A DNA stretch of 64,000 nucleotides from Pseudomonas sp. B6002 (GTDB taxonomy: Bacteria; Pseudomonadota; Gammaproteobacteria; Pseudomonadales; Pseudomonadaceae), in contig NZ_JACAOY010000003.1 of assembly GCF_013385985.1 (NCBI RefSeq), positions 62,001 through 126,000 on the forward strand, read 5' to 3'. Of this stretch, positions 1-64,000 are shown piece by piece. The notes under the pieces are model-generated. The model was not told the origin of the DNA, made no database searches, and saw only the letters and a list, made by a program, of their open reading frames with translations. Positions within the stretch are counted from its first letter, which is position 1; each line of letters opens with the position of its first letter. The position numbers and the translations under genes are program-made.

Positions 1-53
1 AACAGCGATACTTTGTGACCGTTGGGGGTAGTCCAGTAATACAGGTCGATCAT
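1..53 (-). CDS. Glutathione S-transferase family protein, N-terminal fragment
   Basis: Only the first 17 codons lie in the window; they read MIDLYYWTTPNGHKVSL and run off the left edge. The Y-Y-W-T-T-P-N-G-H-K stretch is the start of the thioredoxin-like domain of YfcG/YghU-type GSTs, where the Thr/Asn segment contacts glutathione; these are often disulfide-bond reductases rather than classical conjugating enzymes. A good ribosome site (GGAGAG) sits 6 bases upstream of the ATG. It runs in the same direction as the ABC operon on its right but has its own leader of about 100 bases, so it is probably a separate unit. The family call is good; the subtype is inferred. Confidence 0.75.
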   Translation of the reverse strand, partial: MIDLYYWTTPNGHKVSL

Positions 54-158
54 GAAGCTCTCCAAAGGTGGTGATGCTTGAGCGAATGCCTGTAGGTATA
101 GGTAATGTTCCACCGACGAAAATTCAATGAAACATTTGTGCATACCCTTAGAAGCGAA

Positions 159-944
159 TCACACAGCACCGTCCACCAGCACCTGCAACGACTGCTGCGA
201 ACAGCGCTCGATGCGCACCTGCACGCGGTACACCTCGGCAAACATCAGCGGGTCGAGCACCGCATCCGCTGTACCGCTGGCGTACAAGCGGCCTTGGCGC
301 AGCACCGCAATACGGTCGGCAAAACGCGCGGCGAGGTTGATGTCGTGCAGCACCACCACGGCGATCAAGTTGTGCTCACGCACCAGTGAACGCACGCACT
401 CCATCACCTTCAATTGGTAGTTGAGGTCCAGGGCGCTGGTGGGTTCGTCGAGCAACATCACCTGGGGGCGACGCGCGATCAGTTGGGCAAGGCTGACCAA
501 TTGGCGCTGGCCACCGGACAACGTGCTTAACAGTTGATCGGCCAAATGCGTGATGCCAATGCGCTGCAACGCCTCAAAGGCTTCGCGCAGGCAGGCGGCA
601 TTGGACAGGGGAACGCCGTCGGTATTGGCCACGCGCAAGGCGGCAATCACGCTTTCCATCACGCTGAGGCTCAGGCCGGGCGGCAGGTTTTGCGGCATGT
701 AGGTGACGCGCCGTGCGCGCTCGGCCACCGACATGGCTGACAGGTCCAGGTCGCCCAATCGTACAACGCCCTGCATCTTTTCCAGCCCGGCCACGGCGCG
801 CAGCAAGGTGGATTTGCCGGCGCCGTTGGGCCCGATCAAGGCGGTCAGGCTGCCGTGGGGCAGGGTGGGCAGGTTCAGGTCGTGCACGATCTGCCGGCGC
901 CCGTAACTCACATTGGCGTTGTGTACCGATAACCCTGCACTCAT
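159..944 (-). CDS. Iron-siderophore ABC transporter, ATP-binding protein (FecE/FepC type)
   Basis: This 261-residue ATPase energises uptake of an iron chelate across the inner membrane. Walker A GPNGAGKS is at 38-45, the LSGGQ signature at 142-146, Walker B VMLLDEP at 162-168 and the switch His at 200, all intact. The ATG at 944 is chosen because it overlaps the permease stop in an ATGA, the usual sign of translational coupling; the frame stays open further upstream only inside the permease gene. It is the last gene of the receptor - piuC - binding protein - permease - ATPase operon. The substrate class is inferred from those neighbours. Confidence 0.92.
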   Translation of the reverse strand: MSAGLSVHNANVSYGRRQIVHDLNLPTLPHGSLTALIGPNGAGKSTLLRAVAGLEKMQGVVRLGDLDLSAMSVAERARRVTYMPQNLPPGLSLSVMESVIAALRVANTDGVPLSNAACLREAFEALQRIGITHLADQLLSTLSGGQRQLVSLAQLIARRPQVMLLDEPTSALDLNYQLKVMECVRSLVREHNLIAVVVLHDINLAARFADRIAVLRQGRLYASGTADAVLDPLMFAEVYRVQVRIERCSQQSLQVLVDGAV

Positions 945-1999
945 AACTGCCTCCCACGCTTGAACACCAGCACCACGAAAATCGGCACGCCCACCAAGGC
1001 CGTGACAATGCCCACCGGCACGATCACCCCGGGCATGATCAGCTTGCTGGCGATGGACGACAGCGACAGCAGCAACGCGCCGGTCAGGGCGCTGGCCGGA
1101 AGGAGGAAGCGTTGGTCTTCGCCCACCAGGATCCGCGCGATATGCGGACCCACCAGGCCGATAAAACCGATGGTGCCTACGAACGCCACGGCGGTCGCCG
1201 ACAGCAGGCTGATACGCAGCAACGAGAAAAATCGCAGACGCTTCACATCCACGCCGAAGCTTTGCGCGCGGTCCTCGCCCATGCGCAGCAGCGTGAGGCG
1301 CGGTGCGGCAGTGAAGGAAAACGGCATGACCACGGCAACCACCAAGGCCAGAATGCCGAGCTTGTCCCAGTTGGCCCGGGTCACGCTGCCCAGGGTCCAG
1401 AACACCAGCTGTTGCAGCACATCTTCGGTGGCGACCAGCTGCAGCAGGGCCACCACCGCGTTGCAACTGAACACCAGAGCGATACCAAACAGCACGAGGC
1501 TTTCAACCCCGGCACCGCGCAGGCGCGACATGGCTTGCAGCAAAAACACCGAGGCGGCAGCGAAGATAAACGCCGAGATAGAGATGGCGGTATTGGTCGA
1601 GACCCACACGGTGGTCACCGGAAACACAATCACCAGAGACGCGCCCAACGCCGCTGCCGAGGACACGCCCAGGGTAAAGGGGCTGGCCAACGGGTTATTC
1701 AAGATGGCCTGCATCTCGGCCCCGGCCAGCGACAACGCGCAACCGACCAGCACCGCCATCAAGGCGTAGGGCAGGCGCACGTTCCAGATGATCACCTGGT
1801 CGGTGGCGCTCAGGTGGGAGGGGTGCAAAATGCCGTCGAGCAGCGCCAGCAGGCCCATGCCCGACGGGCCGCTGGCCAGGTCCACGAGGATGGCGCAGAC
1901 CAGCGCGCTGCCCAGTAACGCCAGCAGCCAGGCACGCCGCGCCAGCAGGCGGCGGTAGCCCTGGGTGGCGCTGGCGAGGTCGAGGGTTTGAGTGGTCAT
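941..1999 (-). CDS. Iron-siderophore ABC transporter permease (FecCD family)
   Basis: A 352-residue multi-pass inner membrane protein, about the usual length for FecCD/BtuC permeases, which form the channel as homo- or heterodimers. Hydrophobic segments run through most of the protein. The conserved G-x-x-x-P-H-I-A-R stretch near residue 275 matches the coupling-helix region that docks the ATPase. I chose the ATG at 1999 (MTTQTLDL) over a longer frame because the extension would read through the REP palindrome at 2037-2126. Only one permease gene is present, so it should act as a homodimer with two copies of the downstream ATPase. Confidence 0.92.
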   Translation of the reverse strand: MTTQTLDLASATQGYRRLLARRAWLLALLGSALVCAILVDLASGPSGMGLLALLDGILHPSHLSATDQVIIWNVRLPYALMAVLVGCALSLAGAEMQAILNNPLASPFTLGVSSAAALGASLVIVFPVTTVWVSTNTAISISAFIFAAASVFLLQAMSRLRGAGVESLVLFGIALVFSCNAVVALLQLVATEDVLQQLVFWTLGSVTRANWDKLGILALVVAVVMPFSFTAAPRLTLLRMGEDRAQSFGVDVKRLRFFSLLRISLLSATAVAFVGTIGFIGLVGPHIARILVGEDQRFLLPASALTGALLLSLSSIASKLIMPGVIVPVGIVTALVGVPIFVVLVFKRGRQL

Positions 2000-2036
2000 G
2001 TGGCTCACACAGTTGTGAAAACGAAGAAGGTCAAAA

Positions 2037-2126
2037 TGTGGGAGCTGGCTTGCCTGCGATAGCGGTGCATCTGCCACCAAATGGGGTGGCTGATAGACCG
2101 CTATCGCAGGCAAGCCAGCTCCCACA
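2037..2126. repeat. REP palindrome pair (REPIN), arm type A
   Basis: TGTGGGAGCTGGCTTGCC on the left and its reverse complement ending in CTCCCACA on the right enclose a short spacer. The element lies between the binding-protein gene and the permease gene inside the operon, so it would be transcribed and could act as an mRNA processing or stability hairpin that gives more binding protein than permease. Copies of the same arm recur at 8671, 34542, 40547, 47395, 59340 and 63686. Confidence 0.9.
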
Positions 2127-2154
2127 ATGAACGCATTTCAACAGGGGGGCGGGG

Positions 2155-3270
2155 TTACTTGGATTTAGCGTCGATCCAATAGGCACCCTGTAACGGCATG
2201 CCAAGGAATTGTTGGTTAATTGCTTCCATGGTCGCCTGCGGGTCCAGCTTGGCGAACAACTCGGGGTGTACCCATTTGGCCAACGACTCGATGGCCAGCA
2301 GGTTGTACGGCGAGTTGTAGAAGTCATGCCACAGGCCGTGGGCATTGCCTGCGCGGATCGCACGCAGGTTGGCGAATTCCGGACGAGCCAGCACCCGGTC
2401 AAACGCTTCACGTGCTTCGTCGGTGCTCACACCAGCGCCCAGGATCAGCCCCGGCTTGTGGTTACCCGTGGCGACGTAAACATCCGGATCAGCCTTCAAC
2501 GCGTACTCGACACTGATGTCCCCCAGCGCACCCGGCACCACATCGGCGGCGATGTTGCGCCCGCCCACCAGCTTGATCACTTCACCCATGCCGCTCTTGC
2601 CGGTGGTGTGCCCCGGCGCCTGCCAGGCACCGGCCAGCAGTTCGAGGAACACGCTCGGGCGCGGGCCCGCAGGCAAGGTGGCGACGGCGTCGGTGATGAC
2701 CTTGATGTGCTGGTCATAGAAGTCCAGGAACGCCTTGGCCTGGGCTTCACGGCCCAGCGCGTCACCCAGCGCGGTCATGCTGGTGTGGGTGCCTTGCACC
2801 GGGTTGATGCGGAAGTCGACGAACAACACCGGGATGCCCGCCTTGGCCAGCACATCGGCGACCGGGCTGTGTTCGGTGGGGCCGTGGCCGGAAATGCTGA
2901 ACACCGCCAGGTCAGGTTTGAGCGAAAGAATTTCCTCGGCGCTGACGCTTTGCTCCGACGCCTGGCCGATCAGCGGGATGTCTTTCACCGTCGGAAATTT
3001 CGCCACGTAGGCGTTGTAGGTGTGCTGGTCCAGCAGCTTCAAGTCGTTCTGCCAACCGACGATGCGCTGGAACGGCGCCTCCTTGTCGAGCAAGGCAAAG
3101 GCGGAAATCAGCCGGCCTTCGCCGAGGACCACACGCTTGACGTTGTCGGCCACTTCGACCTTGCGGCCCAGCACGTCGGTGACTTCATGGGCGGCGGCGG
3201 TTTCGGCATGGCCCAGGACCAGCGCGGCGAACAGCACGCCGAGCTTGAGCGCGTTTCGGGGTTTCAACAT
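2155..3270 (-). CDS. Periplasmic iron-siderophore binding protein of the ABC importer
   Basis: A 371-residue substrate-binding protein of the TroA/BtuF-like (cluster A-II) fold. A Sec signal peptide covers about residues 1-26 (MLKPRNALKLG start, hydrophobic core, AAA cleavage region), followed by the typical opening V-T-D-V-L-G-R-K-V. The ATG at 3270 is preferred over one at 3306 because it has a GGAG site 9 bases upstream and begins directly with the signal peptide. It sits 28 bases after piuC. It should pass the chelate that crosses the outer membrane through the receptor to the FecCD permease. The ligand cannot be read from sequence. Confidence 0.9.
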   Translation of the reverse strand: MLKPRNALKLGVLFAALVLGHAETAAAHEVTDVLGRKVEVADNVKRVVLGEGRLISAFALLDKEAPFQRIVGWQNDLKLLDQHTYNAYVAKFPTVKDIPLIGQASEQSVSAEEILSLKPDLAVFSISGHGPTEHSPVADVLAKAGIPVLFVDFRINPVQGTHTSMTALGDALGREAQAKAFLDFYDQHIKVITDAVATLPAGPRPSVFLELLAGAWQAPGHTTGKSGMGEVIKLVGGRNIAADVVPGALGDISVEYALKADPDVYVATGNHKPGLILGAGVSTDEAREAFDRVLARPEFANLRAIRAGNAHGLWHDFYNSPYNLLAIESLAKWVHPELFAKLDPQATMEAINQQFLGMPLQGAYWIDAKSK

Positions 3271-3298
3271 GGCAAGGACTCCAGGTGAAGGCGGCGCA

Positions 3299-3979
3299 TC
3301 AGACATCGCTCCAGCGCCGCAGCAGGTTGTGATAAGCGCCGCTCAGTTGCAGCAGCGCGTGGTGGTCGGCGTGTTGCGCGGTGAGGGTCTGGATCGCCAC
3401 GTCCATGTCCAGCAGCAGTTGGCGCTGGCTGTCTTCGCGCACCAGGCTTTCGATCCAGAAGAAACTGGCCAGGCGCTCACCACGGGTGACGGGGTTGATC
3501 TTGTGCAGACTGCTGCCGGGGTAGATCAGCAGGTGGCCGGCGGGCAGCTTCACCGCGTGTTCGCCGAAGGTGTCGCGGATCACCAGTTCGCCACCGTCGT
3601 AGCTGGCCGGGTCGGCCAGGAACAACGTGGCGGAGATGTCAGTGCGTACCCGTTCGCGCACACCCTTGAGGCCGCGAATGGCATTGTCGATATGCCAGTC
3701 GAAGGCCTCGCCGCCGCTGTAGCGGTTGAACAGCGGCGGGTAGATGCGCTTGGGCAGGGCGGCGGACATGAACAGCGCGTTGTCCGACAGCCGCGCCAGA
3801 ATCTGCTCACCCACACGGATGGCCGTCGGCGAATCTTCCGGCAACTGCCGGTTGTTTTTCGCCAGGGCCGAGCGCTGCCCGGCGGTCACCTTGCCGTCAA
3901 CCCACGGCTGATCGAGCAAAGCGGCCGCGATGGTCTCGACTTCACGGGGGCTGAGCAGCCCCGGGATTTCGATCAGCAC
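3299..3979 (-). CDS. piuC: PKHD-type Fe(II)/2-oxoglutarate hydroxylase PiuC
   Basis: A 226-residue Fe(II)- and 2-oxoglutarate-dependent dioxygenase of the PiuC/YbiX family. The H-x-D iron ligands are in F-D-W-H-I-D-N-A (His96, Asp98), and the distal His with the 2-oxoglutarate Arg in [12 protein letters not shown] near residues 159-169. Length matches the family. In Pseudomonas, piuC is paired with a catecholate-type receptor and affects entry of siderophore-conjugated drugs; its natural substrate is unsettled. It starts 3 bases after the receptor stop, so the two are co-transcribed and probably co-regulated by iron. Confidence 0.93.
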
Positions 3980-3982
3980 CGG

Positions 3983-6364
3983 TCAGAACTCATAGTCGAC
4001 GCTGGCGGTGAGGGTGCGCCCGGCCCCGGGGATGCCGTACAACTGGAAGCCGTCGAGGGACGCGCCGACCTGGCTGTAATAGAACTTGTTGAACACGTTG
4101 TTGAGGTTGAGGTTGACCGTGGTGTCCTTGTTCACCTTGTATTGCGCCGCCACGTTGCTCAGCCAGTAGCCGGGGGCCTTTTCGTTGTCGCGTACATAAA
4201 TGGCATTCACCCCGGACGGGCCGTTGGCGTAGCTGCTGTTGTTGTTCAAGCCGCCGACGTATTTGTTGTCGCTGTAGCGACGACGGCCCACGTATTGCTC
4301 GCCGTAGCTGAGGCTCAGGGCGTCGGTGACGGCGTAGGTGGTCCAGAGGTTGGCGGTCAGGTCGGGCACGTTCTTGGCTTCGGCGCCTTTGTTGATGCCT
4401 TTGGTCTGGGTGCTCTTGAGCGCCGAGAACCCGGTGTAGGCGGTCCAGCGCGGCGTGATGTTGCCTTGCAGGCCAAGCTCCACGCCGTCTACGCGTTTGG
4501 CGGGCAGGGCGCGGACCGGGGCGGACTCGCCGTCCTGGTATTCCCAGGCGTTGTCCAGTTCGGTACGGAAGATCGCCGCCGTCACGTTGAGCATGTCGTG
4601 GGCAATGTCCCACTTGGTGCCCATTTCATAGGTCTTGGACTTGGCCGGGCTGTAGTTGCTGGTGGTGGCCGAACCGTAGATCTGGTTGTTGGTGGACGCA
4701 CCCAATGCCGACGGTTGCGCCGCTTCGCTGTAGGACACATAGATGCTGCCATTAGGCAACGGCTTGTACACCGCGCCGACGCGACCACTGACGGCGCCAT
4801 CGGTGCTGCTGATATCTGCCTGGCCACGCTGGGTGGTCTGGGCGCGCCAGTTGTCGTAGCGCAGCGAACCGAGCACTTGCCACTGGTCGTTGAGGGTGAC
4901 CGTGTCGCCTGCATAAATGCCGGCGTTGTCGATCACCGAGCGCGGGTCGCCTTCGCCTTTGGTCACATAGGTGCTGGCGAAGCTGTGGCTTGGGTCGCTC
5001 ATGTCGAAGAACATGTTGCCGGCCGGCACTTCGGCGTTGCGTTTCAGGCCGCCGTAGGTCTCGTGGTAGAACTCAAGGCCTGACACCACCGCGTGCTGCA
5101 GGCTGCCGGTGTTGAACTTGAAGCTGAAGTCGGTCTGGTTATCCAGGATGGTGTAGCGCTTGGACAAACCGAAATCGCTGCCCCGCAGGATGCCGTAGGC
5201 CGTGTTGCTGTTGTTCACGTAGTCGGTGTAGGCATTGACCGTGCTACCCGGTACTTGGCTGATCGGGCCTACACCGGTGTAGCCCAAGGTCGCACAGCGC
5301 GTGCCGGAACAGGTTTTCTGGCCGTTGGCATTGGCGGCAAAGAACCGCGCCGGGGAGAGCACGGCGAAGTTGTCGCTGCGTTCCCAGCGGGTCTGGTTGC
5401 GCAGGTTGGCTTCGTTCCAGTCGAAATCGTGTTCGAAACGGGCAGTCAGCGAGGTGGTTTCGTTCTGCTGGGTGTAGAGGCTGGAGTCGCCGTACCAGTT
5501 CGAGCGCTTCACGCCCGGCATGCGGTCGCCATTCGTCCCACGCTGGATCGGCACGCCGCCGTCCGGGGTGTTGGTGTCTTTCTGATAGAAGGTGTCGACG
5601 AAGAACCGCGTGTCGGTGCCCAGGCCGAAGCCGAACGAGGTGGCGATGCCCCAGCGGTCGTAGTCCACGTCGTCGCGCTCGGCCACCCCGTTGTAGTGCT
5701 TCATCAGGTTGAGGCGCACGGCGGTGGTGTCGTTGATCTGTTTGTTCAGGTCGGCGGTGAGGCGGCGGTAGCTGTCGGTGCCGATCCCGGCCGAGACTTT
5801 ATTGGCGTCGCCCAAGTGCGCTTCTTTGCTCACCAGGTTGACGCTGCCGCCCACCGCGGACACCCCGGATTCAATCGACCCGGTGCCCTTGAACACTTCA
5901 GCCTGTTGCAGGTTGAAGGTGTCGGTGCGCGTGGACATGCCCGCATCGCGCACGCCATCGACGGTCAGGCTTTGCTCGGACGAAAAACCACGAATCGAAA
6001 ACAGGTCGCCCCAGCCCAGGTTGCCTTCGCCCGACATAAAGGTAATGCCTGGCACGTTGCGCAGCACTTCCTGCAAGGTCTGCGCATTCTGCTCCTTGAG
6101 CACCTGTTGCGGCACGATGGTCACGCTTTGCGGTGCATCCAGCAGTGGCTGGCTGATCTTGGCGGAGGTCACCCGGTCGACCTTGAAGGTGGAAGTGGCT
6201 TCGCCATCCACCTTGATTTCCGGCAGGCTCAGCACCGAGTCGTTGGTCGCGGCAGCGGGCGCATCGGCCCAGGCCGTCGGGGCAACGCTACCGGCAGCCA
6301 GCAGACCGAACATCGGCGCCAGGGTGGTGTGCAGCGTGTGGCTGCGAGGTGTGGGCAGTGACAT
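3983..6364 (-). CDS. TonB-dependent siderophore receptor (Fiu/PiuA-like)
   Basis: A 793-residue outer membrane receptor. The signal peptide ends near A-W-A-D at residue 34, and a possible TonB box L-S-L-P-E-I-K-V lies just after residue 45. The plug domain runs to about 210 (S-V-T-I-V-P-Q-Q-V-L, V-P-G-I-T, I-R-G-F-S, V-D-G-V-R-D), followed by a 22-strand barrel ending in the expected aromatic C-terminus (V-D-Y-E-F). It imports ferric chelates with TonB-ExbBD energy. PiuC directly downstream argues for a PiuA/Fiu-type catecholate receptor. A cysteine pair in an extracellular-loop position (K-T-C-S-G-T-R-C) is probably a disulfide. A Fur-like site lies just upstream, and the two-component pair transcribed away from it may also control it. 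Confidence 0.92.
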   Translation of the reverse strand: MSLPTPRSHTLHTTLAPMFGLLAAGSVAPTAWADAPAAATNDSVLSLPEIKVDGEATSTFKVDRVTSAKISQPLLDAPQSVTIVPQQVLKEQNAQTLQEVLRNVPGITFMSGEGNLGWGDLFSIRGFSSEQSLTVDGVRDAGMSTRTDTFNLQQAEVFKGTGSIESGVSAVGGSVNLVSKEAHLGDANKVSAGIGTDSYRRLTADLNKQINDTTAVRLNLMKHYNGVAERDDVDYDRWGIATSFGFGLGTDTRFFVDTFYQKDTNTPDGGVPIQRGTNGDRMPGVKRSNWYGDSSLYTQQNETTSLTARFEHDFDWNEANLRNQTRWERSDNFAVLSPARFFAANANGQKTCSGTRCATLGYTGVGPISQVPGSTVNAYTDYVNNSNTAYGILRGSDFGLSKRYTILDNQTDFSFKFNTGSLQHAVVSGLEFYHETYGGLKRNAEVPAGNMFFDMSDPSHSFASTYVTKGEGDPRSVIDNAGIYAGDTVTLNDQWQVLGSLRYDNWRAQTTQRGQADISSTDGAVSGRVGAVYKPLPNGSIYVSYSEAAQPSALGASTNNQIYGSATTSNYSPAKSKTYEMGTKWDIAHDMLNVTAAIFRTELDNAWEYQDGESAPVRALPAKRVDGVELGLQGNITPRWTAYTGFSALKSTQTKGINKGAEAKNVPDLTANLWTTYAVTDALSLSYGEQYVGRRRYSDNKYVGGLNNNSSYANGPSGVNAIYVRDNEKAPGYWLSNVAAQYKVNKDTTVNLNLNNVFNKFYYSQVGASLDGFQLYGIPGAGRTLTASVDYEF

Positions 6365-6381
6365 AGGCGAGTTCCGAGTCT

Positions 6382-6400
6382 AAATTACAATTACTCTCAT
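6382..6400 (-). promoter_or_regulatory. Fur-box-like site upstream of the siderophore receptor
   Basis: Read on the minus strand the site is ATGAGAGTAATTGTAATTT. It differs at three positions from ATGAGAATAATTATCATTT, a form I constructed from the general look of natural Fur sites. It lies 17 bases upstream of the receptor ATG, where bound Fur would overlap the promoter. Match to the idealised 19-mer is only about 10 of 19, so the call rests partly on the iron-uptake context. Confidence 0.5.
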
Positions 6401-6560
6401 TTAGGTTCGGTAGTCTAAAGAGCGATTTCCCCTGCCATGCCCTGGGTTTGTATCGCTGATGCGTGATTATCGTTTCCCACAACATTCCATTACATTTGCG
6501 CGTACTGCTGGCTGAACTTTCGGCTATCTCCTGCGTTTTGAGTTTTCGGACCGACTGCCC

Positions 6561-7271
6561 ATGGCCAAGCAAGACCACTTGTTGATCGTCGATGACGACC
6601 CGCAAATCCGCCAACTGCTCTGCGACTACCTGAGCGACGCCGGCTTCCAGGTGTCCACCGCCGCCGATGGCAAGGAAATGCGCCGCCGCCTGGCGCTGAA
6701 TGTGATCGACCTGATCGTGCTCGACCTGATGCTGCCTGGCGAAGACGGTCTGAGCCTGTGCCGTGAACTGCGGGTGAGTTCCAACACGCCGGTGGTGATG
6801 CTCACGGCCAAGGGCTCGTTGATCGACCGTATCGTCGGCCTGGAAATCGGTGCCGACGATTACCTGCCCAAACCCTTCGACCCGCGTGAATTGCTGGTGC
6901 GCATCAAAGTGGTGCTGCGCCGGGTGCAGAGTTTCCCGGACCGTGCACGGCTGGATGAAGCACCGAGTATCTGTTTCGCCGGCTGGCAGCTCGACACACG
7001 GGCGCGGCAACTGCTCACCCCGGACGGTGTAGTGGTCAGCCTGGGCAATTCGGACTACCGCGTGCTGCGCCTGTTGTTGCAGCACCCCAACCGCCCGTTG
7101 AGTCGCGACTTTTTGCTCAACCACGTGTTCGACAAGGACAGCACGCCGTTCGACCGCTCCATCGACGTGTGCGTCAGCCGCCTGCGTTCCCAACTGCCGG
7201 CCGGGCTGATCAAGACCGTGCGCAACGAGGGTTACATGCTCACCGCCGACGATGTGGTGCTGGGCTCGTGA
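6561..7271 (+). CDS. OmpR-family response regulator, divergent from the siderophore receptor
   Basis: A 236-residue two-component regulator. The receiver domain spans 1-120 with acidic pocket D-D-D at 11-13, phospho-acceptor Asp55 (V-L-D-L-M-L-P), Thr82 and Lys104. The C-terminal winged helix follows (V-L-R-L-L-L-Q-H-P-N-R, then D-V-C-V-S-R-L-R and G-Y-M-L). It overlaps the kinase gene by four bases. Its position back-to-back with a siderophore receptor resembles the pirRS and pfeRS arrangements in P. aeruginosa, which suggests it activates the receptor when the cognate chelate is sensed; that target is inference. Confidence 0.93.
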   Translation: MAKQDHLLIVDDDPQIRQLLCDYLSDAGFQVSTAADGKEMRRRLALNVIDLIVLDLMLPGEDGLSLCRELRVSSNTPVVMLTAKGSLIDRIVGLEIGADDYLPKPFDPRELLVRIKVVLRRVQSFPDRARLDEAPSICFAGWQLDTRARQLLTPDGVVVSLGNSDYRVLRLLLQHPNRPLSRDFLLNHVFDKDSTPFDRSIDVCVSRLRSQLPAGLIKTVRNEGYMLTADDVVLGS

Positions 7272-8653
7272 GACTGCTGCCGCGTTCGCTGTTCGGGCGG
7301 CTGGTGCTGATTCTGGTCAGCGGCATGCTCGCGGCCCAGGCCCTGACCAGCAGCATCTGGTACGACCGTCGTCATGGCCAGGTGCTGGAAATTCCCGCGC
7401 GGTTGATCGCGACGCGCCTGGCCGACGTGGTGCGCCTGGTGCACAGCGATCCGCAGCAGGCGGACCAGTTGATCAAACTGCTCAACACGCCGCACTTTCG
7501 CCTCACCGTGAGCGACCAGGCCAGCAGCACGCCCAGCACCCTCACCGACAGCGACCGACCCACCGAGCGCCTGATCAAAAAGGTGTTGTCGGAGAAAACC
7601 GGCTACGCCCAGACCCTGATCCTGTTGCGCCTGTCCCTGGTGGATGGCGAAGGGCAAACCGCCGGGCTGTCGACCCTGCTTGGCTCCAAGCCGGTGGTGG
7701 GGCAATTCCTGATTGACCTGCGCTTGCCCGATGGGCGCTGGTTGCAGGTGGATGCGAGTGAAGAGCAGGGCTGGACCAGCACGTCGCCGCTGGACCTGCT
7801 GTTCGACTATGTGATGCGCATCTATTTGCTGCGGGTGTTGGTGCTGGTGGTGATCGCCCTGGTGGCTGTACGCCTGGCGATCCGCCCGCTCAATGCCCTG
7901 GCCAAGGCGGCCGAGGCGTTGGGGCGTGATATCCAGCGCCCGCCGCTGTCGGTGGACGGCCCCACCGAAGTCCGCCGCGCGGCGCAGGCTTTCAACGCGA
8001 TGCAGCAACGCTTGATCGCCAACATCGCCGAACGCACGCGCTTTCTCGCGGCGATTTCCCACGACCTGCGCTCACCGATCACACGCCTGCGCCTGCGCAC
8101 CGAGATGCTGGAAGACACCCGCACCAAGGAGCGGTTTCGCAGCGATCTGGAAGAAATGGAGCACATGGTCTCCAGCACCCTGGATTTTGTCAGCAGCGGC
8201 GAAATCAATGAGACGCGGCAGAACATCGACATCAACGCCTTGCTGCAAAGCCTGCAGGCTGATCTTGAGGATGTGGGGCAAAGCGTGACGATCGTGGGCC
8301 GGGCCAGACACCCGTTGCCGGGATACGCCCGCAGCCTCAAGCGCTGCGTGCAGAACTTGCTGGAAAACGCAGTGCGTTATGGTTGTGAAGTGGTGGTGCA
8401 GGTCGAGGACCAGACAGACAGCCTGAAGATCGTCATCAGCGACCGTGGCCCGGGGATTCCCCAGGAACAGCTGGAACAGGTGATGGAGCCGTTTTACCGG
8501 GTAGAGGGCTCACGTAATGCCGAGACGGGCGGGTATGGGTTGGGGCTGAGCATTGCCCATACGATTGCGCGGGCGCATGACGGGCGGTTGAGCTTGAGCA
8601 ATCGGGAAGGCGGGGGGCTGGAAGTGGTGTTGCAGTTCCAGCGCAAGCCCTGA
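7268..8653 (+). CDS. Sensor histidine kinase partner of the OmpR-type regulator
   Basis: A 461-residue membrane kinase. I start it at the GTG at 7268, which overlaps the regulator stop as GTGA; the longer frame would lie inside the regulator gene. The first transmembrane helix is at about 10-28, a periplasmic sensor segment at 30-175, and the second helix at about 185-205. HAMP follows, then the H-box with phospho-acceptor His265 (A-I-S-H-D-L-R-S-P). The N-box is N-L-L-E-N-A-V-R-Y-G, with G1 D-R-G-P-G-I-P and G2 G-Y-G-L-G-L-S. All catalytic boxes are intact. The signal is unknown; siderophore or iron status is suggested only by location. Confidence 0.93.
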   Translation: MRLLPRSLFGRLVLILVSGMLAAQALTSSIWYDRRHGQVLEIPARLIATRLADVVRLVHSDPQQADQLIKLLNTPHFRLTVSDQASSTPSTLTDSDRPTERLIKKVLSEKTGYAQTLILLRLSLVDGEGQTAGLSTLLGSKPVVGQFLIDLRLPDGRWLQVDASEEQGWTSTSPLDLLFDYVMRIYLLRVLVLVVIALVAVRLAIRPLNALAKAAEALGRDIQRPPLSVDGPTEVRRAAQAFNAMQQRLIANIAERTRFLAAISHDLRSPITRLRLRTEMLEDTRTKERFRSDLEEMEHMVSSTLDFVSSGEINETRQNIDINALLQSLQADLEDVGQSVTIVGRARHPLPGYARSLKRCVQNLLENAVRYGCEVVVQVEDQTDSLKIVISDRGPGIPQEQLEQVMEPFYRVEGSRNAETGGYGLGLSIAHTIARAHDGRLSLSNREGGGLEVVLQFQRKP

Positions 8654-8670
8654 ACCTGTAACACCATCCA

Positions 8671-8757
8671 TGTGGGAGCTGGCTTGCCTGCGATGCAGAC
8701 ACCTCGGTACATCAGGCACACCCAGTTGATGCCATCGCAGGCAAGCCAGCTCCTACA
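8671..8757. repeat. REP palindrome pair (REPIN), arm type A
   Basis: TGTGGGAGCTGGCTTGCC at 8671 pairs with the complementary arm ending TCCTACA at 8757; one arm has CTCCTAC instead of CTCCCAC. It fills the gap between convergent genes (the histidine kinase and the SEC-C protein) and may serve as the shared transcription end. Confidence 0.88.
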
Positions 8758-8774
8758 CAGCCTGAGTCAGGGCA

Positions 8775-8975
8775 TTACGCCCCGTGGCACTTCTTGAATT
8801 TCTTCGCGCTGCCGCAAGGGCAAGGGTCGTTGCGGCCAACGTCCTTCAAGGCGTTGCGCACCGGCTCCTGGTGAGCGTGGCCGCAGTTCGGGCCGTGGAC
8901 ATGGCCGTGGTCGTGATCATGGTGATCGTGATCGTGGTTGCAGTCAGGACCATGGACATGGGGTTGCTGAGTCAT
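8775..8975 (-). CDS. Small His-rich SEC-C motif protein
   Basis: A 66-residue protein in two parts. Residues 1-36 are rich in His, Asp and Cys, with two near-copies of H-V-H-G-P-x-C separated by runs of H-D. Residues 48-66 form a complete SEC-C zinc motif ([15 protein letters not shown]), as at the C-terminus of SecA and in YchJ. The His/Cys part looks able to bind several metal ions. It overlaps the lipoprotein gene upstream by ATGA and is last of a run of minus-strand genes. The biochemical role is unknown; metal handling or a translocase/ribosome partner are possibilities. Confidence 0.85.
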
Positions 8976-9454
8976 CGATGTCGCTCCGGAATAAAATCGC
9001 CGGGGATTATCTCGCCATTGTGGGACACCTGCACGTCATTACCGATGAATAATCCGGTTTTCAGCTCTCCCTCCAGGCGATAGGGCACGGGCTGGGTGGG
9101 ATTTTTCAGCATCTGCACCACGTCGCGTATCTGCGGCCACAGGTTGGTACGCACCGACACCCGGAAGAACGCGTGGCTGCGCGGCGGCACGGTGAGCCAT
9201 TCGTTGGACTCGCCTTCGGTCAGCACAAAATCGTCCAGGGTGACCTTGTAGATCAGACCGCGCACCGTCAGGTCGGCGTCGTCGCGGTTGTCCACACGAA
9301 AGTACAGCTTGAACTTCTGCTCCAGCAGCTTGGCCCGCACCACTTCGACTTTGACCAGGGACACATGGGGCGCCGGCGTATCGTCTTCGAACCACGAGGC
9401 GCAGCCGGTCAGGCCCAGTGTCAACGCCAGCATCAAGCTGTAGATCCGGAGCAT
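8972..9454 (-). CDS. LEA-type-2-like lipoprotein
   Basis: A 160-residue predicted outer or inner membrane lipoprotein. The lipobox L-G-L-T-G-C puts the lipidated cysteine at 18. The start at 9454 (MLRIYSLML) gives a clean signal; the frame extends further upstream only inside the neighbouring gene. The mature part carries a beta-rich domain typical of LEA14/WHy proteins ([15 protein letters not shown] near residue 60). Asp at +2 would favour inner-membrane retention, but +2 here is Ala, which favours the outer membrane. It is coupled to the SEC-C gene by overlap. Function not known. Confidence 0.8.
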
Positions 9455-9476
9455 GGCGTTTTTCCTGTCAGAGGGT

Positions 9477-9947
9477 TTAGAGGTAACTGGAGCAGCACTT
9501 CTTGAATTTCTGACCACTGCCGCACAGGCACGCATCGTTGCGTCCTGCCTTGACCTCGACGGTGGGGTCGATGAAGTACCAACGCCCATCATTCTGTACG
9601 AAAGAGGACTGCTCGCGGTGGCTATGTTCACCGGTGCTGTCGTGCCAGCGAGCGGTAAAGGTCACGAACGCATGTTCCGGCTGGCCTCCGAACACCTCGG
9701 AGCTTTCCACCTCAAGGCCCAGCCAGGTGCTTTGGGCACTCCAGGCGCCGATGGCTGCGCGGTCCAGGCCAGCCTGTTGTGCCGGCAAGGTGGTTGCCAC
9801 CAGATAGTCCACCAGGCCCAGCACATAGGCGCTGTAGCGCGAACGCATCAGGGCGGTGGCGCAGGGCGCGGGGTGGCCAGCGTGATAATGGCCGCAGCAG
9901 GCATCCAACAGGTTGCCACTGCCGCAGGGGCAAATGGATGTACTCAT
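9477..9947 (-). CDS. YchJ family protein with N- and C-terminal SEC-C motifs
   Basis: A 156-residue protein of the YchJ/UPF0225 family. It has a SEC-C-like motif at each end (C-P-C-G-S-G-N...A-C-C at the start, [13 protein letters not shown] at the end). The central domain of about 100 residues is NTF2-like (M-R-S-R-Y-S-A-Y near 35, F-V-T-F-T-A-R-W-H near 95). The start at 9947 (MSTSICPCG) places the first motif at the very N-terminus as in relatives; an upstream in-frame start adds five residues. It sits 22 bases before the lipoprotein gene, and a second SEC-C protein follows, so the three probably form one unit. Function unknown. Confidence 0.88.
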
Positions 9948-9952
9948 CGGGG

Positions 9953-10450
9953 TTACCACCAATACTTTCCGAAGTTTTCCGGGTTGGCCCAGAAACGGGC
10001 GTTGAGCCAGTCCGGCACCTGTTTATAGTCAAGCAGATCATAGGTAAACAGCGTCAGAACCTGCTCATCGCGCTGGAAACGCTCGCCGGCCTGCAGGGCC
10101 AGGGAGAAGAAGTCGGTTTCCTTCCAGCCGCAGGCGTTCAGGTCGACCAGCGCGGCAATACGGCTGGCATTGAGGTTACGCACGCCACCGAGCAGGGTCA
10201 GGCCTTGCGGTTTTGACAGGTGCTCCAGGCAGTCGACCACCAGCGCCAGGTCAAAACGTTGCGCCGCCAGCGCTTCAGGCAACGGCCCGGGCGGCGCGAT
10301 GGCGACGACGGTGTCGGGGTGCTCGGCCTGGAAGGCGTCCAGCGCCGGAAACTGGCTGGCACCCAACAGCAACAGGCGTTTGGGCTGGTGCAGATCGAGC
10401 AAGGCAGCCAAGGCTTGCTGGGGTGTACGGGAAGAAATACCGGCGGTCAT
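9953..10450 (-). CDS. DUF6231-type conserved protein, methyltransferase-like fold
   Basis: A 165-residue cytoplasmic protein. The pattern K-R-L-L-L-L-G-A-S near residue 25, then a [12 protein letters not shown] segment near 70, resembles the nucleotide-binding strand and post-II region of class I methyltransferase folds. The full set of SAM motifs is not clear, so I would not call it an enzyme. It begins with ATG at 10450, with a GTG one codon earlier, and ends 5 bases before the YchJ-like gene, so it heads that minus-strand operon. The C-terminus is aromatic-rich ([13 protein letters not shown]). Confidence 0.75.
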
Positions 10451-10640
10451 CACAGATCCTCACATCAGGACCGTAGAGACTAGCGCGGCTGAGCGTGCGG
10501 GCCTAGAGCGGGTGGCGGCGAAAAGTCCTACGAGAGCGACGATCCTCAATGAATACAGGGGCGCGGCGTAGTGGCGCAGATGAAAAGAGCCGTCTTTACT
10601 CCACCCATCGGCCCCCGCCGATCCCCTCAGGAGAAAACAG

Positions 10641-11336
10641 ATGAGCATCATGCGGACAGCTCTACCCTTGGTTCTGCTAACCGGAGTATTGACAGGTTGC
10701 GCAGGCTTGCAGAAAACCGACTGGCCCACGTGCGCCGCCGTAGGTGGTGTGACGGGCGCGGCGATCGGCGCCACTGAAAGTTCAGCCTACGCGGGCTACG
10801 GCGCGCTGCTGATCGGTGGCATGGCTGGCGCCTATTGCTGGGTACACGGCGATGGCGATGAAGACGGCGACGGTGTGCCGGACAGCCGCGACAAGTGCCC
10901 GGGTACGCCAAAAGGCGTGCAGGTCGATGCCAATGGTTGCCCTCCTGTGGCGCCGCCAGCGGTGGTCGAGGAAGTGGTGGTGGTTAAAGAAGAAACCATC
11001 GTGATCCGCGATGTGCACTTCCAGTTCGATTCGGCCAAGTTGACCGCTGCGGACAAAACCAAGCTCGACACCATCGCGACCCGCCTGAAAAAAGAGGCCC
11101 CAAGCGCGCAACTGCGGGTCAGCGGGCACACTGACAGCGTCGGTAAAGACGCCTACAACCAGAAACTCTCGGAAAAACGCGCACACTCGGTCACTGACTA
11201 CTTGATCGGTGCCGGCGTGCCTCGCAGCAACTTTGTCTCGGTAACCGGTGCCGGCGAAAGCCATCCGGTGGCCGACAATAAAACCGCCGAAGGGCGCGCA
11301 CTGAACCGTCGCGTGGAAATCCAGATCAACCGCTGA
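10641..11336 (+). CDS. OmpA-family peptidoglycan-associated lipoprotein
   Basis: A 231-residue lipoprotein with lipobox T-G-V-L-T-G-C (Cys20). A glycine-zipper segment spans about 34-68. A thrombospondin type 3-like calcium loop follows at 70-100 (D-G-D-E-D-G-D-G-V-P-D-S-R-D-K-C-P-G). The C-terminal OmpA domain starts near 120 (F-Q-F-D-S-A-K-L) with the peptidoglycan-binding residues in S-G-H-T-D-S-V-G and N-R-R-V-E-I. It should tether the outer membrane to the wall. An AGGAGA site lies 10 bases upstream. It is transcribed divergently from the DUF6231 gene. Confidence 0.92.
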   Translation: MSIMRTALPLVLLTGVLTGCAGLQKTDWPTCAAVGGVTGAAIGATESSAYAGYGALLIGGMAGAYCWVHGDGDEDGDGVPDSRDKCPGTPKGVQVDANGCPPVAPPAVVEEVVVVKEETIVIRDVHFQFDSAKLTAADKTKLDTIATRLKKEAPSAQLRVSGHTDSVGKDAYNQKLSEKRAHSVTDYLIGAGVPRSNFVSVTGAGESHPVADNKTAEGRALNRRVEIQINR

Positions 11337-11344
11337 CAGCCCTT

Positions 11345-11367
11345 GCCCCTGTGCCAGTCACAGGGGC
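11345..11367 (+). terminator. Hairpin downstream of the OmpA lipoprotein gene
   Basis: GCCCCTGTG and CACAGGGGC form a 9-base-pair stem with a 5-base loop, 9 bases after the stop codon. There is no convincing T-tract after it, so termination may need Rho, or the hairpin may protect the mRNA end. Confidence 0.5.
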
Positions 11368-11498
11368 ATTGCTGGCGATCCTCGCCGAAACAGCTGGCAT
11401 ACCTGCCCTTTATCAAGTTTTTTTAACCTTCACTGGCAAATCGCCTGTAGAAGTCGGTACTGTGCGCCCAAAGAATAATAGGCAAGGGGGCATGCGGG

Positions 11499-11792
11499 AT
11501 GAAGGTGTTTTGGGGGCTGGGGAAGTTTTTGACGTTACTGTTCTGGGTCGTGGTAGTGGTCAATATAGTGCGACCGCTGGCCAGTCCGTTCCACCTGTTG
11601 GTCAGCCTGGCCGGCAGTCTGTTGTTCCTCACCCATTTGCTGGAGTTGCTGTTGTTCAACAGCAGCGTGAAACACCGTGCCCATCCCTGGCGTGACCGCT
11701 TGCAGATTCTGCTGGTGGGTATGTTCCACGTGCAGGGCCTGTCGGCGCCTGCGGCGGTTAATGAAACGAACAAGGAGGCCAATCATGCGTAA
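11499..11792 (+). CDS. DUF1145 inner membrane protein
   Basis: A 97-residue membrane protein with two or three hydrophobic helices (about 8-24, 28-52 and a weaker one near 68-80). The sequence pattern fits DUF1145/YhhL: a short N-terminus, W-V-V-V-V-V-N, then H-L-L-E-L-L-L-F. It overlaps the start of the collagen-like gene by 8 bases, so the two are likely co-translated. No function is known. Confidence 0.8.
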   Translation: MKVFWGLGKFLTLLFWVVVVVNIVRPLASPFHLLVSLAGSLLFLTHLLELLLFNSSVKHRAHPWRDRLQILLVGMFHVQGLSAPAAVNETNKEANHA

Positions 11793-12543
11793 GGTTTTTC
11801 TGTTGGCCCTGTTGGTCAGCCCCATTGCCCTGGCGCAGACCGTCAGTGTTGAAAGCAACTCGCTGATGCGCTTGCCCAGCAGTACCAGCGTGTTGCAACT
11901 GGAACGCCTGGACGTCGCGGATTACGGCACCTTGCTGATTCCGGCGACGATCAGCCAGGTCACGGTGGATGAGCTGCATCTGGGGCGTGAAGCACGTATC
12001 GCCATCGCACCGGGCAATACCGGCCTGCAATTGCAGGTACGCCATGCGCAACTGGACCACGGCAGCCAAATCACCTCGCGTGGCGCCCCCGGCACCCACG
12101 AACGCCCGGCCAAGGCGGGACGCGACCTGACCTTGCGCATCAATGCGCTGACGGCTGATGAGTTGTCGGTGGATGCCCGCGGCGGTGCCGGTGCCCAGGG
12201 TTATGCCGGCCTGGATGGCGCCAATGGCGTGGATCCGGGTTGCACCTGGGGTTCGGCCGGCCGCGGCGCCAATGGCGATAACGGTGGCGACGGCTTGCCC
12301 GGTGCAGCAGGCGCGCAGGTGCGGGTCGAGTTGCCGCAGGATTTCCCGGCCGAACACATCAAGGTCTGGGTCGATGGCGGTGCGGGCGGTTTGGCGGGCA
12401 CAGCAGGCAAGCCAGGTCGTGGTGGCCAGTCCAAAGGTTGCCTGGTGTACCGTGCCGATGGCGGTGAAAAGGGCCGTCCAGGTTTGGAAGGGCAGCCGGG
12501 GCCGGCCGGGCCTGCGGGGGCTGTGACTATTCAGCGCCTGTAA
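11785..12543 (+). CDS. Secreted glycine-rich, collagen-like protein
   Basis: A 252-residue exported protein. A signal peptide covers 1-18 (ends in I-A-L-A-Q). A beta-rich part follows to about 125, then a C-terminal half dense in glycine with collagen-like and G-G-x-G stretches (G-A-G-A-Q-G-Y-A-G-L-D-G, G-D-N-G-G-D-G-L-P-G, G-Q-P-G-P-A-G-P-A-G). Two cysteines, in P-G-C-T-W-G and K-G-C-L-V-Y, could form a disulfide. An AAGGAGG site lies 9 bases before the ATG at 11785. It probably acts at the cell surface or outside the cell. This is not a perfect G-x-y triple-helix repeat, so true collagen structure is doubtful. Confidence 0.8.
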   Translation: MRKVFLLALLVSPIALAQTVSVESNSLMRLPSSTSVLQLERLDVADYGTLLIPATISQVTVDELHLGREARIAIAPGNTGLQLQVRHAQLDHGSQITSRGAPGTHERPAKAGRDLTLRINALTADELSVDARGGAGAQGYAGLDGANGVDPGCTWGSAGRGANGDNGGDGLPGAAGAQVRVELPQDFPAEHIKVWVDGGAGGLAGTAGKPGRGGQSKGCLVYRADGGEKGRPGLEGQPGPAGPAGAVTIQRL

Positions 12544-12550
12544 AGACGCC

Positions 12551-12615
12551 ATCGCCGGCAAGCCGGCTCCTACGGGTTATAGACGATCAACTGTAGGAGC
12601 CGGCTTGGCGGCGAT
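12551..12615. repeat. REP palindrome pair, arm type B
   Basis: ATCGCCGGCAAGCCGGCTCC on the left and TGTAGGAGCCGGCTTGGCGG on the right, with one change from the usual arm (TTGGCGG for TTGCCGG). It lies between convergent genes, the collagen-like gene and the CopD-domain gene. Confidence 0.88.
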
Positions 12616-12633
12616 AGCCCTCTCAAGATCGCC

Positions 12634-13098
12634 TCAGAACATCGGCCGAGCCGAAGCAATCGCCACCACCACCAACCCCACGATCAAATTAATCCCCACC
12701 AGCTTGCGGATCTGACCCAACACCGCAGCCCCGGCCGGCCAATCCTCCGCCGCCACCGCCGCGCGCAACTCCGGGAATTTCAGCGCCTGGATCCGGATAA
12801 ACAGCGCCGTCATCACCAGGTACAAGCCCATCATCACCTGCACATAGCGCGGCGCCGTCTCAAACCCGCTGAAGCGCAATTGCAGCAAGCCAATGCCGCT
12901 GATCGGCAAAATGGCCACGGCGATCCACACCCATACGAAAAAACGTTGAAACACATTTGCCCACAGCTTGAGTCGGGCAGGGCCCTCAAGTGCCGCCACA
13001 GCGGCGGGGCGCAGGATCATCCAGGCGAAAAACATGCCGCCGACCCAGACCAGGGCGGCTAATACATGCAGGGTGTAGGCGAGGCTAAACACGGTCAT
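12634..13098 (-). CDS. CopD domain inner membrane protein
   Basis: A 154-residue protein with four predicted transmembrane helices. The opening Y-T-L-H-V-L-A-A-L-V-W-V-G-G-M-F is typical of CopD-domain and related small haem/copper membrane proteins; the early His and the G-G-M-F turn are conserved features. It stands alone, facing away from dinG, with a divergent promoter gap of about 100 bases. A copper role is a family association only; no copper genes adjoin it. Confidence 0.82.
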   Translation of the reverse strand: MTVFSLAYTLHVLAALVWVGGMFFAWMILRPAAVAALEGPARLKLWANVFQRFFVWVWIAVAILPISGIGLLQLRFSGFETAPRYVQVMMGLYLVMTALFIRIQALKFPELRAAVAAEDWPAGAAVLGQIRKLVGINLIVGLVVVAIASARPMF

Positions 13099-13197
13099 TG
13101 TGGTACTCCGTTCTGCGCGGGATTCATTAGCGGGGTATGATAGCCGCCGATCCGAACCACTGAAAATTTATCCAGCGTTTTTAGCGCCCGACTATTC

Positions 13198-15342
13198 ATG
13201 ATCAGCACTGAACTCAAAACCACGATCCAGGGCGCCTATTCGCGTTTTCTCGAAGCCAAGAGCTTGAAACCGCGCTACGGCCAACGCCTGATGATCGCCG
13301 AAGTGGCCAAGGTCCTCGGGGATATCGACACCGACGACGAAGGTCGCCGCGAGGGTGAGCCTGCGGTCGTGGCCGTCGAGGCCGGCACCGGTACCGGCAA
13401 GACCGTGGCCTACAGCCTGGCCGCGATCCCGACCGCCAAGGCGGCCGGCAAGCGCTTGGTGATTGCCACCGCCACCGTGGCCCTGCAAGAGCAGATCGTC
13501 TACAAAGACCTGCCCGACCTGATGCGCAACAGTGGCTTGAACTTCACTTTTGCGCTGGCCAAGGGCCGTGGCCGCTACATGTGCCTGTCCAAGCTCGATG
13601 TGCTGCTGCAGGAAGGCCACGCACAAACCGCCACCGCGCAGTTGTTCGAAGAAGAAGGCTTCAAGATCGAAGTAGATGAAGCCAGCCAGAAGCTGTTTAC
13701 CAGCATGATCGAGAAACTGGCAGGCAATAAATGGGACGGCGACCGCGACAGCTGGCCCACCGCCCTCGAAGATTCCGACTGGGCGCGCCTGACGACCGAC
13801 CACAGCCAGTGCACCAACCGCCATTGCCCCAACTTCGGCCAGTGCGCGTTCTACAAGGCCCGCGAAGGCATGGGCAAGGTCGACGTGATCGTCACCAACC
13901 ACGACATGGTGCTGGCCGACCTGGCCCTGGGCGGCGGCGCCGTCTTGCCGGACCCACGCGACACCCTCTATGTATTCGACGAAGGGCACCACCTGCCAGA
14001 CAAGGCCATCGGCCACTTCGCCCACTACACCCGCCTGCGCTCTACCGCCGACTGGCTGGAGACCACCGCCAAGAACCTCACCAAGTTGCTCGCCCAGCAC
14101 CCTCTGCCCGGCGACCTGGGCAAGCTGATCGAACAAGTGCCGGAGTTGGCGCGGGAGATCAAGACCCAGCAGCAATTCATGTTCAGCGCCTGTGAGCAGG
14201 TGGCCGACTTCAAGCCCGGCGAAGACGTGGAGGGCCGTGAGCGGCCGCGTCACCGCTTCGTCGGCGGGCTGATCCCCGAGCACATGCGTGAAATGGGCAT
14301 CGAGTTGAAGAAGGGCTTTTCGCGCCTGACCGACTTGTTCACACGGCTGACCGACCTGCTCAAGGAAGGCATGGATGGCGAGGTCAACATCGGTATCGCC
14401 AGCAACCAGGCTGAAGAGTGGTACCCGTTGTTCGGCAGCCTGTTGTCCCGTTCCCAGGGTAACTGGGAGCTGTGGACCGCCTTCACCGTCGAAGACCCGG
14501 AAGACAACCCGCCCATGGCGCGTTGGCTGACCCTGTCGGAAAGCGGCGCGCTGTTTGACATCGAGGTCAATGCCAGCCCGATCCTGGCCGCTGAAATGCT
14601 GCGCCGCAACCTGTGGAACGTGGCCTACGGTTGCCTGGTGACCTCGGCCACCCTGACCGCCCTGGGCACCTTCGACCGCTTCCGCATGCGCGCCGGCCTG
14701 CCGAAAAAGGCGGTTACCGCCGTGGTGCCGAGCCCGTTCCATCACGCCGACGCGGGTGTGTTGCGGGTGCCGGACCTCAAGGCTGACCCTCGGGATGCGG
14801 CGGCCCACACGGCTGCGATCATCCGCGACCTGCCAGACCTGGTGGAGGGCTCCAAAGGTACTCTGGTGCTGTTCTCGTCGCGCAAACAGATGCAGGACGT
14901 GTTCGACGGCCTCGACCGTGACTGGCGCAAGCAGGTGTTTATCCAGGGCAACCTGTCCAAACAGGAAACCCTGAACAAGCACAAGGCGCGGGTGGATGGC
15001 GGCGATTCCAGCGTGCTGTTTGGCCTTGCCAGTTTCGCCGAAGGCGTGGACTTGCCTGGTGCCTACTGCGAACACGTGGTGATCGCCAAGATCCCGTTCT
15101 CGGTGCCGGATGATCCGGTCGAGGCCGCACTGGCCGAATGGATCGAAGCGCGGGGCGGCAACCCGTTCATGGAAATCTCGGTGCCGGATGCGTCCCTGAA
15201 GCTGGTGCAGGCCTGCGGCCGCTTGCTACGGACCGAACAGGACCGGGGCACCATCACCTTGCTCGACCGCCGTTTGGTCACCCAGCGCTATGGCAAGGCT
15301 ATCCTGAATGCCTTGCCGCCGTTCAGGCGCGAAATTTCTTAA
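13198..15342 (+). CDS. dinG: ATP-dependent DNA helicase DinG
   Basis: A 714-residue superfamily 2 (XPD-like) 5'-to-3' helicase that unwinds forks, D-loops and R-loops. Walker A is A-G-T-G-T-G-K-T at 62-69, the DEGH box at 261-264. Four cysteines in the iron-sulfur region (129, 205, 210, 216) match the 4Fe-4S domain. The late helicase motifs include Q-A-C-G-R-L-L-R-T near residue 670. Length agrees with E. coli DinG (716). I see no clear LexA box in the short upstream gap, so SOS control is not supported here. Confidence 0.96.
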   Translation: MISTELKTTIQGAYSRFLEAKSLKPRYGQRLMIAEVAKVLGDIDTDDEGRREGEPAVVAVEAGTGTGKTVAYSLAAIPTAKAAGKRLVIATATVALQEQIVYKDLPDLMRNSGLNFTFALAKGRGRYMCLSKLDVLLQEGHAQTATAQLFEEEGFKIEVDEASQKLFTSMIEKLAGNKWDGDRDSWPTALEDSDWARLTTDHSQCTNRHCPNFGQCAFYKAREGMGKVDVIVTNHDMVLADLALGGGAVLPDPRDTLYVFDEGHHLPDKAIGHFAHYTRLRSTADWLETTAKNLTKLLAQHPLPGDLGKLIEQVPELAREIKTQQQFMFSACEQVADFKPGEDVEGRERPRHRFVGGLIPEHMREMGIELKKGFSRLTDLFTRLTDLLKEGMDGEVNIGIASNQAEEWYPLFGSLLSRSQGNWELWTAFTVEDPEDNPPMARWLTLSESGALFDIEVNASPILAAEMLRRNLWNVAYGCLVTSATLTALGTFDRFRMRAGLPKKAVTAVVPSPFHHADAGVLRVPDLKADPRDAAAHTAAIIRDLPDLVEGSKGTLVLFSSRKQMQDVFDGLDRDWRKQVFIQGNLSKQETLNKHKARVDGGDSSVLFGLASFAEGVDLPGAYCEHVVIAKIPFSVPDDPVEAALAEWIEARGGNPFMEISVPDASLKLVQACGRLLRTEQDRGTITLLDRRLVTQRYGKAILNALPPFRREIS

Positions 15343-15348
15343 GCCACC

Positions 15349-15366
15349 GTGGGCGAATTCGCCCAC
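15349..15366. repeat. Perfect 18-base palindrome after dinG
   Basis: GTGGGCGAATTCGCCCAC starts 6 bases after the dinG stop codon, flanked by CCACC and GTGG that could lengthen the stem. It probably forms the 3' end hairpin of dinG mRNA; the T-tract is poor. Confidence 0.55.
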
Positions 15367-15440
15367 TTCGTGGTCTATCTCACTGCTATCGATTTATGTC
15401 ATCAGGCCATTCACCGGCCGATTGGGAGAACCTTGTTCGT

Positions 15441-17738
15441 ATGATTCGCACGCTGCCCGCCCTGTTTGCCCTGCTGTTCACTGCGCCGTTGATGGCCGCG
15501 CCCGCAGGGCAACAAACGCTGTTCAACTTCGTCCGGCCTGCCGATGTGGTCAAGGTGGCGACCCAGGACGCCAGCCTGCCGCAGTACAACGCCGAACAAA
15601 CCCCCGAAGGCGAAGTGCTGCGCCGCATCACGTTCAACCCGGCTGCCGAGCCGAGCCTGGTCCTCAGCCCGCAAAGCGGCGCGTGGGACTGGTCCCAATC
15701 CGGAGCGATGAGCCTGCGCATTCAAAGTGCCATGGATTGGGCGCTGACCCTCTACGTCAAGGTGCAGAGCGCTGATGGCAAGACCCTGGTCAGCCGCATC
15801 GACCTGCCTGCCGGCCCGGCGCAGACCCTGCTGGTTCCGCTGCAGGCCAACTCACCGTTGAGCCAGGGCATGAAGGCCGGCCCGCCGATGCCTATCACCG
15901 TGGACGGCCAGCGCGTATTGCTGGCCAGCAGTGCGGGGGAGATCGACCGCAGCCAGGTGGTGTCGGTAACCCTCTCGATGATCAAACCCAACGCCGCCCA
16001 GAGCATTTTGCTGGAGCGCTTTGGCGTGCAGGACAGCGAGCCGGTGATCAAGGCCGCCTACAGCGAACTGGTGGATGCCTATGGCCAGTCCACCCGCGCG
16101 CGCTGGCCGGAAAAGGTCAGCAGCGACGACCAACTCAAGGCCGCTGCCGCCAAGGAGCAACAACAGCTCAAGGGGTGGCTGGCAGAGCGGGATAAATCTT
16201 CACTGGATCAATACGGCGGCTGGAACAAAGGCCCGGCGTTCGAGGCCAGTGGGTTTTTCCGCACCGAGAAGCGCGACGGCCGCTGGTACCTGGTAACCCC
16301 GCTGGGCCATCCGTTCTACTCGTTGGGCGTCAACACCGTCGCCCCGGATAACAATCAGACCTACGTCGCCGGGCGCGAGTGGATGTTTGCAGCCTTGCCC
16401 AAGGCCGGTGAGCCCTTCGACAAGTATTACGGCAGCGCCGACAACCGCACCGGCAACGGCGCAGGCGAGGGTCGCAGTTTTGGCGCCGGGCGTTGGTATG
16501 ACTTCTACGGCGCCAACCTGGAACGCACCTACGGCACCGAAGGTTTCGACCAGAAACGCTGGGTGAGCCACACCCTCGACCGCCTGCAAGCCTGGGGTTT
16601 CAACACCGTGGGTAACTGGAGCGACGAAAGCCTGGCCACCGCTGATCGCGTGCCCTACACCTTGCCGCTGTCGATCGTGGGCGATTACGCCAGCATCAGC
16701 ACCGGCACCGACTGGTGGGGTGGCATGCCCGACCCGTTCGACCCGCGCTTCGCCATGGCCACCGAACGTGCCGTGGCCATTGCGGCCCGCGATCACCGTG
16801 ACGACCCGTGGCTGATCGGCTACTTCGCCGACAACGAGCTGGCCTGGGCCGGTCCGGGTGACGATCCAAAATCGCGCTACGCCTTGGCCTACGGCACATT
16901 GCGCATGACCACCGACGTGCCAGCCAAGCGCGCGTTCCTCAAGCAATTGCGCGACAAATACCGCAATGAAGAAGGCCTTTCGAAAGCCTGGGGCATTCAC
17001 CTGGCAGGCTGGGAACTGATGGAAGACCCAGGTTTTGAGCCGCCGATGCCGAACCCCGAACACCCGGAAATCGAGGCTGACTTCAAGTATTTCCAGAAGA
17101 CCTTCGCCGATGCGTATTTCAAGACCATCTCCGACTCGCTCAAATGGCATGCGCCTAACCAACTGTTGCTGGGCGGGCGTTATGCGGTGAGCACGCCGGA
17201 GGCCGTGGCGTCCTGCGCGCAGTACTGCGATGTGCTGAGTTTCAACATGTACACCCTAAAACCCCAGGACGGTTATGACTTCGCCGCCCTGCGCGTGCTG
17301 GACAAGCCGGTGTTGATCACCGAATTCAACTTTGGCTCGGCGGACCGTGGGCCGTTCTGGGGCGGTGTGACGCAACTGGCCAGGGAAGAAGACCGTGGCG
17401 CGGCGTACGCTAATTTCCTCAAGCAGGCCATGGCGGAACCGTCGATTGTCGGCGTGCATTGGTTCCAGTATCTGGACCAGCCGGTTACGGGGCGCCTGCT
17501 GGACGGTGAGAACGGTCATTTCGGTCTGGTGGGGATCACTGATGTACCTTTCCAGGGCTTTGTCGACAGCGTGCGCAAGAGCAACCTGGCGGCCGTCGAC
17601 CAGTTGGGCAAAGAGGCCGAAAAGGCCAAGGCGGCCAACGCTGCGCGTGAGGCCGAGGGCAAGCAGGCCGGGCATGACGGCAAAGGCCCGGGGCAGGGCG
17701 CCGGGCATGCCGGTGGGCACTCTGGAAATGGCCATTGA
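15441..17738 (+). CDS. Secreted GH50-like glycoside hydrolase (beta-agarase/galactosidase type)
   Basis: A 765-residue exported protein. The signal peptide covers 1-20 (ending M-A-A-P-A). An N-terminal beta-sandwich-like region reaches about 230, then a TIM-barrel from about 260 to 710. Candidate catalytic residues are Glu466 in G-Y-F-A-D-N-E-L-A-W (acid/base) and Glu628 in L-I-T-E-F-N-F-G (nucleophile), the spacing seen in clan GH-A enzymes such as GH50. The tail after 720 is Lys/Ala- then Gly/His-rich, ending in repeated G-H pairs. I use the ATG at 15441 because it opens the signal peptide; an in-frame ATG at 15396 adds 15 residues. The substrate, perhaps an exopolysaccharide, is unknown. 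Confidence 0.75.
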   Translation: MIRTLPALFALLFTAPLMAAPAGQQTLFNFVRPADVVKVATQDASLPQYNAEQTPEGEVLRRITFNPAAEPSLVLSPQSGAWDWSQSGAMSLRIQSAMDWALTLYVKVQSADGKTLVSRIDLPAGPAQTLLVPLQANSPLSQGMKAGPPMPITVDGQRVLLASSAGEIDRSQVVSVTLSMIKPNAAQSILLERFGVQDSEPVIKAAYSELVDAYGQSTRARWPEKVSSDDQLKAAAAKEQQQLKGWLAERDKSSLDQYGGWNKGPAFEASGFFRTEKRDGRWYLVTPLGHPFYSLGVNTVAPDNNQTYVAGREWMFAALPKAGEPFDKYYGSADNRTGNGAGEGRSFGAGRWYDFYGANLERTYGTEGFDQKRWVSHTLDRLQAWGFNTVGNWSDESLATADRVPYTLPLSIVGDYASISTGTDWWGGMPDPFDPRFAMATERAVAIAARDHRDDPWLIGYFADNELAWAGPGDDPKSRYALAYGTLRMTTDVPAKRAFLKQLRDKYRNEEGLSKAWGIHLAGWELMEDPGFEPPMPNPEHPEIEADFKYFQKTFADAYFKTISDSLKWHAPNQLLLGGRYAVSTPEAVASCAQYCDVLSFNMYTLKPQDGYDFAALRVLDKPVLITEFNFGSADRGPFWGGVTQLAREEDRGAAYANFLKQAMAEPSIVGVHWFQYLDQPVTGRLLDGENGHFGLVGITDVPFQGFVDSVRKSNLAAVDQLGKEAEKAKAANAAREAEGKQAGHDGKGPGQGAGHAGGHSGNGH

Positions 17739-17820
17739 TTGAGCGTTGACGGGTTCACAAAACCCACAAGGGCTGGAACAATGGCGGCCACTTTTTACGG
17801 TATTTTCCGAGGGGGCTTAG

Positions 17821-18966
17821 GTGCAGATTCAGGGTCATTACGAGCTCCAGTTCGAAGCGGTGCGCGAAGGGTTCGCAGCGTTGTTCGATGACCCACAGGA
17901 GCGTGGTGCCGGGCTGTGTATCCAGATCGGTGGCGAAACGGTCGTCGACCTGTGGGCTGGTACCGCCGACAAGGACGGAGCCGAGGCCTGGCACAGCGAT
18001 ACCATCGTCAACCTGTTCTCCTGCACCAAGACCTTTACTGCCGTTACGGCCCTGCAATTGGTGGCCGAAGGCAAGCTGCAACTCGACGCGCCCGTGGCCA
18101 ACTACTGGCCGGAGTTTGCAGCGGCGGGCAAAGAGGCCATCACCCTGCGCCAGCTGCTCTGCCACCAGGCCGGGTTGCCGGCGATCCGCGAAATGCTGCC
18201 CACCGAAGCCCTGTACGACTGGCAACTGATGGTCGACACCCTGGCGGCCGAGGCCCCGTGGTGGACGCCCGGCGAAGGCCATGGCTACGAGGCCATCACC
18301 TATGGCTGGCTGGTGGGCGAATTGCTGCGCCGTGCCGACGGGCGGGGCCCGGGGGAGTCCATCGTGGCGCGAGTGGCGCGGCCCTTGGGGCTGGACTTCC
18401 ACGTGGGGCTGGCGGACGAAGAGTTTCATCGTGTTGCACATATAGCGCGCAGCAAAGGCAATATGGGCGATGAGGCGGCTCAACGGTTACTTCAAGTAAT
18501 GATGCGCGAGCCCACGGCCATGACTACGCGGGCATTTGCCAATCCACCGTCTATTCTGACGAGCACTAATAAACCCGAATGGCGGCGCATGCAGCAGCCA
18601 GCGGCAAATGGTCACGGTAATGCCCGCAGCCTGGCCGGTTTTTATAGCGGTTTGTTGGACGGTAGTTTGCTGGAAAGCGACATGCTCGAACAATTGACCC
18701 GCGAACACAGTATGGGGCCGGATAAAACCTTATTGACCCAAACCCGTTTCGGCCTTGGCTGCATGTTGGATCAACCGCAATTGCCCAATGCCACCTTCGG
18801 CCTTGGCCCGCGTGCGTTTGGCCATCCCGGGGCGGGCGGTTCGGTCGGTTTTGCCGACCCTGAACATGATGTAGCGTTTGGTTTTGTGACTAATACACTG
18901 GGGCCTTATGTACTTATGGACCCACGTGCACAGAAGTTGGTCGGAATATTGGCCGGTTGTCTGTAA
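17821..18966 (+). CDS. Class C beta-lactamase-fold serine esterase (EstB-like)
   Basis: A 381-residue serine hydrolase. The Ser-x-x-Lys motif is S-C-T-K at 67-70, the Tyr motif is near Y161 (I-T-Y-G-W), and the third motif is F-G-H-P-G-A-G-G near residue 340, where His replaces the Lys of true class C beta-lactamases. That pattern points to family VIII esterases. There is no signal peptide, so it should be cytoplasmic. The GTG at 17821 is chosen for the strong GAGGGG site just upstream. It stands between the GH50-like gene and an OmpA lipoprotein gene. Confidence 0.85.
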   Translation: MQIQGHYELQFEAVREGFAALFDDPQERGAGLCIQIGGETVVDLWAGTADKDGAEAWHSDTIVNLFSCTKTFTAVTALQLVAEGKLQLDAPVANYWPEFAAAGKEAITLRQLLCHQAGLPAIREMLPTEALYDWQLMVDTLAAEAPWWTPGEGHGYEAITYGWLVGELLRRADGRGPGESIVARVARPLGLDFHVGLADEEFHRVAHIARSKGNMGDEAAQRLLQVMMREPTAMTTRAFANPPSILTSTNKPEWRRMQQPAANGHGNARSLAGFYSGLLDGSLLESDMLEQLTREHSMGPDKTLLTQTRFGLGCMLDQPQLPNATFGLGPRAFGHPGAGGSVGFADPEHDVAFGFVTNTLGPYVLMDPRAQKLVGILAGCL

Positions 18967-19109
18967 ACCCCTTGCTGTTTCACGTTTTTTTGTTACAAAG
19001 GCAACTATAAGAAGACGCTGAGCGAAATGATGTAACTTTAATGTTCAGTAAGCGTCTGTTTAACGGGTCATCCAGACCCCCTGGTTTTTTCTCATTTTGT
19101 GGATATCTC

Positions 19110-20285
19110 ATGTTATCGAACAAGTCCTTGGCACTGGCGCTGTGCCTCACTATTACTGGCTGCGCACAAACTCCACAAAATGATGCCGAAGGTGGGCATT
19201 GGTGGTCATTTGGATCTGATAAGGCTGCTACCAAGGACGCAGTGACCCAAACCGACGCCAAGCCGGATGCCAAGCCGGCTGCTGGCGCCAAGCCTGCTGC
19301 GCCTGTCGCTGCCGCTGCCGCACCGGCTCCTGCAGCCGCCGCGCCAGCCCCCGTCGCCAAGGCGGATACCGGCTCCAGCTGGTGGCCGTTCTCCTCCAAG
19401 AGCGCCGACGACAAGGCGGCCGACGCCAAGGCTGACCTGAAAGCCGACCTCAAGGCTGCGACTCCAGCGCCGTCGCCAGCCGCCGCGCCGGAGGTTGCCA
19501 AGACCGACACCGAGACCCACTGGTGGTGGCCGTTCGAAAGCAAGCCAAAGCCACTGGCCAAGGTCGATGTGACCAACGTGCCAATGCCTGATCCGAAAAT
19601 CACCCAAGCCTGGCTGGACGACTACGAGCCGCGCCTGCGTGCTGCCATCAAGGACAGCAACCTGCAATTGGAGCGCCGCGAAAACGTACTGGTCGTGATC
19701 GCCCCGGTGGATGGTTCCTACAACCCGAAACGCCCGGCGATGTTGCTGCCGGTGACCCTGGGCCCGTTCACTCGTGTAGCCAAGGCCGTTGAAGGCGACC
19801 CGAAAACCGCCGTACTGGTTCTGGGTCACGTCGACACCAATGGCGCGGAGCCGGTGAGTCAAGCCCTGACCAAGGAGCGTGCGCAGTCCATCGCGTCGAT
19901 TTTCAGCCTTAGCGGCTTGAAGCAGGATCGCCTGATGCTGCGTGGCATGGGTGACCTGATGCCGCGTGCGGCCAACGACAGCACCCAGGGCCGCGCACTG
20001 AACCGTCGCATGGAAATCCTGTTCACCCAGCGCACTACGATGCTCGCCCTGCTGAACAAATACAGCTCGGGCAAACCGCCAGTGGCTGAAATGGTCGCGG
20101 TACAAACGGCGCCAGCGCCGGTTCCGGCTCCCGCTGCGAAGAAAGCGGCTCCCGCGAAAAAGGCTCCGGCCAAGAAAGCCGCTGCCAAGCCTGCCGCCAA
20201 AAAAGCGCCGGCCAAACCCGCCGCGAAGAAACCGGCTCCAGCCAAGGCTGCTGCACCGGCTGCGAACGACCAGGCGAAAAACTGA
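19110..20285 (+). CDS. OmpA-domain lipoprotein with Trp-Trp motifs and a Lys/Ala/Pro tail
   Basis: A 391-residue lipoprotein. Lipobox L-T-I-T-G-C gives Cys18. Three tryptophan motifs are embedded in Ala/Pro/Lys-rich linkers: W-W-S-F at 31-34, W-W-P-F at 91-94 and W-W-W-P-F at 138-142; the second and third follow K-x-D-T. An OmpA-like domain occupies about 195-320 (L-G-H-V-D-T-N-G and N-R-R-M-E-I-L). The last 40 residues are a low-complexity Lys/Ala/Pro tail like that of AlgP or histone H1. The start at 19110 (MLSNKSLAL) gives a proper signal; the frame extends 23 codons upstream. It likely binds peptidoglycan; the tail could contact anionic wall or nucleic acid polymers. It is followed 27 bases later by pdxH. 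Confidence 0.88.
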   Translation: MLSNKSLALALCLTITGCAQTPQNDAEGGHWWSFGSDKAATKDAVTQTDAKPDAKPAAGAKPAAPVAAAAAPAPAAAAPAPVAKADTGSSWWPFSSKSADDKAADAKADLKADLKAATPAPSPAAAPEVAKTDTETHWWWPFESKPKPLAKVDVTNVPMPDPKITQAWLDDYEPRLRAAIKDSNLQLERRENVLVVIAPVDGSYNPKRPAMLLPVTLGPFTRVAKAVEGDPKTAVLVLGHVDTNGAEPVSQALTKERAQSIASIFSLSGLKQDRLMLRGMGDLMPRAANDSTQGRALNRRMEILFTQRTTMLALLNKYSSGKPPVAEMVAVQTAPAPVPAPAAKKAAPAKKAPAKKAAAKPAAKKAPAKPAAKKPAPAKAAAPAANDQAKN

Positions 20286-20312
20286 TCTGTTGAAGCACAA
20301 GGATAAAGTCGC

Positions 20313-20960
20313 ATGACCCAGGCACTGGCTGATATGCGCCGTGACTACACACGGGACGGTTTGAGCGAGGCCCAGGCCCCGGATGAACCGTTTGCGTTGT
20401 TCCACCAGTGGTTTGCCGATGCGGTGAAAACCGAGCAGCCACCGGTGGAAGCCAATGCCATGACCCTGGCGACGGTCGACCCCGAAGGTCGCCCGCACTG
20501 TCGCATCCTGTTGCTCAAGGGGCTGGATGCGCAGGGCTTTACCTTCTTCACCAACTATCAGAGTGCCAAGGGTGAACAGCTCGCGGCACGGCCCTTCGCG
20601 GCCATGACTTTCTTCTGGCCGACCCTGGAGCGCCAGGTGCGTATCGAGGGGCGGGTGGTCAAGGTCACGCCTGAAGAGTCGGACGCGTATTACCAGGTGC
20701 GTCCCTTGGGCAGCCGCCTGGGGGCCTGGGCGTCGCCGCAGAGCAAGGTCATCCGTGACCGTGAAGAACTGCAGGACTTGCTCAAGGCAACCGAGCAGCG
20801 TTTCAGTGATACCCAGCCCGATTGCCCCGAGCATTGGGGCGGCTACCGTTTGCTGCCTGAGCGCATCGAGTTCTGGCAAGGCCGCGCCAGCCGCCTGCAT
20901 GACCGCCTGAACTATCGCCTGCAAGCGGGCGAGTGGACACGCGAGCGCCTGGCGCCCTGA
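20313..20960 (+). CDS. pdxH: Pyridoxamine/pyridoxine 5'-phosphate oxidase PdxH
   Basis: A 215-residue FMN enzyme making pyridoxal 5'-phosphate, the last step of vitamin B6 synthesis and salvage. Family hallmarks are present: [12 protein letters not shown] near residue 50, F-F-T-N-Y-Q-S-x-K-G near 78, F-F-W-P-x-L-E-R-Q-V-R near 99, and the C-terminal W-Q-G-R-x-x-R-L-H-D-R signature with the active-site Arg and His. Length is standard. It is close behind the OmpA lipoprotein gene and probably shares its transcript. Confidence 0.96.
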
Positions 20961-20990
20961 GCCTCACCTTTCGTCACCTCACCTGAATAA

Positions 20991-21044
20991 TGTCCGCAGG
21001 CCCGGCGTCTCTATCAAGAGGCTTCGGGTTGTTGATTGCGGACA
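20991..21044. ncRNA. Nested inverted repeats, possible structured RNA element
   Basis: TGTCCGCA (20991-20998) pairs with TGCGGACA (21037-21044). Inside it CCCG pairs with CGGG, and inside that CTCT pairs with AGAG around a 4-base loop. Three nested stems on one axis suggest a folded RNA after pdxH or in the leader of the next lipoprotein. There is no T-tract, so it is not a simple terminator. I know no named RNA with this shape. Confidence 0.35.
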
Positions 21045-21224
21045 ACTCCACCGGCAAGCGTATGCGTGACACTTCTTGGTACAAGGAGAGTACTACCGTT
21101 CGTCGAGTTTTCTGGTAAGGGCAGTCTGTACTAGGGCTGAATGAAAGCAATTTTCTGCCGTGCTTGCCGTGACAGGCGCCAAGCCGCAGCGTCTAATGAA
21201 TACCTGTCCTTTGGAGTTGATGCT

Positions 21225-21689
21225 ATGCGTAAGTCCGTTTTACTAGTTGCCTGCTTTACCACCCTGTCGTTGCTGTTGGGTGGCTGCGCCTCGAGTCTGA
21301 CCGGCGACTCGTACTCCCGTGACGAAGCGCGTCGTGTACAGACCGTTCGCATGGGGACCATTGAATCCCTGCGTCCGGTGAAAATCGAAGGCACCAAGAC
21401 CCCAATCGGCGGCGCTGCTGGCGCAGTCATCGGCGGCGTTGGCGGCAGCGCCATCGGCGGCGGCCGTGGCAGCATTGTCACTGCCGTGATCGGCGCCGTC
21501 GCTGGCGGCCTGCTGGGCTCGGCCACCGAAGAAGGCCTGACCCGCACCCAAGGCGTTGAAATCACCGTTCGCGAAGACGACGGCAGCATGCGCGCCTACG
21601 TGCAAGCGGTTGAAGAGAACGAGATCTTCCGCATTGGTGACCGCGTTCGCATCATGACCGTTAACGGCACCAGCCGCGTGACTCGCTAA
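21225..21689 (+). CDS. Glycine-zipper 2TM lipoprotein (SlyB/Pcp-like)
   Basis: A 154-residue outer membrane lipoprotein. Lipobox L-L-L-G-G-C places the lipid on Cys21. A glycine-zipper double helix spans about 63-105 (I-G-G-A-A-G-A-V-I-G-G-V-G-G-S-A-I-G-G-G). The C-terminal beta domain has I-T-V-R-E-D-D-G-S and R-I-G-D-R-V-R-I. GGAG lies 9 bases upstream of the chosen ATG; the longer frame to 21141 would put an unlikely Cys/Arg-rich stretch before the signal. Relatives stabilise the envelope. It is followed by a strong terminator. Confidence 0.9.
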   Translation: MRKSVLLVACFTTLSLLLGGCASSLTGDSYSRDEARRVQTVRMGTIESLRPVKIEGTKTPIGGAAGAVIGGVGGSAIGGGRGSIVTAVIGAVAGGLLGSATEEGLTRTQGVEITVREDDGSMRAYVQAVEENEIFRIGDRVRIMTVNGTSRVTR

Positions 21690-21710
21690 GCGTCGGTTGT
21701 AGAAACACAA

Positions 21711-21746
21711 AACCCCCAACCAGGTGACTGGTTGGGGGTTTTTTTA
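21711..21746 (+). terminator. Rho-independent terminator of the glycine-zipper lipoprotein gene
   Basis: AACCCCCAACCAG and CTGGTTGGGGGTT form a long GC-rich stem closed by GTGA, followed directly by a run of T. It starts 21 bases after the stop codon. Confidence 0.93.
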
Positions 21747-21821
21747 TTACGTGGGGCAAGGTTGGCTGAGCATTAGAGTTGAAGTGAAAGCGCTTTCGTA
21801 TGGACTAAAAATACAGGCAAT

Positions 21822-21852
21822 AAAAAACCGCCTTAGTAGGGCGGTTCTTTAT
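21822..21852. terminator. Bidirectional terminator-like hairpin
   Basis: AATAAAAAACCGCC and GGCGGTTCTTTATT flank a short loop; A-rich and T-rich sides let it work in both directions. It lies about 80 bases after the previous terminator, with no obvious gene between them, which raises the possibility of a short RNA in that gap. Confidence 0.75.
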
Positions 21853-21887
21853 TGCAATCCCAGTTCTGGTTGGGCTTGCATACTCAC

Positions 21888-22220
21888 AGGACGCGATGAC
21901 ATGGGCGAAATACTAATGCTGCTTAAAGTGTCGCGCAAGGCTCATTGATGGGAGGTGAGCATGATTTATGAGATTTCCTTTACCGGATTTTTCTGCAAAA
22001 GACGGTAATACACTTTAAGCGCAATCCACTGCATTCAGCTGCGCTTGGTCACACCTTTGGCTCTATGCCCCGTTAGTATCAACGCCGTTCCACGTTCGTC
22101 ACTTTGCAGATCAACTGGGTCAACGCCGAAGTTTTCGGACCAACCGCCACGGGCTAGTAATCCGTGCCGGATTGATGCGGGTGGCCCATCAACCCAGCCA
22201 CCTCAAAGGACGCGATGACA
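21888..22220. repeat. Pair of 14-base direct repeats, AGGACGCGATGACA
   Basis: The copies are at 21888-21901 and 22207-22220, 319 bases apart and in the same orientation. Both put an AGGA ribosome-site core 5 bases before ATG-ACA. The flanking sequences are not alike, so only this start module is shared. Confidence 0.8.
21961..22008 (+). CDS. Possible 15-residue peptide behind a very strong ribosome site
   Basis: MIYEISFTGFFCKRR follows GGGAGGTGAGC, nearly the full complement of the 16S rRNA tail, with 5 bases between GGAGG and the ATG. The preceding 15-codon frame (21901-21948, MGEILMLLKVSRKAH) ends 12 bases before. The peptide is hydrophobic with a basic end. It could be a leader peptide or a toxin-like micro-protein, or the site may be fortuitous. 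Confidence 0.25.
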   Translation: MIYEISFTGFFCKRR

Positions 22221-22379
22221 GCATCCGAAGGCGCGCATGTTCCGGTAAGTACGCTGGAGGCAAGGCCCAACATTTGGAGGGCCGAGTATGTCGAAGTTTG
22301 CACGACGTACGTGGAACCTCGTAGTGAATGCCCTGCGTGTGTACCACGTGTGGGTGTTCCTGCGGGACAGCTTCGATGA
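22215..22379 (+). CDS. Possible 54-residue protein overlapping the next small ORF
   Basis: This frame opens at the second direct repeat (ATG-ACA at 22215) and encodes 54 residues with a C-P-A-C motif near residue 40. It overlaps most of the 32-residue frame at 22288-22386 in another register. The ribosome site AGGA is moderate. Only one of the two frames may be translated, or the pair may be coupled. I do not recognise the protein. Confidence 0.25.
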   Translation: MTASEGAHVPVSTLEARPNIWRAEYVEVCTTYVEPRSECPACVPRVGVPAGQLR

Positions 22380-22386
22380 CCTTTAA
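22288..22386 (+). CDS. 32-residue small protein, unknown function
   Basis: The ATG is preceded by TTGGAGGGCCGAGT, a strong ribosome site with 7 bases between GGAGG and the ATG. The product opens with basic MSKFARRTWN, continues with a hydrophobic, Trp/Tyr/Val-rich middle (L-V-V-N-A-L-R-V-Y-H-V-W-V-F-L) and ends acidic (R-D-S-F-D-D-L), so it looks amphipathic and possibly membrane-associated. It ends 15 bases before a Rho-independent terminator, which supports a real short transcript. No family recognised. Confidence 0.5.
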   Translation: MSKFARRTWNLVVNALRVYHVWVFLRDSFDDL

Positions 22387-22401
22387 GGTCTAAGAAGTGG
22401 A

Positions 22402-22432
22402 GCCGTCTCGGTTTAAACCGAGACGGCTTTTT
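22402..22432 (+). terminator. Rho-independent terminator after the small ORF
   Basis: AGCCGTCTCGGTTT pairs with AAACCGAGACGGCT, a 14-base perfect stem that is itself palindromic, followed by TTTTT. It ends 17 bases before the stop codon of the convergent chemoreceptor gene, so it probably terminates both strands. Confidence 0.9.
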
Positions 22433-22449
22433 GGTTTCTCAGGCTGTCC

Positions 22450-24072
22450 TCAGATCTGGAAGTGCTTCACCAAGGTGTTCAACTCATGGGCCAGGCTTGC
22501 CAGGGACTGCGACGCAGCCGTCGTTTGGGTCGAGCCTTGCGCAGATTGAACCGACAACTGCTGAATGTTCAGCAAGTTGCGGTCAACCGCCCGGGCCACA
22601 TCAGCTTGCTCAGCCGCTGCCGTGGTGATGAGCAGGTTGCGGTCATTGATCTCATCGTTGGCCGCCAGGATATCTGCCAGCGCTTTCTGCGCCAGTTCGG
22701 CCAGCGCCAGGGTTTGCTCGGTCATGGTGCTGCTGTCGAGCATGGTGTTGACGGTGCTGGCGGTGTTGGTCTGGATGCTGCCGATCATCTGTTCGATTTC
22801 CTGGGTCGACTGGGCGGTGCGGTGGGCCAGGGCGCGCACTTCATCGGCCACCACGGCAAACCCACGGCCCGCATCGCCCGCGCGCGCAGCTTCGATGGCC
22901 GCATTAAGCGCCAGCAGGTTGGTTTGCTCGGCAATCGTGCGGATCACGTCGAGGACCTTGCCGATCCCCTTGGCCTGCTCGGCAAGGCCGCCCACTTGGC
23001 CGGAGCTGAGTTCAACACCACGGGTCAGCGCCTGGATTGCGTTCAGCGCTTCGACCATGCGCTGCTGGCCTTTCAAGGCAATGCTTCGCGACTCCTGGGA
23101 CAGGTCGGAGGTGGACGCCGCATTTCTCGCCACTTCCTCAATCGCCGTGGTCATCTCGGTGACGGCAGTAGCGGCTTGTTCGATTTCGCCATGTTGCTGC
23201 TGCAGGTCACGGCTACCTTCGGCAGTGACGGCATTGAGCTCTTCGGCCGCCGCCGCCAGTTGGCTGGACGAGCCGGTGATCTGCCGCAGGGTCTGCACCA
23301 GGTTGTTGCGCATGACCTCCTGGGCCCTGAGCAAACGCGTGGCTTCGTCGTTGCCCGTGGGGGTGATCGGTTGGGTCAGGTCGCCCTTGGCAATGGTCTC
23401 GGCCACCTGCACCGCTTCGTTGATCGGGCTGGTGATGCTGCGCGTCAGCAACCAGGCCACCAGCACCGTGCCGCCACTGACCAGCAGGATCACGAGCGTG
23501 ATACCGCTCACCGCATGCTGGTAAGCGCCGACGGACGTCATGCCGGCCTGTTCTGCGCCCTTGTTGGCAAGGTCGATCAGTTGGTCGAAGTTCTTGGTCA
23601 TCTGCTCATAGCTTTCTCGAATGCTGTTGAGAAAGTCCCGCGCGCCGGTTTTATCGCCTGAGCGCGAGCGCTTGAGCATTTCGGTATGGTTTTTCGCGTA
23701 AGCCTCAAGGCTCTGGTTGAACACCTCAAGCCGTGACTTTTCCTCCGGTGTACGCAACAGCGCCGCGTACTGGGTCAACTGCTCCTTGACCGCCTTGAGG
23801 CGACCTGCGGACTTGTCTTCGTAGGTCTGCATATCGCCATCGCTGGACGACAGGATGTGCGCCATTTCACCCAAGCGAAAACGGTCAAGCGACGCATTGG
23901 CCAGGGCCAGAATCCTGACGCGCTGCATCCAGTTGTTCTGGATGTCGGCCGCCTGGGACTGCACTTCGCCAATCTGCTTGAGCGCAAACAGGCCGAGAAA
24001 CACACTCAGTGACGCAATGGCAGCGAAGCCGATGAAGGCCCTGGCTGCGATTCTTATATTTCTCAGGAACAT
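22450..24072 (-). CDS. Methyl-accepting chemotaxis protein
   Basis: A 540-residue chemoreceptor. Transmembrane helix 1 lies at about 12-32, a four-helix-bundle periplasmic sensor at 35-185, helix 2 at 188-210, then HAMP ([11 protein letters not shown]). The long cytoplasmic signalling hairpin has its invariant tip [16 protein letters not shown] near residue 385. The start at 24072 ([11 protein letters not shown]) is chosen because it leads straight into helix 1. Two methylation regions flank the tip. The ligand is unknown. It stands alone, not in a che operon. Confidence 0.93.
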
Positions 24073-24241
24073 GGGGTTTACGCTCGGGCTGAAAACGCGT
24101 TGAAGAGCAAAGTCGGGCGGGCGTCCCGGGCCGGGACAGTCGAGGCGCCACACCAGCTAGTCGGCGGTGAGCGTGAAGTCTTTAGGGGGGGATGGGGGCT
24201 GGGTGGGCAAGTTTCATGTTGGGGGTTCGCAGAGGAAAAAG

Positions 24242-24276
24242 AAAAACCTCAACCGGGTGAGCGGTTGAGGTTTTTT
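24242..24276. terminator. Bidirectional Rho-independent terminator
   Basis: AAAAACCTCAACC and GGTTGAGGTTTTTT form a clean stem with a GGGTGAGC-type loop. It lies downstream of the orphan HEAT-like gene, whose stop is at 24296 on the minus strand, and insulates the chemoreceptor promoter from it. Confidence 0.9.
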
Positions 24277-24295
24277 GTGTGAGGTGTTTTGGGCC

Positions 24296-24625
24296 TCAGG
24301 TGAACATTTCTATGTCGTCCATGGCGTTATTCACTGCAGCCGACAACGAGGGGGATCTGCGTCTTGCTCGTTCGAACGCTGGTGTGATTTTCGCCATGTC
24401 TACCGCGCCGAATCGACGTGCTATGTGACCGATCGCTACGATAGCCGCTGCCGAAAAGCTATCGTCAGGATGGTCGATGAACTGGAGGCAAGTGTGCTCC
24501 GCCCACTCTCCATTCAGCTCATTAAGCCCAATGGATATCAGGGCTTCTGTCACTTTATTCACGTCCGATGTTGCTAGATAACGTACTGCCTCATCGTGTT
24601 CCAAATCTGGATCGTGATATCGCAT
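24296..24625 (-). CDS. Small HEAT-repeat-like protein of unknown function
   Basis: A 109-residue protein that reads as two or three short antiparallel helical pairs: D-E-A-V-R-Y-L-A-T-S-D, then V-T-E-A-L-I-S-I-G, then D-D-S-F-S-A-A-A-I-V-A-I-G-H-I-A-R-R-F-G. This is the spacing of HEAT repeats. The gene looks less GC-rich than its neighbours and sits alone between two terminator-like hairpins. Proteins of this size and shape include immunity proteins to polymorphic toxins, but no toxin gene adjoins it, so that is speculation. Confidence 0.65.
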   Translation of the reverse strand: MRYHDPDLEHDEAVRYLATSDVNKVTEALISIGLNELNGEWAEHTCLQFIDHPDDSFSAAAIVAIGHIARRFGAVDMAKITPAFERARRRSPSLSAAVNNAMDDIEMFT

Positions 24626-24794
24626 CTTTATTTTTCCTCCCTGGATCTCTTCCGTTTTCAGGCCATGGGGCTTGGCTGAATTGTGTTTGCTAGATAACGA
24701 AGCCCGGCGGGTTAGTCGGGCTCATGACGTTATGGCAACCAGAAAAGTCGGGATGTAGGTCGCGTCCGGGGGACAGGAAGGAATTGGAGGAATT

Positions 24795-24818
24795 CAGGAG
24801 CCGGATGTCCGGCTCCTG
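24795..24818 (-). terminator. Strong hairpin after nhaA
   Basis: CAGGAGCCGGA and TCCGGCTCCTG form a perfect 11-base-pair stem with a 2-base centre (more likely a 4-base loop in RNA), 7 bases past the nhaA stop codon. A T-tract is lacking. A second hairpin, AGCCCG...CGGGCT, lies at 24701-24722. Confidence 0.55.
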
Positions 24819-24825
24819 AGCAGGC

Positions 24826-26001
24826 TCAAGCTTTCTTGCGACTCGCCATCGCCGTGACCGCATACCCAATGCACGCTGCCAGGATAGAACCGGTCAGGAT
24901 GCCCATACGGTCTTCCCCGGCGAACTCACTGACACCCGGCACAAACGCCAGGGAGCCGACGAACAGGCTCATGGTGAAGCCGATACCACACAGGATCGCC
25001 ACGCCGAAGACCTGGCCCCAGTTGGCGCCCGAGGGCAGGGCGGAGAGGCCGGTTTTCACGGCTATCCAGGTGAGGCCGAACACGCCGACGGTCTTGCCGA
25101 TCAGCAGGCCGGCGGCGATGCCCATCGGTACGTGGTGGGTGAAGCTGTCCAGGCTGACGCCGGTCAGCGAGACACCGGCGTTGGCGAAGGCGAACAGCGG
25201 CAGGATGCCATAGGCCACCCAGGGGTGCAGGGCGTGTTCCAGGGTCAGCAACGGCGAAGGCTCGGCATTCTTGGTGCGCATCGGGATGCAGAATGCCAGG
25301 GTTACGCCGGCCAGCGTGGCGTGCACGCCACTCTTGAGCACGCAGACCCACAGGATCAGGCCGATGATCAGATACGGGCCGAGCTTGATCACACCAAGGC
25401 GATTCATCGCGATCAAGGCAATCAGGCACGCCGCCGCGCCGGCGAGGGAGGCGCCGGACAGGTCGGTGGAATAGAACAGGGCAATGACGATGATCGCGCC
25501 CAGGTCATCGATGATGGCCAGGGTCATCAGGAACAGTTTCAGCGATACCGGCACGCGTTTGCCCAGCAGGGCCAATACGCCCAGGGCGAACGCGATGTCC
25601 GTGGCCATGGGGATCGCCCAGCCGGCCAGTGCGGCTGAATTGCCTTTGTTCAGCGCCCAGTAGATCAAGGCGGGTACCACCATGCCGCCAATGGCCGCTG
25701 CACCGGGCAGCACCACTTGCGAAGGCTTGGACAGGTGACCGTCGAGCAGCTCGCGTTTGACCTCCAGGCCGATCAGCAGGAAGAACAAGGCCATCAGGCC
25801 GTCGTTGATCCACAGCAGGGCGGGCTTGGCGATTTTCAGGGCGCCCACCTGGGCCACCACCGGTACGTCGAGGAAGGCGTTGTACAGGTGCGACAACGGA
25901 GAGTTGTTGATGATCAGCGCCAGGGCGGCAGCAGCGATCAACAACAGACCGCTGGCGGCTTCCAGCTGGAAGAAACGGGTGAAAGTGCTACGCAGAGGCA
26001 C
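24826..26001 (-). CDS. nhaA: Na+/H+ antiporter NhaA
   Basis: A 391-residue, twelve-helix inner membrane antiporter that expels Na+ or Li+ for protons at alkaline pH. Asp165 and Asp166 in A-I-I-D-D-L-G-A-I, and Asp135 in [10 protein letters not shown], correspond to E. coli Asp163, Asp164 and Asp133 at the cation site. Length equals the E. coli protein closely. It stands alone with a hairpin after it. I see no nhaR-like regulator beside it. Confidence 0.95.
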
Positions 26002-26217
26002 GGGATGCTCTCCAATCCAGGTTCAATAGGTGGGTACCCTAACCCGTACCGTTAGTTGTTAAAACAAAAGTTATATTCTTATTTGTTATAAGCGATGGCC
26101 CGGGGAGGCGTTGCGCCAAAGCCTAGCAATTGTGTGTCCAATTGAGTCGTCACTGTATCTGTGTGCAGTGTAGGAAACCCCCTAAGATTGCGGATGAAAT
26201 TCTTAGAGACTCACCTT

Positions 26218-27312
26218 ATGAGCGACCAACGTACCTGGGCCCGCGAAGCCATTCGCATCATTGAAGCGGACTTTCAGCGTAGCGCCGACACGCACCTGAT
26301 CCCTTTGCCACTGCCGGGGTTGCCGGGTATCGAGTTGTATTTCAAGGATGAGTCCAGCCACCCCACCGGCAGCCTCAAGCATCGGCTGGCCCGCTCGCTG
26401 TTTCTGTATGCGCTGTGCAACGGCTGGCTGAAGCCAGGTGCGCCGGTGATCGAGGCGTCCAGTGGCTCCACGGCAATCTCGGAAGCCTACTTCGCGCGCC
26501 TGCTTGGCCTGCCGTTTATCGCGGTGATGCCGGCCACCACGTCTCAGGAAAAGATCGCCCAGATTGCTTTTTACGGTGGCAAGAGCCATCTGGTACAGGA
26601 CCCGACACAGATCTACGCCGAATCCGAACGCCTGGCCAAGGAAAGTGGCGGTCACTTCATGGACCAGTTCACCTACGCCGAGCGGGCGACCGACTGGCGG
26701 GCGAACAACAACATCGCCGAGTCGATCTTCCAGCAGATGCGATTCGAACATTACCCCGAACCGAGTTGGTTGATCTCCAGCCCGGGCACGGGCGGCACCA
26801 CCGCGACCCTGGGGCGCTATGTACGCTACCGCCAGCATTGCACCCGGGTGCTCTGCGCGGATGCCGAGCGTTCGGTGTTCTTCGACTTCTACCAGAGCGG
26901 CGACGCCAGCTTGCGCCTGGATTGCGGCTCTCGCATCGAAGGCATTGGTCGGCCACGGGTTGAAGCCTCGTTTCTGCCGAAGGTGATCGACGCGATGGTC
27001 AAGGTGCCGGATGCGTTATCGCTGGCGGCTATGCACTACCTGGCCGAACGCTTGGGGCGGCGGGTCGGGGGCAGCAGCGGGACTAACCTGATTGGCGCTT
27101 TGGTGGCTGCACAACAGATGAAAGCGGCAGGGGAATCGGGATCGATCGTGGCGATATTGTGTGATGGGGGCGAGCGGTATGCCACCACCTATTACGATCA
27201 GGCGTGGCTTAAAGCGCAGGGCTATGGGTTGGAGGGCTTGATCGCGGCTGTTGCGGCCAGTGTCGAGCGCGGCGAGCCGTTGCCGGACAACATTCTGCGC
27301 GCCAACATCTGA
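26218..27312 (+). CDS. PLP-dependent cysteine synthase/desulfhydrase-like enzyme (Cds1 type)
   Basis: A 364-residue fold-type II PLP enzyme. The Schiff-base lysine is Lys54 in H-P-T-G-S-L-K-H-R. The substrate loop is [11 protein letters not shown] near 80, and the phosphate-binding glycine loop is [10 protein letters not shown] near 190. The S-S-G-S-T loop and overall order resemble the L-cysteine desulfhydrase Cds1 described in mycobacteria, which makes H2S, pyruvate and ammonia. True cysteine synthases have T-S-G-N-T there. The ATG at 26218 begins [10 protein letters not shown]. It is a single gene with no sulfur-metabolism neighbours. Confidence 0.75.
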
Positions 27313-27315
27313 ACC

Positions 27316-27401
27316 TGTAGGAGCCCGGCTTGCCGGCGATGAGGCCTTTGAATTCAACGTTGATTTCAAGACCGCCATCGCCGGCAAGCCGGGTTCCTAC
27401 A
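27316..27401. repeat. REP palindrome pair, arm type B
   Basis: TGTAGGAGCCCGGCTTGCCG at 27316 pairs with the arm ending CGGGTTCCTACA at 27401; both arms share the extra C/G that makes CCCGG, a compensated change supporting selection on the hairpin. It sits between convergent genes. Confidence 0.88.
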
Positions 27402-27411
27402 CGTTGAAGGG

Positions 27412-29025
27412 TCAGGCCTCCAGGCCCAACATATCCCGGGCCAACGCTTCTGCAATACGGATGCCGTCCACACCTGCCGACAGGATCCCACCGGCATAAC
27501 CGGCGCCTTCACCGGCCGGGAACAACCCTTTGACGTTCAGGCTCTGCATCGATTCGTTTCGGGTAATCCGCAGCGGCGACGACGTGCGCGTCTCGATCCC
27601 GGTCAGCACCGCGTCGTGCAGCGAGTAGCCCTTGATCTGTTTTTCGAACGCCGGCAATGCTTCACGAATGGCTTCGATGGCAAAGTCCGGCAGCGCGAGC
27701 GCCAAGTCACCCAGGGATACGCCTGGCTTGTAGGATGGCTCCACGCTGCCGAGGGCCGTGGACGGCTTGCCGGCGATGAAGTCACCCACCAGCTGTGCCG
27801 GAGCCTCGTAGTTGCTGCCGCCGAGGATGTAGGCGTGGGATTCCAGGCGCTCCTGCAACTCGATACCGGCCAGCGGGCCGCCCGGGTAATCCACCTCAGG
27901 GGTGATGCCCACCACGATGCCCGAGTTGGCATTGCGCTCGTTACGCGAGTACTGGCTCATGCCGTTGGTGACGACGCGGTTCGGCTCGGAAGTGGCTGCC
28001 ACCACGGTACCGCCCGGGCACATGCAGAAGCTGTAGACCGAACGACCGTTCTTGGCGTGGTGCACCAGCTTATAGTCGGCCGCGCCGAGTTTTGGGTGCC
28101 CGGCGTACTTGCCCAGGCGCGCGGCGTCGATCAACGATTGCGGGTGTTCGATACGGAAGCCCACCGAGAACGGTTTGGCCTCCATGTATACACCGCGGCC
28201 GTGGAGCATGCGGAAGGTGTCGCGGGCACTGTGGCCCAGGGCCAGGATCACGTGCTTGGAAAGGATTTGCTCGCCGCCATCCACCACAACGCCGTTCAGT
28301 TGGCCGTCTTCGATCAGCACATCGGTCACACGCTGCTCAAAACGCACTTCACCGCCCAGGGCGATGATCTGCTCGCGCATGTTTTCCACCACGCCCGTCA
28401 GGCGGAAGGTGCCGATGTGCGGCTTGCTGACGTAGAGGATCTCTTCCGGTGCACCGGCCTTGACGAACTCGTGCAGCACTTTGCGACCGTGGAATTTCGG
28501 GTCCTTGATCTGGCTGTAGAGCTTGCCGTCGGAGAAGGTCCCGGCACCGCCTTCACCGAACTGCACGTTGGACTCGGGGTTGAGCACGCTTTTGCGCCAC
28601 AGGCCCCAGGTGTCCTTGGTGCGCTGGCGCACTTCCTTGCCGCGCTCGAGGATGATCGGCTTGAAGCCCATTTGTGCCAGCAGCAGCCCGGCGAAAATTC
28701 CGCAGGGGCCAAAGCCCACCACGATCGGACGCTCTGCCAGGCCTTCCGGCGCCTGGCCTACCACTTTGTAGCTGACATCCGGCGCCGGGTTGACGTTGCG
28801 GTCATCGGCAAACTTGAGCAGCAGGGCGGCTTCGCCCTTCACGTTCAAATCGATGGTGTAGATGAAGCACAGCTCCGAGGACTTCTTGCGAGCGTCGTAG
28901 CTGCGTTTGAACAGGGTGAAATCGAGCAGGTCATCACTGGCGATGCCCAGGCGCTGCACGATGGCAGGGCGCAGGTCTTCTTCGGGATGGTCGATGGGCA
29001 GCTTGAGTTCGGTGATTCGTAACAT
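27412..29025 (-). CDS. FAD-dependent dehydrogenase-like protein (COG2509 family)
   Basis: A 537-residue flavoprotein. An N-terminal domain of about 95 residues (R-I-T-E-L-K-L-P, D-D-L-L-D-F-T-L-F-K-R-S-Y-D-A-R) precedes the Rossmann FAD loop G-F-G-P-C-G at 104-109. The family marker G-E-G-G-A-G-T-F-S-D-G-K-L is near 160, and the closing FAD segment is G-L-F-P-A-G-E-G-A-G-Y-A-G-G-I near 505. The ATG at 29025 (MLRITELKL) fits family starts; the frame extends nine codons upstream. These proteins are widely conserved but their substrate is not known. Confidence 0.88.
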   Translation of the reverse strand: MLRITELKLPIDHPEEDLRPAIVQRLGIASDDLLDFTLFKRSYDARKKSSELCFIYTIDLNVKGEAALLLKFADDRNVNPAPDVSYKVVGQAPEGLAERPIVVGFGPCGIFAGLLLAQMGFKPIILERGKEVRQRTKDTWGLWRKSVLNPESNVQFGEGGAGTFSDGKLYSQIKDPKFHGRKVLHEFVKAGAPEEILYVSKPHIGTFRLTGVVENMREQIIALGGEVRFEQRVTDVLIEDGQLNGVVVDGGEQILSKHVILALGHSARDTFRMLHGRGVYMEAKPFSVGFRIEHPQSLIDAARLGKYAGHPKLGAADYKLVHHAKNGRSVYSFCMCPGGTVVAATSEPNRVVTNGMSQYSRNERNANSGIVVGITPEVDYPGGPLAGIELQERLESHAYILGGSNYEAPAQLVGDFIAGKPSTALGSVEPSYKPGVSLGDLALALPDFAIEAIREALPAFEKQIKGYSLHDAVLTGIETRTSSPLRITRNESMQSLNVKGLFPAGEGAGYAGGILSAGVDGIRIAEALARDMLGLEA

Positions 29026-29132
29026 GACAGGGTCCGGGTAGGCGGCGGGCAAAGAGGCCGGCTGTTTTGCAAACCGGCGATTATAAGCCCCAATGGCGGA
29101 TTTCGGTCAGGTTAAAACAGCGCAGGGCCGAA

Positions 29133-29804
29133 TCAGTCGTCCCGGGAGCCGCCGAACGCCGCGCAACCGCGCTGCACCTGGCCGTTCACGCGCAATTCGG
29201 CGGTCATGTGCTGCAGGCTGCCGCTGACCGGATCGACGCAACGCTGCGGGGCCACCCACAGTTCGACGTGCTGGTTGTTGGCTTCGGTCATCAGGTTGAA
29301 GCGGCCGTCACCGATCTGTTCTTCCACGTAGGGCACCGCCAACGGTGGTTGGCCTTCGCGTTCGAGCACCATGCCCTTGGCCGTGACGTTCATCGCCCAA
29401 GCCGGTTTATGGCCGTTGGCCCGCAGGATCATGCGCTTGAAGTCCGGGTCGTTGCAGGCCGAGGTCGAGCGCTCGACGCGGTAGAGCTGTTGCAGCTCCA
29501 CCGAGCCCTGGGTGCCGGCCGCCACGCCAGAGAACTTGCCGCGCAGGTCGGCGAACAGTGCGCCTTGCTGGCCGGCCAGGGAAGCAGCTTCCTGCAGCAC
29601 GCTGGTGCCGCCGGTATCGTTGACGACGTAGTTACGCTGGTCGCCGCACGGCTGGAACAGCAGCTTGCCGCCGACCGCTGTCAGTTCACCCTGCATGCGG
29701 GTCATTCCGGCGGTAGAGGGTTTAGCCGGCTCGCTCTCGAACATCTGGCAAGCGGTGAACAAGGGCAGCAGGGCAAACAGGGCGAGGGTACGGACGGCAC
29801 GCAT
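29133..29804 (-). CDS. Envelope lipoprotein with HslJ/META-like features
   Basis: A 223-residue predicted lipoprotein with lipobox L-F-T-A-C (Cys19). The mature part has an early M-Q-G-E-L-T-A-V-G-G-K-L-L-F-Q-P-C segment, then F-K-R-M-I-L-R-A-N-G-H, and paired cysteines (Q-P-C, S-A-C-N-D, Q-R-C-V-D, R-G-C-A-A) able to form disulfides. The layout resembles COG3650-type lipoproteins. The start at 29804 (MRAVRTLAL) opens the signal peptide. It is transcribed in the same direction as the flavoprotein, about 110 bases before it. Function unknown. Confidence 0.78.
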   Translation of the reverse strand: MRAVRTLALFALLPLFTACQMFESEPAKPSTAGMTRMQGELTAVGGKLLFQPCGDQRNYVVNDTGGTSVLQEAASLAGQQGALFADLRGKFSGVAAGTQGSVELQQLYRVERSTSACNDPDFKRMILRANGHKPAWAMNVTAKGMVLEREGQPPLAVPYVEEQIGDGRFNLMTEANNQHVELWVAPQRCVDPVSGSLQHMTAELRVNGQVQRGCAAFGGSRDD

Positions 29805-29987
29805 TGATCGGTCTCCAAACAAGTGCCGCCACGTTACGCAGGCTGGCGCTGCATCACAAGTGCGGGACACCGTTTGAATTGCCTGCGTCGCAATGAAGGG
29901 AAATGGAGCGTTGCTGATAGAGACTTTTCCTACACTCAGGGTGAGAGCGTCGTGAGAGTGTCGACCTCTTTTTGCCCGGAGGCGGCC

Positions 29988-30368
29988 ATGAATATCAAAT
30001 GGAGTATCTGCGTACTGTTGCTCTGGGCAAATGTTGCCCTTTCAGACGAACCCGCCCGGCTCGACTACTCGTCGGCCACGGATTTCACGCATATTTCGGT
30101 GACACTCAAAGGGGCCGGGAACGCTGACCCCGCCTATGTTGAGGTGGATGTCTCGCTGAGTCCGGAGGCGAAGGCAAGAACACAATCCATTACGCTGCTA
30201 ACCTACCAAAAATACGTAACACTCTACGTAGACGGCTATCAACTCAGTACGTCCAGGGTTCAAAGCCAGCTGGGCGGGGCGTTCAGGTTTTTGGCCCCGC
30301 GTGCACTGGCGGTTGAATGGATGTCTGAGTTCTCACGTGAGGCAATGGCCTCTCAACCTACGATGTAG
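29988..30368 (+). CDS. Small secreted protein of unknown function
   Basis: A 126-residue protein with a signal peptide at 1-19 (MNIKWSICVLLLW, then V-A-L-S-D-E). The mature part has alternating beta-type pattern (F-T-H-I-S-V-T-L-K-G-A-G, Y-V-E-V-D-V-S-L-S) and no cysteines. CGGAGGCGGCC directly before the ATG at 29988 is a good ribosome site and decides the start over a longer frame to 29823. It overlaps the convergent SDR gene by 16 bases at their 3' ends. No family recognised. Confidence 0.65.
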   Translation: MNIKWSICVLLLWANVALSDEPARLDYSSATDFTHISVTLKGAGNADPAYVEVDVSLSPEAKARTQSITLLTYQKYVTLYVDGYQLSTSRVQSQLGGAFRFLAPRALAVEWMSEFSREAMASQPTM

Positions 30369-30952
30369 GTCTGACCGGTCTGCAGGCCCTCGACACTTTT
30401 TGCGTAGGCCAGCGCCACATCGGCACCTGTCGCCGGTTTGAAGCCGCGGAAATACGGCGCGTAGCTGCCCATGGCTTCCAGCAGGACCGTCGGGCTCACC
30501 GAGTTGATACGCAGGCCGCGCGGCAATTCGATCGCCGCTGCTTTGACGAAGGCATCCAGTGCGCCATTGACCAGTGCTGCCGAGGCGCCGGTACGAATCG
30601 GGTCACGGTTCAAGATACCGCTGGTGAAGGTGAAAGAAGCGCCATCATTGGCGTACTCGCGGCCAATCAGCAGCAGGTTGACCTGGCCCATCAGCTTGTC
30701 GCGCAGGCCCAATTCAAAGTCTTTTTCGCTCATGTCACCCAGTGGTACGAAGTTGACGCTGCCCGCTGCGCAGACCAGCGCGTCGAACTTGCCGGTCTGT
30801 TCGAACAGTTTGCGGATCGAGGCGCTGTCGCTGATATCCACCTGGAAGTCGCCGCTGCTGCGGCCGATGCTGATCACTTCGTGGCGCTGCGCCAGCTCTG
30901 CCTTCACCGCTGAACCAACCGTGCCGCTGGCACCAATCAATAGGATTTTCAT
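30353..30952 (-). CDS. Short-chain dehydrogenase-like protein lacking the catalytic Tyr-Lys
   Basis: A 199-residue Rossmann protein with an intact cofactor loop G-A-S-G-T-V-G (7-13) and the stabilising C-A-A-G motif (61-64). After Ser111, where the active Y-x-x-x-K should lie, it reads T-G-A-S-A-A-L-V-N-G-A-L (121-132), so neither Tyr nor Lys is present. I recall a Lin1944-like SDR subgroup described as lacking standard catalytic residues; this fits it. It may bind NAD(P) as a sensor or use another chemistry. It is divergent from the LysR gene at 31056, which may regulate it. Confidence 0.85.
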   Translation of the reverse strand: MKILLIGASGTVGSAVKAELAQRHEVISIGRSSGDFQVDISDSASIRKLFEQTGKFDALVCAAGSVNFVPLGDMSEKDFELGLRDKLMGQVNLLLIGREYANDGASFTFTSGILNRDPIRTGASAALVNGALDAFVKAAAIELPRGLRINSVSPTVLLEAMGSYAPYFRGFKPATGADVALAYAKSVEGLQTGQTYIVG

Positions 30953-31055
30953 CGTGCTGTTCCTCCAGGGGTAAGTGAAGGTTCAGTCTAGTGTGGCTTT
31001 TTGGGTGGATAAACGTGCTAATAGGCAACCTTTGGTTTTCAAATGGAAACAATCC

Positions 31056-31964
31056 ATGAGCGAGATGGATGACCTGGCTGCCTTTGCCGTTTTGATCGAA
31101 GCCGGCAGTTTTACCGTGGCGGCCGAGCAACTGGGGTGCAGCAAGGGCCAGTTGTCCAAACGCATCAGCCAATTGGAAGCACAGTATTCCGTGGTGTTGC
31201 TGCACCGCACCACCCGCAAGCTCAGCCTCACCGCAGCCGGTGCTGCCTTGTTGCCCCAGGCCCAGGCGCTGGTGGTTCAGGTGGACCGAGCCCGTCAGGC
31301 ATTGGCGCGGCTCAAGGACGATTTGGCCGGGCCGGTGCGTATGACGGTTCCGGTGTCATTGGGCGAAACCTTCTTTGATGGCTTGCTACTGGAGTTCACC
31401 AAGCGCTATCCCCAGGTGCAGATCGAACTGGAGTTGAACAACAACTATCGCGACCTGGCGCGGGATGGGTTCGATTTGGGGGTACGTTCGGGGGCGATCG
31501 AAAACGAGCGACTGGTGGCCAAGCCGCTGCTGGCCTGGCATGAGATGACCTGCGCCAGCCCGGCCTACCTGGAACAGCATGGCGAGCCGCAGACCCCGGC
31601 GGACCTGGCCGCCCACACCTGCCTGCTCAACAGCCATTACAGCGGGCGTGAAGAATGGCTGTATCACCAACAGCATGAGCTGCTGCGGGTGCGGGTCAGC
31701 GGCACGTTTGCGTCCAACCACTACAACCTGTTGAAGAAGGCCGCACTGGTGGGGGCGGGAATTGCGCGCCTGCCGTCCTACGTATTACCTGCGGAACTGG
31801 CTGACGGTCGATTGCGCTGGCTCCTGCGCGACTATCAGACACGGAGCATGCCGATGTACCTGGTTCACCCTTACCTGGGAGGGCTGCCTCGGCGCACCCA
31901 GGTCCTGGCCGATTATCTGGTGGACTGGTTCAAGCGCAGCGGCGAGGCCCTCGACCGCCTTTAA
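31056..31964 (+). CDS. LysR-family transcriptional regulator
   Basis: A 302-residue regulator. The winged helix-turn-helix is at 1-60 (F-A-V-L-I-E-A-G-S-F-T-V-A-A-E-Q-L-G, then S-K-R-I-S-Q-L-E). A periplasmic-binding-like effector domain runs from about 90 to 300. The ATG at 31056 (MSEMDDLAAF) fits the family; the longer frame does not. It is divergent from the atypical SDR gene across a gap of about 100 bases, the classic arrangement for a LysR regulator and its target. Its 3' end overlaps the doxX gene of the bufferin operon by four bases (TTAA). Confidence 0.92.
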   Translation: MSEMDDLAAFAVLIEAGSFTVAAEQLGCSKGQLSKRISQLEAQYSVVLLHRTTRKLSLTAAGAALLPQAQALVVQVDRARQALARLKDDLAGPVRMTVPVSLGETFFDGLLLEFTKRYPQVQIELELNNNYRDLARDGFDLGVRSGAIENERLVAKPLLAWHEMTCASPAYLEQHGEPQTPADLAAHTCLLNSHYSGREEWLYHQQHELLRVRVSGTFASNHYNLLKKAALVGAGIARLPSYVLPAELADGRLRWLLRDYQTRSMPMYLVHPYLGGLPRRTQVLADYLVDWFKRSGEALDRL

Positions 31965-32446
31965 CGATAGCGACGTGCGATCAGATGATCGAGGGACAGG
32001 CAGCCCGGGCCCTTGGCAACCAGCAGCAATAATAAGGCGATCCAGGTGCCGTGGGTCGGGTAGGCGTCCGGGTACACGAACAACTGAATGGTCAGGGTCA
32101 TGCCGATCAGCGCCAAGGCTGAGAAGCGGGTGGCAAAGCCCACCAGGATAAGCACCGGGAAAAAGTGCTCGGCAAACGCCGCCATGTGCGCGGCCACTTC
32201 TGGCGACAGCAACGGCACGTGGTATTCGCTGCGAAACAGCGGCAGTGTCGACGCGGCCAGCCGCGGTTCTCCGAGTTGGAAGGTGCCGCTGATCAGATCG
32301 ATGGCAAAGCCTTCAACTTTGGTCTGCCCGGACTTCCAGAACACCGCCGCAATCGAAAAGCGTGCGAGAAAGGCGATCAGGCTGTAGGGGATTTTTTCAA
32401 ACAATGCGATGGCCCGTTTGATCAGGCACGTTGGGGATGCGTTCAT
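31961..32446 (-). CDS. DoxX family membrane protein of the bufferin operon
   Basis: A 161-residue inner membrane protein with four helices and the DoxX pattern: A-R-F-S-I-A-A-V-F-W-K-S-G-Q-T-K near residue 35, F-F-P-V-L-I-L-V-G-F-A-T-R near 100, and a final helix I-A-L-L-L-L-L-V-A-K-G-P-G. It is last of four genes and overlaps bufC by ATGA (32443-32446). DoxX proteins recur in DUF2282-MNIO-DUF2063 operons; they may move electrons or help the modified peptide's membrane step. The exact role is unknown. Confidence 0.88.
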   Translation of the reverse strand: MNASPTCLIKRAIALFEKIPYSLIAFLARFSIAAVFWKSGQTKVEGFAIDLISGTFQLGEPRLAASTLPLFRSEYHVPLLSPEVAAHMAAFAEHFFPVLILVGFATRFSALALIGMTLTIQLFVYPDAYPTHGTWIALLLLLVAKGPGCLSLDHLIARRYR

Positions 32447-33219
32447 GGCGATACCTTTTCTTCCAGGTGCAAATGAGTGATGGCGTCGTGGCTGATCAGC
32501 ACCGTGAGGCACTGGTGCAGGTCGAATTCGGCCGAGGCTTCCAAGGCGTGTGTCACGGCCATTTCCAATTCGGTGCCGTGGCTGAGGCTGTCGATAAACG
32601 CGACCGAACCCGCGTCAATCGTGAACACCTTGACCGCCAGGCCCTGGCGTAGCACCAGCGCTCCTTGAGCGTGCCAGGGGTTCAGCGTGGCCATGGCACC
32701 CTCGGTCTGGTGGGCAGCCCACACCGCCACGACCGCATAGGCAGAATTCAAGGTGGCCAGGGACGGATGCAGTTGCAGGCGCAGTTTTCCCAGGTCGGTT
32801 TGACCTTGCAGGGCTTGAAGCACGGCCTGCTGATCCAGCGATGGTGTATCGGCCGCGTGATAAGCACGCACCCGCAGGCGCTCAAGCCTCGCCACGTCAG
32901 CCAGGTAGGGCACGCTGGCGGCGGGTTCAAAGTCCTGGATGAACGCGGGGAAGGCGCTGCCATACTCACTGATCAGCGGTTGGGTGGGCGGGCATGCCTG
33001 TACAAACAGGCCGGCCATCGCGCGGAAAAACGCCTCGCCGACCAATTGAAAGGTCACGGGGTAGGCCGTTACCAGTGCATTGATCAACGAGCTGTGAACG
33101 TTGTTGCGATACACCGCAAAACGGCTGGCCGGGTCGGCGCCGTTGCTGCTGAACAGGCCGTCGGGGCAGGGCAGGTCAGGCGATATCAACGCATTGGCAA
33201 ACGCTTCATGCAGGCTCAT
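32443..33219 (-). CDS. bufC: BufC/HvfC-type RiPP recognition and partner protein (DUF2063)
   Basis: A 258-residue protein with an N-terminal DUF2063 domain (about 1-100): F-A-N-A-L, then [17 protein letters not shown], then [14 protein letters not shown]. The C-terminal region resembles RiPP precursor recognition regions in HvfC/BufC. Named DNA-binding in older annotation, it is now viewed as the partner that presents the precursor to the MNIO enzyme. It overlaps both neighbours by four bases (33216-33219 and 32443-32446), strong evidence for coupled expression at fixed ratio. Confidence 0.9.
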
Positions 33220-34094
33220 GGGTTCACCTGCGCCAGGTGCCATTCGGCGTGTTGGGCTTCAGCCAGCAGCACGCTGAACGCCGGCACCTGGTTGTCCCTT
33301 TCGATTAACGTGGCCACCGGGCCGGTCCGTGCCAGTACCTGCTCGTACAGCTGCCATACGGCGTTGTCGATGGGCGCGCCATGGTCATCAATCAACAGTC
33401 GGTCGCCCAGGCTGTCGGTATCTTCGGCAAAGCCTGCCAGATGAATCTCACCCACAGCGTGCAAAGGCAACGCATTGATGTAGGCCAGCGGATCGCGCTG
33501 ATGGTTGATGCACGACACGTAGACGTTATTGACGTCCAGCAACAGGCCGCAGCCGGTGCGACGGATGATCTCGCTGATGAAGTCAGTCTCATCCAGGGTC
33601 GAGCGCTCGAACTGCAGGTAAGTCGACGGATTCTCCAGCAGCATTGGCCGCTTGAGGGTGCTTTGCACCTGGTCGATGTGTTCGCACACCCGGTTCAGGG
33701 TCGACGCGTCATACGCCAGGGGCAGCAAGTCATTGAGAAACACCGGGCCATGGCTGGACCAGGCCAGGTGTTCGGAAAAAGAGTGGGGTTGATAGCGCTC
33801 GATCAACGTGGCCAGCCGCCCCAGGTGCTCACGGTTCAACGGGCCTTCACCGCCGATGGACAGCCCCACGCCGTGCAGCGACAGAGGGTACTGCTCGCGA
33901 ATCAGCCCCAGGTAGTGATGGAACGGGCCGCCGGCCACCATGTAGTTTTCGGCGTGCACTTCAAAAAAACCGATGTCGGGTGAGGTCTCGAGCACTTCGC
34001 TGAAGTGCTCGTTCTTCAGCCCCAGCCCGGCCCTGTAGGGGAGGCCGGGCACCTGAGCCGGTGAGACGGTGTGTTGGGGTGAAAGCGTCATCAT
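33216..34094 (-). CDS. bufB: BufB/HvfB-type multinuclear non-haem iron oxidase (MNIO, DUF692)
   Basis: A 292-residue TIM-barrel enzyme of the DUF692 family that modifies cysteines of a partner peptide. Candidate iron ligands are His47, Glu49, Asn50 (V-H-A-E-N), His74 (S-L-H-G-V), Glu108-His109 (S-E-H-L-A-W), Glu154-Asn155 (L-E-N-P), Asp187 and Asn189-190 (L-D-V-N-N), Glu216-x-His218 (G-E-I-H-L-A-G), and Asp237-His238 (D-D-H-G). All look intact. It follows bufA by 23 bases. The start could be 34094 or the next ATG at 34091. In known systems the product carries thiooxazole or oxazolone-type rings that bind copper. Confidence 0.93.
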
Positions 34095-34117
34095 CAGTAC
34101 TCAGGTTGCGGGTTGAA

Positions 34118-34414
34118 TCAGGACTTGGCAGTGAAGGCGGCTTCCTGGCCGAAACCGGTCGGCGAGGTGGAGCTTGGCGTCTTGGCGCAGGTGCCGGCCG
34201 GGACCAGTTTCCAGGCATTGGCCTGGTCTTTGACTTTCGAGGTGCCGGCGCAGGAAGTGCCAGCGCCAGCGGCGCAATCGTTCTTGCCGGCTTCAGCGAC
34301 GCCGAAGCACTTCTGCATGTCGTCGGCGGCGTGGGCGGTGGTGGTCAGGGCGGACAGGCTCAGGGCGGAACCCAGGGCCAGGACGAGGGTAGCGGCGGAC
34401 AGTTTGGTGGTCAT
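34118..34414 (-). CDS. bufA: Bufferin precursor peptide (BufA, DUF2282)
   Basis: A 98-residue precursor with a Sec signal peptide, rare for RiPPs, cleaved near residue 29 (A-H-A-A). Four cysteines follow: Cys36 (K-C-F-G), Cys47 (K-N-D-C-A-A-G), Cys55 (G-T-S-C-A-G) and Cys76 (A-G-T-C-A). This is the DUF2282/BufA1 core. In characterised bufferins, MNIO enzymes oxidise core cysteines before export and the periplasmic product buffers copper. The last 20 residues are a flexible Ser/Thr/Pro-Gly tail. It is first of the operon, with a leader that shows no obvious sigma-factor site. Confidence 0.9.
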
Positions 34415-34541
34415 GGTGTATCTCCAGCAGTGGGTTGAGGTATCAGGCTTGTTTGCCTGCTTACTCCACTAGAGGCAGCAGGCTGGGTTTCGTTACATGC
34501 TTGGCGAAAATAATTAAAAAAATCTGGGGCACACAAAAAAA

Positions 34542-34661
34542 TGTGGGAGCGGGCGCGTGTGGGAGCCGGGCTTGCCCGCGATGCAGCCACCTCGGTGTGT
34601 CAGTCACACCGCAGTGATGCCATCGCAGGCAAGCCCGCTCCCACACAAGCCCGCTCCCACA
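34542..34661. repeat. Nested double REP element, arm type A variant
   Basis: TGTGGGAGC starts at 34542 and again at 34558, and CCGCTCCCACA ends at 34645 and again at 34661, so one REP pair lies inside another. Arms read AGCGGGC or GCCCGCT in place of the usual AGCTGGC. It fills the space between the bufA promoter and the end of the bra operon. Confidence 0.88.
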
Positions 34662-34692
34662 TTTTAGATCCGGTCTCTACAGCTACCGTCTC

Positions 34693-35394
34693 TTAACCCC
34701 CGAGGTACGCCTCGCGTACTTTCGGATCGGTCAGCAACTGCTCACCCGTGCCCTGCATCACCACCCGGCCGTTTTCCAGCACATAGGCACGGTCAGCGAT
34801 TTTCAGCGCCTGGTTGGCGTTCTGCTCTACCAGGAACACCGTTACACCGTCCTTACGCAGCTGTTCGATGATGTCGAAGATCTGCTGGATGATGATCGGT
34901 GCCAGGCCCAGGGACGGTTCGTCCAGGAGCAGCAGCTTGGGTTTGCTCATCAGCGCCCGGCCGATGGCGAGCATTTGCTGCTCGCCGCCGGACATGGTGC
35001 CGCCACGTTGGCTGAAGCGCTCCTTGAGCCGAGGGAACAGGTGCAGCACCTTGTCCATCTGCTCCTGGTAGTCGCCCTTGTCGGTGAAGAACCCGCCCAT
35101 GGCCAGGTTCTCTTCCACGGTCAGGCGCGAGAACACGCGGCGGCCTTCGGGCACCACGGCAATGCTCTTGCGCATGATTTCAGCGGAATGCTTGCCGACC
35201 AGTTCTTCACCCATGTAGCGGATGCTGCCACTGTGAGCCTGGGGTGAACCGCACAGGGTCATCAGCAAGGTCGATTTGCCGGCACCGTTGGCACCGATCA
35301 GCGTGACGATCTCACCCTGGCGCACTTCCACGTTGACGCTGTGCAGGGCCTGGATCTTGCCGTAGAAAGTGGAAACGTTTTCGAATTGCAGCAT
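34693..35394 (-). CDS. braG: Branched-chain amino acid ABC transporter, ATPase BraG (LivF type)
   Basis: A 233-residue ATPase, one of two in the high-affinity Leu/Ile/Val importer. Walker A is G-A-N-G-A-G-K-S near residue 34, the signature M-S-G-G-E-Q-Q-M-L near 134, Walker B L-L-L-D-E-P-S-L-G-L-A-P near 155. The -L-G-L-A-P ending separates the LivF/BraG type from LivG. One base separates it from braF. Last gene of the operon. Confidence 0.96.
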   Translation of the reverse strand: MLQFENVSTFYGKIQALHSVNVEVRQGEIVTLIGANGAGKSTLLMTLCGSPQAHSGSIRYMGEELVGKHSAEIMRKSIAVVPEGRRVFSRLTVEENLAMGGFFTDKGDYQEQMDKVLHLFPRLKERFSQRGGTMSGGEQQMLAIGRALMSKPKLLLLDEPSLGLAPIIIQQIFDIIEQLRKDGVTVFLVEQNANQALKIADRAYVLENGRVVMQGTGEQLLTDPKVREAYLGG

Positions 35395-35395
35395 T

Positions 35396-36163
35396 TTACG
35401 CTTCCCCCAAATAGGCTTTGATCACTTCAGGATTGTCGCGGATCTGCTCCGGGGTCCCGTCGGCGAGCGGCGTGCCCTGGTTGATCACCACGATGTGGTC
35501 GGAAATGCTCATGACCAGTTTCATGTCGTGTTCGATCAACAACACCGTGGCGTTGTTTTCCTCACGCAACACGCTGATCAGCGCCTTGAGGTCTTCGGTT
35601 TCCTTGGGGTTCAGGCCGGCAGCCGGTTCGTCGAGCATGAGGATCCGCGGGCGGGTCATCATGCAGCGGGCGATTTCCAGGCGACGTTGCTGACCGTAGG
35701 CCAGGGTGCCAGCAGGGCGGTTGGCGAACTCGGTCAGGTTGACCTTGTCGAGCCAGTACGCTGCATATTCCATGGCCTCGCGCTCGCTTTTGCGGAACGA
35801 CGGGGTCTTGAACAGGCCGGCAAAGAAGTTGGTGTTCAGGTGACGGTGCTGGGCGATCAGCAGGTTCTCGACCGCCGTCATGTCCTTGAACAGCCGCACG
35901 TTCTGGAAGGTCCGCACGACGCCCTTGCGGGCGATCTCGTGACCGGCCAGGCCCTGGATCGGCTGGCCGTCCAGCAGGATGCTGCCACCGCTCGGCTTGT
36001 AGAAACCGGTGAGGCAGTTGAACACCGTGGTCTTGCCGGCGCCGTTAGGGCCGATCAGGGCAACCACTTGTTTCTCTTTCACGGTCAGGGCCACGCCATT
36101 GACCGCCAGCAAGCCGCCGAAGCGCATGCTCAAGTTTTCGACTTTCAGGATCTCGCGGCTCAT
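35396..36163 (-). CDS. braF: Branched-chain amino acid ABC transporter, ATPase BraF (LivG type)
   Basis: A 255-residue ATPase pairing with BraG. Walker A is G-P-N-G-A-G-K-T near residue 38, the signature [10 protein letters not shown] near 155, Walker [14 protein letters not shown] near 175. The extended loop between Walker A and the signature, with [11 protein letters not shown], is typical of LivG. It overlaps braE by ATGA at 36160-36163. Confidence 0.96.
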
Positions 36164-37413
36164 TTGCGCAGCTCCATGTGTGGACGTTGCATGGGCAGCA
36201 GGCCTTGAGGGCGCCAGATCATCATCAGCACCATCATGGCGCCGAACATCAACATGCGGTATTCGCTGAACTCACGCATCATTTCCGGCAGCAGGATCAT
36301 CACGATGGCCGCCAGGATCACACCCAGCTGCGAGCCCATGCCACCCAGTACCACGATGGCGAGGATGATCGCCGACTCGATGAAGGTGAACGACTCTGGC
36401 GTTACCAGGCCTTGGCGAGCCGCGAAGAAGCTGCCGGCGAAACCGGCGAACGCGGCGCCCAGGGTGAACGCGGAGAGCTTGATGATGGTCGGGTTCAGGC
36501 CCAGGGCACGGCAGGCGATTTCATCTTCGCGCAGCGCTTCCCACGCACGGCCGATCGGCATGCGCAGCAGGCGGTTGATCACGAACAGGGCCGCCAGCGC
36601 CAGCAACAGCGCCACCAGGTACAGGAACACCACTTTGCTCACCGGGTTGTAGTCGATCCCGAAGTACTCGTGGAAAGTCTGCATGCCCTCGGCAGCGCTG
36701 CGGTCGAACGACAGCCCGAAGAACGTTGGCTTGGGGATGCTGCTGATACCGTTGGGGCCGCCGGTGATATCGGTGAGGTTACGCAGGAACAGTCGGATGA
36801 TTTCACCGAAGCCCAGGGTCACGATCGCCAGGTAGTCACCGCGCAAGCGCAGTACCGGGAAGCCCAGCAGGAAGCCGAACGTGGCCGCCGCCATGCCGGC
36901 CAGCGGCAGACAGATCCAGAAGCTCCAGCCCAGGTAGTGCGACAGCAACGCGTAGGTGTAGGCACCCACGGCGTAGAAGCCCACATAACCCAAGTCCAAT
37001 AGGCCAGCCAGGCCTACCACGATGTTCAGGCCCAGGCCCAGCAACACGTAGATCAGGATCAGGGTGGCGATATCGACCGCACCGCGCGAACCGAAGAACG
37101 GCCAGATCAACGCGGCGATGATCAACGCGATGATGATGTAGCGCTGGGTACGCGGCAGGGTCAGGAATTGGCTGACCTTGGGCGATACCAACGGACCACG
37201 GTTGCCCTTTAGCAGGGCATTGAACTGATCGCTGAACAACACGCGCAGGAACATCAGCACCGAACACAGGGCGATGATGGTCAGGGTCACGGGACCGGTG
37301 CCGTGCACTTCCAGGTTGATGCCGACAATGCTCAGCTTGAGGCCGAGTACCGGGAAGGCCACGGCCCATACCAGCAAGGCGCTGAAAAACGCCGATTTAA
37401 GATATCTGCTCAT
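36160..37413 (-). CDS. braE: Branched-chain amino acid ABC transporter permease BraE (LivM type)
   Basis: A 417-residue permease with about ten membrane helices. The LivM-type N-terminal extension of about 90 residues ends in a cytoplasmic stretch before T-Q-R-Y-I-I-I-A-L. The [18 protein letters not shown] signature is near residue 130, and the E-A-L-R-E-D-E-I-A coupling loop is near 302. It forms a heterodimer with BraD and overlaps it by ATGA. Confidence 0.95.
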
Positions 37414-38333
37414 ACTTTCTCAACCTCCGGACGGCCCAAAATGCCGGTCGGACGGAACAACAGCACCAGAACCAACAGGCCGAACGCCACGACGTCCTTG
37501 TACTGGTCGCCGAAAATATCGGCGCCGAACGCTTCGGCCACACCCAGCACCAGGCCACCGAGCATCGCGCCCGGGATACTGCCGATGCCGCCCAATACCG
37601 CTGCGGTAAAGGCCTTGAGACCTACCAGGAAGCCGGCGTTGGGGTTGATCACGCCGTACTGCATGCTCAGCAGCACCGCCGCGACGGCGGCCAGCGCAGC
37701 ACCGATCACGAAGGTCAGGGCGATGATGTTGTTGGTGTTGATGCCCAACAGGTTGGCCATCTTGATGTCTTCGGCGCAGGCCCGGCAGGCGCGCCCCAGA
37801 CGGGAGCGGGAGATGAACAGGGTCAGGCCCAGCATCGCCACCAGGGTGACGACGAAAACGAGGACCTGCATGTACGAAATCAGCACTTCTTGTGCGCCAC
37901 CTGGGCCGAAGGAGAAGCTCCCCGGGATCAGGTTGGGAATGGACTTGTCCTTGGAGTCCTGGGACAGCAATACAGTGTTCTGCAGGAAGATCGACATGCC
38001 GATGGCGGAAATCAGCGGGATCAAACGGTTGCTGCCACGCAAGGGACGGTAGGCAACGCGCTCGATACTGTAGCCATAGGCACTGGTCACGATGATCGAC
38101 GCCAGGAACGCAGCGGTCATCAACAGCGGCAGGGAGTGGATACCCAGCATGGCCAGCCCGGCAAGGGCGATGAAGGCCACGTAGGAGCCAATCATGTACA
38201 CCTCGCCATGGGCGAAGTTAATCATTCCAATGATGCCGTAAACCATTGTGTAGCCAATGGCTATCAAGGCATAGGTGCTGCCAACGGTCATCCCGTTAAC
38301 CAGCGTTTGGAAAAAATGATAGATCTCAGGCAT
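37410..38333 (-). CDS. braD: Branched-chain amino acid ABC transporter permease BraD (LivH type)
   Basis: A 307-residue permease with eight or so helices. The opening [26 protein letters not shown]-type segment and the coupling region [10 protein letters not shown] near residue 185 are characteristic. It begins 230 bases after braC, with a terminator-like hairpin in between, so readthrough probably sets the ratio of binding protein to membrane parts. Confidence 0.95.
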
Positions 38334-38513
38334 TACAGCGCTCCTAAAAACCCGATACGCATTTCACTGGTGGAGTCATGTTCCGGCCCTGCGCTGTGTT
38401 CTATGAGCACATTTGCACAAAGCGTTTGCCAGCGAACCGCTGGTGACGGTTTTAAGATTTTCAGGTGAGCCAGCGCCCGGATCGCGGGTGTCAGGCCCAT
38501 AAACCTCGTAAAA

Positions 38514-38543
38514 CAAAGCCCACTGCTCTCACAGTGGGCTTGT
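38514..38543 (-). terminator. Terminator/attenuator between braC and braD
   Basis: On the minus strand AAGCCCACTG and CAGTGGGCTT pair around TGAGAG, followed by TGTTTTA. It starts 20 bases after the braC stop codon. Partial readthrough would give abundant BraC and less permease and ATPase. Confidence 0.82.
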
Positions 38544-38562
38544 TGGACCAGTAACGCCTGGC

Positions 38563-39690
38563 TTACTGAGGGGAAACTTCGGTTTTTGGTTTACCGAAGT
38601 GCCATTCGTAGACCACGAACTTGAAGTCCTTCAGGTCGCCCTTGGCGTCGAAGCTCAGGTCGCCAGTCGGGGTCTTGAAGGTGCCTGCGTGGATGGCAGC
38701 AGCCACTTTGGCGGTGTCTTCGCTCTTCGCGGCAGCGATACCGCCAGCGATGACTTCAACAGCCGAGTAGGCCGGGAACACGAACGGGCCGCTTGGGTCT
38801 TTCTTGTCTGCTACGAGCGCATCAACGATGGCTTTGTTCGCCGGGTCTGCGTCGAAGGATTTCGGCAGGGTCACCAGCAGGCCTTCGGAAGCGTTCTGGG
38901 CGATTTGCGAGATGGAGTCGTTGCCGACGCCTTCCGGGCCCATGAACTTGGCGTTCACGCCTTTTTCCTTGGCTTGGCGCAGGATCAGGCCCAGCTCAGG
39001 GTGGTAGCCGCCGTAGTAGACGAAGTCGACGTTGGCTTGCTTGAGCTTCTGGATGAGCGAGCCGAAGTCTTTGTCGCCAGCGTTGATGCCTTCGAAGAGG
39101 GCAACTTTCACGCCTTTCTTCTCAAGGGTCTGTTTAACGGCGGTGGCGATGCCTTCACCGTATTGCTGCTTGTCGTGAATGACCGCAACGACTTTTGGCT
39201 TCACGTGGTCGGCGATGTAGTTACCGGCTGCAGGGCCCTGGGCGCTGTCCAGACCGATGGTACGGAACACCAGTTTGTAACCACGGGAAGTGATTTCCGG
39301 GCTGGTGGCAGCCGGGGTAATCATGATGACGCCTTCGTCTTCATAGATATCCGACGCAGGCTGAGTGGAGCTGGAGCACAGGTGACCGACTACGAACTTG
39401 ACGCCGTCGTTGACCACTTTGTTGGCTACGGCAACGGCTTGTTTTGGATCGCAAGCGTCGTCGTATTCCTTGGCTTCAAGCATCTTGCCGTCTACGCCGC
39501 CTTTGGCGTTGATGTCGGCGATGGCTTGCTTGGCACCCATGAATTGCATGTCGCCGTATTGCGTCACAGGACCGGTCTTAGGGCCTGCGATACCGATCTT
39601 GATGGTGTCGGCTGCGAACGAATGGCCGGCAACCCCAGCCAGGACCATAGCGGCAAACAGTTTGGAAATCTGCTTAGTAGCCTTATTCAT
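38563..39690 (-). CDS. braC: Branched-chain amino acid binding protein BraC
   Basis: A 375-residue periplasmic protein of the LivJ/LivK type. The signal peptide covers about 1-26 (ends G-H-S-F-A-A-D). The mature protein opens T-I-K-I-G-I-A-G-P-K-T-G. A disulfide pair is likely between Cys80 (Y-D-D-A-C-D-P-K) and the Cys of V-G-H-L-C-S-S-S-T-Q, whose C-S-S-S-T loop contacts the ligand carboxylate. It binds Leu, Ile, Val and in Pseudomonas also Ala and Thr. First gene of the operon. Confidence 0.95.
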   Translation of the reverse strand: MNKATKQISKLFAAMVLAGVAGHSFAADTIKIGIAGPKTGPVTQYGDMQFMGAKQAIADINAKGGVDGKMLEAKEYDDACDPKQAVAVANKVVNDGVKFVVGHLCSSSTQPASDIYEDEGVIMITPAATSPEITSRGYKLVFRTIGLDSAQGPAAGNYIADHVKPKVVAVIHDKQQYGEGIATAVKQTLEKKGVKVALFEGINAGDKDFGSLIQKLKQANVDFVYYGGYHPELGLILRQAKEKGVNAKFMGPEGVGNDSISQIAQNASEGLLVTLPKSFDADPANKAIVDALVADKKDPSGPFVFPAYSAVEVIAGGIAAAKSEDTAKVAAAIHAGTFKTPTGDLSFDAKGDLKDFKFVVYEWHFGKPKTEVSPQ

Positions 39691-40031
39691 AGTGCTCCAC
39701 TCTTACTGTTGTATTTTTTATAGTTCTAGCGGCCTTGTGAGCTGCAGAACCGGATCAGATATCTCGGATATCCCCCCGGCAGTGCCCTGGCAACTGTACC
39801 GGTACAGTGTAGAGCGCCGGTTGATCGCTTGAAAAGCTGGCTGCTGGGGGCAAAAGCCGGGTATGTCGCTTAAATGAAAGAAAAAGACAGAATTGCGGCG
39901 GGGTGATGCCAGAGTTTCGGGCAATCCTTGGCTTTCCTGACACTTTCGATCGATGCCTCATTTGCAACTGGGTTTTTCCGCAAGAGCCACGACGTTATGA
40001 TTGCGCCGATTTTTTACTCAGGTGAATTCCC
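39691..40031. other. Divergent promoter region between braC and the DUF2288 gene
   Basis: No gene is seen. The part next to braC is AT-rich (TATTTTTTATAG near 39715), as expected for its promoter. A perfect 16-base palindrome lies at 39793-39808. A second AT-rich part near 40005-40020 (GATTTTTTACTC) probably holds the promoter of the DUF2288 gene. Confidence 0.6.
39793..39808. promoter_or_regulatory. Perfect 16-base palindrome, candidate operator for braC
   Basis: ACTGTACCGGTACAGT is fully self-complementary and lies 103 bases upstream of the braC ATG. The spacing does not fit LexA (CTG-N10-CAG); the CTGTACC half-site recalls GntR/MocR-type operators, though I cannot name a regulator. Confidence 0.5.
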
Positions 40032-40334
40032 ATGACGCAAGAACCTAGCACCCTCTATGCCAAGCTGCTCGGTGAAACCGCCGAAATTTCCTGGAAGGAG
40101 CTTGAACCGTTCTTCGCCAAGGGTGCCCTATTGTGGGTCGACGCCGGCCTGGATTTGATCGAAGCGGCCGAGGGAATGGCTGAGGATAACCGTGACAAAG
40201 TCGCTGCGTGGCTGGCTTCCGGCAGCCTTGGCGAAGTGTCTGCGACGCGGGCATTGGACCTGGTGGAGCGCGATCCAAGCCTGTGGGCAGTGGTTGTGTC
40301 GCCGTGGATTCTGATCCAGGAAAGGGCGGCGTAA
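40032..40334 (+). CDS. DUF2288 family protein
   Basis: A 100-residue soluble protein, largely helical, with the family pattern L-L-G-E-T-A-x-I-S-W-K-E-L-E-P-F-F-A-K-G and, near the end, W-A-V-V-V-S-P-W-I-L-I-Q-E. In P. aeruginosa, as I recall, a gene of this family also sits beside braC. A hairpin with a T-run follows 9 bases after the stop. Function unknown. Confidence 0.88.
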   Translation: MTQEPSTLYAKLLGETAEISWKELEPFFAKGALLWVDAGLDLIEAAEGMAEDNRDKVAAWLASGSLGEVSATRALDLVERDPSLWAVVVSPWILIQERAA

Positions 40335-40342
40335 GAAAGGCT

Positions 40343-40368
40343 CGCACTGAAAAGGTGCGTCTTTTTTG
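40343..40368 (+). terminator. Rho-independent terminator of the DUF2288 gene
   Basis: CGCAC and GTGCG pair around TGAAAAG (possibly extended by CT...AG-type flanks), followed by TCTTTTTT. The short stem makes it moderate. Confidence 0.7.
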
Positions 40369-40546
40369 TCGCCCTAAGTGTGTAGCGGAGTAACCGCTGA
40401 GGCGGTGATGGCATCTTGCCGTAGAGAAAGGTCACAGCCGAGGGTGACGTGCGCGTCACGGGAACAGTTGGGCGGGCGGCTAAACGGCTGCGGAATTGTT
40501 TCTTGGTGTGGCAAGGCTATACATTTTTGTTGCAATACAGACCGTC

Positions 40547-40611
40547 ATCGCAGGCAAGCCAGCTCCCACATTTGAAATGCATTCCAAGTGTGGGAGCTGG
40601 CTTGCCTGCGA
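40547..40611. repeat. REP palindrome pair, arm type A, inverted order
   Basis: ATCGCAGGCAAGCCAGCTCC comes first and TGTGGGAGCTGGCTTGCC second, the reverse of the usual outward order, with a 20-base spacer. It lies just past the stop of the tubulin-like gene. Confidence 0.88.
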
Positions 40612-40626
40612 AGGGCGCGCCTCGGT

Positions 40627-42804
40627 CTAGGCGGTCTTGCCGGTATGGTTGTTCAACGAGATAACCTTGGTCTTGCCAATCCGGTGACGGTAAATCTCGC
40701 GCAGGTACTTGATCGACTTCTTCACGCAATCCCGTGACAGGCGAATGTCATTGATCGACACGAACTTCTCTTTGTCGTTGATCAGCTCGCGGTACTTCTT
40801 CTCGTACATCGGCTTGATCGCATACCAGTTGGTGTCGAGGATCTTCGCCGGGTTTTCAAACTCGTTGAGCAATTCGTCGATACGGTCTTCGTCGAAGTCC
40901 TCGTGGATGATGAAATCCAGGATCGAGTTGTCCAGCGTGTCGTCGAAACGGTACGGGTTGCGCGCAAAGCAGCGTTTGATGAACGCCACGATCAAGGTCA
41001 GGAAATCATCCGACAGGCACGGGCTTTTAGCGATCAACGTGGTCAGCGACAGGTTGGCCGACGCACCGATCACTAACGCATAACGCTTGAGCGTGGTGTT
41101 GGGGAACAGGCTGTTGAGGTGGGTCTTGAGCCGGTTCAGGTCCATGTAGGACAGCTTGTAGTCCTTGGGCAGCGAGACGATCGACACCACCGACGAGCAG
41201 TTCTTGAAGAAGTGCAGGTCGTGCAGCGCGGCGGCGTCGTAGCCGGAATTCTTGTATTGCTCCAGGGACGCCTTGTAGCGCTTGGACTCGATCGGCAACA
41301 GGCTGATGCCCTCGATAGCCTGGGTGACCTTGTTGAAGTGCGGCAGGTCGATGGAGCGGAAGAACAGGTCATCGATGTTCAGGCGCTGTGGCTCTTTGTC
41401 GAACACCTTGAACTTGTCGTTGGACGGTGCCGGGGTTTCCGGCACCACAGACTCGGCGTAGGCAATCGCGACCGGGCCGGCCAGGCTCATGAACAGGTCG
41501 TTGGCGTCCAGGCGGATGGTCTCGCCAATGTCGATGCCCGCACGCCTGAAGTAGTTCTGGTCGTAGTCGGTGGTCACGGCCTGGGCCGTGAGGATGTTGA
41601 AGATCTGCTGGGAGATGTACTGGTTGGCGTGTTTTTCCATGGCATTGACGTCAATGTTCTGGATGTTGCCGTCATCGCTTTCTTCGGCGTAACGCATGAT
41701 GTCGTTGGAAATCAGCATCATGGCGTTCCACGGCCGGATACGCCCCTTCACGCTGGCTTCGCTGGTGTCTTCATTGGCAAAGTTGTACGAGAAATCCCAT
41801 TCTTCCGACAGGTATTTGCACAGCAGTCGCCCGGCGTTGATGTGCAGCGCCTCGGACATTTCACTGCGGTGATCGGAAATATTCGGCAATACGCAGATAC
41901 CGCTGGTGAAGATCGGCTCGAACACAAACGCGTGGCCGCTCTTGCTGTCATGCTCGTCGGCGGGCTTGGTGTCGAACGTCTTGTTCATGTACGAGTGCTG
42001 CTGGGCCAGACCGAACTCCGAGGCCATGCCCGAACCGGTACCGCCGCCGGCGCTGAAGATCGAGAAGTACAGGCGCGACTGGTTGGCCTTGATGCCGCAG
42101 GAGTCGATCAGGTACGAGTGGATCATCTTCCAGTCGGGGCTGGAAAAACGCTGGGTGTCTTTATTCAGGATAATCTTGGCCAGGTACTGGCCGAGGATCG
42201 GTGCGTTACCGGCACCACCGGCATGGACTTCCGAGAGGTCCATGATTTTCATTTTGCTGTAGTCGCGCAAAAAGCCGCTTTTTTCGCCCTTGCGCGAGAA
42301 ACGGATACGCCCGGCGATGTCCTTGTCCAGGTCGCCCAGCATCACCAGCGGTTCCACCAGGAATACCGGTTTACTGGCCTTGCCGCCGCCCAGGCGCAGG
42401 TTGTTACGGATCCATTGGGCCGGGCTGTAGCCCTTGTCCTGCGACTTGTCTTCGTTGCTGAACTCGTTCAGGTAGAACTTGCGTGCGTTGTACACCAACT
42501 CCGCCACGTCCAGCGCGATATTGGAGCCGCAACGGCCAAGGCCGATCAGGCACACCGAAGGGAATTCCTGCTCGTTGCGCGGATCGTTGTCGCCTTCCAG
42601 GTGAGGCAGGCGCGGGAACACCATGTCGCGCAGGCCGTCGAGGTTGTCGAGGATGCGGTCGGTGTTGGTTTCGGTGAAGTACAGGTATTGCTGGGTGGCC
42701 AGCGGGCGGGCGCTGCTCAATGACTTGGAACTTGAGGGTTTTTCCGCAGGAGCTGTCGGCAACACGTCGGAGATTACGGTGGCAGAGTTATTGTTGGAAG
42801 TCAT
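40627..42804 (-). CDS. Large tubulin/FtsZ-like GTPase-fold protein
   Basis: A 725-residue protein. After about 80 polar residues comes a Rossmann-type loop I-G-L-G-R-C-G-S-N at 87-95. Residues 250-262 read F-S-A-G-G-G-T-G-S-G-M-A-S, matching the tubulin/FtsZ signature (GGGTGTG/S) that binds nucleotide phosphates. Together these follow the order G-box 1, then T4 loop, of the tubulin superfamily. The roughly 350 residues beyond are far longer than in FtsZ and are charged, with a basic end. A catalytic T7-loop motif (N-x-D) is not certain; N-I-D-V-N and G-I-D-I-G near residues 390-430 are candidates. The closest fit I know is the Tubulin_2-like group. The ATG at 42804 is chosen; a TTG lies ten codons upstream. 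The gene stands alone. Confidence 0.75.
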   Translation of the reverse strand: MTSNNNSATVISDVLPTAPAEKPSSSKSLSSARPLATQQYLYFTETNTDRILDNLDGLRDMVFPRLPHLEGDNDPRNEQEFPSVCLIGLGRCGSNIALDVAELVYNARKFYLNEFSNEDKSQDKGYSPAQWIRNNLRLGGGKASKPVFLVEPLVMLGDLDKDIAGRIRFSRKGEKSGFLRDYSKMKIMDLSEVHAGGAGNAPILGQYLAKIILNKDTQRFSSPDWKMIHSYLIDSCGIKANQSRLYFSIFSAGGGTGSGMASEFGLAQQHSYMNKTFDTKPADEHDSKSGHAFVFEPIFTSGICVLPNISDHRSEMSEALHINAGRLLCKYLSEEWDFSYNFANEDTSEASVKGRIRPWNAMMLISNDIMRYAEESDDGNIQNIDVNAMEKHANQYISQQIFNILTAQAVTTDYDQNYFRRAGIDIGETIRLDANDLFMSLAGPVAIAYAESVVPETPAPSNDKFKVFDKEPQRLNIDDLFFRSIDLPHFNKVTQAIEGISLLPIESKRYKASLEQYKNSGYDAAALHDLHFFKNCSSVVSIVSLPKDYKLSYMDLNRLKTHLNSLFPNTTLKRYALVIGASANLSLTTLIAKSPCLSDDFLTLIVAFIKRCFARNPYRFDDTLDNSILDFIIHEDFDEDRIDELLNEFENPAKILDTNWYAIKPMYEKKYRELINDKEKFVSINDIRLSRDCVKKSIKYLREIYRHRIGKTKVISLNNHTGKTA

Positions 42805-43009
42805 TGGGCGCCATGTACCTGGACGGATGGCCAAAAAGAATCAAGAAGCCATCACTGAATGAGAGTTCGCGACTTTTACAGTGCGTCTTAGTCCGGGACA
42901 GTCGGGTTCAACCCTGATTTTTCACGGGAAATCCTGGCCGGACTCTGATGAATCGGCCGTTCGTCGGCGTTCTTTAGCCAAATGATGGCGAAATGCCAAA
43001 GTTTAGGCG

Positions 43010-45274
43010 TCAGCGAATTGGCCTGACGATAGAGGCGGGGCCTACCCGTGTGGGGGAGGGGTCTTTGGGGGAGGGGACGTCCTTGTTGCCCTCCACGCTA
43101 AAAGGGTAGAGCGGGTTGCGCATCTGTATGCCTTGCATTACGCCGATGATGTCACTGGCGGGCACGGCCGGGCTCAGCAAGTACCCTTGAATGTAGTCGC
43201 AACCGTGTTTGAGCAGCAGGTCGAATTGCGCTTGGGTTTCCACGCCTTCGGTGACGACTTGCAGGTGCAGGGTGTGGGCCATGCCGATAATGGCCTGGAC
43301 AATTTCGATGTCGGCGGTGGACTTGGGGATGTCCTGGATAAACGAGCGGTCGATCTTCAAGGTATTGAGGGGCAGGCGCTTGAGGTAGGCCAGGGAGGAA
43401 TAACCCGTGCCGAAATCGTCGATGGCCAAAGACACGCCCAGCGAGCGAATTTGCCGCAACAACGCCAGGGTGCTGCTGATATTGCCCATCAACGCGTTTT
43501 CGGTGACCTCCAGTTCCAGGCGGTTGGCGGCCACACCGGCGAAGCGCAGGGCGTCTTCGATTTCATCGGCCAATTCGTCACGGGCCAGGTTCAGGGCCGA
43601 GCAGTTCACCGCCATGGTCAGTTCGGTGTAACCGCGATCCGACAGCAGGCTCAAGTCGTGGCAGGCCTGGCGCAATACCCAGTGATCCAGTTCGGCAATC
43701 AGCCCGTTGCTTTCGGCGATGCCGATGAAGCGGTCCGGGGCCAGCAAGCCGTGTTGCGGGTGCTGCCAGCGCACCAGGGCTTCCAGGCGGGTCACCTTGC
43801 CCAGCTTCATGTCAAAGATCGGCTGGTAGAACAGCACCAGTTCGTTGCGCGTGCGCAGGGCGGCGCGCAACTCTTCTTCCAGTTGCAGTTCGAGAAAGGC
43901 GCGGGTTTTCAGGTTGGAGCTGAAGAAGTTCAGGCTGTTGCGCCCGGTGTCCTTGGATTGATACAGCGCTAGGTCTGCAGTTTTCAACAGCTCTTCGCAG
44001 GTCAGGCCGTCATCGGGAAACAGGCTGATGCCGATGCTGGTGGTCATTACCATGCGCCGCCCGGCCAGCTCGATCGGGTCCTTCATCCTTTGCATGATGC
44101 GCTGGGCCATGTGCCGCGCTTCATCGCGGTGATGGATGCTGATCAGGATGCAGAACTCATCCCCGCCAAAGCGGGCGACCACGTCTTCATGGCTGCGCAC
44201 CGAGCCCTTGATATGCCCGGCCAGCACGGTGAGCAGTTGGTCACCGGCGTCGTGTCCAAGGCTGTCGTTGATGCGTTTGAAGTGGTCGATATCCAGGAAG
44301 ATTACCGCCATCATGCCGTGTGAAGCGGTTTTTTCGGCGAGTTTTTCCGCGAAGATCTGATTGAAGCCCCGACGGTTGAGCAGGCTGGTCAGCGCATCGA
44401 AGTGCGCCACCTGTTGCAGCGAGGCTCGCGCCTGGTCGAGTTCACTGAGCAGGGCATTTACCCGGCGCAGGTCGCGCTCCTTGTGCTGCAATTTTTTATC
44501 CGCCAAGGCTGCGCTGATGCTGCTACCGATCACCAATAACGTAATGACCGCCACCGACAAGCCCAGCTGAATCGGGTTGTTATCCACTGGCAATGACAGG
44601 TCCGCGCCATTGGGCACCAGCATCTGCATGGCGGCCATGCCGGTGAAGTGCATGCTCAGGATGCCCGCGCCCAACACCAGGCTGGCGGCGTATTTGAGCA
44701 ATTGATGAAACACACCGGAGCCGTTGCGCAGGTAGCTGGACAGCAGCAACGCCGCCAGGCTCGCGCCAATCGCAATGCCGACCGAGGCCATGAACAGTCC
44801 CGACTCGAAATACACCTGGGCCTGGGAGCGCATTGCCGACATGCCGACGTAGTGCATCAGCGCGATGCCAAGGCCCATCCATACCGAGGCCAACAGGTAT
44901 TGATGGAACTTGAGCTGGGCGTGACTAAGGGTCTGCATGGCAAACAGCGATGCGATCAGGGCGATCAGCAGCGAGGCAAACGTGATGAGCAATTCGTAAT
45001 GAATGGCAATCGGTGCCTGGAAGGCCAGCATGCTGATGAAGTGAGTCGACCAAATACCCCCGGCGAGGCACCCCGCACCCAGCCAGCGCCAGTGGCGGCG
45101 AGCGGTGGGGTCTTCCACATGGCCGACACGTTCGGCCATGTCCAGCGTGCCGAACCCGGCCGCACACGCCACCAGGTAAGCCAGTAGCACCAGAAAGGGG
45201 TTATGACTGCAATTGAGTAATAAGTGCCCGTTGTCTGGAAGGTCGGTAAAAAAATGCAGACCAAGCCATTCCAT
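43010..45274 (-). CDS. MHYT-GGDEF-EAL membrane protein of the MucR/NbdA type
   Basis: A 754-residue c-di-GMP enzyme. The N-terminal MHYT domain (about 25-260) has seven helices with repeated H-F-I-S-M, M-H-Y-V-G-M and M-H-F-T-G-M motifs, proposed to bind copper and sense O2, CO or NO. The GGDEF domain has an intact G-G-D-E-F at 370-374, so cyclase activity is possible. The EAL domain opens with L-E-A-L-V-R-W (Glu498) and keeps D-D-F-G-T-G-Y-S-S near residue 615 and E-G-V-E-T near 680. Intact GGDEF resembles MucR; I recall that P. aeruginosa NbdA, located near rapA as here, has a degenerate one. The start at 45274 has a GGGA site. Confidence 0.93.
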   Translation of the reverse strand: MEWLGLHFFTDLPDNGHLLLNCSHNPFLVLLAYLVACAAGFGTLDMAERVGHVEDPTARRHWRWLGAGCLAGGIWSTHFISMLAFQAPIAIHYELLITFASLLIALIASLFAMQTLSHAQLKFHQYLLASVWMGLGIALMHYVGMSAMRSQAQVYFESGLFMASVGIAIGASLAALLLSSYLRNGSGVFHQLLKYAASLVLGAGILSMHFTGMAAMQMLVPNGADLSLPVDNNPIQLGLSVAVITLLVIGSSISAALADKKLQHKERDLRRVNALLSELDQARASLQQVAHFDALTSLLNRRGFNQIFAEKLAEKTASHGMMAVIFLDIDHFKRINDSLGHDAGDQLLTVLAGHIKGSVRSHEDVVARFGGDEFCILISIHHRDEARHMAQRIMQRMKDPIELAGRRMVMTTSIGISLFPDDGLTCEELLKTADLALYQSKDTGRNSLNFFSSNLKTRAFLELQLEEELRAALRTRNELVLFYQPIFDMKLGKVTRLEALVRWQHPQHGLLAPDRFIGIAESNGLIAELDHWVLRQACHDLSLLSDRGYTELTMAVNCSALNLARDELADEIEDALRFAGVAANRLELEVTENALMGNISSTLALLRQIRSLGVSLAIDDFGTGYSSLAYLKRLPLNTLKIDRSFIQDIPKSTADIEIVQAIIGMAHTLHLQVVTEGVETQAQFDLLLKHGCDYIQGYLLSPAVPASDIIGVMQGIQMRNPLYPFSVEGNKDVPSPKDPSPTRVGPASIVRPIR

Positions 45275-45415
45275 AGCATGTCCCGTCATAGCGTCATTAC
45301 GTCACTGCCTACAGCAATGACCTACGACATCGAGTATAGAAGCCTCACGGGGTTTGCCATGGGTAATGGCACTTTGCTCTCAACGATTTTGGCATGCCGG
45401 CCATAGCGTTTGATG

Positions 45416-45781
45416 CTAAGCGCTGATGGGCAGCTCCATCTCGAAGGGTGCTTCCAGGGGCGCCAGGCCAAAGGCGGCGCGGGCTGCATCGCAGTCGACG
45501 TTCTGTTCGCCCTGGCTCCAGGACGCATCAAATTCGCGGCAAGGGCTCGAGCGCAGCTCGTAAATCGAGCAACTGGTGCTTTTGCCCACTTCGCCTTCAA
45601 GGCTGCAGCAGCGGGCGGGCTTCTGGTCGGTGCCGATCATTGCCACACGGGTGGGGTTGATCTGCACCACCAGGTCATCAGGCACCGTGCCCCCTGACGA
45701 GGCGCACTCACCCCAGAAGAAAGACACACGAAAGTGTGAACAGCAGGCACCGCAATTCAGACACGGACTGGCTTCGGACAT
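45416..45781 (-). CDS. YkgJ family cysteine cluster protein
   Basis: A 121-residue protein with the cluster C-L-N-C-G-A-C-C at the N-terminus and further cysteines at R-C-C, T-S-C-S-I-Y and S-P-C-R-E-F, the pattern of YkgJ/DUF3279-like proteins thought to hold a Zn or Fe-S centre. I start at 45781 (MSEASPCL); the frame extends far upstream but without a suitable ribosome site. Function unknown. Between this gene and the MFS gene (45782-46032) I see only promoter-like sequence. Confidence 0.85.
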   Translation of the reverse strand: MSEASPCLNCGACCSHFRVSFFWGECASSGGTVPDDLVVQINPTRVAMIGTDQKPARCCSLEGEVGKSTSCSIYELRSSPCREFDASWSQGEQNVDCDAARAAFGLAPLEAPFEMELPISA

Positions 45782-46032
45782 GGGCGTCATCGATAAGAAA
45801 AGTAGGAGTGGGGTGATACGGAAGGCTCGCCATTCTATCCGGGCCATGGCCGTTGGGAAGGGGGGCAGGAACTTATATTTTTGTAGGCGAAGTCCCGCGC
45901 TGCCGGGTGAAATCATGCCCTATCAGCTTTACGAATCATTACAGACAACCGGAGCCCGCCTGACTATGTTGCAGGTACCGGGCAGGATGCATCGGGCATC
46001 GCAGCTCTCATAACAATAAAAGAGACGGACCC

Positions 46033-47379
46033 ATGCAGAACTCGACCCAAGCGGCGAATGCCTGGCGCATTCTGTTCCTGTTGTTCCTCGCCAACCTGTT
46101 CAATTTCTTCGACCGCACCATCCCGGCGATCATCATCGAACCCATCCGCATGGAATGGCACCTGAGCGACTTCCAGCTCGGCATCATCGGCACCGCTTTC
46201 ACCATCGTCTACGCCATTGCCGGCCTGCCCCTCGGGCGCCTGGCCGACACCGGCTCGCGCAGCAAGCTGATGGGCTGGGGCCTGTTCGCCTGGAGCGGGC
46301 TGACGGCGGTCAACGGCTTGGTCGGCAGTTTCTGGACGTTCCTGCTGGTGCGCATGGGCATCGGCATTGGCGAGGCCAGTTATGCGCCGGCTGCCAACTC
46401 GCTGATTGGCGACCTGTTCCCGGCCCATCGTCGCGCCCGGGCCATGGGGATTTTCATGTTGGGCCTGCCCCTGGGCCTGTTGCTGGCATTCTTCACTATC
46501 GGCGCCATGGTCAAGGCGTTCGACAGCTGGCGCGCGCCGTTCTTTATTGCGGCCGTGCCGGGGCTGATCCTCGCGGTGTTCATGTTCTATATCAAGGAAC
46601 CCAAGCGCGGCGCGGCCGAAACCGTGCAAGTTTCCCAAGAGCGCGTCGACCGCCCGATCCGCCGCGTATTGGCGGTGCCGACGTTCCTCTGGCTGGTACT
46701 GGCCGGGTTGTGCTTCAACTTCGCCACCTATGCGTGCAACTCGTTCCTGGTGCCGATGCTGCAACGCTATTTCCTGCTGCCGTTGCAGGACGCGGCGGTG
46801 GCCACCGGTGTCATCGTCGGCATCACCGGCCTGGTGGGCCTGACCTTGGGCGGCTGGATCGCCGACAAGATCCATCAGCGGGTGGCCAACGGCCGGCTGT
46901 TGTTTGCCGCGTGCAGCCTGATCATCTCAACCGTCACCACTGCCTGGGCGTTGCACGCCGGGCGCATCGAGATTGGTGTGTTCGTGGCGCTGTTCAGCGT
47001 GGGCTGGCTGTTTGCCTATAACTTCTACACCTGCGTGTACACGGCGATCCAGGACGTGGTGGAGCCGCGCTTGCGGGCGACGGCGATGGCGCTGTTCTTT
47101 GCTGGCTTGTACCTGTTGGGCGGCGGCATGGGGCCGATTGTCGTTGGCGGGTTGTCCGATCATTTTGCCCATTCGGCGATGTATGCGGCGGGCGCTGATC
47201 AGATGACCGAGGCATACAAGGCGGTGGGCCTGCACGACGCCATGTACCTGATTCCGGTGGCGCTGTTCTTGACCATGCTGTTTCTGTTCCAGGCGTCGCG
47301 CAGTTTTGTACGCGATGCCAAGAAGATGAAAGAGGGGTTGAGTGCGGTGGAGGTGCCGGCTGCGGCGGTGACGGCTTAG
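46033..47379 (+). CDS. MFS transporter (Spinster-like)
   Basis: A 448-residue twelve-helix transporter. Motif A is G-L-P-L-G-R-L-A-D-T-G-S-R near residue 64, and Y-A-I-A-G-L precedes it. The N-F-F-D-R-T-I-P-A segment in helix 1 and G-I-G-E-A-S-Y-A-P-A-A-N near 115 match the Spinster-like group of MFS proteins. The substrate is not predictable. The ribosome site (AGAGACGGACCC) is modest. It stands alone and is convergent with rapA, with a REP element and a terminator between. Confidence 0.88.
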   Translation: MQNSTQAANAWRILFLLFLANLFNFFDRTIPAIIIEPIRMEWHLSDFQLGIIGTAFTIVYAIAGLPLGRLADTGSRSKLMGWGLFAWSGLTAVNGLVGSFWTFLLVRMGIGIGEASYAPAANSLIGDLFPAHRRARAMGIFMLGLPLGLLLAFFTIGAMVKAFDSWRAPFFIAAVPGLILAVFMFYIKEPKRGAAETVQVSQERVDRPIRRVLAVPTFLWLVLAGLCFNFATYACNSFLVPMLQRYFLLPLQDAAVATGVIVGITGLVGLTLGGWIADKIHQRVANGRLLFAACSLIISTVTTAWALHAGRIEIGVFVALFSVGWLFAYNFYTCVYTAIQDVVEPRLRATAMALFFAGLYLLGGGMGPIVVGGLSDHFAHSAMYAAGADQMTEAYKAVGLHDAMYLIPVALFLTMLFLFQASRSFVRDAKKMKEGLSAVEVPAAAVTA

Positions 47380-47394
47380 AACCGAGGCGACGCC

Positions 47395-47458
47395 ATCGCA
47401 GGCAAGCCAGCTCCCACAAGGAATTGCGTATACCTGTAGGAGCCGGCTTGCCGGCGAT
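47395..47458. repeat. Hybrid REP element: one type A arm, one type B arm
   Basis: ATCGCAGGCAAGCCAGCTCC (type A) comes first and TGTAGGAGCCGGCTTGCC (type B) second. The arms still pair well, but not perfectly. The same mix occurs at 59290 and 63686. Confidence 0.85.
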
Positions 47459-47475
47459 GAGGCCCTGAAGCCCAA

Positions 47476-47509
47476 TAAAAAAGGCCCGCATTGCGCGGGC
47501 CTTTTTTTT
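47476..47509. terminator. Bidirectional terminator between the MFS gene and rapA
   Basis: AAAAAAGGCCCGC and GCGGGCCTTTTTTTT flank the loop ATTGC. A-run and T-run on the two sides serve both converging genes. Confidence 0.93.
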
Positions 47510-47519
47510 CAAGCAGCGA

Positions 47520-50366
47520 TCAACCTGCGACCAATACCCGAATCGCTTCCAGACGCAACGCCGCCTTATCCAGCATCGCCAAACCTTGCTCGCGCTGGTG
47601 ACGCAGCGCCACCAGCTCGCTGTCACGCACGGTCGGGTTGACCGCTTGCAACGCGGTCAAGCGCGCCAGTTCTTCGTCGGTGTCTGCCGCCAGGCGACGC
47701 TTGGCCTCGGCCACGCGCTCGGCGTGTTGCGGGGTGATCTTGTCTTCGCCGGCGTTGATCCGTGGCGTCAGCTGGTCGCGCTGGGCCTGGATGAACTTGT
47801 TGGCGCTGGCCCGTGGCACGCTTTCGAGCTGATCGTTGAGGGTCACGAACGACACACGGCTCGACAGGTCGTTGCCATTGGCATCCAGCAGGCAGCGCAG
47901 GGCGGCCGGTGGCAGGTAGCGACCCAGTTGCAGCGAGCGCGGCGCAACCACTTCACTCACGTAGAGCAGCTCCAGCAACACGGTGCCCGGCTTGAGCGCC
48001 TTGTTCTTGATCAGCGCCACGGCGGTGTTGCCCATGGAGCCGGACAGCACCAGGTCCATGCCGCCCTGCACCATCGGGTGTTCCCAGGTGATGAACTGCA
48101 TGTCTTCGCGCGACAGCGCCTGGTTACGGTCGTAGGTGATGGTCACACCTTCGTCGTCGCCCAGGGGGAAGCTGGCGTCGAGCATTTTTTCGCTTGGCTT
48201 GAGGATCAGCGCGTTTTCCGAATGGTCTTCGCTGTCGATGCCGAAGGCGTCGAACAGGGTTTCCATGTAGATCGGCAGGGCGAACTGGTCGTCTTGCTCA
48301 AGGATGTCTTCCACCAGCGCATCGCCTTCACCGGCGCCACCGGAGTTGAGCTCCAGCAGGCGGTCGCGGCCGGTGTGCAGCTCTTCTTCCAGGCGCTCGC
48401 GCTCGGCACGGGCCTCGTCGATCAGGGCTTGCCACTCGCCGTCGTCGGCGTTTTCCAGCAGCGGCAGCAGGCGCGGGCCGAACTGGTGTTGCAGGGCGTT
48501 GCCGGTCGGGCAGGTGTTGAGGAAGGCATTGAGTGCCTCGTTGTACCACTGGAACAGACGCTCCTGCGGGCTGGTTTCCAGGTACGGGACGTGCAGTTCG
48601 ATCACGTGCTTCTGGCCGATCCGGTCCAGACGGCCGATGCGTTGTTCCAGCAGGTCCGGGTGGGACGGCAGGTCGAACAGCACCAGGTGGTGGGAGAACT
48701 GGAAGTTGCGGCCTTCACTGCCGATTTCGGAGCAGATCAGCACCTGGGCGCCGAACTCTTCATCGGCGAAGTAGGCGGCGGCGCGGTCACGCTCGAGGAT
48801 GTTCATGCCCTCGTGGAACACCGTGGCCGGAATGCCGGAGCGCACGCGCAGGGCGTCTTCCAGGTCCATGGCGGTTTCGGCGTGGGCGCAGATCACCAGG
48901 ACCTTGGTGCGCTTGAGCATTTTCAGCTGGTCGATCAGCCACTCCACGCGTGGGTCGAAGCGCCACCAGCGGTTCTCTTCCTCGATATCCGGTTGCGACT
49001 GGAAGCTGACTTCCGGGTACAGCTCAGCGTGTTCGCCCAGCGGCAGTTCCAGGTATTCGTCGGGGTTCGGCAGCGGGTAGGCGTGCAGCTTGCGCTCCGG
49101 GAAACCTTGCACTGCGGCGCGGGTGTTACGGAACAGCACGCGGCCGGTGCCGTGGCGGTCGAGCAGCTCACGCACCAGGCGTGCGCTGGCTTCGGTGTCG
49201 CCATCGTTGACGGCGGTGAGCAGGGCTTCACCTTCGTCACCGAGGAAACCCTGGATGGTCTTGTGGGCGGCCGGAGACAAGCGGCCCTTGTCCAGCAGCT
49301 CCTGCACGGCTTCGGCCACCGGGCGATAGTTCTCGCTCTCGGCGCGGAAGGCGGCCAGGTCGTGGAAGCGGTTCGGGTCCAGCAGGCGCAGGCGCGCAAA
49401 GTGGCTGTCCTGGCCCAGTTGTTCCGGGGTGGCGGTGAGCAACAGGACGCCGGGAATCACCTCAGCCAGTTGCTCGACCAACGCGTATTCCGGGCTGACT
49501 TTATCTTCATGCCACACCAGGTGGTGGGCTTCGTCGACTACCAGCAGGTCCCAGCCGGCGGCGAACAGCGCGTCTTGGGCCTTCTCGTCGTCCACCAGCC
49601 ACTCCAGGGCCACGAGGGCGAGCTGGGTGTCTTCGAATGGGTTGGTCGCATCGCTTTCGATGAAGCGTTCTTCGTCGAACAAGGCCACTTGCAGGTTGAA
49701 GCGGCGGCGCATTTCTACCAGCCACTGGTGCTGCAGGTTTTCCGGCACCAGGATCAGCACGCGGTTGGCGCGGCCCGACAGCAGCTGGCGATGGATCACC
49801 AGGCCGGCTTCGATGGTCTTGCCCAGGCCCACTTCGTCGGCCAGCAATACCCGGGGTGCGATACGGTCGGCGACTTCACGGGCAATGTGCAGTTGGTGAG
49901 CGATGGGTTGCGCACGCACGCCACCCAGGCCCCACAGCGAGGACTGCAATTGGCGGCTGGTGTGTTCCAGGGTGTGGTAGCGCAGGGAGAACCAGGCCAG
50001 CGGGTCGATCTGCCCGGCGAACAGGCGGTCGCTGGCCAGGCGGAACTGGATGAAGTTGGAGAGTTGGGTTTCCGGCAGGGTGACCTGCTCGTTCTGCCCA
50101 TTGAGGCCGTGGTACACCAGCAGGCCGTCGACGTCGTCGACTTCCTGTACGGTCATTTTCCAGCCTTCGAAATGGGTAATGGTGTCACCCGGCGAGAACC
50201 GCACGCGGGTGAGGGGCGCATTCCGTAGCGCGTACTGGCGCGTGTCGCCAGTGGCCGGATAGAGCACGGTCAACAAGCGGCCGTCCTGTGCCAGAACGGT
50301 GCCTAACCCCAGCTCTGCTTCGCTGTCACTAATCCAGCGTTGCCCCGGTTGATACTGCTGCGCCAT
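47520..50366 (-). CDS. rapA: RNA polymerase-associated protein RapA
   Basis: A 948-residue Swi2/Snf2 ATPase that recycles RNA polymerase stalled after transcription. Two N-terminal Tudor-like domains (about 1-110, opening [11 protein letters not shown]) precede the helicase core. Walker A is [12 protein letters not shown] with GLGKT at 180-184, the DEAH box at 278-281. The second lobe follows ([11 protein letters not shown], then L-D-R-I-G-Q near 600), and the C-terminal RapA-specific domains. Length matches E. coli RapA (968). Confidence 0.97.
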
Positions 50367-50585
50367 GCTGCCTGACTCCCGCCGTGAAAAAGCCGACTAT
50401 CTTAACGGAACAAGGCCCTCATCCAAAGGACTCTGGCAAAAACTACTCTGTTTGGGGGGAGGATCGGGAGTCGAATCGACGGGTGGCGGGCACTTGCAAG
50501 TGTCGACTGAGTCACAGGTTGGCAAGCCGGTGCTCAAGTCACCCTGCAACCCGCCGACAGCCTGTTGATCAGGAGAACAAACCTT

Positions 50586-50927
50586 ATGCTGCCACCCATG
50601 CTGCCCGTCAGCGTTGTGCCGGTCACGTCACAACTCGATCCGGTCCGCCAGAAGCCGGATATCCCGCCCGTGGTGCCAGTCCAGGCGGGCTCCAACGAAA
50701 GCACGATCGACCTGAAAAAGGGCGATGCCGAGCAGTCGACCTTTCTGCTGCGCGAAGAGCAACGCCGCCAGCAAGAGCAGCAGAAACGCCGGCGTGAGGC
50801 CGATGAAGACCCCGAGGCGCACCTGGCAATCCCCGGCGATGTGCTCAACGCCGACAACACCGTGCCGGTGGTGCCGCTGATTGAAGATGCGCCGCGCCAG
50901 GGGTTGTGGGTGGACATCGAGATCTAG
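50586..50927 (+). CDS. Small charged protein of unknown function
   Basis: A 113-residue soluble protein: a Pro/Val-rich N-terminus (MLPPMLPVSVVPV), a highly charged coiled-coil-like middle (E-E-Q-R-R-Q-Q-E-Q-Q-K-R-R-R-E-A-D), and an end reading G-L-W-V-D-I-E-I. GGAG lies 10 bases upstream of the ATG at 50586. It ends convergently with the aminotransferase gene, their stop codons sharing CTAG. I do not recognise a function; some small Pseudomonas proteins of this kind carry an aspartate-semialdehyde dehydrogenase label that this sequence does not support. Confidence 0.7.
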   Translation: MLPPMLPVSVVPVTSQLDPVRQKPDIPPVVPVQAGSNESTIDLKKGDAEQSTFLLREEQRRQQEQQKRRREADEDPEAHLAIPGDVLNADNTVPVVPLIEDAPRQGLWVDIEI

Positions 50928-52105
50928 CCGCGCAGTTCTCGCAGCGCCGCCATCAGTAATTCGACATCGTGCTCGGTGTTGAGCGGGCTCACCGAAATCC
51001 GCGCAATACTCTCAAGGCCGCGCGCCTGCATGTCCAGCGGGGTGTAGGCCACACCGTTGGCGCCGATGTTGATGCGCTTGAGCCCCAATCTTCGCTTGAG
51101 TTCAAAGGCGTCCCAGCCGTCTAGGTTGAAGGCGATCAGCCCTGAATGCTGCGTGCCCAGGTCATGCAGGGAAATCCCTGGCATCTCACGCAACGCTTGG
51201 CGAATGTGCCCACTGATTTGCAAAACCCTTTCCCACGTCCGCTCCACCCCCAGTCGATTGGCTTCCTGTAACGCATTGCCCAATCCGGCCAGCAGGGCGT
51301 AGGAAGCTTCGCTGGTTTCAAAGCGTCGGGCGTCGTCGCGCAGGTCGAATCCTTCCTCGGTCCAAGGCGCCGAGAGCACATCGCGCTGGGGCGGGTTCAA
51401 GCGCGGGAGAAAATCCGGCCGCACATACAACAGCGCCGTGCCCCGTGGCCCGCGCAGGTGTTTGCGACCGGCCGACTTGAGCACATCGCAGTGCAAGGCT
51501 TGTACATCCACCGGCATCTGGCCGACGGCCTGGCCAGCGTCGATGAAGTAGGCAATGCCATGGCGCCGCGCCACTTCGCCGATGGCCTGCGCCGGATTGA
51601 TCAGGCCGCCGTTGGCCGGTAGCCAGGTCAGGTCGATCAGCTTTACGCGCGCGTCGATCATGGTTTCCAGCGCCTGTGGGCACACCGCGCCAGTCTCATC
51701 GCAGGGGATCACCTCCACTCGCGCGCCGGCTTGCAATGCCACCTGCATGCTCGCCAGGTTGCCGCCCCATTCATGGCGGCCCACCAGAATGCGGTCGCCA
51801 GGTTGCCACGGGCCCAAGGCCTGGAACGCCATGCTCCAGGCGGTCGAGCCGCTGCTGGTGAAGGCAATCGAGGACGCTGGCGCGTTGAGCAATTGCCCGG
51901 CTGCGCGACGGGCTTTTTCCACCAGCACGGCGCCATGCTCACCGGCTTCCATCGGGCCGTCGCGGGCTTCGCGTTGCAGTTGATCGACGATGGCGTCGAG
52001 GGTCGCCTGGCTCGGCAGGGACGCACCGGCGTGGTTGAAATGCACGATGCCGGATTGGCAGCCGGGCGTGTCGTCGCGCAGGTGTTGGACTTCCAGCGGG
52101 CTCAC
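50924..52105 (-). CDS. Class V aminotransferase-fold PLP enzyme
   Basis: A 393-residue fold-type I enzyme of the cysteine desulfurase/isopenicillin N epimerase class. Features: H-F-N-H-A-G-A-S near residue 22, Asp189-Ala-Gly-Gln192 for the PLP ring, and the Schiff-base lysine, probably Lys215, in S-A-G-R-K-H-L-R-G-P-R-G. It lacks the C-terminal active-site Cys loop of true NifS/IscS as far as I can see, so a lyase or epimerase on an amino acid is more likely. It overlaps the RidA gene upstream by ATGA, implying the RidA protein handles its reactive imine product. Confidence 0.88.
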   Translation of the reverse strand: MSPLEVQHLRDDTPGCQSGIVHFNHAGASLPSQATLDAIVDQLQREARDGPMEAGEHGAVLVEKARRAAGQLLNAPASSIAFTSSGSTAWSMAFQALGPWQPGDRILVGRHEWGGNLASMQVALQAGARVEVIPCDETGAVCPQALETMIDARVKLIDLTWLPANGGLINPAQAIGEVARRHGIAYFIDAGQAVGQMPVDVQALHCDVLKSAGRKHLRGPRGTALLYVRPDFLPRLNPPQRDVLSAPWTEEGFDLRDDARRFETSEASYALLAGLGNALQEANRLGVERTWERVLQISGHIRQALREMPGISLHDLGTQHSGLIAFNLDGWDAFELKRRLGLKRINIGANGVAYTPLDMQARGLESIARISVSPLNTEHDVELLMAALRELRG

Positions 52106-52572
52106 GGCAGCAACTCGAAAATCCCGTCCACCTCCACGGCAACACCGGCCGGCAGGCTGGACACCCCCACGGCGGTGCGCACATGGCGGCCCTTGTCGCC
52201 GAGGGCGTTGACCAGCAGGTTCGAAGCGCCATTGGCGACCACGCTCTGACGCTGGAATTCGCCGCTGCTGGCGATGAAGACGCCCAGGCGCACGGTGCGC
52301 ACAAGACGCGTGAGGTCATCGCCCAAGGCGTGGCTCAATTGCCCCAGCAGGCCCAATGCGGCCAACTCTGCGGCCTGGGCGCCTTCTTCATCGCTGAGGG
52401 ATTCGCCCAAACGGCCTACGTAGGCAGGGTTGCCGTCCACCAGCGGAATCTGCCCGGAAACGAACAGCTGATTCCCGCTGACCACGTAGTTGATGTAGTT
52501 GGCGATCGGCTGGCCGGGCGTGGGCAGGGTCAGGCCGAGGGCTTGTACGCGTTCGCGGATGGAGTTGCTCAT
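52102..52572 (-). CDS. RidA family enamine/imine deaminase
   Basis: A 156-residue protein of the long (YjgH/TdcF-like) RidA branch. These trimeric proteins hydrolyse reactive enamines and imines released by PLP enzymes. Recognisable parts: Y-I-N-Y-V-V-S-G-N-Q-L-F-V-S-G-Q-I-P near residue 30, then G-V-F-I-A-S-S-G-E-F near 105, and a hydrophobic final strand. Start at 52572 (MSNSIRERV), preceded by AGGAGG. It is first of the two-gene operon and is divergent in control, though not in direction, from the LysR gene just upstream. Confidence 0.9.
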   Translation of the reverse strand: MSNSIRERVQALGLTLPTPGQPIANYINYVVSGNQLFVSGQIPLVDGNPAYVGRLGESLSDEEGAQAAELAALGLLGQLSHALGDDLTRLVRTVRLGVFIASSGEFQRQSVVANGASNLLVNALGDKGRHVRTAVGVSSLPAGVAVEVDGIFELLP

Positions 52573-52662
52573 GGTGAATCCTCCTGGGTTGAGAGGTTCC
52601 AGCATGTTGGCTGCACCGATGGGCGACAAACGGATAGATCTCACCTGACGTATCGAAATAAC

Positions 52663-53535
52663 TCACACGTCGCTGCAGGCTTCCTTCAACCATGCGCCGA
52701 AGCAGGCCGCCGCTTCGCTGGACGGGCCTTGCGGGGCGATCAGCCAGTAGCCGATTTCACTGTGGTAGGGCGGCCAGTCGAATGCCTCGACCAAACTGCC
52801 GTCCTGGAGCCTGCGCTCGATCAAGCGATGTCGGCCCATGGCGATGCCTTGGCCGGCCACGGCGGCTTCGACCACGATGTTGTAGTCATGCAGCATCACG
52901 CGGGGGTGGCGCTCCAGGTCGACTTGATAATGGGCGGACCAGTCTGTCCATTCAAACGGGCGGTGCGAGGTGGCCATCAACAGCGGGCCGTTGCGCAGGT
53001 GGCTGGCCTTGAAAGCCGGGCTGCACACCGGGGAGATCACTTCGGGCATCAGTCGTGTGGCCTGCACGTCGGGCCAGTCGCCCTTGCCGTAGCGAATCGC
53101 CAGGTCGACCTCGGCTGCCGCGACGTCTGCCAGTTGAATCGCCGGCAGCAACTCCACCTGGATATGCGGGTAGCGGTTGAGAAACACGGCCAGGCGTGGG
53201 GCCAGCCACAGGGTGGCAAAGGATGCGAGCAAGCCGACGCGCAGCACGGTACTGCTGGGGGCTGTTTTCTGGGCGCGGGTGGCAGCGGCGATGGCATCGA
53301 GGGCAGGGCGGATTTCGTCGTAGTAGTGTTGGCCGTCGGTGGTCAGATCGATCGCACGGGTGCGTCGGATAAACAGCGCTTTGCCCAGGTGCTGTTCCAG
53401 TTTTTGCACCTGATGGCTCAGGGCACTTTGGGTCACTGACAACTCGTTCGCCGCCTTGATAAAGCTCAAGTGCCGCGCCACGGCTTCGAACGCGCGCAGG
53501 GCCAGCAGCGGGGGAAGGTCCTTGTGCAGTGCCAC
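52663..53535 (-). CDS. LysR-family regulator (GcvA-like)
   Basis: A 290-residue LysR protein opening L-P-P-L-L-A-L-R-A-F-E-A-V-A-R-H-L-S-F, which is the GcvA-group pattern, with helix-turn-helix A-A-N-E-L-S-V-T-Q-S-A-L-S-H-Q. The effector domain follows from about 92. It lies 90 bases upstream of the RidA-aminotransferase pair in the same direction and may regulate it, or be co-transcribed. Target and effector are inferred only from position. Confidence 0.92.
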   Translation of the reverse strand: MALHKDLPPLLALRAFEAVARHLSFIKAANELSVTQSALSHQVQKLEQHLGKALFIRRTRAIDLTTDGQHYYDEIRPALDAIAAATRAQKTAPSSTVLRVGLLASFATLWLAPRLAVFLNRYPHIQVELLPAIQLADVAAAEVDLAIRYGKGDWPDVQATRLMPEVISPVCSPAFKASHLRNGPLLMATSHRPFEWTDWSAHYQVDLERHPRVMLHDYNIVVEAAVAGQGIAMGRHRLIERRLQDGSLVEAFDWPPYHSEIGYWLIAPQGPSSEAAACFGAWLKEACSDV

Positions 53536-53667
53536 CTGAATGTGCCTCTTGAGCCGGGGAGATAGGCCGATTTTGTGCGATGGCCCGCCTTTTGTCGCCC
53601 GCTGATTTGCCGTCGAGAAGAGGAGGCCGCATTATTGGGCCATTCCCGCCACGACGTAAGCCAAGCC

Positions 53668-53829
53668 ATGAGTGATGACGACAAGCTGATCGACCTGAAT
53701 GCCGAACGCGCCAAGCGGGTTCATGACCTCAACGATAAGCGCCTGAATGAAGTGCGCCAGGCGTTTGAACAGGCGATGCCTCTCGGCAAAGTTAAGAAAA
53801 AACCAAAGAACAAACCGAAAAAGCGTTGA
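53668..53829 (+). CDS. Small highly basic coiled-coil protein
   Basis: A 53-residue protein: an acidic start (MSDDDKLIDL), a helical charged middle (A-E-R-A-K-R-V-H-D-L-N-D-K-R-L-N-E-V-R-Q-A-F-E), and a basic tail (K-V-K-K-K-P-K-N-K-P-K-K-R). The ATG at 53668 is the only start that avoids a Cys/Arg-rich non-coding-looking extension. The tail suggests contact with RNA, DNA or ribosomes. No family name known to me. Confidence 0.7.
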   Translation: MSDDDKLIDLNAERAKRVHDLNDKRLNEVRQAFEQAMPLGKVKKKPKNKPKKR

Positions 53830-53893
53830 AACGCCCTGCATCTATTGATGCAGGTCAGTTATTGCCCTTCTTTACGCCCCGTTGCGGGCGACA

Positions 53894-53907
53894 TTGATCC
53901 CCGTCAA
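53894..53907 (+). promoter_or_regulatory. Anr/Fnr box upstream of the CcoM-like gene
   Basis: TTGATCCCCGTCAA matches the TTGAT-N4-ATCAA consensus at nine of ten positions. Its centre is 72 bases before the ATG at 53973; a promoter with the usual -41.5 spacing would start near 53942. This predicts induction at low oxygen. Confidence 0.75.
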
Positions 53908-53972
53908 TTTTCCCAAGTGCCTTCTCCATTAACTTAGCCCTATCGCAACAGGGCAAGCACGGGAGGCCGGTC

Positions 53973-54089
53973 ATGTTTATCGATAATGTGGTATTCGCCG
54001 GAGTGCTGACGGTCAGCCTCATGGTGCTGTTTTTTGTAGGATTTGGAATTTTTATCTGGAAAGACGCGAACAAGCGGAAAAAACCTTAG
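53973..54089 (+). CDS. ccoM: CcoM-like small subunit of cbb3 cytochrome oxidase
   Basis: A 38-residue single-helix membrane protein: MFIDNVVFAGVL, hydrophobic to F-G-I-F-I-W-K-D, then a basic tail N-K-R-K-K-P. This layout matches CcoM, the small extra subunit found in the cbb3 oxidase of Pseudomonas stutzeri, by recall of its sequence pattern. GGGAGG precedes the ATG by 7 bases. An Anr box upstream and a tight UUCG terminator downstream mark a complete monocistronic unit, as expected for a low-oxygen respiration gene. The ccoNOQP genes are not in the window. Confidence 0.72.
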   Translation: MFIDNVVFAGVLTVSLMVLFFVGFGIFIWKDANKRKKP

Positions 54090-54124
54090 TTCTTTCCAGG
54101 TTACATGAGCACGCAAGGCATTTT

Positions 54125-54149
54125 GGGCGACTTCGGTCGCCCTTTTTTT
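54125..54149 (+). terminator. Rho-independent terminator with UUCG loop
   Basis: GGGCGAC-TTCG-GTCGCCC followed by seven T, a textbook extra-stable tetraloop terminator 36 bases after the ccoM-like stop. Confidence 0.95.
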
Positions 54150-54173
54150 GTGCCAGGAATAACGTTGTCCCAC

Positions 54174-54257
54174 TGTAGGAGCCGGCTTGCCGGCGATAGC
54201 GTTCTTGAAAGTTGCGGTGATGGTGAGGGTGCCATCGCCGGCAAGCCGGCTCCTACA
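54174..54257. repeat. REP palindrome pair, arm type B
   Basis: TGTAGGAGCCGGCTTGCCGG at 54174 and its complement ending GGCTCCTACA at 54257 are perfectly matched. It lies between the ccoM-like terminator and the pit terminator. Confidence 0.9.
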
Positions 54258-54298
54258 AGTTTGGGGTGAACAGGTAAAAACGGTTAACGGGCAGCCAT

Positions 54299-54335
54299 AA
54301 AAAAAGGTGCGAACCTCGCGGTTCGCACCTTTTTT
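54299..54335 (-). terminator. Bidirectional terminator of the Pit transporter gene
   Basis: AAAAAAGGTGCGAACC-TCGC-GGTTCGCACCTTTTTT, a 12-base-pair core stem flanked by A and T runs, 17 bases past the stop codon of the phosphate transporter gene. Confidence 0.93.
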
Positions 54336-54351
54336 CATTACCGGGAAACGA

Positions 54352-55827
54352 TCAACTGCCCAGCGCCTTCGACGCCAGCCAGAACAAACCGGCCGACAGG
54401 CCAACCGTGGCGGGCAGGGTCAACACCCAGGCCATCAGGATGGTCTTGACGGTGCCGCCTTGCAGGCCGCTCTTGTTGGCAACCATGGTGCCGGCCACAC
54501 CGGACGACAGCACGTGGGTGGTCGACACCGGCAGGCTGAAGATGTTGGCCAGGCCGATCATGCTGGCGGTGGTGATCTGTGCCGACATGCCCTGGGCGTA
54601 GGTCATGCCCTGCTTGCCGATCTTCTCACCGATGGTCAGCACCACGCGTTTCCAGCCGACCATGGTGCCCAGGCCCAGGGCCAGTGCAACGGCCAGGATC
54701 ACCCAGAACGGCGCGTACTCGGTGGTGGCGGTCAGGTCTTTGCGCAGCTTGTCCAGGTCGGACTTCTCACGCGCATCCAGGCCCGGTAGCTTGCCGACTT
54801 TCTTCGCGGTGTCGTCCAGGCAGAGCAGGTAGCGACGCACTTCAATGCGGTGCTCGGCGGTCAGCGAGTGATAGTCGGACACACCTTTGAGGGTCTCCAT
54901 CAGCGCGCTGATGGTCGGCTCGGTCTGCTGCGGGTTGCACTGGAACTTGCCCGGCAGGTCGTTCTTCACGCTCTTGCCCAGGGCCAGGAACTCGCCGAGG
55001 GTGGCGTTGTTGCGCTGGTAAAACTGGCTCAGGTGCACGGTGGCATCACGGGTGCGTTCGATCTGGTAGGTGGTGCTGCCCAGGTCGAGCACGAACTGCG
55101 CCGGCACGATACCGATGAGCACCAGCATGATCAGGCCGATGCCTTTCTGGCCATCGTTGGAGCCGTGCACGAAGCTCACGGCCATGGCGGAAATCACCAG
55201 GACCAGGCGGTTCCAGAACGGCGGGTGTTTCTTGTCGTCGAGCTTGCGGCGCTGGTCCGGGGTCTTGTGCATCTTCGACAGTGGGCGCCACCATTTCAGG
55301 CCGATCAGCACCAGGGCTGCGACCAGGAAACCGGCCATCGGCGAGAACACCAGGGAAGCGCCGATATCGATCGCTTTCTGCCAGTTCACACCGTCCGCCA
55401 GGGGGATGTCGTTGATCAAGGCGTTGGCCAGGCCGACACCGAGGATCGAGCCGATCAGGGTGTGGGAACTGGACGCCGGGATACCGAAGTACCAGGTGCC
55501 CAGGTTCCAGGTGATCGCGGCTGCCAATAAAGAGAAGACCATGGCCAACCCGTGGCCGGTGTTCACATTGATCAGCAGTTCTACCGGCAACAAGTGCACG
55601 ATGGCGTAGGCGACGCCCACACCGCCGAGCAACACGCCGAGGAAGTTGAACACCCCGGAGAAGAACACGGCCAGGTGCGGCGGCATGGCTTTGGTATAGA
55701 TGACTGTGGCCACCGCGTTAGCGGTGTCATGAAAGCCATTGATGAACTCGAAGGCGAGGACAAAGGCCAGGGCGAGCAACAGGCTCACTAGAACCCAAGC
55801 ATCCAGTCCGCTGAATAAATCGATCAT
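54352..55827 (-). CDS. Low-affinity inorganic phosphate transporter, Pit family
   Basis: A 491-residue membrane transporter carrying metal-phosphate with protons. The two family signatures are both present: G-F-H-D-T-A-N-A-V-A-T near residue 31, with S-S-S-H-T-L-I-G near 120, and their repeat N-D-G-Q-K-G-I-G near 225 with V-S-T-T-H-V-L-S-S-G near 440. A cytoplasmic loop of roughly 100 residues lies between the halves. Close to E. coli PitA (499). I see no Pho box upstream, consistent with constitutive Pit expression. Confidence 0.95.
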   Translation of the reverse strand: MIDLFSGLDAWVLVSLLLALAFVLAFEFINGFHDTANAVATVIYTKAMPPHLAVFFSGVFNFLGVLLGGVGVAYAIVHLLPVELLINVNTGHGLAMVFSLLAAAITWNLGTWYFGIPASSSHTLIGSILGVGLANALINDIPLADGVNWQKAIDIGASLVFSPMAGFLVAALVLIGLKWWRPLSKMHKTPDQRRKLDDKKHPPFWNRLVLVISAMAVSFVHGSNDGQKGIGLIMLVLIGIVPAQFVLDLGSTTYQIERTRDATVHLSQFYQRNNATLGEFLALGKSVKNDLPGKFQCNPQQTEPTISALMETLKGVSDYHSLTAEHRIEVRRYLLCLDDTAKKVGKLPGLDAREKSDLDKLRKDLTATTEYAPFWVILAVALALGLGTMVGWKRVVLTIGEKIGKQGMTYAQGMSAQITTASMIGLANIFSLPVSTTHVLSSGVAGTMVANKSGLQGGTVKTILMAWVLTLPATVGLSAGLFWLASKALGS

Positions 55828-56158
55828 GAAGGTTTTCTGACCCGGTCGTAAGGGGGCGCGATTATGCCAGAAAACCTCAGTAATCGATGCATTAGCTGCT
55901 CATCGGTAACATTTCTCGACCCAAAGGTGCGCCGAAAAGGGGCGCATCCCAGGGTTTTCGGGGCTTTGGCAAGTCTTTGATTTTTAAAGCACGGGGCTGA
56001 AAAGGCGGGGTTTTGCCAGGCAAATGGCCTGCGTGAAACATTTGTATGAAATTTCGCTGCTGGCAGCAGGATATTGAATAATCAGGTGTAAGCGAGGTGC
56101 CCTCCGCCGGCGGTGGACCGGCAGAGACAGCAAACCCTGGAGGCTCGAATCGAAGCGC
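55828..56158. other. Intergenic region upstream of the Pit gene
   Basis: No gene is seen. A hairpin TGCGCC-GAAAAG-GGCGCA at 55928-55945 could end the small gene at 56159. The AT-rich stretch at 56035-56085 is not obviously coding. The Pit promoter must lie within the first 100 bases, but no clear -35/-10 pair stands out. Confidence 0.5.
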
Positions 56159-56359
56159 TTATGGCTCTTCGGCTTTGAGCTCCTGTTCAATCTTTTGGAT
56201 TTCCTGGGCAAATGCCTGATCCAACAGGCTGGCTCGTTTGCGCCATGGCTTGCGCTCAGGTTCAGGCTGGGCGGCGTAGGTGGTGACTTCCCCGCCGTAA
56301 ACGTCCTTGTAACGTTGCTCCTGGCGCTCAAGTTCCGCGCGCAGTTCATCTTTCGTCAC
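56159..56359 (-). CDS. Small charged conserved-looking protein
   Basis: A 66-residue protein, helical and charged ([20 protein letters not shown] near the start, [15 protein letters not shown] at the end), likely a short coiled coil. It starts with GTG at 56359 behind AGGTAA. It precedes the Pit gene in the same direction with 330 bases between, so co-transcription is unlikely. No function can be given. Confidence 0.6.
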
Positions 56360-56928
56360 AGTGTTACCTAATTGAGTTGAGTTTAATTACCGTGCAGCGT
56401 CTTGCCTGAAAGTCGCCCTCGGGGTGTTTCAAGTTGAACGATTGAGCGGTTCAAGTTTGAAAGGCTGCCGAACGTGATTTCTTTTAAGCCGGTACTTGTG
56501 GTCGGTGATGCACATAGCCTGCATCGTCCGGCGAGCTCCGATCCCGATTATGATACCGGGCTGACCTCTGCACAGGTTGCATTATAGCGGCGTGTTTGAA
56601 TAACACTATCTCCATGAAGTTAAAAGGTGCCAGCGTTGTGTGAGCGTTTTGTTACATGGCTGCGTCAGTAGTTGCACAATTCTGGCGTCATAAATTTCCC
56701 ACACGTTCTAACTACCACCGTATGCGCGCTTTTTATCGCGTTATTGGGTAACGCCCCAACTTGGCCTATCTGCCCGTCGCCGGCGCGGGTCGGCCAAATT
56801 GCGATAATCGAATGATCGTCCGATAATCGCCCAATCTTGCCGGCCCCGCCTTGTGCATCCCAAGCGGCGCGGCTTGTAATAGCGGCCAACCCTCCCAGCG
56901 GTTGAAAACAAGAGAAAGGACCCTTGAA
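56360..56928. other. Long intergenic region upstream of pcaR
   Basis: No gene is supported across 569 bases. The right part carries two PcaR-type sites (56799-56832). The middle (56570-56620) is AT-rich with GCATTATAGC and may hold a promoter. A reading frame of 91 codons on the minus strand (56665-56940) overlaps the operator sites and the pcaR start and has no ribosome site, so I do not accept it. Confidence 0.55.
56799..56832 (+). promoter_or_regulatory. Two PcaR-type operator sites upstream of pcaR
   Basis: TTGCGATAATCGAAT (56799-56813) and GTCCGATAATCGCCC (56818-56832) share the core CGATAATCG. The same core occurs twice upstream of pcaI. They lie 97-130 bases before the pcaR ATG, suggesting autoregulation. 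Confidence 0.75.
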
Positions 56929-57771
56929 ATGAACGATCAATTGCGCAACTCCTTCGCGTCAGTGGCGCCGCCGATCGTGGCCTCGCCGGCCAAGCGCATC
57001 CAGGCGTTTACCGGCGATCCGGATTTCATGACCTCGTTGGCCCGTGGCCTGGCGGTGGTGCAGGCCTTCCAGGAGCGCAAGCGCCACCTGACCATCGCCC
57101 AGATCAGCCACCGCACGGAAATCCCCCGCGCCGCCGTGCGCCGTTGCCTGCACACCTTGATCAAACTCGGCTACGCCACCACCGACGGGCGTACCTACTC
57201 GCTGCTGCCCAAGGTGCTGACCCTGGGCCATGCCTATTTATCCTCGACACCCTTGGCGGTGTCGGCCCAACCCTACCTGGACCGCATGAGCGAGCAGCTC
57301 CACGAAGCCTGCAACATGGCGACCCTGGAGGGCGATGACATCCTCTACATTGCCCGTTCAGCGACGACCCAGCGCCTGATTTCCGTGGACCTGTCGGTGG
57401 GTGGGCGGCTGCCGGCGTATTGCACCTCCATGGGCCGCATCCTGCTGGCGGCGCTGGATGATGCGTCGCTGCGTGACTACCTCGACCACGCCGACTTGCA
57501 AACCAAGACCAGCCGCACCCTCACCACCCCGGACGCCTTGCTCGAATGCCTGCAACAAGTGCGTCAGCAGGGCTGGTGCATTGTCGACCAGGAACTGGAA
57601 CAGGGCCTGCGCTCCATCGCCGTGCCGGTGTATGACGCATCCGGCCAGGTGCTGGCTGCGCTCAACGTCAGCACCCACGCGGCACGGGTCAGCCGCAGCG
57701 AGCTGGAACAGCGTTTTTTACCGAGCATGCTCAGTGCCAGCCGTGAGTTGAGTGCGCAGTTGTTTGCCTAA
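56929..57771 (+). CDS. pcaR: IclR-family regulator PcaR of the beta-ketoadipate pathway
   Basis: A 280-residue IclR-type regulator responding to beta-ketoadipate. The winged helix is at about 30-90 (L-A-V-V-Q-A-F, then I-S-H-R-T-E-I-P-R-A-A-V-R-R-C-L). The effector domain follows from 105 (Y-L-S-S-T-P-L-A, C-T-S-M-G-R-I-L-L-A-A, S-I-A-V-P-V-Y-D). The ATG at 56929 (MNDQLRN) is preceded by AAAGGA. It is directly upstream of pcaK and the catabolic genes, and operator sites lie before it and before pcaI. Confidence 0.94.
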   Translation: MNDQLRNSFASVAPPIVASPAKRIQAFTGDPDFMTSLARGLAVVQAFQERKRHLTIAQISHRTEIPRAAVRRCLHTLIKLGYATTDGRTYSLLPKVLTLGHAYLSSTPLAVSAQPYLDRMSEQLHEACNMATLEGDDILYIARSATTQRLISVDLSVGGRLPAYCTSMGRILLAALDDASLRDYLDHADLQTKTSRTLTTPDALLECLQQVRQQGWCIVDQELEQGLRSIAVPVYDASGQVLAALNVSTHAARVSRSELEQRFLPSMLSASRELSAQLFA

Positions 57772-57772
57772 G

Positions 57773-57789
57773 TGTGCGGTGACCGCACA
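57773..57789. repeat. 17-base palindrome after pcaR
   Basis: TGTGCGGT-G-ACCGCACA begins one base after the pcaR stop. It could be a short 3' hairpin or an operator for pcaK; there is no T-tract. A degenerate PcaR-like sequence GTTCGATGAATTGAC follows at 57797. Confidence 0.45.
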
Positions 57790-57916
57790 GATCCCGGTTC
57801 GATGAATTGACGATGTTTCCCCTGGCTTATTAAGGTGCGGCAGCGCTCTGTGCGCCGCCCAATAATAATGACGACCCCAGGTCGTTGGCCCGCCCATCGG
57901 TGTGGAAATAAGAATA

Positions 57917-59257
57917 ATGAATCAGCCTTCTGTCGGTACCAACCTGGACGTGCAGTCCTTTATCAACGCCCAGCCGCTGTCACGCTATCAGTGGCGCGTA
58001 GTCATCCTGTGTTTCCTGATCGTCTTCCTCGACGGCCTCGATACGGCCGCCATGGGTTTTATCGCGCCCGCCCTGTCCCAGGATTGGGGCATCGACCGCG
58101 CCAGCCTTGGCCCGGTGATGAGCGCCGCGTTGATCGGCATGGTATTCGGCGCACTGGGTTCCGGCCCGTTGGCCGACCGCTTCGGGCGCAAGGTGGTACT
58201 GGTGGGTGCGGTGCTGGTGTTCGGTGCATTCAGCCTGGCCTCGGCCTACAGCAGCAATGTCGACCAGTTGCTGGTGCTGCGCTTCCTCACCGGGCTGGGC
58301 CTGGGGGCGGGCATGCCGAACGCTACCACGCTGCTTTCCGAATACACCCCTGAACGCCACAAGTCGCTGCTGGTGACCAGCATGTTCTGCGGTTTCAACC
58401 TGGGCATGGCCGGTGGCGGGTTTATCTCGGCCAAGCTGATTCCGGCGTTCGGCTGGCACGCGTTGTTGATGATCGGCGGCATCCTGCCGTTGATCCTGGT
58501 GGTGGTCCTGATGCTGTGGCTGCCGGAGTCGGCGCGCTACCTGGTGGTGCGCAACCATGGCACCGACAAGGTGCGCAAGACCCTGTCGCCCATCGAGCCC
58601 CATGTGGTGGCGCAGGCCACCAGCTTCAGTGTCCCCGAACAGAAGAGCGTCAAGGCACGCAATGTCTTCGCGGTGATTTTCTCCGGCACCTACAGCGCTG
58701 GCACCTTATTGCTGTGGCTCACCTACTTCATGGGGCTGGTGATTGTTTACCTGTTGACCAGTTGGCTGCCGACGCTGATGCGTGACAGCGGCGCCAGCCT
58801 GGAGCAGGCGGCCTTCATCGGCGCGCTGTTCCAGTTTGGCGGTGTCCTCAGCGCCGTAGGTGTGGGCTGGGCGATGGACCGGTTCAACCCCCACAAGGTC
58901 ATCGGCACTTTCTACTTGCTGGCAGGGGTGTTTGCCTACGCAGTAGGGCAGAGCCTGGGCAACATCACGCTGCTGGCGACCCTGGTGTTGATTGCGGGGA
59001 TGTGTGTGAACGGCGCGCAGTCGGCGATGCCGTCACTGGCCGCGCGTTTCTACCCGACCCAAGGGCGGGCCACCGGCGTGTCGTGGATGCTCGGCATCGG
59101 CCGCTTTGGCGCGATCCTCGGCGCGTGGATGGGGGCGACCTTGCTGGGCCTGGGCTGGAACTTCGAGCAAGTGCTCACTGCGCTGGTCATCCCCGCCGCA
59201 CTGGCCACCACTGCCGTCGTGATCAAAGGCATGGTCAGCCACGCCGACGCTACCTGA
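57917..59257 (+). CDS. pcaK: 4-Hydroxybenzoate/protocatechuate MFS transporter PcaK
   Basis: A 446-residue aromatic acid:H+ symporter. The family motif in helix 1, F-L-D-G-L-D-T-A-A-M-G-F near residue 38 (D-G-x-D motif needed for transport), and motif A G-P-L-A-D-R-F-G-R-K near 88 are present, with L-P-E-S-A-R-Y-L near 200. The ATG at 57917 (MNQPSVGTN) is chosen; the frame extends five codons upstream. In P. putida PcaK also mediates chemotaxis to these acids. It follows pcaR by 145 bases. Confidence 0.9.
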   Translation: MNQPSVGTNLDVQSFINAQPLSRYQWRVVILCFLIVFLDGLDTAAMGFIAPALSQDWGIDRASLGPVMSAALIGMVFGALGSGPLADRFGRKVVLVGAVLVFGAFSLASAYSSNVDQLLVLRFLTGLGLGAGMPNATTLLSEYTPERHKSLLVTSMFCGFNLGMAGGGFISAKLIPAFGWHALLMIGGILPLILVVVLMLWLPESARYLVVRNHGTDKVRKTLSPIEPHVVAQATSFSVPEQKSVKARNVFAVIFSGTYSAGTLLLWLTYFMGLVIVYLLTSWLPTLMRDSGASLEQAAFIGALFQFGGVLSAVGVGWAMDRFNPHKVIGTFYLLAGVFAYAVGQSLGNITLLATLVLIAGMCVNGAQSAMPSLAARFYPTQGRATGVSWMLGIGRFGAILGAWMGATLLGLGWNFEQVLTALVIPAALATTAVVIKGMVSHADAT

Positions 59258-59289
59258 GGCTGATTATCGCCCCTGTTGAAACAGGCCTT

Positions 59290-59376
59290 TGTAGGAGCCG
59301 GCTTGCCGGCGATGGCATCACCTCGATAAGCCTGATTGACCGAGGTGCCTGCATCGCAGGCAAGCCAGCTCCCACA
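59290..59376. repeat. Hybrid REP element: type B arm then type A arm
   Basis: TGTAGGAGCCGGCTTGCCGG at 59290 and GCAGGCAAGCCAGCTCCCAC ending near 59375. Each arm is intact for its own family, but the pair is mixed. It separates pcaK from the pcaIJF operators. Confidence 0.85.
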
Positions 59377-59417
59377 GAGGACCGAGTCAGCACAAAAGAT
59401 TAGCTAGACAACAATCC

Positions 59418-59451
59418 GTTCGATAATCGAACGCTGCGTCGATTATCGGAT
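59418..59451 (+). promoter_or_regulatory. Inverted pair of PcaR operator sites upstream of pcaI
   Basis: GTTCGATAATCGAAC at 59418-59432 is followed by GTCGATTATCGG at 59438, the same core CGATAATCG on the opposite strand. The pair lies 90-120 bases before the pcaI ATG, where PcaR bound with beta-ketoadipate would activate the operon. Confidence 0.82.
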
Positions 59452-59538
59452 TGTTTGGGCCATTTCCCCGGCTTAATCTTCAAGCACTCCGGCGCCACCT
59501 CAGCGCCTTTTTCGATCCACACCGGGAGCCCGAACCCC

Positions 59539-60396
59539 ATGGCTGAAATTCTTGCGCTGCGCGACGCGGTGAAGCAATTCGTGAACGACGGCGATACCGT
59601 CGCACTGGAAGGCTTCACCCACCTGATCCCTACGGCAGCGGGTCATGAAATCATTCGTCAGGGCAAGAAAGACCTGACACTGGTGCGTATGACGCCTGAC
59701 CTGATCTACGACCAGTTGATCGGGGCCGGTTGCGCCAGGAAGCTGATTTTCTCCTGGGGCGGCAACCCGGGCGTGGGCTCCTTGCACCGCCTGCGTGACG
59801 CGGTGGAGAAACAATGGCCGCAACCGCTGGAAATCGAAGAACACAGCCATGCCGACCTGGCCAATGCCTACGTGGCCGGGGCGTCGGGCCTGCCGTTCGC
59901 GGTGCTGCGTGCCTACGCCGGTTCCGACCTGCCCAAGGTCAACCCGCTGATCAAGACCGTCACCTGCCCATTCACCGGCGAAGTGCTGGCGGCGGTGCCG
60001 TCGGTGCGTCCGGATGTCACCGTGATTCACGCGCAAAAAGCCGATCGCAAGGGCAACGTACTGCTCTGGGGCATCCTCGGTGTGCAAAAAGAAGCGGCCC
60101 TGGCGGCCAAGCGCTGCATCGTCACCGTCGAGGAAATCGTCGATGACCTCAACGCCCCCATGAACAGCTGCGTGCTGCCGACCTGGGCGCTGACAGCGGT
60201 ATGCCATGTACCCGGTGGCGCGCACCCGTCCTACGCCCATGGCTACAACGAGCGGGATAACCGCTTCTACCAGGCGTGGGATCCGATTGCCCGTGACCGT
60301 GGGACCTTTACCGCCTGGATCGACGAATACATCCATGGCACTGCCGATTTCACCGAATTCCAGGCCAAGTTGGCCACCGCGCAGGAGGCCAAGTAA
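59539..60396 (+). CDS. pcaI: 3-Oxoadipate CoA-transferase subunit A PcaI
   Basis: A 285-residue subunit that with PcaJ moves CoA from succinyl-CoA to beta-ketoadipate. Features: G-D-T-V-A-L-E-G-F-T-H-L-I-P near residue 20, W-G-G-N-P-G-V-G near 77 and E-E-H-S-H-A-D-L near 105. The ATG at 59539 follows GGGAG; the frame extends 28 codons upstream into the operator region. The pcaJ ATG overlaps its stop codon by one base. Confidence 0.94.
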   Translation: MAEILALRDAVKQFVNDGDTVALEGFTHLIPTAAGHEIIRQGKKDLTLVRMTPDLIYDQLIGAGCARKLIFSWGGNPGVGSLHRLRDAVEKQWPQPLEIEEHSHADLANAYVAGASGLPFAVLRAYAGSDLPKVNPLIKTVTCPFTGEVLAAVPSVRPDVTVIHAQKADRKGNVLLWGILGVQKEAALAAKRCIVTVEEIVDDLNAPMNSCVLPTWALTAVCHVPGGAHPSYAHGYNERDNRFYQAWDPIARDRGTFTAWIDEYIHGTADFTEFQAKLATAQEAK

Positions 60397-61175
60397 TGGC
60401 TTACTCCACCAATGAAATGATGACCGTCGCCGCCGCGCGACGCCTCAAGAATGGCTCTGTCTGCTTTGTCGGCATCGGCCTGCCGTCCAAGGCGGCCAAC
60501 CTGGCGCGCCTGACCTCGTCGCCGGACGTGGTGCTGATCTACGAGTCCGGCCCGATTGGCGCGAAACCGTCGGTACTGCCGCTGTCCATCGGTGACGGCG
60601 AACTGGCAGAAACCGCCGACACTGTGGTGCCGACCGGCGAGATCTTCCGCTACTGGCTGCAAGGCGGGCGCATCGACGTGGGCTTCCTCGGCGCGGCCCA
60701 GGTCGACCGTTTCGGCAACATCAACACCACCGTGGTCGGTGACTATCACCAGCCCAAAGTGCGCCTGCCGGGTGCCGGTGGCGCGCCGGAGATCGCCGGT
60801 TCGGCCAAGAGCGTGTTGATCATCCTCAAGCAGTCGGCCCGTTCGTTTGTCGACAAGCTGGACTTCATCACCTCCGTGGGCCACGGCGAAGGCGGCGATT
60901 CGCGCAAACGCCTGGGCCTGCCGGGCGCCGGTCCCGTCGGCATCATTACCGACTTGTGCATCATGGAACCCGAAGCCGGCACCCATGAATTTGTCGTCAC
61001 CGCCTTGCACCCAGGCGTGACCCGCGAGCAAGTGGTTGCCGCTACGGGCTGGCCGATCCGGTTTGCACCGCACGTGAGCACCACCGACGAACCCACCGAA
61101 ATCGAATTGACGGCCTTGCGTGACCTCGAAGCCCGCACCGCCGCCGCCCACGGCCAAGCGCCGGGAGAAGCCTGA
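60396..61175 (+). CDS. pcaJ: 3-Oxoadipate CoA-transferase subunit B PcaJ
   Basis: A 259-residue subunit carrying the catalytic glutamate, Glu50 in L-I-Y-E-S-G-P-I-G. Other family parts: F-V-G-I-G-L-P-S-K-A-A near residue 24, G-G-R-I-D-V-G-F-L-G-A-A-Q-V-D near 90, and D-L-C-I-M-E-P near 186. Start codon TAATG overlaps the pcaI stop, and its own stop overlaps the pcaF start as TGATG, so the three are tightly coupled. Confidence 0.95.
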   Translation: MAYSTNEMMTVAAARRLKNGSVCFVGIGLPSKAANLARLTSSPDVVLIYESGPIGAKPSVLPLSIGDGELAETADTVVPTGEIFRYWLQGGRIDVGFLGAAQVDRFGNINTTVVGDYHQPKVRLPGAGGAPEIAGSAKSVLIILKQSARSFVDKLDFITSVGHGEGGDSRKRLGLPGAGPVGIITDLCIMEPEAGTHEFVVTALHPGVTREQVVAATGWPIRFAPHVSTTDEPTEIELTALRDLEARTAAAHGQAPGEA

Positions 61176-62377
61176 TGCGCGACGTATTTATCTGTGATGC
61201 CATTCGTACCCCCATCGGCCGTTTTGGCGGTGGCTTGTCCACCGTGCGCGCCGATGACCTGGCGGCGCTGCCGATCAAGGCACTGATCGAGCGCAACCCG
61301 TCGGTGGACTGGAACGCGGTCGATGAAGTGTTCCTCGGCTGCGCCAACCAGGCCGGCGAAGACAACCGCAACGTGGCGCGCATGGCGCTGTTGCTGGCGG
61401 GCCTGCCAGACAGCATTCCCGGCGTGACCCTCAACCGCTTGTGCGCGTCGGGGATGGACGCTATCGGCACGGCCTTTCGCGCCATTGCCAGCGGCGAAAT
61501 GGAACTGGCGATTGCCGGTGGCGTCGAGTCGATGTCCCGCGCCCCGTTTGTGATGGGCAAGGCGGGCGCGGCGTTTTCGCGTGACATGAAGCTGGAAGAC
61601 ACCACCATCGGCTGGCGTTTTATCAACCCGTTAATGAAGGCCCAGTACGGCGTGGATGCGATGCCGCAGACCGCCGACAACGTGGCCGATGACTACGGCG
61701 TGTCCCGTGCCGACCAGGACTCGTTTGCCTTGCGCAGCCAGCAACGCACCGCTGCCGCCCAGGCTGCCGGCTTCTTCGCCGAAGAAATCGTGCCGGTACG
61801 CGTCGCCCATAAAAAAGGCGAGACCGTGGTGGAGCACGATGAGCACCCCCGCGCCGAAACCACTCTGGAAGCCCTGGCCAAACTCAAGCCCGTCAACGGC
61901 CCGGACAAAACCGTGACCGCCGGCAATGCCTCGGGTGTGAACGACGGCGCGGCCGCGCTGATTCTGGCCTCCGCCGAAGCCGTCAAGAAACACGGCCTGA
62001 CCGCCCGCGCCCGGGTACTGGGCATGGCCAGCGCTGGCGTGGCGCCACGGGTGATGGGCATCGGCCCGGTGCCTGCAGTGCGCAAGCTGGTGGAGCGCCT
62101 GGGTTTGGCGGTCACTGATTTTGACGTGATCGAACTCAACGAAGCCTTCGCCAGCCAAGGCCTGGCGGTGTTGCGCGAGCTGGGCATTGCCGACGACGCG
62201 CCGCAGGTCAACCCGAATGGCGGCGCCATCGCCCTCGGTCACCCGCTGGGCATGAGCGGCGCGCGGTTGGTGCTGACGGCGTTGCACCAGCTGGAAAAAA
62301 CCGGTGGCGGCAAAGGCCTGGCAACCATGTGTGTGGGCGTTGGCCAAGGCCTGGCGCTGGCGATTGAACGCATCTAA
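61175..62377 (+). CDS. pcaF: Beta-ketoadipyl-CoA thiolase PcaF
   Basis: A 400-residue thiolase, last step of the pathway, giving succinyl-CoA and acetyl-CoA. Nucleophile Cys90 is in L-N-R-L-C-A-S-G-M-D, His356 in G-G-A-I-A-L-G-H-P-L-G, and Cys386 in M-C-V-G-V-G-Q-G. Length and motifs match PcaF/PaaJ. The 17-base gap to pcaH implies continuing transcription into the ring-cleavage genes. Confidence 0.96.
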   Translation: MRDVFICDAIRTPIGRFGGGLSTVRADDLAALPIKALIERNPSVDWNAVDEVFLGCANQAGEDNRNVARMALLLAGLPDSIPGVTLNRLCASGMDAIGTAFRAIASGEMELAIAGGVESMSRAPFVMGKAGAAFSRDMKLEDTTIGWRFINPLMKAQYGVDAMPQTADNVADDYGVSRADQDSFALRSQQRTAAAQAAGFFAEEIVPVRVAHKKGETVVEHDEHPRAETTLEALAKLKPVNGPDKTVTAGNASGVNDGAAALILASAEAVKKHGLTARARVLGMASAGVAPRVMGIGPVPAVRKLVERLGLAVTDFDVIELNEAFASQGLAVLRELGIADDAPQVNPNGGAIALGHPLGMSGARLVLTALHQLEKTGGGKGLATMCVGVGQGLALAIERI

Positions 62378-62394
62378 TAAGAGAGGATTGCTCC

Positions 62395-63099
62395 ATGAGT
62401 GACAAGCCCGGTTACCGGCGCCCGCAAGCGGGCACTCAACCTGATTACCTGCACCCGGCCTACCAGTCGACGAACCTGCGTTCGCCGTCCCAGCCGTTGG
62501 TGTTCCTGCCCCATTCGTTGTCGGAAATCACCGGCCCGACCATCGGTGCCGAACGGGTCAACGAGAAGGACAATGACCTCACCGCGCAGCACGACGGCGA
62601 GCCGCAAGGCGAACGCATCATCATCCACGGCCGCGTGCTGGATGAAAACGGCTTGCCAGTGCCGGGCATTCTGGTGGAGATCTGGCAGGCCAACGCGGCC
62701 GGCCGCTACAACCACAAGCGCGACCTGCACGATGCGCCCCTGGACCCGAACTTCACCGGCACCGGCCGCACCGTCACCGATGCCGACGGCTGGTACCAGT
62801 TCCAGACCATCAAGCCCGGCGCCTACCCGTGGGGCAACCACCACAACGCGTGGCGCCCGGCGCATATCCACTTTTCGCTGTTCGGCCCCAGCGTGCTGAC
62901 GCGCCTGGTCACGCAGATGTATTTCCCCGGCGACCCGCTGCTGGAATACGACCCGATCTACAACTGCGTGCCGGACACCTCGGCCAAGGAGCGCCTGATC
63001 GCGCGCTTCGACCTGGAAAAAACCATTCCTTCCTATGCCCTCGGCTACCGCTGGGACATCGTCCTGCGCGGCCGCGACGCCACGCCGATGGAGAAATGA
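62395..63099 (+). CDS. pcaH: Protocatechuate 3,4-dioxygenase beta subunit PcaH
   Basis: A 234-residue subunit holding the catalytic Fe(III). Ligands by pattern and spacing: Tyr105 (A-G-R-Y-N-H), Tyr144 (G-A-Y-P-W), His157 and His159 (R-P-A-H-I-H-F), equal in spacing to the P. putida enzyme's Tyr108, Tyr147, His160, His162. It cleaves protocatechuate between the hydroxyls to beta-carboxymuconate. GAGAGGA lies upstream of the ATG. It precedes pcaG by one base. Confidence 0.96.
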   Translation: MSDKPGYRRPQAGTQPDYLHPAYQSTNLRSPSQPLVFLPHSLSEITGPTIGAERVNEKDNDLTAQHDGEPQGERIIIHGRVLDENGLPVPGILVEIWQANAAGRYNHKRDLHDAPLDPNFTGTGRTVTDADGWYQFQTIKPGAYPWGNHHNAWRPAHIHFSLFGPSVLTRLVTQMYFPGDPLLEYDPIYNCVPDTSAKERLIARFDLEKTIPSYALGYRWDIVLRGRDATPMEK

Positions 63100-63100
63100 G

Positions 63101-63667
63101 ATGACACTCAATGCGACCACGTCCCACACCGTCGGGCCGTATTACCACATCGGCCTGACCTGGCTGAACCGTGAAGACTTGACCATCGCCGCCACCCTCG
63201 GCGAACGCGTGGCGATCAGCGGGCAAGTGGTGGATGGCAACGGTGATGTCGTCAACGACGCCATGCTTGAAGTCTGGCAGGCCAACGCCGCCGGCAAGTA
63301 CGACCACCCGGAAGATGAACAAGACAAGGCCGTCGACCCGAACTTCGAAGGCTTCGGCCGGGTCCCGGTGGATGGAGAAGGGCGGTTTCGCTTTACCACC
63401 ATCAAGCCCGGTGCCGTACCGGGGTTGAAGGGCACGACCCAAGCGCCGCATTTGGTGGTGTTGGTGTTTGCCCGTGGGTTGGTGAAGCACCTGCTCACGC
63501 GGATCTATTTTGACGGTGAGGCATTGAATGGGGATGACCCACTGTTGGCGTGTGTGCCTGCCGAGCGGCGCGGTACCTTGATTGCCAAGCCTGATGCAGA
63601 GGGTGTGTATCAGTGGAATGTGATTTTGCAGGGCACAGATAAAGAAACGGTGTTCTTCGATTATTGA
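63101..63667 (+). CDS. pcaG: Protocatechuate 3,4-dioxygenase alpha subunit PcaG
   Basis: A 188-residue partner subunit, homologous to PcaH but without the iron ligands: the Tyr/His positions read differently (G-A-V-P-G and Q-A-P-H-L-V in place of G-A-Y-P-W and R-P-A-H-I-H). It opens T-V-G-P-Y-Y-H-I-G-L, which helps bind the substrate carboxylate. The ATG at 63101 is one base after the pcaH stop; the frame extends upstream only within pcaH. Confidence 0.95.
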   Translation: MTLNATTSHTVGPYYHIGLTWLNREDLTIAATLGERVAISGQVVDGNGDVVNDAMLEVWQANAAGKYDHPEDEQDKAVDPNFEGFGRVPVDGEGRFRFTTIKPGAVPGLKGTTQAPHLVVLVFARGLVKHLLTRIYFDGEALNGDDPLLACVPAERRGTLIAKPDAEGVYQWNVILQGTDKETVFFDY

Positions 63668-63685
63668 GTTGGCCTTGAGGACGCT

Positions 63686-63767
63686 ATCGCAGGCAAGCCA
63701 GCTCCCACATTTGATCGAGTTCCAACTCTGGAATGCAATCAACTGTAGGAGCCGGCTTGCCGGCGAT
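63686..63767. repeat. Hybrid REP element: type A arm then type B arm
   Basis: ATCGCAGGCAAGCCAGCTCC at 63686 and TGTAGGAGCCGGCTTGCC ending in CGGCGAT at 63767. It lies right after pcaG and may lower readthrough into pcaT. Confidence 0.86.
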
Positions 63768-63867
63768 GAGGCCCGCTCAGGCAACACCCATCCAAAAGTC
63801 TGCTTGCATGACATGGTTGTTGCAAAGTATGTCTAGGCTATAACCGTTCCCACTGAGTGAAAAAAAC

Positions 63868-64000
63868 ATGACAACAACAACGAGTCACTACACCGGAGAA
63901 GAACGCAGCAAACGGATTTTTGCGATTGTCGGTGCTTCCTCCGGCAACCTGGTCGAATGGTTCGACTTCTACGTCTATGCCTTCTGCGCCATCTATTTTG
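63868..64000 (+). CDS. pcaT: MFS dicarboxylate transporter, probably PcaT, N-terminal fragment
   Basis: Only the first 44 codons are present. They read [20 protein letters not shown], then [19 protein letters not shown], the helix-1 signature of the metabolite:H+ symporter group (KgtP, ShiA). Location directly after pcaHG points to PcaT, which imports beta-ketoadipate. The rest lies past the right edge. Confidence 0.8.

Follow-up and report, generated by a model that had tools for sequence, protein, structure and literature searches.

The gene at 40627..42804 on the minus strand of the analysed window, a stretch of 64,000 nucleotides from Pseudomonas sp. B6002, probably encodes the FtsZl2 orthologue of Pseudomonas, FtsZl2 being a divergent family within the FtsZ/tubulin superfamily, and its product is likely to bind GTP, to stack head to tail in a dynamic manner and not to replace FtsZ. 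FtsZl2 is an already described and uncharacterised family, and its function would most likely be that of a GTP-driven polymer former outside the divisome. The tubulin fold, GTP binding, polymerisation and dispensability of FtsZl2 are properties that we infer.

40627..42804, minus strand: FtsZl2 gene, 725 aa, with the ATG at 42804 (from ORF translation and family alignments)

The open reading frame of 725 residues, from 42804 to 40627 on the minus strand, agrees with that proposed by a sequence-only reading of this DNA. A TTG located 30 bases upstream of the ATG could serve as an alternative start and would give a product of 735 aa, but the ATG is preferred, as M1 hardly varies across an alignment of 19 rows. 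The median dN/dS of the FtsZl2 gene over 19 chosen orthologue pairs, calculated according to Nei-Gojobori with our own script, is 0.085, as compared to 0.064 for rapA (19 pairs), 0.081 for the MFS gene (17 pairs), 0.10 and 0.12 for braF and braC (19 pairs each), 0.18 over 16 pairs of the MHYT gene and 0.23 over 19 pairs of the DUF2288 gene, and since the value falls in the range of the housekeeping neighbours the gene is constrained like them. An alignment of 36 rows from several genera, which corresponds to 34 distinct genes as L215 repeats L029 and L216 repeats L115, has 310 invariant columns, with an identity to the window protein of 56–96%. The open reading frame is a real gene under purifying selection.

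FtsZl2 is one of two families described in 2010 by Makarova and Koonin; it was found through a search for the GGGTGSG-type signature and is typified by PFL_1302 of P. fluorescens Pf-5, which has an HHpred match to PF00091 with an E value of 0.0033 (PMC2875224). According to the accessible part of that paper the family has the loops T1, T4, T6 and T7, helix H7 and inserts between T1 and T4, the T4 loop being GGGTG(S/T)G, and a C-terminal region of about 300 aa that is mixed alpha/beta, with no coiled coil and no known similarity (PMC2875224). Its members are proteobacterial and typically found beside a conventional FtsZ, and Figure 1 of the paper also lists Marinomonas and Chromobacterium (PMC2875224). 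The window protein fits FtsZl2 in what a sequence can show, with the T4 signature, the T1-, T6-, T7- and H7-like motifs, the inserts between T1 and T4, and a separate, normal FtsZ of about 400 aa encoded in its own genome. The gene is the only Tubulin_2-like gene listed in its own genome, and we therefore infer that it is orthologous to PFL_1302.

The sequence-only reading had noted that a protein of this kind has no known role, which stands in so far as no paper on a role was found, but the protein is not undescribed, the family having been named since 2010. Literature searches with the exact names, with subscription journals mostly outside their reach, gave no experimental work on FtsZl2, only the 2010 description and a false match (PMC7327170), where in the accessible text the name belongs to the mutant FtsZ-L272E. 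Broader searches, for part of which the top-ranked matches alone were considered, likewise gave no experimental FtsZl2 paper. The accessible part of PMC6828691 does not mention the gene, and PMC3390384 contains none of the four terms sought. As far as their accessible parts go, PMC7159879 deals with other tubulin-containing conflict systems and PMC9871819 with the Tubulin_2-bearing FtsZ-like group.

The domain limits of the window protein are estimated from motifs, and the layout is as follows, with invariant columns counted in the 36-row alignment.

42568..42804, minus strand: N-terminal tail, residues 1–79 (variable in residues 1–38 with 0 of 38 columns invariant; conserved in part in residues 39–79 with 6 of 41)
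41452..42567, minus strand: predicted GTPase core including T7 and the next strand, residues 80–451 (202 of 372 columns invariant)
42514..42546, minus strand: T1-like loop IGLGRCGSNIA, residues 87–97 (motif mapping and landmark order)
42190..42225, minus strand: T3-like loop HAGGAGNAPILG, residues 194–205 (motif mapping; the counterpart in the FtsZ of the same genome is GAGANPEVG)
42028..42048, minus strand: T4 tubulin signature GGGTGSG, residues 253–259 (invariant in the 36 rows)
41683..41736, minus strand: T6-like stretch RPWNAMMLISNDIMRYAE, residues 357–374 (mapped by eye)
41581..41652, minus strand: H7-like stretch, residues 385–408 (mapped by eye)
41497..41514, minus strand: T7-like loop RLDAND, residues 431–436 (mapped against the FtsZ encoded in the own genome)
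40735..41382, minus strand: conserved C-terminal region, residues 475–690 (no recognised family)

The GGGTGSG signature at residues 253–259 and the preceding glycine loop, IGLGRCGSN at residues 87–95, are located where the earlier reading had placed them, while the approximately 350 residues it assigned to the part after the GTPase are reduced to about 275 by motif mapping (after residue ~451, the limit being set by motif), and these are without any Pfam match over the cut-off. The remaining extra length consists of the N-terminal tail of ~79 residues and of inserts, the span from T1 to T3 being 107 residues as against about 50 in the genome's own FtsZ. D433 and D436 of RLDAND match the aspartates of NVDFAD in that FtsZ and both are conserved, with the Asn of the FtsZ motif replaced by Arg. 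The T7 aspartates are catalytic in FtsZ, and their conservation would be in agreement with GTP hydrolysis of the FtsZ type. No column is invariant in the linker (residues 452–474), and conservation then extends past the GTPase part, with 71 of 141 columns invariant in residues 475–615, 2 of 35 in residues 616–650 and 24 of 40 in residues 651–690, so that parts of the C-terminal region are conserved as strongly as the GTPase core.

In FtsZ and tubulin the GTP lies between loops T1–T6 of one subunit and loop T7 of its neighbour, and its hydrolysis drives the turnover of the filament. FtsZl2 should bind GTP between its loops T1–T6, the subunits would stack head to tail, and D433 and D436 in the T7 loop of one subunit would help to hydrolyse the GTP of the next, with dynamic filaments or oligomers as the expected outcome. 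The C-terminal region of residues 475–690 is probably used for assembly or for binding of a partner, and it is the likely site of the family-specific function because it is well conserved and belongs to no known family; the variable N-terminal tail would be a flexible extension. FtsZl2 would not replace FtsZ, and its presumptive function is cytoskeletal and dispensable, maintained by strong selection in roughly two thirds of the sampled Pseudomonas. Cell division is an unlikely task since the genome has a separate FtsZ and a third of the genus sample lacks the FtsZl2 gene, and the authors of 2010 reasoned likewise (PMC2875224). It is rather unlikely that the superfamily GTPase core is retained and no filaments are formed, the protein being a GTP-regulated switch or an oligomer of fixed size in which the C-terminal region blocks or replaces stacking; the conservation of parts of that region at the level of the core and the Arg in place of the T7 Asn would suit such a protein, but both T7 aspartates are conserved, as is the H7-like stretch, and the accessible text of the 2010 paper expects FtsZl2 to form filaments (PMC2875224).

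The FtsZl2 gene is found in 195 of 299 Pseudomonas genomes, its own included (193 of the 289 of good quality), and 104 of the 299 have no match. The gene is also present in P. fluorescens FW300-N2E3 (L083). The 195 copies include at least three that are broken or partial, in G462, G649 and G664; the copy of G470 is in two pieces on the same contig, and in G617 the gene is split across two contigs. The absences together with the broken copies suggest that the gene can be lost. In the order sample 23 of 390 genomes, from 5 of 142 genera, are positive by profile, in the phylum sample 9 of 398, also by profile, counting the own genome as well as G1048, which has only fragments, and in the class sample 3 of 369, including the own genome and one marginal match (E 6e-4 over 86 residues). 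One genus with 13 positive genomes, here called g300, may be Marinomonas. Among the loci inspected, L240, L241, L242 and L243 hold broken or partial copies; in L240 the two parts are about 1 kb apart, and in L242 the MHYT, DUF2288 and bra neighbours are still found around the damaged gene. A phage or plasmid origin was considered and rejected, as tblastn against phages (50,697 records) and plasmids (72,556 records) gave no relative, and neither did a peptide-pattern scan of viral contigs that detects close relatives only, which fits the earlier statement that the gene is neither phage- nor plasmid-borne. A defence system was also considered and is rejected, with no PADLOC match.

Upstream of the FtsZl2 gene, on the same strand, is a possible partner.

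43010..45289, minus strand: MHYT-GGDEF-EAL protein, 759 aa, with GGDEF and EAL signatures

The sequence-only reading described the neighbours as housekeeping and named an MHYT c-di-GMP protein among them, which can be specified as this MHYT-GGDEF-EAL protein. A survey of gene neighbourhoods across Pseudomonas, as that reading had proposed, gave a conserved place in the nearest relatives, that is in the best 80 of 562 (identity 92–99%), which as nearest relatives are not independent. Most of these 80 have the MHYT-GGDEF-EAL gene, FtsZl2, DUF2288 on the opposite strand and the bra operon, where the contig reaches. Among the 79 of the best 80 with at least 3 kb of upstream flank, 75 have a GGDEF/EAL gene on the same strand within 2 kb upstream, at a distance of 0.3–0.45 kb in 28 and of about 1.1 kb in 47. 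Of these 75 matches, those in L068 and L107 are shorter than the others. The larger spacing leaves room for another gene, as is seen in L158, where a gene on the opposite strand lies between. The gene is absent upstream in L040, L041, L072 and L103, and the flank of L093 is too short. In further Pseudomonas stretches, which may overlap with the best 80 of 562, a GGDEF/EAL gene is present in 8 of 16. Two gene types, presumably of the 3-hydroxyisobutyrate dehydrogenase and hydroxypyruvate isomerase families by resemblance, come and go around FtsZl2 in Pseudomonas (L158, L237 and L152).

Flanks in genus g300 could be taken from 7 of the 13 positive genomes, and in five of these seven loci a GGDEF-EAL gene is adjacent, downstream in four and upstream in one. 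Pfam identifies the gene beside FtsZl2 in L228, L229 and L231 as Amt-PAS-GGDEF-EAL. The fusion of an ammonium transporter to PAS, GGDEF and EAL was noted in these three, scanned with Pfam, and also in L232 and L234; in L231 the order of FtsZl2 and the fusion gene is swapped with the adjacency kept. In G093 a PAS-GGDEF-EAL protein is encoded by the second gene downstream. Among 306 picked genes of 19 loci, the loci not being independent, 8 are GGDEF/EAL genes, and 7 of them stand at the first or second position from FtsZl2. No GGDEF/EAL gene is located near FtsZl2 in L230, L233, L235 and L236, nor in L155 and L156, which are on short contigs, and outside the nearest relatives no neighbour is common to all loci. 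In genome G1308 the gene on the same strand upstream of FtsZl2 (L235:11361-13247) encodes L,D-transpeptidase (YkuD) and peptidoglycan-binding domains. If GGDEF/EAL genes are taken to make up on the order of 1–2% of the genes, then with about nine separate contexts and the four nearest genes in each, the chance of three matches is by hand arithmetic very roughly 0.005–0.03, before allowing for the post hoc choice. The occurrence of GGDEF-EAL near FtsZl2 in three lineages is thus a possible new clue, post hoc and weak, and a lead rather than a finding.

From these neighbours it could be proposed that FtsZl2 is cytoskeletal and works with the membrane-bound c-di-GMP enzyme, for instance by placing it or reading its state, in the switch between motile and attached cells, which we regard as doubtful. 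The upstream gene in 75 of 79 loci of the best 80, the adjacency in g300, the downstream gene in G093 and the concentration of GGDEF/EAL genes in the first and second positions argue for it, but many loci, including half of the further Pseudomonas stretches, are without such a gene, GGDEF/EAL genes are common in these bacteria, the loci among the best 80 of 562 are not independent, the choice is post hoc, gaps of about 200 bases or the intervening opposite-strand gene in L158 make a shared operon less likely, and FtsZl2 evolves more slowly than the MHYT protein. Quite improbable is the wider form, in which FtsZl2 would be a polymer driven by GTP that serves a c-di-GMP switch as its cytoskeletal arm, paired with a GGDEF-EAL enzyme in the transition from motile to attached life, and in the same measure that the sensor would vary by lineage, being MHYT in Pseudomonas, Amt in a second genus and PAS in a third.

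The kinship to tubulin and FtsZ is carried by the order of the motifs and by Pfam. The loops T1, T3, T6 and T7, with T4 omitted, occur in this order in all 36 FtsZl2 rows (34 distinct genes) and in 31 of 31 FtsZ; none of 1277 decoy ORFs, of which 1214 are distinct, and none of 20000 shuffles has the same pattern. The pattern, which does not include H7, was composed after both families had been seen, and an earlier version that required an acidic residue in T6 matched just 5 of the 31 FtsZ before it was relaxed; the ordered landmarks are therefore good but not blind evidence of tubulin kinship. In Pfam the window protein scores 18.9 bits with Tubulin_2 (PF13809) and 19.1 bits with Tubulin (PF00091), under the curated cut-offs of 27 and 33 respectively. 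When 19 members were scanned singly with E values up to 0.1, Tubulin_2 matched all 19 and Tubulin 18, with scores under the curated cut-offs wherever these are given, and no other Pfam family matched more than three of the 19. A search of the own genome with PF13809 lists the FtsZl2 gene alone (E 0.004, below the cut-off), and one with PF00091 (E up to 1) lists FtsZ and a chance match (E 0.6) and misses the FtsZl2 gene.

Neither tubulin nor FtsZ was found in PDB searches with the window protein and, separately, with a 19-member profile, and NCBIfam and PHROGs gave chance-level matches only (E 0.05 and 0.25). In hhalign the comparison with the 31 FtsZ did not outscore its reversed or block-shuffled controls; the FtsZ score of 28.1 is above those of ten unrelated neighbour families (best 22.9) and below the reversed control (30.6), and with the 36-row core FtsZ scores 24.5 as against a block-shuffle mean of 25.6. 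The best hhalign match is Tubulin_2 with 37.1 versus 23.8 when reversed, at a probability of only 26% and with a Tubulin_2 profile of four sequences. In hmmsearch against a background of 2072 decoys and 2000 shuffles, an HMM of the 31 FtsZ did not rank FtsZl2 over the decoys, and a Tubulin_2 HMM gave a best FtsZl2 score of 9.0 against 8.1 bits for the best decoy, with many members below the latter. AlphaFold2 gave an unusable model of the whole protein (mean pLDDT 30.9), the input being the window protein and 79 of the 80 loci with L050 omitted, all close relatives. The model of residues 79–456, from the window protein and 63 distinct sequences of the 80 loci, is also unusable (mean pLDDT 32.8), and its tubulin-like order of elements is no evidence at that confidence. 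Shallow alignments may account for the failed profile, PDB and AlphaFold2 tests.

The sequence-only reading had called the protein tubulin/FtsZ-like and proposed profile searches against Tubulin, Tubulin_2 and FtsZ; the ordered motifs, the two tubulin-like families that come out best in Pfam below their cut-offs, and the published HHpred match of PFL_1302 support it, while the FtsZ profiles and the PDB search do not. A coincidental GGGTGSG in a protein of some unrelated nucleotide-binding family, Rossmann-like or other, would be in line with the unreached Pfam cut-offs, the lack of PDB relatives, the negative FtsZ profile tests, the PF00091 search of the own genome that missed the gene, and the unusable models, but is very improbable given four further landmarks in tubulin order that no decoy or shuffle has, tubulin-like best families in nearly all members and the match of PFL_1302 to PF00091 (PMC2875224).

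Just downstream of the FtsZl2 gene is an inverted pair of a 22-base element, probably, as we assume, a REP-type repeat.

40548..40611, no strand assigned: inverted pair of the 22-base element, downstream of the FtsZl2 gene
2038-2125, 8672-8756, 47396-47457, 54175-54256, 59291-59375 and 63687-63766: other inverted pairs of the element
12552 and 34623: single copies of the element

The window contains 16 copies at three mismatches or less, with 0 expected in shuffles, arranged as seven inverted pairs and two singles, and the pair at 40548-40611 forms a very stable hairpin (z -9.3) that may end transcription.

A constrained protein of the tubulin superfamily that stands beside FtsZ in about two thirds of the sampled Pseudomonas, with no bench study found, marks a gap in a well-tractable genus. 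If filaments are formed, a chromosomal tubulin not engaged in division would be added to those of bacteria, and if the link to c-di-GMP holds, a cytoskeleton would be tied to biofilm control. The constraint, the breadth in Pseudomonas and the weak c-di-GMP lead give the gene a moderate interest and make it a good bench target.

Compared with FtsZl2 as typified by PFL_1302, the window protein shares the superfamily motifs, the inserts that separate T1 from T4, a C-terminal region to which no relatives are known and a place in Pseudomonas beside FtsZ, and no difference was found. A GGDEF-EAL neighbour is noted here; the accessible part of the 2010 paper reports no associated genes (PMC2875224). 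With FtsZl1/Tubulin_2 (PF13809) it shares the GTP-binding loop region and the sub-threshold match in 19 of 19 members, but FtsZl1 is reported to contain a coiled coil, to lack a recognisable T6-H7 and to be encoded in operons together with vWA and other genes (PMC2875224), whereas FtsZl2 has T6-, H7- and T7-like motifs and none of the vWA or other FtsZl1-type operon genes among the neighbours scanned with Pfam. The landmark loops T1, T3, T4, T6 and T7 are in the same order as in bacterial FtsZ, from which the protein differs by its 725 as against about 400 residues, by the absence of a significant profile match and by having a gene separate from that of the genome's FtsZ. The tubulin-superfamily signature is also present in TubZ of plasmids and PhuZ of phages, and FtsZl2 is set apart from them by description, being chromosomal and, by the lengths given in the earlier reading, longer.
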